IMG/VR virus record: IMGVR_UViG_3300025896_000183
Location: 1 to 24,209 of that record
DNA from: a virus
Reading direction: 5' to 3' (one strand)
Length of the DNA: 24,209 nucleotides
Of the stretch, positions 1-24,209 are shown piece by piece (the first letter of the stretch is position 1; every line of letters starts with the position of its first letter). Made by a program: the position numbers and the translations under genes. Below the pieces are notes generated by a model. The model worked only from the letters and a program-made list of their open reading frames with translations, was not told where the DNA came from and did no database searches.

Positions 1-243
1 AGCCTTCAAAGATTCAACAATAGAGAATACTTCAGGGATAAAGTCATCGGCAACACCAGAATAGCCACGCCTTGTGCGTATAGCATTGTATGCTTTGAAA
101 CAATCTTCCCAAATTGTCTGGTAGTTGTTCTTTACATATCCTCTGGCTTTGTCGAAATCATCCATTACCGATACTAGAACTGGGTCTTTACCAATGTCAG
201 CATCGGTCAGTTTTGGCGTTTCGTGATACGATTGTTTAGCCAT
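1..243 (-). CDS. Portal-like protein, N-terminal part (cut by window edge)
   Basis: This reading frame starts at the ATG at 243-241 and runs off the left edge, so only about 81 residues are visible. They begin MAKQSYHETPKLTDADIG and include a WEDCFKAYN stretch followed by IRTRRGYSG and a VESLKA segment. Composition and order (acidic helix, then FIPEVFSIVESL) resemble the N-terminus of phage portal proteins, which form the dodecameric ring through which DNA is packaged. Its position directly after terL, with the terL stop overlapping its ATG (TAATG), is the usual terL-portal order and supports the call. A TAAGG lies upstream. The identification rests mainly on gene order and resemblance; another head protein is possible. 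Confidence 0.55.
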   Translation of the reverse strand, partial: MAKQSYHETPKLTDADIGKDPVLVSVMDDFDKARGYVKNNYQTIWEDCFKAYNAIRTRRGYSGVADDFIPEVFSIVESLKA

Positions 244-1976
244 TATTTTACCTTACTTTTCTTCAATTTTTTAGTTACTTTCAGTTGACTAATATCGTTA
301 TCGCCCCAGTTGAATAACTGGAATGCAATAGCCTTAGCCATCACGGTGTCGTCATGTTCTCCCTCTTCAGCATTCATTCGTCCACGCTCATCACGTACAA
401 ATGCGAATGCTTCTTCAACAAAGACAATATCCTTATCTTCATTCAACCCTTCACGTATAATACGAATAAGGTCGTCAATAGCCAGGCGTTTAGTCCTAAC
501 GTCAGTCTTCCAACCGAGGTTTGATGTAGGCTCTTCAAAGTCTTCATCATATCCCCTATCTCGCTTATACAGATTAGTGTAAAAGGTGTCCCTTAGTTTC
601 TGTACAGTAGTCAAACCGTGGTTGTTTACCTCTACTCCTATAAGTGCATAGTTGTAGTACGCACCTAGAGCACCGAGTATTTCACCAAAGCGGTCTGGGT
701 CTACATGACCACGCCACCTAGCAACGGTTTTCATTGTTGTAATTTCTACAACTTCTGCAACACTGTAGTCTCCTGTCTTCAATCCTTCTGCAACGTCTCC
801 ACCAATGACATATTCTTTGCCTGGTTTTGGTGCTTCAAATATCTTAAGTGGTGCTACATAACTGAAGTCATCAACATTAGGGTCATAGTCTATTTTATCG
901 AGCACATAATCTTCATGGTTTTCACCAGGGACAAGATTATAGTAATCATAGTCTGGTAACTCGAGGCATTCTATCTCCATCTCAGCCAACTTAAGAACTG
1001 GGAATACGTTTGCACCTGATGCAACGAATGCTTCATTAGCAATACTAGGATATTCCTGGAACATACGAGCTGGGTCTGATGCGAAGTCTCGTGACTTCCT
1101 ACGGTAGAACTTAATCTTTGGTATGTATGTAGATTCATCTACATCAAAGTGTTCACCCGACCATGTTGTAAAGCCCTTCTCGAATAAGTCCATAAGGAAT
1201 AATTCGTATTCAGTTAGCTCACCAACCTCATCATCGTTGTAGTCTTCGTACTCATCAATCAACCACCAAGGAAAGAAGAATGGTACAAAGTTGTTCAGTT
1301 TCTTCTCGGCGTTACGCCATTCTTTGTGGAAGTAATTTCCTTTACCCTTAGCTGTACTCTCTAAGAAGATAAAGGTCTTGGGTAGGAATGGAACGGTCTG
1401 CATGAGGGAAGCAACGAGTTCTTCTCCATTTTCCCATTCTCCAACCTCAGAAGCATGTAGAAACTGAATAGTATCAGACCTACCTGCACTTGTGTTCTTA
1501 GCTGTTGCAGTCTTAATGACCGAGCCAAGTCCGATTTGATTCCCCTCATCATCATACCTTTCAAAACTTAAGTCAGATTTTGTGTTATACCTAATGCTAG
1601 GCTTAAACACAGGGTTACTGTTGTCGTAATACCTGCGGAACATTCGGTACAAGTTCCTTGCGGAAGCGTCCTCATGCCCAATAATGACAGCTGTTTGGTT
1701 CTTATTAGTGGAGTTCCACCAGTATCCAACAGCCTCAACCGCAGTAGATAGTCCCATCTGTCGAGCCTTAAGGATAATAACCCTAATTGGTAGTCCTTCT
1801 CTAAGGCAATACAGGATATAATCAATCAATGCTCGCTGTGGTTTGTTAGGAACAAATCTGATAATCTCACCAGACTTACTCCTAATCCATAGGTTGTTAT
1901 CTGCATACCTATAGAAGTCGTTTTTGATGTCCAGTATCTTCTGGATTTGCTCCTCTGATAACTGAAACTCGTCCAT
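243..1976 (-). CDS. terL: Terminase large subunit (ATPase-nuclease)
   Basis: 577 aa, normal length for TerL, the motor that pumps phage DNA into proheads and cuts it. The ATPase half has a terminase-type Walker A, KARQMGLST (70-79), a Walker B/acidic segment FLHASEVGEW (172-181) and the coupling-type motif IFLESTAKGKG (203-213). The RNase H-like nuclease half shows GGDVAEG with D394, an acidic strand GVEVNNHG with E449, and HDDTVMA with D542/D543, so the catalytic acidic triad appears complete. Start ATG at 1976 overlaps the stop of the 41-aa gene upstream (TAATG); the stop overlaps the portal-like ATG the same way. It is translated as part of the leftward packaging operon started by the promoter at 2982-3010. 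Family assignment is firm; the packaging type (cos, pac or other) cannot be read from the sequence alone. Confidence 0.95.
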   Translation of the reverse strand: MDEFQLSEEQIQKILDIKNDFYRYADNNLWIRSKSGEIIRFVPNKPQRALIDYILYCLREGLPIRVIILKARQMGLSTAVEAVGYWWNSTNKNQTAVIIGHEDASARNLYRMFRRYYDNSNPVFKPSIRYNTKSDLSFERYDDEGNQIGLGSVIKTATAKNTSAGRSDTIQFLHASEVGEWENGEELVASLMQTVPFLPKTFIFLESTAKGKGNYFHKEWRNAEKKLNNFVPFFFPWWLIDEYEDYNDDEVGELTEYELFLMDLFEKGFTTWSGEHFDVDESTYIPKIKFYRRKSRDFASDPARMFQEYPSIANEAFVASGANVFPVLKLAEMEIECLELPDYDYYNLVPGENHEDYVLDKIDYDPNVDDFSYVAPLKIFEAPKPGKEYVIGGDVAEGLKTGDYSVAEVVEITTMKTVARWRGHVDPDRFGEILGALGAYYNYALIGVEVNNHGLTTVQKLRDTFYTNLYKRDRGYDEDFEEPTSNLGWKTDVRTKRLAIDDLIRIIREGLNEDKDIVFVEEAFAFVRDERGRMNAEEGEHDDTVMAKAIAFQLFNWGDNDISQLKVTKKLKKSKVK

Positions 1977-2101
1977 TATTTCAGCTCGTCACGGTACTTT
2001 CGGAGCAATAAGTTAACTAATTTGCTCTTATTTTTCACGTCTTTTAAGAACTCTAGGTTATCATCCCATATATAGAGTTGTACTTTATTTATCTGAGGCA
2101 T
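1976..2101 (-). CDS. 41-aa ribbon-helix-helix-like protein
   Basis: Small gene with a strong ribosome binding site (AAGGAG, 8 nt before ATG at 2101) and a TAATG overlap with terL, both of which support translation. The 41-residue product reads as one beta-strand (KVQLYIWDD, 6-14) followed by two helices (LEFLKDV, 16-22, and SKLVNLLLRKYRDEL, 26-40). That strand-helix-helix pattern and length match Arc/MetJ-type ribbon-helix-helix DNA-binding proteins, which dimerise through the strand and grip DNA with it. Lying between terS and terL, it could bind packaging or promoter DNA, but this is inference. It is too short for sequence similarity alone to prove the fold. Confidence 0.65.
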   Translation of the reverse strand: MPQINKVQLYIWDDNLEFLKDVKNKSKLVNLLLRKYRDELK

Positions 2102-2321
2102 CTAGTAGCTCCTTCTCCATTTTTGCTTTAACCTCTTCCACTCGAGTGTATAATTTGAACTTATACATCTTAACAGCTTCATTTATCTGTTTCTTTGGCA
2201 TACCTGCATCACGCAGGCTCTTCTTCAGCCGTTTAATACCAAAATCGAATGGCTGTCGTCTACCGCCTAGATTACTATCGTAATTACGGTTGTTTACTTG
2301 GATTTCTTTACCTGATTCCAT
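2085..2321 (-). CDS. Hypothetical protein, 78 aa, in packaging operon
   Basis: ATG at 2321 is preceded by AGGAGA about 10 nt upstream. The N-terminal 35 residues are polar with a GGRRQPFDFG segment; the rest is a basic then acidic helix-rich stretch (KRLKKSLRDAGMPKKQINEAVKMY in pieces, ending EKELLDASDK). The MPKKQINEAV part looks like a short helix-turn region. No family is recognised. It overlaps the genes on both sides by 17-28 nt, as expected for translational coupling in the terS-terL operon. It may be a small accessory packaging or head protein, but nothing in the sequence shows that. Confidence 0.75.
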   Translation of the reverse strand: MESGKEIQVNNRNYDSNLGGRRQPFDFGIKRLKKSLRDAGMPKKQINEAVKMYKFKLYTRVEEVKAKMEKELLDASDK

Positions 2322-2560
2322 AATTCACTTATCTCCTTTTCTTCGTCTGCAGTGTTTGGAATAAACTTACTCTGTCCATTAATTGTTAGGTGTACCCCAT
2401 ATGCGTCACCTTCCCAATGGAAGTTGTTATGCTCTAGGTCATCTATGATAGATAAACACAGTTGCTGGAAGTATTCCTCGTTATGCTTTAATCCTATACT
2501 GCTCACTTCGTTTGCCCTAGATTCCTGCGGAATTACTGACATTTCATTATCTGAGTTCAT
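2294..2560 (-). CDS. Hypothetical protein, 88 aa, in packaging operon
   Basis: ATG at 2560 lies inside the last codons of terS, with a GAGCAGG purine run about 8 nt upstream. The product is acidic. It has an unstructured-looking N-terminus (1-25), a helix around EEYFQQLCLSIIDDLEH (28-44) and a compact hydrophobic segment WEGDAYGVHLTINGQ (49-63) that could form a beta hairpin. No known domain is recognised. It ends overlapping the next gene by 28 nt. Conserved position between terS and the following genes would be the best clue to a role; none can be given here. Confidence 0.75.
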   Translation of the reverse strand: MNSDNEMSVIPQESRANEVSSIGLKHNEEYFQQLCLSIIDDLEHNNFHWEGDAYGVHLTINGQSKFIPNTADEEKEISELWNQVKKSK

Positions 2561-2975
2561 TTAATGCCTGCTCAATATTCACATGACCAACTAATTGCTT
2601 TTGTACAAACATACCCTGGTCAAGTCCGAGTAGTTTGATTGCCTGAATCCTATCAGATGCCTTCTCATACTTCGAGTTAGCTATGTCTGCTAGTGCTTGT
2701 TTCAGGTGTTCTGGCTGCAGTTTCACAACGTTCTGTGCCTGCTGTATCCATTGTGGTGCTAGTTTAATAATACTACTAGCGTAACTCTCACTATAGCCTG
2801 CTTTAACAGCTGCTTGATAGGCGTTACCCCAGGTTTCTTGCCCTGGCTCTAGGTAATACCGAAGGAACTCATTCTGCTGTGGCGAGTTAGTCCACTGATT
2901 AGCAGTAACACCTCTCTCACCTTGCTTCCTGAGACCAAACTTCTTACCTTTCTTGGTATTGGTTGTCTTAGTCAT
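2547..2975 (-). CDS. terS: Terminase small subunit
   Basis: 142 aa when started at the ATG at 2975. The central part, SPQQNEFLRYYLEPG followed by GNAYQAAVKAGYSESYA, is the helix-turn-helix region typical of phage small terminase subunits (Terminase_2-like), which recognise the packaging site and regulate TerL. The rest is helical and could mediate ring assembly. A longer frame opens at 2993, but its first codons coincide with the -10 box of the promoter at 2982-3010, so those codons would not be transcribed. With the start at 2975, the expected transcription start falls on or next to the A of the ATG, so the mRNA looks leaderless: there is no room for a Shine-Dalgarno sequence. terL two genes downstream supports the function. 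Confidence 0.85.
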   Translation of the reverse strand: MTKTTNTKKGKKFGLRKQGERGVTANQWTNSPQQNEFLRYYLEPGQETWGNAYQAAVKAGYSESYASSIIKLAPQWIQQAQNVVKLQPEHLKQALADIANSKYEKASDRIQAIKLLGLDQGMFVQKQLVGHVNIEQALNELR

Positions 2976-2981
2976 GTTGGT

Positions 2982-3010
2982 ATTATACCACACTTGGATT
3001 GATTTGTCAA
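2982..3010 (-). promoter_or_regulatory. Consensus promoter of the packaging operon
   Basis: On the minus strand: -35 TTGACA (3010-3005), 17-bp spacer, -10 TATAAT (2987-2982) with an upstream TGG, i.e. a perfect consensus plus extended -10. ACAAC lies 7 bp before the -35 (3022-3018), similar to the rightward promoters. The -10 box is followed by ACCAACATG, which puts +1 at about the terS ATG. Confidence 0.88.
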
Positions 3011-3315
3011 TAGTAATGTTGTAATTAGTACATACCTTTCATAAAAATATGTTGTGTTATATCTGTTGGGGAAGTCAATACCTTTTAAAAATATTGGGTT
3101 TGTGTATTTGTGCTGAACATATATGTCTCATCAGGGCAATATAGCGTCAAGTATGTTGTAGCCCCCCGTACCCCACGTATGCTATACTATATTAAAACAT
3201 AATCATAATAAAAAACAATAGCACAATAATAACAGCATACAAAACATTGTGCTTGTGGTAATGTCAATAATATGTTGTGATAAGCAATAGCAGTATAAGC
3301 CGTAGCATAAGGGGT

Positions 3316-3343
3316 TTGACAAACACAAGTATTATGGTATAAT
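3316..3343 (+). promoter_or_regulatory. Orphan rightward promoter in control region
   Basis: TTGACA (3316-3321), 16-bp spacer, TGG then TATAAT (3338-3343). No good ORF follows at once. The transcript would begin near 3350 and can fold TATGGT with ACCATA around 3355-3376. It may make a small RNA or a long leader for the membrane-protein gene at 3618. Confidence 0.7.
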
Positions 3344-3471
3344 TAACTTATTGATATGGTCGCCTATTAAACCATAATTGTATAAACCCGTCAAATTGGC
3401 ATCCATACCTGCATTGTCACCTCTATAAATCAGTGTTGTAAATATTACATGCAAAATATAGCACAAAGCTA

Positions 3472-3500
3472 TTGCATTATGGTGTGTGATGGTGTATTAT
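3472..3500 (+). promoter_or_regulatory. Weak candidate promoter for the 3618 gene
   Basis: TTGCAT (3472-3477), 17 bp, TATTAT (3495-3500), with a TG just before the -10. The spacing is right but the -35 is poor. It would give a leader of about 110 nt for the gene at 3618. Confidence 0.35.
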
Positions 3501-3617
3501 AGAATCATAACAGTTGATAAAGATTAAATCACTGTAACGGCTATCCGATAATATAAATAGGGTAATGACAATTACAATATAAAAACATAAAAACTATAAA
3601 AAAGAAAGCCAAAAACA

Positions 3618-3761
3618 ATGTTGCTAGAAATGCTAATATATGTTACAATAGCTAGTGTGTTTGTGAAGCTATACGCTAAACTATCACTAGTTGACACTAT
3701 AAAATTAGGTGTTACTGTATATGTATTATGGCTACTATGTGTTATTGCTATGTGCCTATAG
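3618..3761 (+). CDS. Possible small membrane protein, 47 aa
   Basis: ATG at 3618 opens a 47-codon frame ending in TAG. The peptide has two hydrophobic stretches, MLIYVTIASVFV (5-16) and LGVTVYVLWLLCVIAMCL (30-47), separated by KLYAKLSLVDTIK. It could therefore be a two-span membrane protein of holin or superinfection-exclusion size. The ribosome binding site is weak (AAAGAAAG about 9 nt upstream). AT-rich DNA easily produces hydrophobic frames, and a minus-strand frame overlaps it, so reality is uncertain. It is the only credible protein gene in the 1.27-kb control region. Confidence 0.4.
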   Translation: MLLEMLIYVTIASVFVKLYAKLSLVDTIKLGVTVYVLWLLCVIAMCL

Positions 3762-3840
3762 TATATAGTATACATGAGTATAACCAAAAACTAGCAGGCA
3801 GTGGCAGGCTTGACAATCTGTTATATATTATAAAATGATA

Positions 3841-3855
3841 TTGACGGACTGTCAA
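3841..3855. repeat. Inverted repeat TTGAC-N5-GTCAA
   Basis: TTGACGGACTGTCAA: 5-bp arms around a 5-nt centre, in the control region. The arms read as -35-like TTGAC on each strand. It is similar in content to the palindrome at 4206-4220. Possible operator. Confidence 0.4.
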
Positions 3856-3994
3856 TTATGTTGTAATAAATACAGGATGTGCTTATGGTATGATTATTAT
3901 AGTATATATTTGATGTATTGTCTACTATGTGATATGACATAACTAGCAGGATTCGGGCGTTTTATTATAACATAAATATTATAAATTACAAGAC

Positions 3995-4024
3995 TTGACA
4001 CGGTGTCGCTCGGCGTGGTATAAT
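3995..4024 (+). promoter_or_regulatory. Rightward promoter in control region
   Basis: TTGACA (3995-4000), 18-bp spacer, extended -10 TGGTATAAT (TATAAT 4019-4024). GACACGGTGTC (3997-4007), a near-palindrome, overlaps the -35. The transcript would run through the 17-bp palindrome at 4045-4061 towards the gene at 4285. Confidence 0.65.
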
Positions 4025-4044
4025 GGAAGCAAAAGCCCAAAATA

Positions 4045-4061
4045 GTTGTCAATTTTACAAC
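4045..4061. promoter_or_regulatory. 17-bp palindromic operator candidate, GTTGT-N7-ACAAC (copy 1)
   Basis: GTTGTCAATTTTACAAC, with perfect 5-bp arms, ends 9 bp before the -35 box at 4071. The same 17-bp layout recurs before the promoters at 5195 (4 of 5 in the left arm), 7164 and 13803. At 4647 only the right half (TTTTACAAC) is kept. Confidence 0.7.
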
Positions 4062-4070
4062 AAAAAACTA

Positions 4071-4099
4071 TTGACTTATGCGGTTCTATCCTGTAGTAT
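4071..4099 (+). promoter_or_regulatory. Rightward promoter with operator motif
   Basis: TTGACT (4071-4076), 17 bp, TAGTAT (4094-4099) preceded by TG. The -10 is weaker than in sister promoters. It is preceded by ACAACAAAAAACTA, shared almost exactly with the promoter at 4647. Confidence 0.5.
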
Positions 4100-4149
4100 A
4101 AGAGTATAGCCAAGCGGTTATGAACATTGACAACCAGACAGACATGCAA

Positions 4150-4180
4150 CGCTAGAATATAATTATATAATTGTCTAGCG
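4150..4180. repeat. Palindrome with perfect 7-bp arms around an AT-rich core
   Basis: CGCTAGA (4150-4156) pairs with TCTAGCG (4174-4180). The 17-nt core contains the self-complementary ATATAATTATAT. It lies between the promoters at 4071 and 4215. It could act as an operator, an attenuator hairpin for upstream transcripts, or an origin element. No T-run follows. Confidence 0.55.
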
Positions 4181-4205
4181 GATACGATAAAATAAATTGC
4201 TAAAA

Positions 4206-4243
4206 TGTCAAGGGTTGACAATTAAATAACCGTTTGCTATACT
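4206..4243 (+). promoter_or_regulatory. Promoter of the 4285 gene with palindrome over its -35
   Basis: TTGACA (4215-4220), 17 bp, extended -10 TGCTATACT (TATACT 4238-4243). The -35 is the right arm of the perfect inverted repeat TGTCAAGGGTTGACA (4206-4220), so a protein bound there would block RNA polymerase. The leader begins AGAGAGTAAACAAC (4245-4258), repeated after the promoter at 4647. Confidence 0.82.
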
Positions 4244-4284
4244 AAGAGAGTAAACAACAGTAATAAGTAAAGGATTATAACAAT

Positions 4285-4623
4285 ATGCGTGTAACAAACT
4301 TGAAAAGCCCACAAAGTGGTGCTAAGGTAGCTAATCAATATAATATAGAAGTGAATGGAGTTGACTATTTTCAGAGTTATGATACAGTTATAGCACGATA
4401 TAAGCCGTATTACTTAGAGGTAACGGAAGACTATAACTATAGCAATACCACAAGTAAGTATTTTCGTCAATGGCTTGAACAGTGGGGATTCAACCGTGGA
4501 GAGGTTGACAACTTGAAGGGATTATTGAAGAATGGTACTGTTGGGGTAGAGTTTTACTGGATACTTGACAATGGTAATAAAATTGTGGTATACTATGCAG
4601 AGAAGGGGGCATTCAGTCTATAG
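4285..4623 (+). CDS. Hypothetical protein, 112 aa
   Basis: First well-supported rightward gene. AAAGGA lies about 10 nt before the ATG and the promoter at 4215 lies just upstream. The product is rich in Tyr and Asn and begins MRVTNLKSPQSGAKVANQY. It has predicted beta strands (VANQYNIEVNGVDYFQSY, YYLEVTEDY, GVEFYWILDNGNKIVVYY) and a central WLEQWGFNRGEVDN helix. The KSPQSGAKVANQYNI start, promising to keep a new sequence in context, looks like families of small early proteins in phages and plasmids, but I cannot name one. No membrane segment or catalytic motif is seen. It ends just before the promoter at 4647. Confidence 0.8.
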   Translation: MRVTNLKSPQSGAKVANQYNIEVNGVDYFQSYDTVIARYKPYYLEVTEDYNYSNTTSKYFRQWLEQWGFNRGEVDNLKGLLKNGTVGVEFYWILDNGNKIVVYYAEKGAFSL

Positions 4624-4646
4624 TACAATTTTACAACAAAAACCTG

Positions 4647-4675
4647 TTGACAATACGGTTGGCAGGTGATACACT
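4647..4675 (+). promoter_or_regulatory. Promoter of the SprT-like gene
   Basis: TTGACA (4647-4652), 17 bp, extended -10 TGATACACT (TACACT 4670-4675). ACAAC (4633-4637) ends 9 bp before the -35. The leader GAGAGAGTAAACAAC (4676-4690) repeats the leader after the promoter at 4215. Confidence 0.82.
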
Positions 4676-4710
4676 GAGAGAGTAAACAACTAAACAAGGA
4701 TAATAGCGAT

Positions 4711-5175
4711 ATGAATATTACAAGGGCAAAACAGATTCTACGAGAAGAGCTTGACAAACACGAGTTATATTATGTAGAAGCTAAAATGAATGGGCGGTTG
4801 ACATCGGCATTTGGGCGATACAGATACCATAGACTATCAAACTATAAAGTTGTAGAGTTGTCAACTAAGTTGGTTGAAATTAACGATGAAGAACGTGTAA
4901 GGTTGACAATATTGCATGAGGTTGCACACGCCTTGACAGAGGGACACGGACACGACAGAGTATGGCAAGCTAAACTACTTGAGATTGGCGGTGATGGCAA
5001 GCGATGTTATGATAGGACAGACACGAACGTGATAGAGACACGGCGTAGCAGTAAACTATATAAGCTGGTTTGTCAAGAATGTGGTGCTGATAACTTTGGG
5101 CGATACAGGCGTAAAATGAACGGATATGTACACCCTAATTGTGGTGGTAGACTAGAGAGTGTAGAGTTGATGTAA
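4711..5175 (+). CDS. SprT-like zinc metalloprotease
   Basis: 154 aa. The HEVAH zinc-binding helix (69-73, in LTILHEVAHALTEG) with a following GHGHD (78-82) supplying the third ligand is the SprT/Spartan-type metalloprotease core. The C-terminus is a zinc ribbon: CQEC (121-124), then HPNC (141-144). Eukaryotic relatives cleave DNA-protein crosslinks; bacterial and phage SprT proteins are poorly characterised, so the substrate here is unknown. The fold is complete and of normal length. AAGGATAA before the ATG is a modest ribosome binding site. It is driven by its own promoter at 4647, which suggests expression as an early gene. The protease assignment is strong, the role is inference. Confidence 0.88.
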   Translation: MNITRAKQILREELDKHELYYVEAKMNGRLTSAFGRYRYHRLSNYKVVELSTKLVEINDEERVRLTILHEVAHALTEGHGHDRVWQAKLLEIGGDGKRCYDRTDTNVIETRRSSKLYKLVCQECGADNFGRYRRKMNGYVHPNCGGRLESVELM

Positions 5176-5223
5176 AAGAAACAACAAAAAAGTATTGACA
5201 ATGAATCTGGCTTGTGCTACACT
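5169..5223 (+). promoter_or_regulatory. Promoter with operator motif for the 5273-7158 gene cluster
   Basis: TTGACA (5195-5200), 17 bp, extended -10 TGCTACACT (TACACT 5218-5223). GATGT-N7-ACAAC (5169-5185) is a near copy of the 17-bp palindrome and ends 9 bp before the -35. The leader contains a 6-bp hairpin, GGTTAG/CTAACC (5231-5248). Confidence 0.8.
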
Positions 5224-5272
5224 GTAAGTAGGTTAGAAATAACTAACCAGATAATAAAGAAAGGATATAGCA

Positions 5273-5716
5273 ATGGCAACGGGTAATTTTTATACAGGTG
5301 GTAATCACGGATTGAATGTTATTATATCAGACTATGATGAAGCCGTAGAAGATACACTAGCAAATATTGTGGCAGAATTGTCAAGTAAGGGATATAGCGT
5401 AGACAGTGCTAACCACTTGACACAAGCCCCGAGAAGTTTTGAAACAGGACAGGGATACCTAGTATACAATAAAAACGCAAAAATAGTAGCATTTATTGAG
5501 GTATGTGCTGGATACTATGAACATGCTAATGTTGATGTATACACTGGAGACGAGCTAATTGATATAAGCGATGACGGTTATGATTATGACAATGAAGTAA
5601 CCAAGAACAAGCGAGATATTGACAGGGTTGTAAAATGTGTTGAAATGTACACGGACGGATACAAGCGAGTAGCAACATTTAGCAATGGTGAAACCATATA
5701 CGAGGAGGGCAAGTAA
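5273..5716 (+). CDS. Hypothetical protein, 147 aa
   Basis: Start at 5273 has AAGAAAGGAT about 7 nt upstream. The first third (LNVIISDYDEAVEDTLANI, AELSSKGYSVDSA) reads as alternating strand and helix. The middle has YLVYNKNAKIVAFIEVCAGYYEHANV, probably a beta sheet, and the C-terminus is acidic and Tyr-rich (DDGYDYDNEV). No conserved catalytic motif or family is recognised. It is the first gene of a polycistron of ten small overlapping genes behind the promoter at 5195. Its stop overlaps the next ATG (TAATG). Confidence 0.8.
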   Translation: MATGNFYTGGNHGLNVIISDYDEAVEDTLANIVAELSSKGYSVDSANHLTQAPRSFETGQGYLVYNKNAKIVAFIEVCAGYYEHANVDVYTGDELIDISDDGYDYDNEVTKNKRDIDRVVKCVEMYTDGYKRVATFSNGETIYEEGK

Positions 5717-5925
5717 TGGATAAGAAGATTGTAAGCTGGCACTTATTCGGAGACGAGTGGGACGAGTGGTATAATACACGTAAAGAAGCAGAAGCAGAAT
5801 ATAAGAAACGAGTAATTGAAGCAGACGGCAATATAAATATCAGACTATACAAGACAATAAGTTTTGAAAACGAGCAAGAATCTGAAGAAGAATATGTAAA
5901 AGGGAGAGGAGATTTTCCATGGTAG
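5716..5925 (+). CDS. Hypothetical protein, 69 aa
   Basis: ATG at 5716 shares bases with the preceding stop (TAATG), and GAGG lies about 7 nt upstream. The product is highly acidic and aromatic. It has VSWHLFGDEWDEWYNTR (6-22), a helix KEAEAEYKKRVIEADG, a strand INIRLYKTISF and an acidic tail. A small soluble protein with a W-rich face; no family recognised. It overlaps the next gene by 7 nt, so it is probably translationally coupled. Confidence 0.75.
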   Translation: MDKKIVSWHLFGDEWDEWYNTRKEAEAEYKKRVIEADGNINIRLYKTISFENEQESEEEYVKGRGDFPW

Positions 5926-6089
5926 AAACAGTAAGAAACCTAGCAATTGATTGGCAAGATTGGGCTAGTCAACAGAGTTTAAGCTATGGGGAACTAGCAG
6001 ATTGGACGGGGGCTATCGAGCAATTAGCACGAGCAGCAGACCCGACAGGTGAACTATTGACAGAATTAAAGGAAAATGGGGTACTATAA
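5919..6089 (+). CDS. Hypothetical protein, 56 aa
   Basis: Short frame with AGGAGA about 6 nt before ATG 5919, overlapping the previous gene by 7 nt and ending in TAATG with the next. The peptide starts MVETVRNLAIDWQDWASQQ and continues with SYGELADWTGAIEQLARAAD and a short polar tail. It looks wholly alpha-helical, with two amphipathic helices. No family is recognised. The good ribosome binding site and coupling at both ends make it credible despite its size. Confidence 0.72.
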   Translation: MVETVRNLAIDWQDWASQQSLSYGELADWTGAIEQLARAADPTGELLTELKENGVL

Positions 6090-6307
6090 TGAAAATTACT
6101 AGAACATACGAGGTCTGGACTGGTGGTGACATGGTTGAAGACTTTATCAGTAGTCGAGACTATGCAGTTAAGTTAGCACAAGAGGAGGTTAAACGATTAA
6201 AGGATGAGTACGGCGAAAATACAGATATTGATGTAGTAGTAGACGAAATTGTACACTATATCATTGAAAGCGATGAAGACTTAGAGCAACTAGAAAGGGA
6301 AATATAA
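6089..6307 (+). CDS. Hypothetical protein, 72 aa
   Basis: Starts in a TAATG overlap, with AAAGG about 10 nt upstream. The sequence MKITRTYEVWTGGDMVEDF followed by a long charged helix (SRDYAVKLAQEEVKRLKDEYG, 22-42) and a strand DIDVVVDEIVHYII (46-59) suggests a beta-alpha-beta fold. It ends in an acidic tail. No known domain. Its stop overlaps the next ATG by one base. Confidence 0.75.
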   Translation: MKITRTYEVWTGGDMVEDFISSRDYAVKLAQEEVKRLKDEYGENTDIDVVVDEIVHYIIESDEDLEQLEREI

Positions 6308-6486
6308 TGAGCTATCTAAAAAGAACTACAATGGAAGACTTTGACGAAGCGTACAGATATGGTGTAACATTAACATTAGAAGAACTTGAACGTTTTGACA
6401 AGCTTATTGACAAAGTAGAAAAAGAGTTTGGTAGTGATAGTATCATACTAAAGCACTTACTGAAAGTTAGGGAAGCATTCCTATGA
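6307..6486 (+). CDS. Hypothetical protein, 59 aa
   Basis: Small frame in the coupled series: its ATG overlaps the stop of the 72-aa gene, and its TGA overlaps the next ATG (ATGA). AAAGGGA lies about 6 nt before the start. The product is mainly helical with a heptad-like segment (LEELERFDKLIDKVEKEFG, 24-42) and a hydrophobic C-terminal helix (SIILKHLLKVREAFL, 45-59). No family recognised. Intimate coupling on both sides is the main evidence. Confidence 0.72.
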   Translation: MSYLKRTTMEDFDEAYRYGVTLTLEELERFDKLIDKVEKEFGSDSIILKHLLKVREAFL

Positions 6487-6749
6487 AAATAGAGGTACAA
6501 TATAATGAATACAAAAATTACCCAGTACATTTAACAGAGGATGGCGAGTGGCGATGCTGGCACGTGATTGACCCAAGCAACGTAGAGATTGAACCACCAT
6601 GTTGCAGCGGATTCGAGCAAGGTATCCCAAGTTGTGGATGTGGTGGATGCTATAGCGTATACTGTTACGATTGTCACAATGATGATATGACAGAGACGGA
6701 TGTAGAAAATATATTGGAAGGACTATACGATGGCGAAGAAGACTATTAA
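6483..6749 (+). CDS. Cys-rich, probably zinc-binding protein, 88 aa
   Basis: ATGA overlap with the previous gene. The middle (about 40-66) is dense in cysteine: PPCCSGFEQG, then PSCGCGGC, then CYDCH. These give at least eight Cys plus His in under 30 residues, consistent with one or two zinc sites. The N-terminus is a strand-rich MKIEVQYNEYKNYPVHL and the C-terminus an acidic helix. A small zinc-finger protein could be a nucleic-acid or protein adaptor; the exact ligand pattern fits no family I can name. The stop overlaps the start of the 29-aa frame. Confidence 0.8.
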   Translation: MKIEVQYNEYKNYPVHLTEDGEWRCWHVIDPSNVEIEPPCCSGFEQGIPSCGCGGCYSVYCYDCHNDDMTETDVENILEGLYDGEEDY

Positions 6750-6819
6750 AAAGGTGAAAACACCTGATGAGATAGCGGAAGAAAAACTATTAAAGGCGAT
6801 AGAGGAGTGCGGTGAATGA
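6730..6819 (+). CDS. Very small protein, 29 aa
   Basis: MAKKTIKKVKTPDEIAEEKL then LKAIEECGE: a basic N-terminus and one acidic helix. AAGGA lies about 10 nt before the ATG and the TGA overlaps the ATG of the next gene (ATGA), the same coupling as its neighbours. It fills the only gap in the polycistron between 6749 and 6816. No function can be assigned. Confidence 0.6.
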   Translation: MAKKTIKKVKTPDEIAEEKLLKAIEECGE

Positions 6820-7061
6820 GTCAGAGAGAATCAATCTATAAAGGTGTACTAGCATTTAAGCTAGAGAACACAAAATACGTGATACGGTACATTAAAAGTA
6901 AAGATGAGTTACTAGCAGCAGCACGAGCAGCTGGCAAGAACGGCATTGAGCAATGGGCGTTTGAATATGCTAGACAACATAACGATGAGTTTGGCAATAG
7001 ATTAAGCCTAGAGTTGTATGATGTGTTCTGGGAAAAGGTTTGGTATGGCATACGCAACTAA
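6816..7061 (+). CDS. Hypothetical protein, 81 aa
   Basis: Starts in an ATGA overlap, with GAGGAG about 6 nt upstream. The product has a strand GVLAFKLENTKYVIRYI (10-26), then helices KDELLAAARAAGKNGIEQW and EYARQHNDEFG, and an aromatic C-terminus LYDVFWEKVWYGIRN. Soluble, mixed alpha/beta. No family recognised. It overlaps the small membrane-protein gene by 17 nt. Confidence 0.78.
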   Translation: MSQRESIYKGVLAFKLENTKYVIRYIKSKDELLAAARAAGKNGIEQWAFEYARQHNDEFGNRLSLELYDVFWEKVWYGIRN

Positions 7062-7158
7062 GCCACCAGAAAATAATACCCACATTTTAATTTTGTTCGC
7101 AGGATTAATAATGATTTTATGGGTAATATATGTAAGGTTGTATATTCTACAACAATAA
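7045..7158 (+). CDS. Single-span small membrane protein, 37 aa
   Basis: ATG at 7045 lies inside the end of the 81-aa gene, with AAAAGG about 7 nt upstream. The peptide MAYATKPPENNTHILILF is followed by AGLIMILWVIYVRLYILQQ: a polar N-terminus and one transmembrane helix of about 20 residues (14-33) with an Arg near its end. It is likely an inner-membrane miniprotein. Its 3' end overlaps the palindrome at 7137-7153, so coding and regulatory sequence coincide. Small hydrophobic phage proteins of this kind include lysis or exclusion factors, but nothing specific is seen. Confidence 0.65.
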   Translation: MAYATKPPENNTHILILFAGLIMILWVIYVRLYILQQ

Positions 7159-7192
7159 ATCTATTGACTTTTTGAACGATGTTTGATATAAT
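7137..7192 (+). promoter_or_regulatory. Strong promoter plus 17-bp palindrome upstream of the large RNA
   Basis: GTTGTATATTCTACAAC (7137-7153, 6-bp arms) ends 10 bp before TTGACT (7164-7169). After a 17-bp spacer comes extended -10 TGATATAAT (TATAAT 7187-7192). The spacing from palindrome to -35 is the same as at 13776-13803, and CTATTGACTTTT plus GTTTGATATAATAC recur at 10913 and 13803. Confidence 0.85.
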
Positions 7193-7198
7193 ACCAAC

Positions 7199-7640
7199 AT
7201 GTCACAAGTGCCTAGATTGCTAAAGCAATTATGGACAAAAACGACATAGACGAAGCAAACATTGTGCAAACGAGTGAGTAGCCCATAAGGTGAAGTTGCA
7301 TTGTGACAAATAACATATAAGCGTGGTGTTCAGCATCACCACGATAGTAAAAAATGGTTCGAGCGTAATTTTTCAATCAAGGTTTGTTCTGTAGGGCTTG
7401 AGCACCTTGTCCCCGATACTCCAAGGAGTTACGAGATACGCAAAAATAGTACAGTACCCTCTATAGGGAAGTGAAATAACTAATCAGAAATGTAACAGAC
7501 TTACGAGCGAAGTTGCAACGGTGGTTAGGTAGACAAGGACTGTATCTTATATGTTCAACACCTTAGTGGCTAACTTCTAATAGCCCGTCCGTGGTAATAT
7601 CGGGGAAGAAGAAGCCCCCGAAGTAACAAAAGATAGGGGA
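7199..7640 (+). ncRNA. Candidate large structured non-coding RNA, about 440 nt
   Basis: No credible protein frame exists here, yet a near-consensus promoter fires into it. The RNA can form nested helices. Helix 1: TGTCACAA (7200-7207) with TTGTGACA (7301-7308), continued by TGC/GCA across one bulge. Helix 2: AACATATAAG (7312-7321) with CTTATATGTT (7546-7555), 10 perfect pairs bridging about 220 nt. Helix 3 directly abuts it: CGTGGTG/CACCACG (7322-7343). Helix 4 is nested in helix 2: CCTTGTC (7405-7411) with GACAAGG (7532-7538). Local hairpins include ATTGC/GCAAT (7216-7229), ACTC/GAGT (7418-7429), CCCT/AGGG (7457-7468) and CGGGG/CCCCG (7601-7620). Phages are known to carry large ornate RNAs (GOLLD, ROOL), but I cannot show membership. 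The 3' end is uncertain; no U-run terminator is visible, so it may be cut from a longer mRNA. Confidence 0.72.
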
Positions 7641-7645
7641 AAGCG

Positions 7646-7843
7646 GTGGAAGAATGGAAATCACCACGTAAAATCGAAGAAGAAGTACGACAGTACAAGT
7701 TAGAACGTTTTGAAAGCTACATGCAGATGGCTGATGATGGTAAACTACCACGAGCCTTAGCAATCGCAGCATTCAGAGAGGAATTAGAGCATGTCGAAGA
7801 AGCAAACTCTGTATTACGAGGAGCAGCAGACACAAGGCAATAA
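7646..7843 (+). CDS. Hypothetical helical protein, 65 aa (GTG start)
   Basis: GTG at 7646 follows AGGGGAAAGC with good spacing; an ATG nearby is out of frame. The sequence MEEWKSPRKIEEEVRQYKLE and onward is charged and almost wholly helical, with QMADDGKLPRALAIAAFREELE in its middle. No family recognised. It is the first protein gene after the structured RNA and probably shares its transcript. The next gene overlaps its end by 53 nt in another frame, unusually long for this cluster. Confidence 0.7.
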   Translation: MEEWKSPRKIEEEVRQYKLERFESYMQMADDGKLPRALAIAAFREELEHVEEANSVLRGAADTRQ

Positions 7844-8051
7844 AATTAAGTTATTTAGAAAGGATGAATTAAGTATGGACTCAAAAGTTAAATCACAGGT
7901 TAAGCATAGTAAAACGGAAAAGACAAAGACCATGTTAAGTGTCTACACTTACCTAAACTTCAAACGTTTTGGTATCAGTGTTGCCATTGATGATGGTATT
8001 AAGGTGAACGTATTGTGGTTCGAGACTAGCATCAAGTTCGAGAAAAAGTAG
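7791..8051 (+). CDS. Hypothetical protein, 86 aa
   Basis: ATG 7791 has a TTAGAG/GAGG purine run upstream inside the preceding gene. The N-terminal half is polar and lysine-rich (SKVKSQVKHSKTEKTKTM); the C-terminal half is beta-like (LSVYTYLNFKRFGISVAID, then GIKVNVLWFETSIKFEKK). A second in-frame ATG at 7875, after AAGGATG, could be the true start of a 58-aa form, which would remove most of the overlap with the upstream gene. No family recognised. Confidence 0.65.
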   Translation: MSKKQTLYYEEQQTQGNKIKLFRKDELSMDSKVKSQVKHSKTEKTKTMLSVYTYLNFKRFGISVAIDDGIKVNVLWFETSIKFEKK

Positions 8052-8059
8052 GTAGCTGA

Positions 8060-8341
8060 ATGGCAAGGAGAAAACAATCCGTTCAGGCTGGTCAGGGGAA
8101 TCTCCTAGACGGCACAATCGAGGGGATGGAAGAACTTGTCAACAAGCCCGAAGTATTAGAACATGATGGGCTGAAGGTTGTCAAGCTGATAGTCCCACAA
8201 GGTGAAAGTAAACAATACGTTGAAACAGCGTTAAGCATTGCTAGGAAACTAGCACCAGATATTAAAAGCCGTGAGAAACCAGTATGGATGCAACAGGGCT
8301 GGCAAGTAAGACGGCGTAAACGACAAGCAGGAGTAGAATAA
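8060..8341 (+). CDS. Hypothetical basic protein, 93 aa
   Basis: ATG 8060 with AGGTAG upstream; the stop overlaps the next ATG (TAATG). Basic termini (MARRKQS and VRRRKRQAGVE) flank a central part with KVVKLIVPQGESKQYVETAL and SIARKLAPDIK. The basic tail suggests nucleic-acid contact, which fits its position two genes before the helicase. No named domain. Confidence 0.75.
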   Translation: MARRKQSVQAGQGNLLDGTIEGMEELVNKPEVLEHDGLKVVKLIVPQGESKQYVETALSIARKLAPDIKSREKPVWMQQGWQVRRRKRQAGVE

Positions 8342-8772
8342 TGGCAGAGCAACAAATGGTATCAATGAACGTAGACCCTGAAATAGTTCAGGCTATAATC
8401 AGAAAAAATATAGAAACATCACTATTATCGGCAATGGGCGACGAAAGCGAAAAGGGTGCTATCCTTGACGCTATTGTAATGTCAGCTATAAAATGTAAAG
8501 TAAATAGTGATGGTAAAATATCAAGCTATAATAGCGACAATAAGTATGAATACCTTGATTGGAAGATTCAGCAAGTTATACGTGGTGCAACGGCTACGGC
8601 ACTTAATGAATATGTAGAAAGTAAAAGCAATACATTTAAGAAAGCTATAAAAAAGGCAGTTGAAGAGAACGCTGGCGAGATTGCTAATAATTTAGTAAAG
8701 GCATTTGCAGAATCAGCAGCAAATAGCTGGAGATTCAAAGTAAATCTTGAAGTAGATACTAAGGACGACTAA
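8341..8772 (+). CDS. Hypothetical protein, 143 aa
   Basis: Coupled to both neighbours: TAATG at each end. The product is helical and rich in Ala, Asn and Glu. It begins MAEQQMVSMNVDPEIVQAII and has DESEKGAILDAIVMSAIK (34-51) and a long helix NTFKKAIKKAVEENAGEIAN before a strand-like WRFKVNLEVD end. No catalytic motif. Its tight coupling to the Pif1-like helicase suggests a replication or recombination accessory role; this is inference only. Confidence 0.78.
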   Translation: MAEQQMVSMNVDPEIVQAIIRKNIETSLLSAMGDESEKGAILDAIVMSAIKCKVNSDGKISSYNSDNKYEYLDWKIQQVIRGATATALNEYVESKSNTFKKAIKKAVEENAGEIANNLVKAFAESAANSWRFKVNLEVDTKDD

Positions 8773-10004
8773 TGATACAAGCCCGAGCAATAGAAATAAT
8801 GCTATCAGGGGCTAACGTATTGTTGACAGGTCAGGCAGGTAGTGGTAAGACATGGACAATCAATGAGTTTGTTAAGCAAGCGAAACGCAAGCACAAGAAA
8901 GTTGTTGTCACAGCCACAACTGGCTTGGCTAGTTCTCACATTGGCGGTCAGACAATACATAGTTGGTCTGGGATTGGTCTTGATGACCATTTACATGATG
9001 ACTATATATACACAATGAGTGAAACTAGGAAGAAAGATATTCGTAAGACTGATGTTCTGATAATTGATGAAATCAGTATGATGCACGATTACAACCTGGA
9101 TATGGTTGATGAAGCCATGAGGATTATCCGTGAGAATGATAGTCCGTTTGGGGGGATTCAGGTTATCCTAGTTGGAGACTTTTTCCAGTTACCACCAGTT
9201 AAACAAGGTGGTTCGGGTAGGTTTGTAGTATTTAGCAAAGTCTGGAAACGTATGGACATCAAAGTATGTTACCTAGAAGAACAGTTCAGGCAAGATGATG
9301 CCGATTTACAGGGAATCTTGAACGCAATGCGTGATGGAACGTTGACACAACGCCATCTCGACCTATTGAAAAGTCGCATTGGACACAAGGCTACCGATAA
9401 TGTTACTAGGTTATATACTCTAAACATAGATGTAGAGAATATCAACAACCAGAAGCTGGATGAATTGACGGGAGATACGCATTATTATTTGCGTACAAGT
9501 CGTGGTCAATCATGGAATGATTTGCAGATATTACAAAAGAATGTTCTAGCACCAGAAATACTCAGACTGAAGCAGGATGCAGTAGTAATGGCAGTTAAGA
9601 ACGATGCAGAAGGAAGGTTTTTTAATGGCAGTATTGGAATTGTTACTGGGTTTTCTCGTGACGGTTTTCCTATTGTGGATTTTGGCGATTTGTACGCCTA
9701 CACGGTCTACCCCGAAGAATGGGAATACAAGCGTGGCGACCGAACTACGGCAGCAATTACGCAAATACCTATCAGGTTGGCATACGCCATAACAGTTCAC
9801 AAGTCACAGGGAATGACACTAGACACAGCAGAACTAGACCTATCAAAGGCATTTGTAGAGGGTATGGGATATGTTGGATTGAGTCGAGTAAGAAGCTTGA
9901 AAACATTGTACCTAAAGGGTATAAACCAGAGGGCATTGCAAGTTAGTGCTGTAGCACGAGCAATAGATACCAAGTTTAAGGAAAGAAGTAAAGAGAATGA
10001 ATAG
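8772..10004 (+). CDS. Pif1/RecD-like superfamily 1B DNA helicase
   Basis: 410 aa. Helicase motifs appear in order: Walker A GQAGSGKT (20-27), motif Ia TATTGLAS (48-55), Walker B IIDE (97-100), motif III VGDFFQLPP (134-142), motif IV EEQFRQ (169-174). The C-terminal RecA-like domain has TVHKSQGMTLD (341-351) and YVGLSRVRS (367-375), carrying the arginine finger. This order and the GQTIHSWSGIG segment match Pif1-type 5'-to-3' helicases; T4 Dda and RecD2 are relatives. Such enzymes unwind DNA at forks or start replication. The start overlaps the preceding stop (TAATG), and the stop overlaps the following small basic gene. It lies in the replication part of the phage, before the recombination module. 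Confidence 0.92.
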   Translation: MIQARAIEIMLSGANVLLTGQAGSGKTWTINEFVKQAKRKHKKVVVTATTGLASSHIGGQTIHSWSGIGLDDHLHDDYIYTMSETRKKDIRKTDVLIIDEISMMHDYNLDMVDEAMRIIRENDSPFGGIQVILVGDFFQLPPVKQGGSGRFVVFSKVWKRMDIKVCYLEEQFRQDDADLQGILNAMRDGTLTQRHLDLLKSRIGHKATDNVTRLYTLNIDVENINNQKLDELTGDTHYYLRTSRGQSWNDLQILQKNVLAPEILRLKQDAVVMAVKNDAEGRFFNGSIGIVTGFSRDGFPIVDFGDLYAYTVYPEEWEYKRGDRTTAAITQIPIRLAYAITVHKSQGMTLDTAELDLSKAFVEGMGYVGLSRVRSLKTLYLKGINQRALQVSAVARAIDTKFKERSKENE

Positions 10005-10140
10005 GAATATCAATCTGTTAGTTAAATTACTGAAGCGTAAAGAACTGCAGGAAGAAGCCAACAAACGTAAGAAAATTAAGAATCGTAAGACTGACAAGCT
10101 ACGCAAGAAAGCACAGCAAACAGCACGGAGGAGAAAGTAA
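9997..10140 (+). CDS. Very basic small protein, 47 aa
   Basis: ATG 9997 lies inside the helicase end and its TAA overlaps the next ATG (TAATG). GAAAGAAGTAAAGAG precedes it. The peptide is roughly 40 percent Lys and Arg: NLLVKLLKRKELQEEANKRK, then IKNRKTDKLRKKAQQTARRRK. It is a single basic helix and probably binds nucleic acid. It recalls the basic 63-aa protein at 12879. No family recognised. Confidence 0.65.
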   Translation: MNRNINLLVKLLKRKELQEEANKRKKIKNRKTDKLRKKAQQTARRRK

Positions 10141-10733
10141 TGGGACAACGACTAAACGTAGAAATTATTGACGGCAACTATAGTCATCCAAAAATGATGG
10201 GTAGGACAGTAGCTAATGCTTATTACCATTGGTCTGGGTATAGCGAAAGTGCAGTAGAAATCCTACAAGATGCTATCAAAGCAATCAAGACAATCAAAGA
10301 GAAAGACCCATTAGTTCGTGCCATCAAGGTACTGGAGGCTACTGGAGCGTCTCTTACTAGTGAAGAGCTTGAGCGTGGTAAAGAAATACTAAACGGCTAT
10401 AAAAATACTGCTGAGATTGTATCTCGCAATAACGGTCTAATTGCAGTGAGCAAAGAAGGTATTGAAGAAACACGCTTGTGGGAAGAAGGACGTGTTGAAA
10501 TCCACCTTAACCCATATAAATCAGAAGATTTTGTAAAGTTCAAAGTATTTTGGCAGCAAGACGATGCGGAATATCGCCGTGAGTACGCTGAGTATGGTGA
10601 TGAAATTGGGGATGCTGAAACAGTTGAGTTCAACTTTGATAAGATTCCATTTGATAAAGTAGGTGAGTTGGCAGATATTATTGCAAACCATGATGCAATC
10701 ATAGTCCCAAGTCGCATACAATTCATCAAATAA
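10140..10733 (+). CDS. Hypothetical phage protein, 197 aa
   Basis: GGAGGAGAAAG provides a strong ribosome binding site, and the start is in a TAATG overlap. The opening MGQRLNVEIIDGN with ANAYYHWSGYSESAVEIL (26-43) is a type of N-terminus I associate with conserved but uncharacterised phage proteins. A helical middle (LVRAIKVLEATGASLTSEEL) and a mixed C-terminal half follow (NNGLIAVSKEGIEETRLW, VEIHLNPY, KIPFDKVGELADIIANHDA). No active-site motif is evident. Its TAA lies in the A-run that serves as the U-run of the leftward sRNA terminator, so the two genes meet tail to tail. Confidence 0.8.
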   Translation: MGQRLNVEIIDGNYSHPKMMGRTVANAYYHWSGYSESAVEILQDAIKAIKTIKEKDPLVRAIKVLEATGASLTSEELERGKEILNGYKNTAEIVSRNNGLIAVSKEGIEETRLWEEGRVEIHLNPYKSEDFVKFKVFWQQDDAEYRREYAEYGDEIGDAETVEFNFDKIPFDKVGELADIIANHDAIIVPSRIQFIK

Positions 10734-10771
10734 AAAAAAGAACACCTGGCATAGGGGAATACCAAGTGTTC
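10732..10771 (-). terminator. Rho-independent terminator of the leftward sRNA
   Basis: On the minus strand, GAACACTTGG (10771-10762) pairs with CCAGGTGTTC (10749-10740): ten pairs with one G-U, a 12-nt loop, then eight U (10739-10732). On the plus strand the hairpin is followed by AAAGAAAGG, not T, so it is directional. Confidence 0.85.
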
Positions 10772-10816
10772 AAAGAAAGGAGTTAAGCGTAGAGTAACGA
10801 CAAAGAAATCTCTACA
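10732..10816 (-). ncRNA. Candidate small RNA, about 85 nt, with anti-Shine-Dalgarno-like linker
   Basis: A perfect promoter (10823-10851) reads left into a short segment ending in a strong terminator. No open frame of note lies between. The RNA folds into a 5' hairpin, GTAGAG (10815-10810) with CTCTAC (10794-10789), and the terminator hairpin. The linker between them reads TTAACTCCTTTC (10786-10775), whose CTCCTTTC matches the 3' tail of bacterial 16S rRNA (CCUCCUUUCU, known sequence). It should pair with ribosome binding sites. The nuclease gene at 11057 has AAGGAGTTA (11046-11054), giving nine contiguous pairs. It could repress such mRNAs or be titrated by them. Function is inference; the promoter-hairpin-linker-terminator structure is directly visible. 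Confidence 0.75.
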
Positions 10817-10822
10817 CTGGGT

Positions 10823-10851
10823 ATTATACCATAACTCTTTTCAAATGTCAA
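10823..10851 (-). promoter_or_regulatory. Consensus leftward promoter of the sRNA
   Basis: Minus strand: TTGACA (10851-10846), exactly 17 bp, TATAAT (10828-10823), with TGG for an extended -10. It is the same quality as the terS promoter. Expected +1 is near 10816. It is back-to-back with the rightward promoter at 10913. Confidence 0.88.
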
Positions 10852-10870
10852 TAGACAACAGGTTAGAATT

Positions 10871-10941
10871 GTTGCTATTGTCAATAATACAACACATTTT
10901 TGGCAAAAACTATTGACTTTTAGCCTCAAGTTTGATATAAT
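10871..10941 (+). promoter_or_regulatory. Promoter of the recombination module
   Basis: TTGACT (10913-10918), 17 bp, extended -10 TGATATAAT (TATAAT 10936-10941). The core matches the promoters at 7164 and 13803 (CTATTGACTTTT, GTTTGATATAATAC). ACAAC (10889-10893) and GTTG (10871-10874) lie upstream but about one helical turn further away than at the sister promoters. Confidence 0.82.
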
Positions 10942-10964
10942 ACCTAGTATGATGAAAGGCAAAA

Positions 10965-11039
10965 ATGATACTAACAATAGTATGTTTGGCGTTCTGCATA
11001 TGGTGCGGAATCGCTGGTTGGGATAATGACCCAAGATAA
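10965..11039 (+). CDS. Tiny hydrophobic protein, 24 aa
   Basis: ATG 10965 has AAAGG 5 nt upstream. The peptide MILTIVCLAFCIWCGIAG ends WDNDPR: almost entirely one transmembrane helix with three Cys and a polar end. It is the first gene after the promoter at 10913 and is followed within 18 nt by the nuclease gene. It could be a leader peptide or a membrane miniprotein. A competing frame from 10950 (25 aa, no ribosome binding site) is less likely. Confidence 0.5.
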   Translation: MILTIVCLAFCIWCGIAGWDNDPR

Positions 11040-11056
11040 ACTAATAAGGAGTTACA

Positions 11057-12019
11057 ATGGCAAAAATAACTAAAGCGACATTTGACGCTACAAGCCCAAC
11101 GGTTCAGTATGGTAACGTACACACTGTTATCGAAGTTGAGGGTGAGAATTGGGATGAAGTGCGTGACTTAGGTCTTGCAAAGATTGCGGAAGTTGACGCA
11201 ATGGTTAGCCCAACACCGTTTACATTAAAGGCAGCACCTAAGACAGTTAAGGCAGCAGTCGTAACAGTCGAGCAGATAACGAGCCGACTGACTGGGGTAA
11301 CACTAAACTACGACCCAGTTGCACATCGTTATACAGATTTGGAAGGCAATGTACAACTTAGCGGTTCATCATTCCCAGACCAATTCTACGACCCATTCGA
11401 TAAGGTCAAAGCAATCGAGTTGGTTCAGAAGGCTTACCCAGACTCTGGTGTAACACGTGAACAACTACTCGAAATGTGGGGGACAAACGGCGATGTATCT
11501 ACTGGATTTGGTACAGCAGTACATGCAGCGTTGGAGAACTACATTAAGTTCAATAAGTTAGGCGATAAGATTCGCAAAGAGGATGTTGACAACAAATCAC
11601 TTAGCAAGAATCCATTCTTCAAGAAACTTGTGTTGGATTACGTTGGTAAGTTTGGTGTCGAGAATCTACTGAGTGAAGAGTTTATCGCAGACGGTCAGGG
11701 TCATTGTGGTCGTGTTGACTACATCAAGATTGTTGACAAAGACAAGAAGATTATCCGAATCGGAGACTTTAAGACTGACGCAGACCTGTTTGAGAAGAAG
11801 TACCAGAAGAAAGATTCACCATTTAAGGGTGTAATCAAAGAGAACACGCTGTTGACTTACCACCGATTCCAGATGAGCTACTACGCATACATCTTGAGCC
11901 AGTTTGGTTACACGACTGAAGGAATTGACCTAGATTGGTTGAATCCTAACACGTTGGAATGGGAACGCCACAGCACAGATGTGATTGATTTAACAGAAGT
12001 ATTAAAAGGAGATAAGTAA
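11057..12019 (+). CDS. PD-(D/E)XK exonuclease (RecB/Cas4-like)
   Basis: 320 aa, with AAGGAG 6 nt before the ATG. The nuclease core is complete: FGTAVHAALENYI supplies H156, FIADGQGHCGRVDYI supplies D221, and IRIGDFKTD gives D237 and K239. FQMSYYAYIL (271-280) is the QxxxY motif of RecB/AddB/Cas4-type nucleases. A separate N-terminal domain (1-60, VHTVIEVEGENWDEVRDLG) has no named function. In phages such nucleases resect DNA ends for recombination with an SSB or annealing protein; here an OB-fold-like gene follows in a TAATG overlap and RusA comes soon after. Its ribosome binding site is a predicted target of the sRNA at 10732-10816. Confidence 0.85.
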   Translation: MAKITKATFDATSPTVQYGNVHTVIEVEGENWDEVRDLGLAKIAEVDAMVSPTPFTLKAAPKTVKAAVVTVEQITSRLTGVTLNYDPVAHRYTDLEGNVQLSGSSFPDQFYDPFDKVKAIELVQKAYPDSGVTREQLLEMWGTNGDVSTGFGTAVHAALENYIKFNKLGDKIRKEDVDNKSLSKNPFFKKLVLDYVGKFGVENLLSEEFIADGQGHCGRVDYIKIVDKDKKIIRIGDFKTDADLFEKKYQKKDSPFKGVIKENTLLTYHRFQMSYYAYILSQFGYTTEGIDLDWLNPNTLEWERHSTDVIDLTEVLKGDK

Positions 12020-12459
12020 TGTCTAAGGCATATACTGTAACACAGGCATTCCAAGCTACCGTTAGCAAGGAAGACAAAACGCCTAAGACCGTTGAACTCA
12101 ACGGCAACACATTCAACGCATGGAAAGTCAAGCTCGAAGGTGAGAGTGGCAAGGGTTGGATTAACGTAAACAAGAAACCAGGCAACGAAATCAAGCCAGG
12201 TGATGAATTGTATGGTGATGTTGTGGAAGTGAACGGTAAGTTCGGTACTTTCTACAACTTCAAATCTGCAAGCCGTCCACTAGGTGATTTGCCAGCAAAG
12301 ACTGAAGCTGCACCAGCTGAAGACTTCACTGCAAATGTTAGCACCGAATTGGTACATGACAAGTTAGATTACATCATCGACCTTCTTGAGAAATTGGTAG
12401 ACCCAGCAACTGGTGAACCAACTCAAAAAGCAGTTGACCTGAACGATTTGGACATCTAA
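12019..12459 (+). CDS. Probable OB-fold ssDNA-binding protein
   Basis: 146 aa. Residues 1-90 look like a beta-barrel: FNAWKVKLEGESGKGWINVN, then PGDELYGDVVEVNGKFGTFY and NFKSASRP. A low-complexity linker (PAKTEAAPAEDF) leads to a helix (LVHDKLDYIIDLLEKLVD) and an acidic hydrophobic tail ending DLNDLDI. A barrel plus linker plus acidic tip is the SSB layout, where the tip recruits partner proteins. Position between the nuclease and RusA supports a recombination role. There is no diagnostic SSB signature, so the call rests on layout. AAAGGAG precedes the ATG, and the start overlaps the nuclease stop. Confidence 0.55.
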   Translation: MSKAYTVTQAFQATVSKEDKTPKTVELNGNTFNAWKVKLEGESGKGWINVNKKPGNEIKPGDELYGDVVEVNGKFGTFYNFKSASRPLGDLPAKTEAAPAEDFTANVSTELVHDKLDYIIDLLEKLVDPATGEPTQKAVDLNDLDI

Positions 12460-12460
12460 C

Positions 12461-12895
12461 ATGACACCAGAGCAGACAGCCGAGCTTATCGGCAAAATCA
12501 TGGACGTTAACCGCAAGCTGTCTGACGAAGCGTTTCTCAAAAGTCTAACAGGTGATGTTCTTTCATACATTGGAGTCAAACTCAGTGCAATGAAAGCATC
12601 CCTGTTGGACATCAAGGTTACTGCCCATCAAGATATGCTTGATAAGGAAGTACAAATGCTCAAAGTTAAGGGTGAAGCATTCTTACGAGCAAAAGAGGAA
12701 CATAACGCCACAACAGCTGGTGACGCAAAGTATACTGACGAAGAGTTCATTGCAGCACAGAAAGCCTATAACGAAGCCAAGGTATTGTTTGAGAAGCTCA
12801 AATCTATCGTAGCTGACAGCCATGACCTGATTGATGCAATCAAGTCTCGTGTTATTGACTTACAGGGTGCTCGCAAAGATGAACGACTCGGGTAG
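12461..12895 (+). CDS. Hypothetical helical protein in recombination module, 144 aa
   Basis: Begins one base after the SSB-like stop. It is almost all alpha-helix: MTPEQTAELIGKIMDVNRKL, LTGDVLSYIGVKLSAMKASL, a middle with long charged heptads (KEVQMLKVKGEAFLRAKEE), and FIAAQKAYNEAKVLFEKLKS at 91-110. Probable coiled coil. Size and position suggest a recombination accessory or a structural spacer protein. No family recognised and no catalytic residues evident. Confidence 0.78.
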   Translation: MTPEQTAELIGKIMDVNRKLSDEAFLKSLTGDVLSYIGVKLSAMKASLLDIKVTAHQDMLDKEVQMLKVKGEAFLRAKEEHNATTAGDAKYTDEEFIAAQKAYNEAKVLFEKLKSIVADSHDLIDAIKSRVIDLQGARKDERLG

Positions 12896-13070
12896 ACTGA
12901 TTAAAAAATACGCTGGACGCAAGGGCGGAAGGCGTAGAGTGAAGAAGGGCTTCGCTAAAACCCTAACTAGTGAGAAGGCGAGAGAATATGTTAACAGACG
13001 CTGGAATCGTACTGACAATAAACAGTCAGACACCAAGCAAGAAGAACGCCAAGCAAATAGTCAGGGTTAA
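12879..13070 (+). CDS. Basic small protein, 63 aa
   Basis: ATG 12879 lies 17 nt before the end of the previous gene. GRLIKKYAGRKGGRRRVKKG (5-24) is strongly basic, followed by KAREYVNRRWNRTDNKQSD and a Gln/Ser-rich tail. It is probably a nucleic-acid-binding miniprotein. The ribosome binding site is poor, and the C-terminal third overlaps RusA by 83 nt in another frame, so the tail may be a by-product of the overlap. Frames upstream of 12879 extend it only into the preceding gene. Confidence 0.55.
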   Translation: MNDSGRLIKKYAGRKGGRRRVKKGFAKTLTSEKAREYVNRRWNRTDNKQSDTKQEERQANSQG

Positions 13071-13386
13071 AGGAAGACTTGCTCTCATTTCTAGTAAAAG
13101 ACATGCAGAATGGCATAAGAATGCAGTTGAGCAGTTAAAAGCGATTTTTAATGACGAAGTTACTAAACTTTCGGACGAAAAAGTTGAAATTGAGTACATG
13201 TTCTACTGCAAAGATTTAAGAAGGCGTGATGTGTCAAACATGTTAGAGTCGGTTAATGACCTACTCGTTGATGTTGGACTACTAGCGGATGATGACTGGA
13301 AGCATGTCCGAATCGGATTTGCAGATGCAGACTTAGATAGAGAGAACCCACGTGCAGAAATCACAATTAAACCCTATAGGAGATAA
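12988..13386 (+). CDS. rusA: RusA-like Holliday junction resolvase
   Basis: 132 aa from ATG 12988 (AAGGCGAGAG upstream); a GTG at 12970 in frame is a weaker alternative. PSKKNAKQI (16-24) near the N-terminus, then FYCKDLRRRDVSNMLESVND (72-91) and LLVDVGLLADDDWKHV, form the RusA signature. Its conserved Asp residues (D81, D91 and D101-D103 region) bind metal and cut four-way junctions. Length is normal for RusA, which works as a dimer. In phages it resolves recombination or packaging branches; this matches the upstream nuclease and SSB-like genes. The HNH gene starts inside its last 35 nt. Confidence 0.85.
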   Translation: MLTDAGIVLTINSQTPSKKNAKQIVRVKGRLALISSKRHAEWHKNAVEQLKAIFNDEVTKLSDEKVEIEYMFYCKDLRRRDVSNMLESVNDLLVDVGLLADDDWKHVRIGFADADLDRENPRAEITIKPYRR

Positions 13387-13666
13387 GACTCGTGAATGGC
13401 TTAAGTTTCAAGCAGACTGGAAAAAGAAACACCTCCCTCAAGACAACGGATGTTATCTCTGTGGTATCTGTGGTAGGTGGAGTCTTATTGACGAAACGGT
13501 ACTCGACCACATCATCGCCAGGTCGAAAGCACCCCATCTCGTATTCAGCGAGGAAAATATCCAACCAGCACATTATACGTGCAACGAATGGAAGGGTAGT
13601 CGTTACATTGAACCAGTCGTTACTAGAGAAGTTTACGACTTCCTAGAATGGATGAATAGTTTATAG
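13352..13666 (+). CDS. HNH endonuclease
   Basis: 104 aa. CYLCGIC (34-40) is the first zinc pair, LDHIIARS (51-58) the catalytic D-H strand, and NIQPAHYTCNEWKGSR (69-84) the second half with H74, C77, N78 and K81, so the beta-beta-alpha-metal HNH site appears intact. Such small HNH proteins nick DNA in packaging or recombination, or act as stand-alone homing nucleases. Start: no ATG is available. GTG 13352 overlaps rusA; a GGAG at 13379 sits before another GTG (13392) that is in a different frame and is not used by the HNH frame. The N-terminus is therefore uncertain by about 13 residues. Confidence 0.82.
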   Translation: MQKSQLNPIGDKTREWLKFQADWKKKHLPQDNGCYLCGICGRWSLIDETVLDHIIARSKAPHLVFSEENIQPAHYTCNEWKGSRYIEPVVTREVYDFLEWMNSL

Positions 13667-13775
13667 TGGTGCTAGGCAATCCTGAAACATGGAGTAAGAC
13701 CTTTAAACACGTTAAATGACCCTTGATTGCAGTATTAATTTCCCACAATCAGCGACAAAAAGGGTAACAGCCACA
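13667..13775 (+). other. Intergenic segment with stacked inverted repeats
   Basis: No credible gene, except a 17-codon GTG frame at 13667 that I do not call. ACCCTT (near 13718) can pair with AAGGGT (near 13760), and TGATTG/CAATCA pair inside it. There is no T-run, so it is not a clear terminator; it may be a processing or attenuation structure after the HNH gene. Confidence 0.4.
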
Positions 13776-13831
13776 GTTGTATAAAATACAACAATTTTAC
13801 TATTGACTTTTCGTGTCAAGTTTGATATAAT
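13776..13831 (+). promoter_or_regulatory. Promoter of the lysis cassette with 17-bp palindrome
   Basis: GTTGTATAAAATACAAC (13776-13792, perfect 7-bp arms) ends 10 bp before TTGACT (13803-13808). Then come 17 bp and TGATATAAT (TATAAT 13826-13831). The spacing and core equal those at 7137-7192. TTGAC/GTCAA also forms an inverted repeat over the -35 and spacer. Confidence 0.87.
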
Positions 13832-13852
13832 ACAATGAAAGGAGAAATAAGA

Positions 13853-13951
13853 ATGAGTAAGATTGGAAACCGTGTATTAGAACTGGTCGAACAGGGATAT
13901 ACAATGGACGAGATTACAAACGGTCAGGTAGAACTAGCAAAAACCGCTTAG
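13853..13951 (+). CDS. Small protein before the lysin, 32 aa
   Basis: ATG 13853 has AAAGGAG 8 nt upstream and the promoter at 13803 just before it. MSKIGNRVLELVEQGYTMDE then ITNGQVELAKTA: a short helix-turn-helix-like miniprotein, with EQGYTMDEITNGQ resembling a recognition turn. It ends at TAG. The lysin frame continues in the same frame 60 nt later, so termination at this TAG decides whether the two are separate proteins. Separate start signals favour two proteins. Confidence 0.7.
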   Translation: MSKIGNRVLELVEQGYTMDEITNGQVELAKTA

Positions 13952-14011
13952 GTTAACAATTACCCAGCTAGGCTGACGATAATTCCTATATCAAATAACG
14001 AAAGGACGATT

Positions 14012-14607
14012 ATTCGTACAATCGTAAAATGGTCAAAGACAGCAGCTATCCTAGCTACTGCGATTGTCCTTCTAGTTGCTACTGTGTTTGTGTCAAAGGC
14101 TCACGCCGATGCAATGACTCAACTGAGTCAGTCACAAGTAGAGACTAGTAAAATCGAATCGAATCTTCAGGTCGTTAAGACCCAGAAAGAACAACTGGCA
14201 ACAGAAGTTCAGCAAAAAGATGCGAGGATACAACAGCTCGAAGAGGAAAACTCTGAGTTAAAAGAATAAAGCAAGCAAAGCTAGAAGCAGCACGACAGCA
14301 GACTAAAAATGCAACAATTACGCAAGTTGCCGTCAGTGGTAACTGCTCGTCTTGGCTTGCTGAAGCTGGTGTATCTGACATTCAGAATGCCATGTGGCTA
14401 ATCAATAAGGAATCGGGATGCAACCCAAATGCAATCAACAGCTCGTCTGGTGCTTGTGGTGTTGCACAGGAACTACCTTGTGGAAAGTCTGGATGCAGTT
14501 TAGGAGATGGTGTTTGCCAAATTAAGTGGATGCAGTCCTATGTCAATAATCGCTATGGCGGTTGGGCAGGAGCAGTGCAGTGGCACATTAACCACGGTTG
14601 GTATTAA
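14012..14607 (+). CDS. Secreted coiled-coil transglycosylase (lysin), needs -1 frameshift
   Basis: Two adjacent frames join into one sensible 198-aa protein. Part 1 (14012-14269): IRTIVKWSKTAAILATAIVL and VATVFVSKAHA form a signal peptide with an AHA cleavage site. A coiled coil follows (SQSQVETSKIESNLQVVKTQ to QQLEEENSELK). Part 2, in the -1 frame, continues RIKQAKLEAARQQTKNA and leads to a transglycosylase domain: AMWLINKESGCNPNAINSSS with the catalytic-type Glu, GACGVAQ, and RYGGWAGAVQWHINHGWY. Such domains cut peptidoglycan glycan strands. The shift would occur at TTA AAA G (14258-14264), just before TAA (14267-14269). A GAGGA lies 12 nt upstream of the A-run, like the SD-stimulated dnaX signal. 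No ATG/GTG/TTG precedes the signal peptide: AAAGGA (14001-14006) points to ATT 14012. Sequencing error or pseudogene are the alternatives. Confidence 0.7.
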
Positions 14608-14660
14608 ACATCGGGGTGGACACAGGTTGTCCTCATGGTCGTCCCTTAAGCGTTCCTTCA

Positions 14661-14717
14661 GTCACCGAGCCGAATTGTACAAAGGGGCAACATCTGGTTC
14701 GAGTCCAGACGGTGGCA
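14661..14717 (+). ncRNA. tRNA-like element A, 57 nt, no anticodon arm
   Basis: Acceptor GTCACCG (14661-14667) pairs fully with CGGTGGC (14710-14716; one G-U). The T arm is canonical: TCTGG-TTCGAGT-CCAGA (14693-14709). A D-arm-like piece (GCC ... GGC, 14669-14689) is present. Only a few bases separate it from the T stem, so the anticodon arm is missing. No CCA is encoded (A14717 then TTTT). It could not decode, but could still be a substrate of RNase P or RNase Z. Confidence 0.6.
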
Positions 14718-14806
14718 TTTTATTCCCCTCGAGGGAAGGTGATGGGCTAGAGGTCACGGTTGAAAACCCTTAATTCGGACTTCTAAATACTAGTTGCCCA
14801 TTCACA

Positions 14807-14855
14807 ACACCTTCTTTTTATCCTTTTCTCGGCATAAGTAGTAAAAGGTGTTCCA
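14807..14855 (+). ncRNA. CCA-ended stem-loop 1 (49 nt)
   Basis: ACACCTT (14807-14813) pairs with AAGGTGT (14845-14851), plus one further A-T outside. Then come T and CCA (14853-14855). Seven pairs, an unpaired base and CCA mimic an acceptor end. The 31-nt interior shows no clear arms. It ends 2 nt before tRNA-like element B. Confidence 0.45.
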
Positions 14856-14857
14856 TA

Positions 14858-14957
14858 AGCTAGGGAGTTTAGGTCAGAACTCTCCTGCTGAGTAGCCTTG
14901 AGTAATTAACTTGGTGAAAGTGTGGGGGCGGTATTGGTTCAAATCCAATCCTAGTCA
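14858..14957 (+). ncRNA. tRNA-like element B, 100 nt, abnormal middle
   Basis: Acceptor AGCTAGG (14858-14864) pairs with CCTAGTC (14950-14956) except position 1 (A-C); position 2 is G-U. The T arm is perfect: ATTGG-TTCAAAT-CCAAT (14933-14949). A D-arm with GG in its loop is plausible (GTTTAGGTCAGAAC, 14867-14880). I find no 5-bp/7-nt anticodon arm in the 52 nt between, which is far longer than normal. No CCA encoded. Confidence 0.5.
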
Positions 14958-14964
14958 GGTTTAA

Positions 14965-15009
14965 GGCATTGTACCTACGGTGGTCTAATTAACCCAAACA
15001 ATGCCTCCA
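14965..15009 (+). ncRNA. CCA-ended stem-loop 2 (45 nt)
   Basis: GGCATTG (14965-14971) pairs with CAATGCC (14999-15005), followed by T and CCA (15007-15009); the next base pair out is also T-A compatible inside (T14972-A14998). The interior can form GGT-CTAATTA-ACC, a short hairpin with a 7-nt loop. It ends 1 nt before tRNA-Tyr. It resembles a D- and T-armless mini-tRNA, but could equally be a plain hairpin. Confidence 0.45.
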
Positions 15010-15010
15010 T

Positions 15011-15094
15011 GTTCAGATATGCAAGTGGCTAAAGCAGGCGGTCTGTAAAACCGTCCCTTCGGGTTCGTAGGTTCGACTCCTACTCTGTTCACCA
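15011..15094 (+). tRNA. tRNA-Tyr (GTA), encoded CCA, two acceptor mismatches
   Basis: The D arm (TGC/GCA), anticodon arm GCGGT-CTGTAAA-ACCGT (15038-15054, anticodon GTA at 15045-15047), long variable arm CCC-TTC-GGG, T arm GTAGG-TTCGACT-CCTAC (15067-15083) and CCA (15092-15094) are all canonical for tRNA-Tyr. The acceptor GTTCAGA/TCTGTTC pairs at positions 1 and 4-7 but has U-U at 2-71 and 3-70. It is otherwise the only ordinary tRNA in the array. Confidence 0.85.
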
Positions 15095-15095
15095 A

Positions 15096-15119
15096 AGAGT
15101 TGTTGCCATAGACAGCTCT
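15096..15119 (+). repeat. 8-bp stem-loop between tRNA-Tyr and element D
   Basis: AGAGTTGT (15096-15103) pairs with ACAGCTCT (15112-15119), one G-U, with an 8-nt loop. CCTTTCT follows, giving a weak terminator-like or spacer hairpin 1 nt after the tRNA-Tyr CCA. Confidence 0.5.
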
Positions 15120-15126
15120 CCTTTCT

Positions 15127-15208
15127 GGGGTAATTACAGTTTGACCAGCCGTAAATCCGCATGTCGGAAACCGTTGGGACGTGGGTGCAACTCCCACTTA
15201 CTCCACCA
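15127..15208 (+). ncRNA. tRNA-like element D, 82 nt, encoded CCA
   Basis: Acceptor GGGGTAA (15127-15133) pairs fully with TTACTCC (15198-15204; one G-U). The T arm GTGGG-TGCAACT-CCCAC (15181-15197), a discriminator A and CCA (15206-15208) are present. The 47-nt middle lacks a standard anticodon arm; the best folds are TTAC/GTAA with a 13-nt loop and TCCG/CGGA with a 5-nt loop. I cannot assign an anticodon. Confidence 0.55.
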
Positions 15209-15211
15209 TAT

Positions 15212-15351
15212 AGGTATATAGCTCAGTCTGGTAGAGCTGGGGGCTATGCCCTCGTAAAGCAAATCATCCAATAGGTTGATAACAGGAGGGTGGTTAGCAG
15301 TTGTTATCTTATCAATAACAAGCGTCTGTTCAAATCGGACTATACCTGCCA
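15212..15351 (+). tRNA. tRNA-like element E with a 70-nt insertion, encoded CCA
   Basis: Acceptor AGGTATA/TATACCT (15212-15218, 15341-15347) is perfect, the D arm GCTC-AGTCTGGTA-GAGC is canonical, the T arm GTCTG-TTCAAAT-CGGAC (15324-15340) is good, and G plus CCA end it. An arm GGGGG/CCCTC (15239-15253) lies where the anticodon arm should be, but its loop (CTATG) is too short or, read as 7 nt, lacks U33. About 70 nt then precede the T stem. They include TTGATAA/TTATCAA (7 bp). This is either an enlarged variable arm or an unspliced insert; the anticodon is unclear. Confidence 0.55.
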
Positions 15352-15573
15352 TACACATACCAATCAGGGCGTAAGTCAGCCAAACGAGATTTCCGTAGTA
15401 GCTGTTGATTACAGTTCCGTAGAAAAGCCAGTAATGGAGAGTAAGAGATGAGGTGTGCGAACCTGTTCCGTTTTACATCCACCTGATTTAATCACAGGTT
15501 CATGGACTGGGAATCCTAGTCGAACTCGTAGCGAATTGGTTGGTAGGTGCATGGTAATAAGTTAAGGAATGAG
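15352..15573 (+). ncRNA. Structured segment after the tRNA array, possible pseudoknot
   Basis: GAACCTGT (15459-15466) pairs with ACAGGTTC (15494-15501), 8 bp. Inside that loop CCTGATT (15482-15488) matches AATCAGG (15362-15368), 7 bp, giving a pseudoknot topology. ACTGGG/CCTAGT (15506-15520) forms another hairpin, and TTCCGTAG occurs twice (near 15400 and 15414). No protein frame fits. It may be the 3' domain of the array RNA or the leader of the 15574 operon. Confidence 0.5.
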
Positions 15574-15666
15574 ATGGGTAATAGAAATCAACCAGATGAT
15601 AATGAAGAATGGCTTCTAAACGAAGCAACAGAAGAAGATATTAACAGAATAGCAAACGGAGAATAA
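15574..15666 (+). CDS. Acidic small protein, 30 aa
   Basis: AAGGA lies 5 nt before ATG 15574. The stop is followed directly by the next ATG (TAAATG). MGNRNQPDDNEEWLLNEATE then EDINRIANGE: a short, very acidic peptide with one helix. No family recognised. Good signals and coupling support it as the first gene of the right-hand operon. Confidence 0.6.
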   Translation: MGNRNQPDDNEEWLLNEATEEDINRIANGE

Positions 15667-16416
15667 ATGAGTAAAATAATCCTGTACGATTTAGAGACGA
15701 GCAGGACTGTCGTAGAGGGTTATGGCAATCGCTGGGACTTCAAAGTAGTGAAGTTCGTGAGACAATCAGAACTAATGTGTTACTCTTGGAAGGAGTTAGG
15801 AAGTGATAGGGTTAATTTTGTTTCTAGGCATGATTATGATAATTATACCGATTTTGTGCGTAGCCTTCGTGACCTTCTTGATAGTGCTGACATTAGCATT
15901 GCTCATAACGGGGGTAGCTTTGATGATAAGATGGCTAATCGTTTCTTTGTTACTTGTGGTCTTAACCCCCCTCGCCCTCGTAAGTCGATTGATACGAAGA
16001 GGGAAGCGAAGCGTTGGTTTAGGTTTGAATCGAATAAGCTAGATGATTTAGGTGATTTCTTAGGTCTAGGACGTAAAGAGACTATCGGTTATGCAGACCT
16101 TGAAGATGATTTCATGTCAGACAAACCAAGTAAAAAGACCATTAAGTTAATGCGACAATATAACAATCAAGATGTAAACTTACTTGAACAGATTTATTTA
16201 CGACTACGACCATTTATGCAGTCGCATCCAAATCTTGGAGACATCAATCAGATTGACGGCGTTTGTCCGAAGTGCTTAAGCTCAGATTTGAAGCTAGAGG
16301 GTACTCACGCAAGGCGGAACGGACGTGTTCAATCGTACAGTTGTAATAATTGTGGTGGTTGGTGTAATGATAATAGTATTGTAAGACCAGGCGGAAGGAA
16401 AGTAAACGGTGTCTAG
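15667..16416 (+). CDS. DEDD-type 3'-5' exonuclease with C-terminal zinc ribbon
   Basis: 249 aa. The N-terminal RNase H-like fold has ILYDLETS (D8, E10) as Exo I, ISIAHNGGSFDDKMANRFF (77-94) as Exo II with D86/D87, and RQYNNQDVNLLEQIY (163-177) as Exo III with Y165 and D169. It resembles DnaQ or the exonuclease domain of DNA polymerases. The C-terminus adds a zinc ribbon: CPKC (200-203) and CNNC (226-229). No polymerase domain follows, so it is a stand-alone exonuclease, perhaps acting on DNA or RNA ends. The position beside a tRNA array and upstream of RNA-repair genes leaves RNA processing possible. The fold is well supported; the substrate is not. Confidence 0.82.
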   Translation: MSKIILYDLETSRTVVEGYGNRWDFKVVKFVRQSELMCYSWKELGSDRVNFVSRHDYDNYTDFVRSLRDLLDSADISIAHNGGSFDDKMANRFFVTCGLNPPRPRKSIDTKREAKRWFRFESNKLDDLGDFLGLGRKETIGYADLEDDFMSDKPSKKTIKLMRQYNNQDVNLLEQIYLRLRPFMQSHPNLGDINQIDGVCPKCLSSDLKLEGTHARRNGRVQSYSCNNCGGWCNDNSIVRPGGRKVNGV

Positions 16417-16636
16417 TCAACCAGAAACAAGAGAGAGTTGGATTCAGCCAGCACTCGAGGGAATGTCAGAACGTGAGATTCTTGAGGGGTTCAGCCCCGA
16501 CCAGTTAGTAGAATATAAAGGATTTCTACTCGAGAAGTATTCAGACTTGGAGCGTCAGGTTCACCTAGTGAATGACATCCTAGACGGTTACGGCTATGAG
16601 GAGAAGTCAGATAACGTAGTATTAGGGGAGAACTAG
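16409..16636 (+). CDS. Hypothetical protein, 75 aa (GTG start)
   Basis: GTG 16409 lies 8 nt inside the exonuclease end, after GGAAGGAAAG. The product is acidic and helical: SWIQPALEGMSEREILEGFS, then DQLVEYKGFLLEKYSDLE and RQVHLVNDILDGYG. It reads as a three-helix protein. No family is recognised. No ATG in this frame would keep its first part, so GTG is preferred. Its TAG ends 1 nt before the next ATG. Confidence 0.75.
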   Translation: MSSQPETRESWIQPALEGMSEREILEGFSPDQLVEYKGFLLEKYSDLERQVHLVNDILDGYGYEEKSDNVVLGEN

Positions 16637-16972
16637 ATGGCTAAAGAGTTTAGTATTGAGTGGTTGCGAGAAGAACTTGCAAAGCTCAGTGAAGAAGATA
16701 AGAAGAATGTTCTAGCTAAACTCGTGCCATCTATTTTCATCACAGACGGAGATAGAGTTGATACGTTTGCTTTAGAAGCTAACGGTAAGTGGAGCAAGGA
16801 CAAGTATCCTCGTGAACTATTACCAGCACTTAGGGCATACAAAACGGCATTAATCAAGGAACTCCGAGAGGCAGAATACTACATAAGGTATCTACAGGAA
16901 GACGGTCTTTATCCTCTTGGCAAGATAAATGTTAAAGTAAGTTATGAGGAAAAAGATGATAACGATTTATAG
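16637..16972 (+). CDS. Hypothetical protein, 111 aa
   Basis: GGGGAG lies about 6 nt before ATG 16637. The sequence starts with a charged helix (IEWLREELAKLSEEDKKNVL, 7-26), then VPSIFITDGDRVDTFALEA, and a basic-acidic helical part (LLPALRAYKTALIKELREAE). No named domain. It overlaps the glutaredoxin start by 17 nt. Confidence 0.75.
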   Translation: MAKEFSIEWLREELAKLSEEDKKNVLAKLVPSIFITDGDRVDTFALEANGKWSKDKYPRELLPALRAYKTALIKELREAEYYIRYLQEDGLYPLGKINVKVSYEEKDDNDL

Positions 16973-17183
16973 AACTAGTACATGTGTTTACTGTAAGATG
17001 GTAGAGAAACTCTATGATATGAAGGGCATTAAATACAAAGAAGTTGTACTAGATAATGAACCAGAGCTACGACAGGAAGTTATAAACCGAAGCGGTGCTA
17101 TGACTGTTCCTATAACTGTTAAAGGTGATTGGGAAGCGTTCGTTATAGGTTGGCAACCAGCAAAACTATTAGCATTAGCATAG
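16956..17183 (+). CDS. Glutaredoxin-like protein
   Basis: 75 aa from ATG 16956 (GAGGAAAAAG upstream); an ATG at 16944 in frame adds four Lys/Arg residues but lacks a site. MITIYRTSTCVYCKMVEKLY carries the redox pair C10-x-x-C13 right after the first strand, and AMTVPITV (48-55) holds the cis-proline of the thioredoxin fold. The length is that of small NrdH/glutaredoxin proteins. These donate electrons to ribonucleotide reductase or other enzymes; no reductase gene lies in this window. Good family call, unknown partner. Confidence 0.85.
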   Translation: MITIYRTSTCVYCKMVEKLYDMKGIKYKEVVLDNEPELRQEVINRSGAMTVPITVKGDWEAFVIGWQPAKLLALA

Positions 17184-17191
17184 GGGGAACT

Positions 17192-17359
17192 ATGGGAGTT
17201 GAATCAATAGTAATTGTAAAGCATGGAGAACTTGGATATTCTGCAAGCCTTCGGTTTGAGGATAGTACAAGAGACTGTGATATAGCACATACAGACAAAA
17301 ACAAGCTCTACAAAATGATTAACTACACAGTTAAAAGGGGCGGTCATGTCAGCGAATAA
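17192..17359 (+). CDS. Hypothetical protein, 55 aa
   Basis: ATG 17192 has GGGGGAA just upstream and is preferred over an earlier in-frame start (17129) inside the glutaredoxin gene. MGVESIVIVKHGELGYSASL then RFEDSTRDCDIAH and a helix KLYKMINYTV: a small beta-beta-alpha protein. No family is recognised. Its stop overlaps the next gene by 14 nt. Confidence 0.65.
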   Translation: MGVESIVIVKHGELGYSASLRFEDSTRDCDIAHTDKNKLYKMINYTVKRGGHVSE

Positions 17360-17600
17360 TGTATGGATAGGTAAGCAGCACAAGGGCAAGTTCTACGGAT
17401 GGGACGAAATGGCTGAAGAGAACATGAATGATGAAGGCACTCGAGTCTTACATTATGCTTCAGCAATGGTAGAAGCCGACACTATGGGTGAGCTAGAAAA
17501 GCAGATGCAGGAGAAAAGTTATCTTGGCTATGCTGAGTACGGTTGGGACTTTAGTGAGCACTTACCAAAAGATGGTACACCAATTAAGTTTGTTGAATAG
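17346..17600 (+). CDS. Hypothetical protein, 84 aa
   Basis: ATG 17346 follows AAAAGGGGCGG. MSANNVWIGKQHKGKFYGWD is a beta-hairpin-like start. A helical middle (SAMVEADTMGELEKQMQEK, 39-57) and an aromatic end (YLGYAEYGWDFSEHL) follow. Short phage proteins with an MSANNxWxG opening and a WD-type turn exist in several phages as uncharacterised genes, but I give no name. Coupled in the right-hand operon. Confidence 0.75.
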   Translation: MSANNVWIGKQHKGKFYGWDEMAEENMNDEGTRVLHYASAMVEADTMGELEKQMQEKSYLGYAEYGWDFSEHLPKDGTPIKFVE

Positions 17601-17608
17601 GGGATAAT

Positions 17609-17893
17609 ATGAAGAATACTAAAAAAGTTCCTTCAATTAATTTGAGTTTAGGTTACGACACACGTAAGCAGTGGAAGAAGTGGTCAGAAAAGAAATTAAT
17701 CAAGGAACTTACTGATTTATTGACTCAAGAAGAGAAGAAATCGGGTCGTGCTACTGGTAGTATCCGAGTTGTATATGCTCGAGACCCAGGCGGTGACTAC
17801 TACACGAACTTCACGTTCTATACTAAAGAAGACTGTCTCTATAAGCTGAAGCCAGCTATTGAGAAAGAGTTATTGAACTGGTTCTATGAATGA
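17609..17893 (+). CDS. Hypothetical protein, 94 aa
   Basis: GGGGAT before ATG 17609. The product is basic at the start (MKNTKKVPSINLSLGYDTRK), has a Lys/Glu-rich helix (WKKWSEKKLIKELTDLLTQE) and a beta part (GSIRVVYARDPGGDYYTNFT, 50-69). It ends with a C-terminal helix ELLNWFYE. Mixed alpha/beta, possibly nucleic-acid-binding. No family recognised. It ends in TGA, overlapping the next start by 8 nt. Confidence 0.75.
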   Translation: MKNTKKVPSINLSLGYDTRKQWKKWSEKKLIKELTDLLTQEEKKSGRATGSIRVVYARDPGGDYYTNFTFYTKEDCLYKLKPAIEKELLNWFYE

Positions 17894-18113
17894 TATGCAT
17901 CCCGAACTACAGACTAGTGAAAACTGGTCGAAACGCTTGCGTGATGGTATAATAATCTATGACCCTGACGGCTGGGATAGAAAGAACTACAAGCATTCTT
18001 GGTCAGAAGAGTTGATATCGCAACGTGAGTTTGAACGAAGGTTCATGTTAAGCACAGTACAAATGCCGAATGACGGCAAGGGGATTTGGAAATACGAGGC
18101 AGACCGTGGCTAA
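17886..18113 (+). CDS. Hypothetical protein, 75 aa
   Basis: ATG 17886 overlaps the preceding TGA. A second ATG (17895) is also possible; GAAAGAG-type purines lie upstream of both. MNDMHPELQTSENWSKRLRD opens it, and IIIYDPDGWDRKN and WSEELISQREFERRF follow. This W-D-rich pattern, with DPDGWDR, is seen in small uncharacterised phage proteins. No catalytic function can be given. Confidence 0.72.
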   Translation: MNDMHPELQTSENWSKRLRDGIIIYDPDGWDRKNYKHSWSEELISQREFERRFMLSTVQMPNDGKGIWKYEADRG

Positions 18114-18330
18114 CTATGATAAGACAAAGATTAAGCAACGTCAAGTAATTATAGAAGAGTATTTCATGGAGTTTAATGGTAAGATTTATCGCTACTGGCG
18201 GTTTGAGGGTCAGTCTAACTGGCACACTAATAAGACACCATTGAAGATTCTACCCTATGTATTGTTTGAGCCTAATCCAGAACTACAACGACAATTTTTA
18301 CAGGAGATGGAAGATGATAAAAGCAGCTAA
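18106..18330 (+). CDS. Hypothetical protein, 74 aa (GTG start)
   Basis: GTG 18106 with GAGG 6 nt upstream is preferred; ATG 18070 in the same frame would lie deep inside the upstream gene. Sequence: ANYDKTKIKQRQVIIEEYF, then MEFNGKIYRYWRFEGQSNW and a C-terminal helix PELQRQFLQEMED. Small alpha/beta protein, no family recognised. It overlaps the genes on both sides by about 8 and 17 nt. Confidence 0.65.
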   Translation: MANYDKTKIKQRQVIIEEYFMEFNGKIYRYWRFEGQSNWHTNKTPLKILPYVLFEPNPELQRQFLQEMEDDKSS

Positions 18331-18556
18331 GGGTCTAAGCCCTATATACGTGCACTATTACGACAACCAAGCTGGCAGCATCTACAACTTAACCAAAGAC
18401 CAATTTGATTTGATAATGGAATCTGAAGAAGGTCAATCTAAGGGGTTAGAAGCTGCAGAGATGTTCGAGATAGAGCTTACCTATGAGGTTGGATATGCAC
18501 CAGATGTAGTAGCAACACTAGCTAAGATATACGGATTCGAGGTAGACAGTGAGTAA
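18314..18556 (+). CDS. Hypothetical protein, 80 aa
   Basis: ATG 18314 has GGAG about 9 nt upstream and is preferred over an in-frame ATG at 18257 inside the upstream gene. MIKAAKGLSPIYVHYYDNQA is followed by SIYNLTKDQFDLIMESEEGQ and an acidic helix-strand end (VVATLAKIYGFEVDSE). No family recognised. The next gene starts at GTG 18549, overlapping by 8 nt. Confidence 0.7.
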   Translation: MIKAAKGLSPIYVHYYDNQAGSIYNLTKDQFDLIMESEEGQSKGLEAAEMFEIELTYEVGYAPDVVATLAKIYGFEVDSE

Positions 18557-18791
18557 GCACTTAAATGCATACGAAGTTCGCATAGTACCGTACACATTCG
18601 GTGGATTCCACGGCGGTACTGAGAAGGTCTATGAAGTCACTGCTTATGTAAATGGTGAGAAATTAAATGTTACCAAGTTGGCAGACATGATTCCGCCTCA
18701 CATGACAGAGATTGAGTTTCTCAACAGGGCAAGCATGTACATCATAGATGAATTAAGGAGTCAATATGAGCAAGACAGCAGCGTTTCCTAA
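18549..18791 (+). CDS. Hypothetical protein, 80 aa (GTG start)
   Basis: GTG 18549 follows GAGGTAGACA; no ATG lies in this frame nearby. MSKHLNAYEVRIVPYTFGGF then HGGTEKVYEVTAYVNGEKLN suggest a four-strand sheet, with a helix IEFLNRASMYIIDELRSQYE at the end. It may be an uncharacterised small phage fold. Overlaps the RNA ligase start by 26 nt. Confidence 0.68.
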   Translation: MSKHLNAYEVRIVPYTFGGFHGGTEKVYEVTAYVNGEKLNVTKLADMIPPHMTEIEFLNRASMYIIDELRSQYEQDSSVS

Positions 18792-19695
18792 GATTCTGCA
18801 TATAGGAGACAAACAAATATTAGACCTCTTCGAGACTGAAGTAGAGATTACAGAGAAGATTGATGGAAGCCAGTTTGGTTTCGGTAAAACACCAGAGGGT
18901 GAGCTAATCATGCGTTCTAAGGGACGTGAGATTACACTCGATACGGTTGATAAGTTATTCTTCCCTGCAGTAACATATATTACAAGTATAGCAGAAAGGA
19001 TACCTAATGGATGGTTTTTCTATGGAGAGACGCTTCATGCACCTCAACACTCTACACTTGCCTATGATAGAATCCCAAAGAATCACATCGCATTGTTCGC
19101 TGTGTACGACTCTGAGCAGAGAGTGTTCCACAATTACGACACTATCCTCGAGTACGCACAAAAGTTTGACGTTGACGCTGTGCCCCTCTTGTTTAGAGGA
19201 GAAACTTCCGCTACTAATGTCCTCGAGATGGTTAAGGATACACCCAGCTATCTTGGGGGACAGAATATTGAGGGAGTTGTTGTAAAGGCATACAAGTCAT
19301 GGATGTTCCTAGAACAGATTCCACTTACTGTTATGTCTGGCAAGTACGTTACTGAAGAGTTTAAGGAAGTGCATGTCAAAGACTGGTCTAAGCTAAACAC
19401 TGGCAAAGGCAAGTTTGAAGTCCTGAAAGAGAACTACCGCACTGAGGCACGATGGCGAAAAGCTATCCAGCACTTACGTGAACGTGGTGAACTGACAGGG
19501 ACACCGAAGGACATCGGTGCATTGATTAAGGAAACTCGTGTTGATATTGAAACTGAAGAGAAAGAGAACATCAAAGATGTCCTATGGGCTATCTACAAAG
19601 AAGATATTCTCAAGTATTCAGTCTTCGGGTTGGCACAGTTTTATAAAGAAGAATTAGTAAAAGGAGAAGTCAATGGAACAAGTGACGAAAATTAG
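18766..19695 (+). CDS. RNA ligase (Rnl2-like nucleotidyltransferase)
   Basis: 309 aa; AAGGAG 6 nt before the ATG. The ligase motifs are in order. Motif I: ITEKIDGSQFG with K31 as the AMP-binding lysine. Motif Ia: MRSKGREI (48-55). Motif III: WFFYGETLHAP (82-92) with E87. Motif IIIa: ALFAVYD (108-114). Motif IV: NIEGVVVK (166-173). Motif V: GKYVTEEFKE (191-200). The KxDG core with a GxT/E motif III is that of T4 Rnl2-type RNA ligases, which seal nicked RNA through an AMP intermediate. The C-terminal 100 residues are basic and helical. With the kinase-phosphatase 1.2 kb downstream, it makes an RNA-repair pair like the T4 tRNA repair system; the substrate here is inferred, not shown. Confidence 0.88.
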   Translation: MSKTAAFPKILHIGDKQILDLFETEVEITEKIDGSQFGFGKTPEGELIMRSKGREITLDTVDKLFFPAVTYITSIAERIPNGWFFYGETLHAPQHSTLAYDRIPKNHIALFAVYDSEQRVFHNYDTILEYAQKFDVDAVPLLFRGETSATNVLEMVKDTPSYLGGQNIEGVVVKAYKSWMFLEQIPLTVMSGKYVTEEFKEVHVKDWSKLNTGKGKFEVLKENYRTEARWRKAIQHLRERGELTGTPKDIGALIKETRVDIETEEKENIKDVLWAIYKEDILKYSVFGLAQFYKEELVKGEVNGTSDEN

Positions 19696-19846
19696 TGAAG
19701 TTTACATTACTGGCACAGTATTGCACGGTAAAGTAGATGGTCAAGACCACGAAGCGATTATCACTCGTGGAGCAGCACTGCCAGTAGTTGGCGATGTATA
19801 CCACACAAACACTGGGGTATACGAAGTAGAATCAGTTAAGGAGTAA
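19673..19846 (+). CDS. Small beta protein, 57 aa
   Basis: AAAGGAG lies 6 nt before ATG 19673, inside the ligase end. MEQVTKISEVYITGTVLHGK, then HEAIITRGAALPVVGDVYHT and NTGVYEVESVKE: all beta strands with regular turns, like a small barrel. It may be a partner of the ligase, but nothing shows this. AAGGAG before the next ATG lies at its 3' end. Confidence 0.7.
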   Translation: MEQVTKISEVYITGTVLHGKVDGQDHEAIITRGAALPVVGDVYHTNTGVYEVESVKE

Positions 19847-19847
19847 C

Positions 19848-20174
19848 ATGAACACAATTAAGCGTATAACAGTAGAGCATCTCTACGACAAGATTGAGTC
19901 AGCTGCAACGACAGCAGCTCCTCTGTTCCACCTTTATGGTTGGACGTATGGGGAAAACGATGTACCAACACTAAATGAGTTGCGTGAGAATATCACAAGT
20001 TTGGCAGCACATGCGTTGGAATACTTCTACAACTCACAGGAAGAGTTCCGTGATGCAGAAGTTGGCAGTGGTCGCTTTAGCGTCCGTGTCAAGGAATACG
20101 AAGATGAAGTAATGGTAACAATTAATCTTAACCTAGAGCAACGAGAATGGTTCAAAGCACAGCCGAAGTATTAA
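19848..20174 (+). CDS. Hypothetical protein, 108 aa
   Basis: AAGGAG before ATG 19848. MNTIKRITVEHLYDKIESAA is a helical start, then APLFHLYGWTYGENDVPTL and a helix ENITSLAAHALEYFYNSQEE (47-66). A beta hairpin (RFSVRVKEYEDEVMVTINLN) follows. No named domain. The next gene starts inside its last 28 nt. Operon gene between RNA ligase and the DUF6378-like gene. Confidence 0.75.
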   Translation: MNTIKRITVEHLYDKIESAATTAAPLFHLYGWTYGENDVPTLNELRENITSLAAHALEYFYNSQEEFRDAEVGSGRFSVRVKEYEDEVMVTINLNLEQREWFKAQPKY

Positions 20175-20683
20175 ATGAGCGTGGCAAACGCTATGGGGTA
20201 TTTATGCAGCAAGCACAAATTGCACAGTCAATTCATCTAGTGCTAGACCAAGCCATGAAGTTGACAGGTAAGACAAAGTTTGACTTTGCACCTGACCAGC
20301 TAGAGGCAATCAACATGATTGTTAACAAGATTGGTCGCATCTACAACGGAGACCCTAACTATTCTGATTCATGGAGAGACATAGCAGGTTACGCAACATT
20401 GGTTGCTGACAGACTCGACAACGACAATCAACGTAAACTATTGGAGAGTCAGAATGAACGAAGCCGAAACACAGAAGAAGCTGAAACAAATAGAACAGAT
20501 AATGAGCCAAGTCAAGCCAGGCGAGACGTTGGACAAGAAGAAAATACAGCAGTTGAACGCCCTAGTAGACCCACAGGACGCACTGAACTGCGAAGGTTGC
20601 CAGTAAGGTTAGAGGTACAAGATGGAATCCATGCAGCGACCTCAGAAACCCAACCTGGAATACCAGGAGCACCAGGACAGTAA
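20147..20683 (+). CDS. DUF6378-like protein with an unusual overlapping C-terminal tail
   Basis: 178 aa. The first 100 residues contain ERGKRYGVFMQQAQIAQSI, PDQLEAINMIVNKIGRI and NGDPNYSDSWRDIAGYATLV, which match the pattern I recall for DUF6378, an uncharacterised family in phages. Such proteins usually end shortly after this. Here the frame stays open for 78 more residues: a charged, low-complexity tail (NERSRNTEEAETNRTDNEPS then PSRPTGRTELRRLPVRLEVQ). That tail overlaps two other frames with good starts (20454 and 20622). It is either a real extension by overprinting or untranslated in part through a frameshift. GAGAATGG-type start in a 28-nt overlap. Confidence 0.7.
   Translation: MVQSTAEVLNERGKRYGVFMQQAQIAQSIHLVLDQAMKLTGKTKFDFAPDQLEAINMIVNKIGRIYNGDPNYSDSWRDIAGYATLVADRLDNDNQRKLLESQNERSRNTEEAETNRTDNEPSQARRDVGQEENTAVERPSRPTGRTELRRLPVRLEVQDGIHAATSETQPGIPGAPGQ
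20454..20606 (+). CDS. Overlapping small protein, 50 aa
   Basis: ATG 20454 with GGAG about 9 nt upstream. MNEAETQKKLKQIEQIMSQV then KPGETLDKKKIQQLNALVD and a Cys-ending LNCEGCQ: one coiled-coil helix and a helix, ending in CxxC. It looks like an ordinary protein, although it lies wholly inside the DUF6378 frame. The next gene begins 15 nt after its stop. Confidence 0.6.
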   Translation: MNEAETQKKLKQIEQIMSQVKPGETLDKKKIQQLNALVDPQDALNCEGCQ

Positions 20684-20819
20684 CGGGGTAATAGTCAGGT
20701 CATTGACACCTGAATCCGAGCAACTTTGGTCTAACTATTTACGGGAAGACCATTTCGCTCGACAAGCTATATATAGGAGTTTACATGCAAAAAAGCAAGA
20801 AGAAGTTCCCAATTCCTAA
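20622..20819 (+). CDS. Hypothetical protein, 65 aa
   Basis: ATG 20622 follows AGAGGTACAAG. The first 20 codons still overlap the DUF6378 tail. MESMQRPQKPNLEYQEHQDS, then GVIVRSLTPESEQLWSNYL and REDHFARQAIYRSLHAKKQ: polar, with an amphipathic C-terminal helix. No family recognised. Its end overlaps the 46-aa gene by 35 nt. Confidence 0.62.
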   Translation: MESMQRPQKPNLEYQEHQDSNGVIVRSLTPESEQLWSNYLREDHFARQAIYRSLHAKKQEEVPNS

Positions 20820-20925
20820 TGTTGTCTACTCGATTGCGAGTAAAGGTGCAGGGTGGTTTCACCTACCTTTTGCAACTGGAGAGAATAAAAGGAAACTTGA
20901 AGAACTGAGGAGTAAATTGGTATGA
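20785..20925 (+). CDS. Small basic protein, 46 aa
   Basis: AGGAG lies 6 nt before ATG 20785, and the TGA overlaps the kinase start (ATGA). MQKSKKKFPIPNVVYSIASK, then GAGWFHLPFATGENKRKLEE and LRSKLV: a strand-turn-helix peptide with a basic start. It is directly coupled to the kinase-phosphatase. No family recognised. Confidence 0.68.
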   Translation: MQKSKKKFPIPNVVYSIASKGAGWFHLPFATGENKRKLEELRSKLV

Positions 20926-21842
20926 CCAATAAAGCGACCCTTGTTGACACTAACAAGGAACGACAAGTCGCACAAGCCCAACCTAAGTTGCTAGCCCTTC
21001 GTGGGCTGCCAGCTTCAGGCAAGACTACCTATGCTAAGGAATTAGTAGACAAAGGGTGGGTTCGTGTGAACAAAGATGACCTACGTGCTATGTTAAATAA
21101 TGGCAAGTGGAGTCCAGAGAATGAAGGATTTGTGTTAGCACTACGTGACGAAATTATCATCCGCAACCTCGTGAATGGTAGGAACGTTGTAGTTGACGAT
21201 ACTAATCTTGACCCTAAGCACTTGATTCAGTTTGAGGCGATTGCACAGGAGTTCCTAGCAGACTTCGAGATTCGATTCTTCGATGTGCCTGTACGTGAAT
21301 GTATCCGCCGTAATGCGTTACGACCTAATCCAGTGCCAGAAAAAGTAATCTACCAGATGTACAACCGTTACATTGATAACCCAGTACCACCAGTAGCTTA
21401 CGATGACGAAAAAGAAGAGTGTATCATTGTGGATGTTGATGGTACGTTAGCACATATTGCAGATGGTCGCAGTCCCTATGACGCAAGCCGAGCCATGAAT
21501 GATGTTGCTGATGATGCTGTTGTAAGTATTACATCAATGGCATATCAGAATGGTTACAAAGTTATCATCCTGACAGGTCGCAATGAAGAGCACCGACAAG
21601 TAACAGAAGAATGGTTAGAAGCTAACGGCATCCCATACGATGAACTATACACCCGACTCGACAGTGATGTTGATGAGAATGGTCAGCAGCTCAAAGATGC
21701 TATTGTTAAAGAGCGATTGTATCGCACCCACGTAGAACCACGATTCAACGTTAAGTTCATCCTAGATGACCGTAACCAAGTTGTTGATATGTGGCGTTCA
21801 CTTGGTCTTAAATGTTTACAAGTACAAGAAGGGAACTTTTAA
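20922..21842 (+). CDS. pseT: Polynucleotide kinase-phosphatase (T4 Pnkp/PseT-like)
   Basis: 306 aa; GAGGAG about 10 nt before the ATG. The N-terminal kinase has the P-loop GLPASGKTT (28-36) and RVNKDDLRAML (48-58), as in T4 Pnkp, with VDDTNLDPKH (91-100). The C-terminal half is a HAD-type phosphatase: DVDGTLAHIAD (171-181), VIILTGRNEEH (214-224), and FILDDRNQVV (279-288). T4 Pnkp phosphorylates 5'-OH ends and removes 3'- or 2',3'-cyclic phosphates so that RNA ligase can reseal cut tRNA. Presence of both this and an RNA ligase in one operon strongly supports end healing and sealing. Whether the target is host-cleaved tRNA or the phage's own unusual tRNA-like RNA is inference. Confidence 0.92.
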   Translation: MTNKATLVDTNKERQVAQAQPKLLALRGLPASGKTTYAKELVDKGWVRVNKDDLRAMLNNGKWSPENEGFVLALRDEIIIRNLVNGRNVVVDDTNLDPKHLIQFEAIAQEFLADFEIRFFDVPVRECIRRNALRPNPVPEKVIYQMYNRYIDNPVPPVAYDDEKEECIIVDVDGTLAHIADGRSPYDASRAMNDVADDAVVSITSMAYQNGYKVIILTGRNEEHRQVTEEWLEANGIPYDELYTRLDSDVDENGQQLKDAIVKERLYRTHVEPRFNVKFILDDRNQVVDMWRSLGLKCLQVQEGNF

Positions 21843-22204
21843 TGAAAGTATTAGGCGGATTTATTGCATTTTGTTTGGTAATCTGGGGACTGTTGTGGTT
21901 TTTGCCAAGCATCCGTATTGAGACATCTGAACAGAATGTATCAGGTATCGTATATAACGTAAAGAACAATGGCTTCATTAGCGGTAACACTACATTCAGT
22001 GTACGTGCTGCAGTTGATACCTACGTTACTGAAGAGAACGAAAGTTCGTATTGTTTGCCACCAAACTCACCATACAAAGCTGTGGTGAACGAAGCTGCAG
22101 AAAACAAGGATATTAAAGTAGTCGTTAAGACAACAAAGACTTTCCGTGTTATGTCAGCTCCTTGGGAATGTGCAGATAACGTTACAGTCACGAGAGCAAA
22201 ATGA
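21842..22204 (+). CDS. Membrane-anchored or secreted protein, 120 aa
   Basis: ATG 21842 overlaps the kinase stop (TAATG) and follows AAGGGA. KVLGGFIAFCLVIWGLLWFL (2-21) is one membrane helix or an uncleaved signal anchor. The rest (about 25-120) is extracytoplasmic, with beta-like strands: GIVYNVKNNGFISGNTTFSV, then YKAVVNEAAENKDIKVVVKT. It has two Cys (CLPP and WECAD regions), perhaps a disulfide. No family recognised. An in-frame start at 21812 inside the kinase is unlikely. Confidence 0.75.
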   Translation: MKVLGGFIAFCLVIWGLLWFLPSIRIETSEQNVSGIVYNVKNNGFISGNTTFSVRAAVDTYVTEENESSYCLPPNSPYKAVVNEAAENKDIKVVVKTTKTFRVMSAPWECADNVTVTRAK

Positions 22205-22419
22205 TTAAGGTAGAAGACGTATACCCAATCACACGGCGTACAGAACCAGGAAGCAAACACGAGTACGTCTTCATTACTGATGATGACTTGAAAGAGTATA
22301 CACCACCAGTAAAGCTAGATAGTCTACACCGCTTCCTAACTGGTCAGACTCGCTACATGTGGGGTACTTATCCAGGAGATGTAGAAGCATGGCTGAACAA
22401 CAAACCCAATCTCGACTAA
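22201..22419 (+). CDS. Hypothetical protein, 72 aa
   Basis: Starts in an ATGA overlap with the membrane-protein gene. MIKVEDVYPITRRTEPGSKH, then EYVFITDDDLKEYTPPVKLD and RFLTGQTRYMWGTYPGDVEA: soluble, with strands at both ends. No family recognised. It ends 31 nt inside the next gene. Confidence 0.65.
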   Translation: MIKVEDVYPITRRTEPGSKHEYVFITDDDLKEYTPPVKLDSLHRFLTGQTRYMWGTYPGDVEAWLNNKPNLD

Positions 22420-22688
22420 GAGAATCATTCCGAAAAAGGGATAAATATGGTGCTGAACTCCACCCAGGCGATGTTTGTGTCTGGGGGAGTAAGGCAGGTG
22501 CTATTATCTGTGTGTACGCTGGGCAAGCCCCAGGTGGTTCAACAGGTCGATATGGTAGCTTCCATACTCCAATAGGATTGAAGAGTATAGCATACAAAAA
22601 CATTGTCATCGCATACGACCCACTTGGTAGTGGGGAACGTGTTAGCCATGACATATCTAAAAAGTTACTAAGGGAGTTTTATGGCTAA
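22389..22688 (+). CDS. Small beta-rich hypothetical protein, 99 aa
   Basis: ATG 22389 has AGGAG about 10 nt upstream and is preferred over GTG 22359. MAEQQTQSRLRESFRKRDKY is a charged helix. ELHPGDVCVWGSKAGAIICV then YAGQAPGGSTGRYGSFHTP look like beta strands with turns and a Gly-rich loop, which recalls KOW/SH3-like small barrels. RVSHDISKKLLREFYG forms the last helix. No firm family. It ends 8 nt inside the methyltransferase gene. Confidence 0.62.
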   Translation: MAEQQTQSRLRESFRKRDKYGAELHPGDVCVWGSKAGAIICVYAGQAPGGSTGRYGSFHTPIGLKSIAYKNIVIAYDPLGSGERVSHDISKKLLREFYG

Positions 22689-23238
22689 GAAAGATTTTAC
22701 TACTGATTGGCTAACGGCATTTGAGAGTAAGTGGCATAACATACTACAAGACTTAGTTGGCGGTGGTCAATATCTTGAGGTTGGGGCATATGAAGGACGT
22801 TCTGCCTGCTTCATAGCTGCAAGTTACCCACTAGCGGAACTAACGGTAGTCGATAACTTTGTTGATAACTACAACGAAGGATTTGAGAAACGTTACTTAA
22901 ATAACACTGCAGAATATCGAGATAGGATAACAACTATCAAAGGTGATAGTAAAGATGTGTTACCACGACTGTTGTTAAAGCGACAACACTATGATGTAAT
23001 CTACATTGATGGTGCTCACGATTACGAAACAGTAAAGCGTGACCTAGAATACTGCTGGAAGATGCTTCGACCTGGCGGTACGCTACTCATGGATGATTAC
23101 AATGATACTTTAAGGGATAACCCATTCAAGTTTGGTGTTGACCAAGCTGTGCATGAGTTCTTCAGGGATAGAGTTGATTTCACCGTACTCAGTGACGTTG
23201 ATACAGATTATCAATTCTATGTACGCAAAAATGGTTAG
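22681..23238 (+). CDS. Class I SAM-dependent methyltransferase
   Basis: 185 aa; AAGGGAG before the ATG. YLEVGAYEGRSACFIAA (31-47) is the SAM-binding glycine-rich motif I, VVDNF (56-60) the acidic end of strand 2, IKGDSKDVL (86-94) the adenine-site motif, and YDVIYIDGAHDYETVKRDLE (104-123) the post-I segment of Methyltransf_24-type enzymes. PGGTLLMDDYND (131-142) follows. These often O-methylate sugars or small molecules. The next gene is a glycosyltransferase that overlaps its end by 8 nt, which suggests modification of a glycan on the virion or the cell surface. The substrate is inferred from the neighbour only. Confidence 0.85.
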   Translation: MAKKDFTTDWLTAFESKWHNILQDLVGGGQYLEVGAYEGRSACFIAASYPLAELTVVDNFVDNYNEGFEKRYLNNTAEYRDRITTIKGDSKDVLPRLLLKRQHYDVIYIDGAHDYETVKRDLEYCWKMLRPGGTLLMDDYNDTLRDNPFKFGVDQAVHEFFRDRVDFTVLSDVDTDYQFYVRKNG

Positions 23239-24209
23239 GGTTGGCATATTTTATGAAAACCCTTTCCGAACAGGTGGTACAGAGACGTGGATTCTAAACA
23301 TATGCAAGGTGTACAAGGATAAGTATGATATTACTATATATTATCCCGATAACTTGCACATTGGGGAGAACGTGGCTAAAGGAGCGTATGACCGACTTGC
23401 ACAGATGGTTAAGCTCGTTCCAGTATCTACTGAAGAGATAGAATGTGATGTTGCTATCTTTGCGTTTGATTACTTCCACCTAGGACTAGTAAAAGCAGAG
23501 AAGAAGTATCTATTCATCCACCCAGGAGATGGACACGGCAACCACCCACGTACGCCAGAGGGTTATGAAGAGTTCACTGGAGTAGTTGCAGTTAGCAAAT
23601 ATACACAGAAGAAGATGAAGAAGTGGTGTCCTGGATTAAAGACAATCCTAGTGTACAACCCAGTACCAGAAAAGCAGATTAAATTGATTAGTCTGTCACG
23701 TTCTGCGAAAGATAAGGGTTGGAAACGTATGATGGCACTAGCACGTAAGCTACATAGTCGTGGAGTCAACTTCCAATGGGATGTATACACTGACTATAAA
23801 GGTGTACATAAATCTAAGTATATGAACTTTTGCAAGCCAACCATCCACGCACTAGATAAGTTGAAAGAAGCTGACTTCTTGGTACAACTATCAGACCACG
23901 AATCATTTGGTTACTCAATGGTAGAGGGGCTACAATACTCGAAGTTAATAGTCACTGACATCGAGATTCTACCAGAAATGGGTGTAAATAAAAAGAACGC
24001 CGTCATTGTTCCGATGAAAGATGCGGATTACGACAGCGTTGTGGATGATATATTATCTAGGGTGTATGTTCCACCACAAACAGATTACTCTGTTATATTA
24101 GGTGAACCAGGGGATAACATGCAAGAAGAAAGAATTAAAGTAAAGAACGTCACAAAGATGGATTGGTATATTGATGACCAAGACTTCTGGGTAGGTGAAG
24201 GCGAAACAT
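23231..24209 (+). CDS. GT4-like glycosyltransferase (cut by window edge)
   Basis: ATG 23231 overlaps the methyltransferase stop; the frame stays open for about 326 codons to the window end. MVRVGIFYENPFRTGGTETW has the GGxE-type loop of family 4 GT-B enzymes. KYLFIHPGDGHGNHPRTPEG and VVAVSKYTQKKMKKW resemble the acceptor-side domain. Further on, SLSRSAKDKGWKRMMALARK opens the nucleotide-sugar domain, and SDHESFGYSMVEGL (221-234) has the E-x7-E motif (E224, E232). It transfers a sugar, type unknown, perhaps to a virion protein or to phage DNA. With the methyltransferase it forms a likely glycan-modification pair. The C-terminal end is missing. Confidence 0.85.
   Translation, partial: MVRVGIFYENPFRTGGTETWILNICKVYKDKYDITIYYPDNLHIGENVAKGAYDRLAQMVKLVPVSTEEIECDVAIFAFDYFHLGLVKAEKKYLFIHPGDGHGNHPRTPEGYEEFTGVVAVSKYTQKKMKKWCPGLKTILVYNPVPEKQIKLISLSRSAKDKGWKRMMALARKLHSRGVNFQWDVYTDYKGVHKSKYMNFCKPTIHALDKLKEADFLVQLSDHESFGYSMVEGLQYSKLIVTDIEILPEMGVNKKNAVIVPMKDADYDSVVDDILSRVYVPPQTDYSVILGEPGDNMQEERIKVKNVTKMDWYIDDQDFWVGEGET

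Follow-up and report, generated by a model that had tools for sequence, protein, structure and literature searches.

A Likely New Class of Structured Phage RNA with a Double-Pseudoknot Core

The Locus and Its Promoter

What does a phage transcribe from a few hundred bases that lie behind a strong promoter, precede replication genes and encode no evident protein? This question is raised by positions 7199–7645 (plus strand) of a 24,209-base virus record, the whole of which is called the window below. Few large structured phage RNA classes are known, and the RNA assigned here on sequence, absence of reading frames, promoter and covariation would most likely add one whose core is compact and testable and which occurs in natural variants.

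The locus lies between small upstream genes, which end at 7061 and 7158, and a gene beginning at 7646. The absence of a protein frame claimed in a preliminary description of this DNA is borne out, as 7199–7645 contains no plus-strand open reading frame of at least 40 aa. The near-consensus promoter that it had reported is also found: TTGACT-17-TGnTATAAT (7164–7192, plus strand) scores 11/12 and has a TG ahead of the -10 (extended -10), and its +1 is the 5′ end of the structured RNA, 7199. Reading by eye finds an equivalent promoter at the same position in the relatives described below. Upstream of the promoter lies the palindrome GTTGTA-TATTC-TACAAC (7137–7153, no strand assigned); similar elements precede other promoters of the same phage family, and this palindrome is a possible operator.

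No terminator separates the RNA from the replication genes in the lineage of the window, so the transcript likely runs on into the downstream operon. The first gene of this operon (7646–7843, plus strand) encodes a 65-aa protein, MEEWKSPRKIEEE..., to which no function is assigned; a Dda/PIF1-like helicase (8772–10004, plus strand) belongs to the run of replication and recombination genes that lies downstream.

Relatives of the Locus

Single-sequence folding of the RNA strand gives a z-score of -2.24, with 2 of 100 shuffles folding equally well. Such a score is weak evidence by itself, and homologues were therefore gathered. A search with the helicase (8772–10004) led to 13 contigs (L002–L014), among which L008 begins downstream of the locus. 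Wherever the locus is in view, an RNA lies behind an extended -10 promoter (13/13 contigs, window included). Four of these RNAs, found at the same place in the window, L002, L003 and L009, form type A; the last three show 77–87% identity to that of the window. Four other contigs (L004–L007) carry a different RNA at the locus, type B. Types C (L010, L012 and L013) and D (L011 and L014) share the core of type A, while sequence similarity is nearly gone.

Scans with two neighbouring genes detected no further phage of this lineage, and scans of cellular-genome contigs with the helicase and the 65-aa gene detected no cellular or prophage relative. BLAST of type A, type D and L073 RNAs (L073 belongs to a second lineage, see below) against annotated phage records returned no real match. 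The Manatee Spring relative MW202577 is without a gap of this size ahead of its helicase, and inspection by eye found no similar RNA upstream of the genes related to the 65-aa gene that other phages carry (L026–L037). A scan with the pattern GGGAAGTGAAATAACTA gave two extra matches, in L018 and L019, both coding coincidences; with the pattern CCGTCATATCTAAAAATA, 6 of 10 matches were unrelated.

Structure of the Type A RNA

The four complementarities named in the preliminary description all exist in the sequence, but only two of them survive comparison of the type A RNAs. Helices were ranked by a scan for pairings kept in all four type A sequences and showing double changes. At its top stands the 10-bp long-range helix H3 (7312–7321 with 7546–7555, plus strand), with four double changes and 100% of cells paired, followed by the 7-bp hairpin stacked on it (7322–7328 with 7337–7343), which is kept in all four sequences with three doubly changed pairs. 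The two other proposed helices lack conservation and are incompatible with better ones. Seven of the eight pairs of 7200–7207 with 7301–7308 lie in alignment columns where the relatives have gaps, without any double change, and this helix competes with the 5′ hairpin P1 (7199–7247, plus strand; ATGTC at 7199–7203 with GACAT at 7243–7247), whose counterpart in L003 is ATGC/GCAT and whose loop holds an insert specific to the window. The helix 7405–7411 with 7532–7538 shows zero double changes, is broken in one relative and competes with the stem S1.

The preliminary description had missed the core, a stem-loop (S1) locked by two pseudoknots (PK1 and PK2), which provide the best evidence across lineages. 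The core domain (7363–7441, plus strand) is closed by GCGTA (7363–7367) and TACGC (7437–7441), with one double change. Inside it, S1 (7378–7409) pairs CAAGG (7378–7382) with CCTTG (7405–7409), and its inner part pairs GTTC (7386–7389) with GAGC (7400–7403). The sequence just 3′ of S1, TCCCCGATA (7410–7418), forms the 5′ strand of PK1 and pairs over 9 bp with TATCGGGGA (7598–7606). PK2, revealed by the same helix scan, joins GGGCTT in the S1 loop (7394–7399) to AAGCCC (7612–7617), with a double change in L009 and L002. A further hairpin, GGCT/AGCC (7568–7585, plus strand), lies between H3 and the 3′ strand of PK1 and shows one double change.

The composed type A structure, both pseudoknots included, comprises 53 pairs, 99.1% of them paired across the sequences and 10 doubly changed. 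Its covariation score is 0.245 versus 0.106 for shuffled alignments, and sliding the structure along the sequences drops pairing to about 40%.

Conservation of the Core across Types

Ten sequences share the core when L073 is included, four of them of type A. PK1 is invariant within type A (CCCCGATA/TATCGGGG) and changes on both strands between types: CCCTGATA/TATCAGGG in L013, CTCTGGAA/TTCCAGAG in L010 and CTCTGGA/TCCAGAG in L012 for type C, CTCTAGTA/TACTAGAG in L011 and CTCTGGTA/TACCAGAG in L014 for type D. Over the seven sequences of types A and C, five of the nine PK1 pairs are doubly changed and 95% are paired, with a score of 0.487 against 0.211 when shuffled. The PK1 complement within the last 120 nt of each type A, C or D sequence listed has a p value of 0.0004–0.008. 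Type D has its own H3, with seven pairs and five double changes; the adjoining hairpin covaries and PK2 shows a double change. Pairing of the S1 loop with a strand just 3′ of PK1 (PK2) is found in type A, in both type D contigs and, by reading, in L073; it is not clearly seen in L010, L012 and L013.

A covariance model of 46 positions (R1), covering S1 and the 5′ strand of PK1, was trained on types C and D only. Over the whole window its sole match is 7371–7420 (E=0.015), exactly the predicted place, and the RNA of the window keeps the same order of features, S1 being followed by the 5′ strand of PK1 and the 3′ strand lying near the 3′ end. The covariation in homologues on which the preliminary description had made its claim depend is thus found in types A, C and D. 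At the level of aligned sequences, covariation demonstrates H3, its hairpin and PK1; S1 and PK2 are supported. That the locus encodes a genuine structured RNA class can be held with near certainty.

Type B may be an RNA unrelated to types A, C and D or an extreme relative of them. R1 finds no match in L006 or L007, and the type B RNAs have long hairpins and a long-range helix of 6–8 bp (CGATGG/CCATCG). One of them, L007:6396–6755, takes the place of the type A RNA downstream of the same promoter. Another observation made by eye is a possible small GTG-started gene inside the RNA of L013 (6826–6945), between the core and the 3′ strand of PK1.

A Second Phage Lineage

A motif scan led to L065 and L066, two contigs with an identical RNA. 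As L072 and L073 do not differ over 750 bases, the second lineage counts as one independent sequence. By our estimate, a collection of this size could contain a few chance occurrences of the motif pattern by itself, so the case for this lineage rests on added features. The stretch combines, in the right order, an S1 stem, a 9-bp closing stem, PK1 (CTCTGG/CCAGAG) and PK2 (CCCGCC/GGCGGG), together with an enclosing helix (ATTTACAA/TTGTAAAT), and its predicted fold contains the closing stem, S1 and the enclosing helix. R1 matches L072/L073 with E=3e-7; PK1 alone has p 0.08 in this sequence. Furthermore, the phage shares with the window an exonuclease and a DNA-polymerase exonuclease subunit (27% and 36% identity).

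Here the genes on either side of the RNA are on the minus strand, and a hairpin resembling a terminator follows it at a distance of about 170 nt. No convincing same-strand gene follows for about 4 kb, after which come plus-strand terminase genes. Judged from this arrangement of the sequence, the core of the second lineage is a unit of its own.

Comparison with Described RNA Families

The preliminary description had left the choice between a member of the GOLLD or ROOL families and a new class. Its proposal of a structured RNA stands through covariation and that of a new class is retained, while membership finds no support in Rfam. The check that it had suggested against GOLLD, ROOL, OLE and HEARO gave no match for the window RNA at the gathering threshold and only noise in the window region at E<=10; types B and C gave only noise at E<=5, and the L065/L066 stretches of the second lineage nothing credible. 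Since types A, B, C and the second lineage are all without an Rfam match, the RNA is, as far as its sequence tells, none of these four.

GOLLD has a conserved 3′ region and self-assembles into a homo-oligomeric cage, ROOL is often found near tRNA islands and, to our knowledge, neither has a settled function. Both are non-coding RNAs, large and structured, carried by phages and prophages and with no known partner, and ROOL has multiple pseudoknots (PMC12286853). The RNA of the window is likewise phage-borne, large and pseudoknotted. This likeness could make it a member or an extreme variant of such ornate RNAs, forming an RNA-only multimer, but we consider this very improbable: neither Rfam model gives a match, whether at the gathering threshold or with E<=10, no shared secondary-structure element was found, and it measures 300–450 nt versus 800 or more for many GOLLD RNAs. 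Besides being shorter than GOLLD, it differs by heading a replication operon and, from ROOL, by its distance of 7 kb from the tRNA cluster of the window (about 14.6–15.6 kb).

OLE and HEARO/omega RNAs are also large bacterial structured RNAs; no IscB- or TnpB-like gene is present among the window genes examined, and the window RNA is without Rfam match. Two other candidates were set aside. ARAGORN finds no tmRNA. The succession of a helix and a crossing helix resembles, by eye, the topology of a group I intron; the 5′ strand of PK1 is more than 120 nt from the 3′ strand of H3, core motifs are absent and Rfam gives no match. The locus is most likely the source of a new class of phage non-coding RNA, co-transcribed here, to judge from gene order, with replication genes.

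Exchange of RNA Alleles

The RNA and the genes that follow it have partly separate histories. L002 and L003 have helicases that are 99% identical and RNAs that are only 81.5% identical, whereas the RNAs of L002 and L009 share 96% identity. These mismatches between helicase and RNA identity indicate that the RNA moved as a unit. In the same way, L007 (type B) and L009 (type A) have helicases that are 95% identical, and their DNA alignment stops at the +1 of the promoter to resume at the next genes. Allele swaps therefore start exactly at +1, between phages whose adjacent helicases are 95% identical.

Nor is the RNA tied to one neighbour. Other genes than the 65-aa gene follow it in L010–L012 and L014, and in L002 the 5′ part of this gene (its first codons) is deleted while the RNA is intact.

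Possible Roles of the RNA

The RNA probably acts in trans. This role is favoured because the following gene changes, because alleles swap as a unit from +1 and because the second lineage has a free-standing core with a terminator-like hairpin. It should be emphasized that all 13 contigs of the main lineage have the RNA directly ahead of same-strand genes, which counts against a trans role and fits a role in cis too.

In the mechanism that we infer, the S1 loop (through PK2) and the 3′ flank of S1 (through PK1) would both pair with a distant 3′ segment, PK2, S1 and PK1 could form a single clamp by stacking, and H3 would enclose S1 and the 5′ strands of the pseudoknots. With its own strong promoter and no terminator before the replication genes, the locus would yield a transcript that is both a 5′ leader and the source of the RNA. 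This early, abundant, folded RNA may bind a component of the host or of a competing phage, such as a protein, RNA polymerase or the ribosome. The whole explanation, a new class of phage RNA with a double-pseudoknot clamp as core, its own promoter and an early, abundant product acting in trans, is the one we prefer, at a little less than an even chance.

The main rival is a leader acting in cis on transcription, in which the nascent RNA would bind its own RNA polymerase and promote terminator read-through in the long replication operon, a put-like or EAR-like processive antitermination element grown large. The put RNA of phage HK022 is about 65–75 nt long, with two stem-loops. It is an RNA of a phage early operon acting alone from the nascent transcript (PMC9378689) and offers a precedent. 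The RNA of the main lineage similarly has a promoter to itself and stands first in an early operon: it begins at the +1, precedes a same-strand gene run in 13/13 contigs and is not tied to one downstream gene. In L073, which lacks this placement, the terminator-like hairpin and the terminase genes some 4 kb on could also be read as targets of antitermination. However, the RNA, with 300–450 nt and two pseudoknots, is far larger than put, and the genes that come next in L073 run in the opposite direction, the RNA there standing apart from any co-directional operon. Furthermore, the window shows no excess of downstream terminator-like sites: one weak plus-strand site, and 10 on both strands versus 11 expected. 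This antitermination role is rather doubtful.

The exchanges described above may point to an RNA that is a fast-diversifying, swappable specificity determinant. Nearly identical phages would trade the double-pseudoknot alleles, and the apparently unrelated type B in the same slot, as cassettes, a behaviour expected of an RNA-based factor of superinfection immunity or counter-defence; we regard this as unlikely.

A translational, riboswitch-like leader is quite improbable. In such a device, the 3′ strand of PK1 would switch partners, from the distant pseudoknot to a local hairpin next to it and back, and thereby control access to the ribosome-binding site shortly downstream. The end of the RNA is indeed close to this site, the next start codon lying 28–50 nt away, and a competing local hairpin takes up the PK1 3′ strand in L009, L002, L013, L010 and L012 (shuffle p 0.007–0.04) and, more weakly, in L011 and L014. 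In the window and L003, however, the local hairpin is no better than in shuffles. The gene that would be controlled is not conserved, and is even truncated at its 5′ part in L002; L073 has no convincing following gene, and no ligand-like core is conserved across types. If the PK1 3′ strand paired with the bases immediately preceding it, the core might act as a switch, which we mention as a lead only. As for a replication-linked element, with the transcript as an origin pre-primer or the DNA itself forming functional hairpins, the locus does head replication and recombination genes, but the strong promoter fits an RNA role and a larger AT-rich noncoding region between divergent operons (about 3000–4280) is a better origin candidate, which leaves this last alternative hardly credible.

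Returning to the trans-acting RNA, alleles that are exchanged between close relatives could be swapped in one phage to reveal the target. More generally, such RNAs can be discovered from one unannotated contig by comparing relatives at the same locus.

Other Elements of the Window

Several promoters of the window share TACAAC, often as TTGTA..TACAAC, 5′ of the -35 (4049–4100, 4622–4690, 7137–7192, 10890–10941 and 13778–13832); this common sequence suggests a common regulator. The AT-rich noncoding stretch of about 1.3 kb at 3000–4280, from which the late and early gene runs diverge, contains many TTGACA/TACAACA elements and is a candidate origin or control region.

In the tRNA region, calling a tRNA-Thr (TGT) at 15212–15351 requires that its anticodon loop be permitted an intron of 57 nt. 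Around tRNA-Tyr, within 14600–15560, lie several other stretches that resemble tRNA halves or end in CCA and that the standard tRNA search misses.

A pairing of the leader with a nearby small RNA (AAGGAGTTA, AACGACA) was considered and discarded, being not above shuffles in most leaders. The minus strand (10816–10735) carries a gene for a small RNA of about 85 nt, with a perfect TTGACA-17-TGnTATAAT promoter and a strong terminator; it has a hairpin GTAGAG..CTCTAC and an open GCTTAACTCCTTTCTTT, which is anti-Shine-Dalgarno-like. The roughly 40-nt core of this RNA is unchanged in L002, L003 and L006–L009 and nearly unchanged in L010 and L011, though the adjoining helicase is only 66–91% identical in protein to that of the window, and this small RNA is possibly more conserved than anything else in the region.
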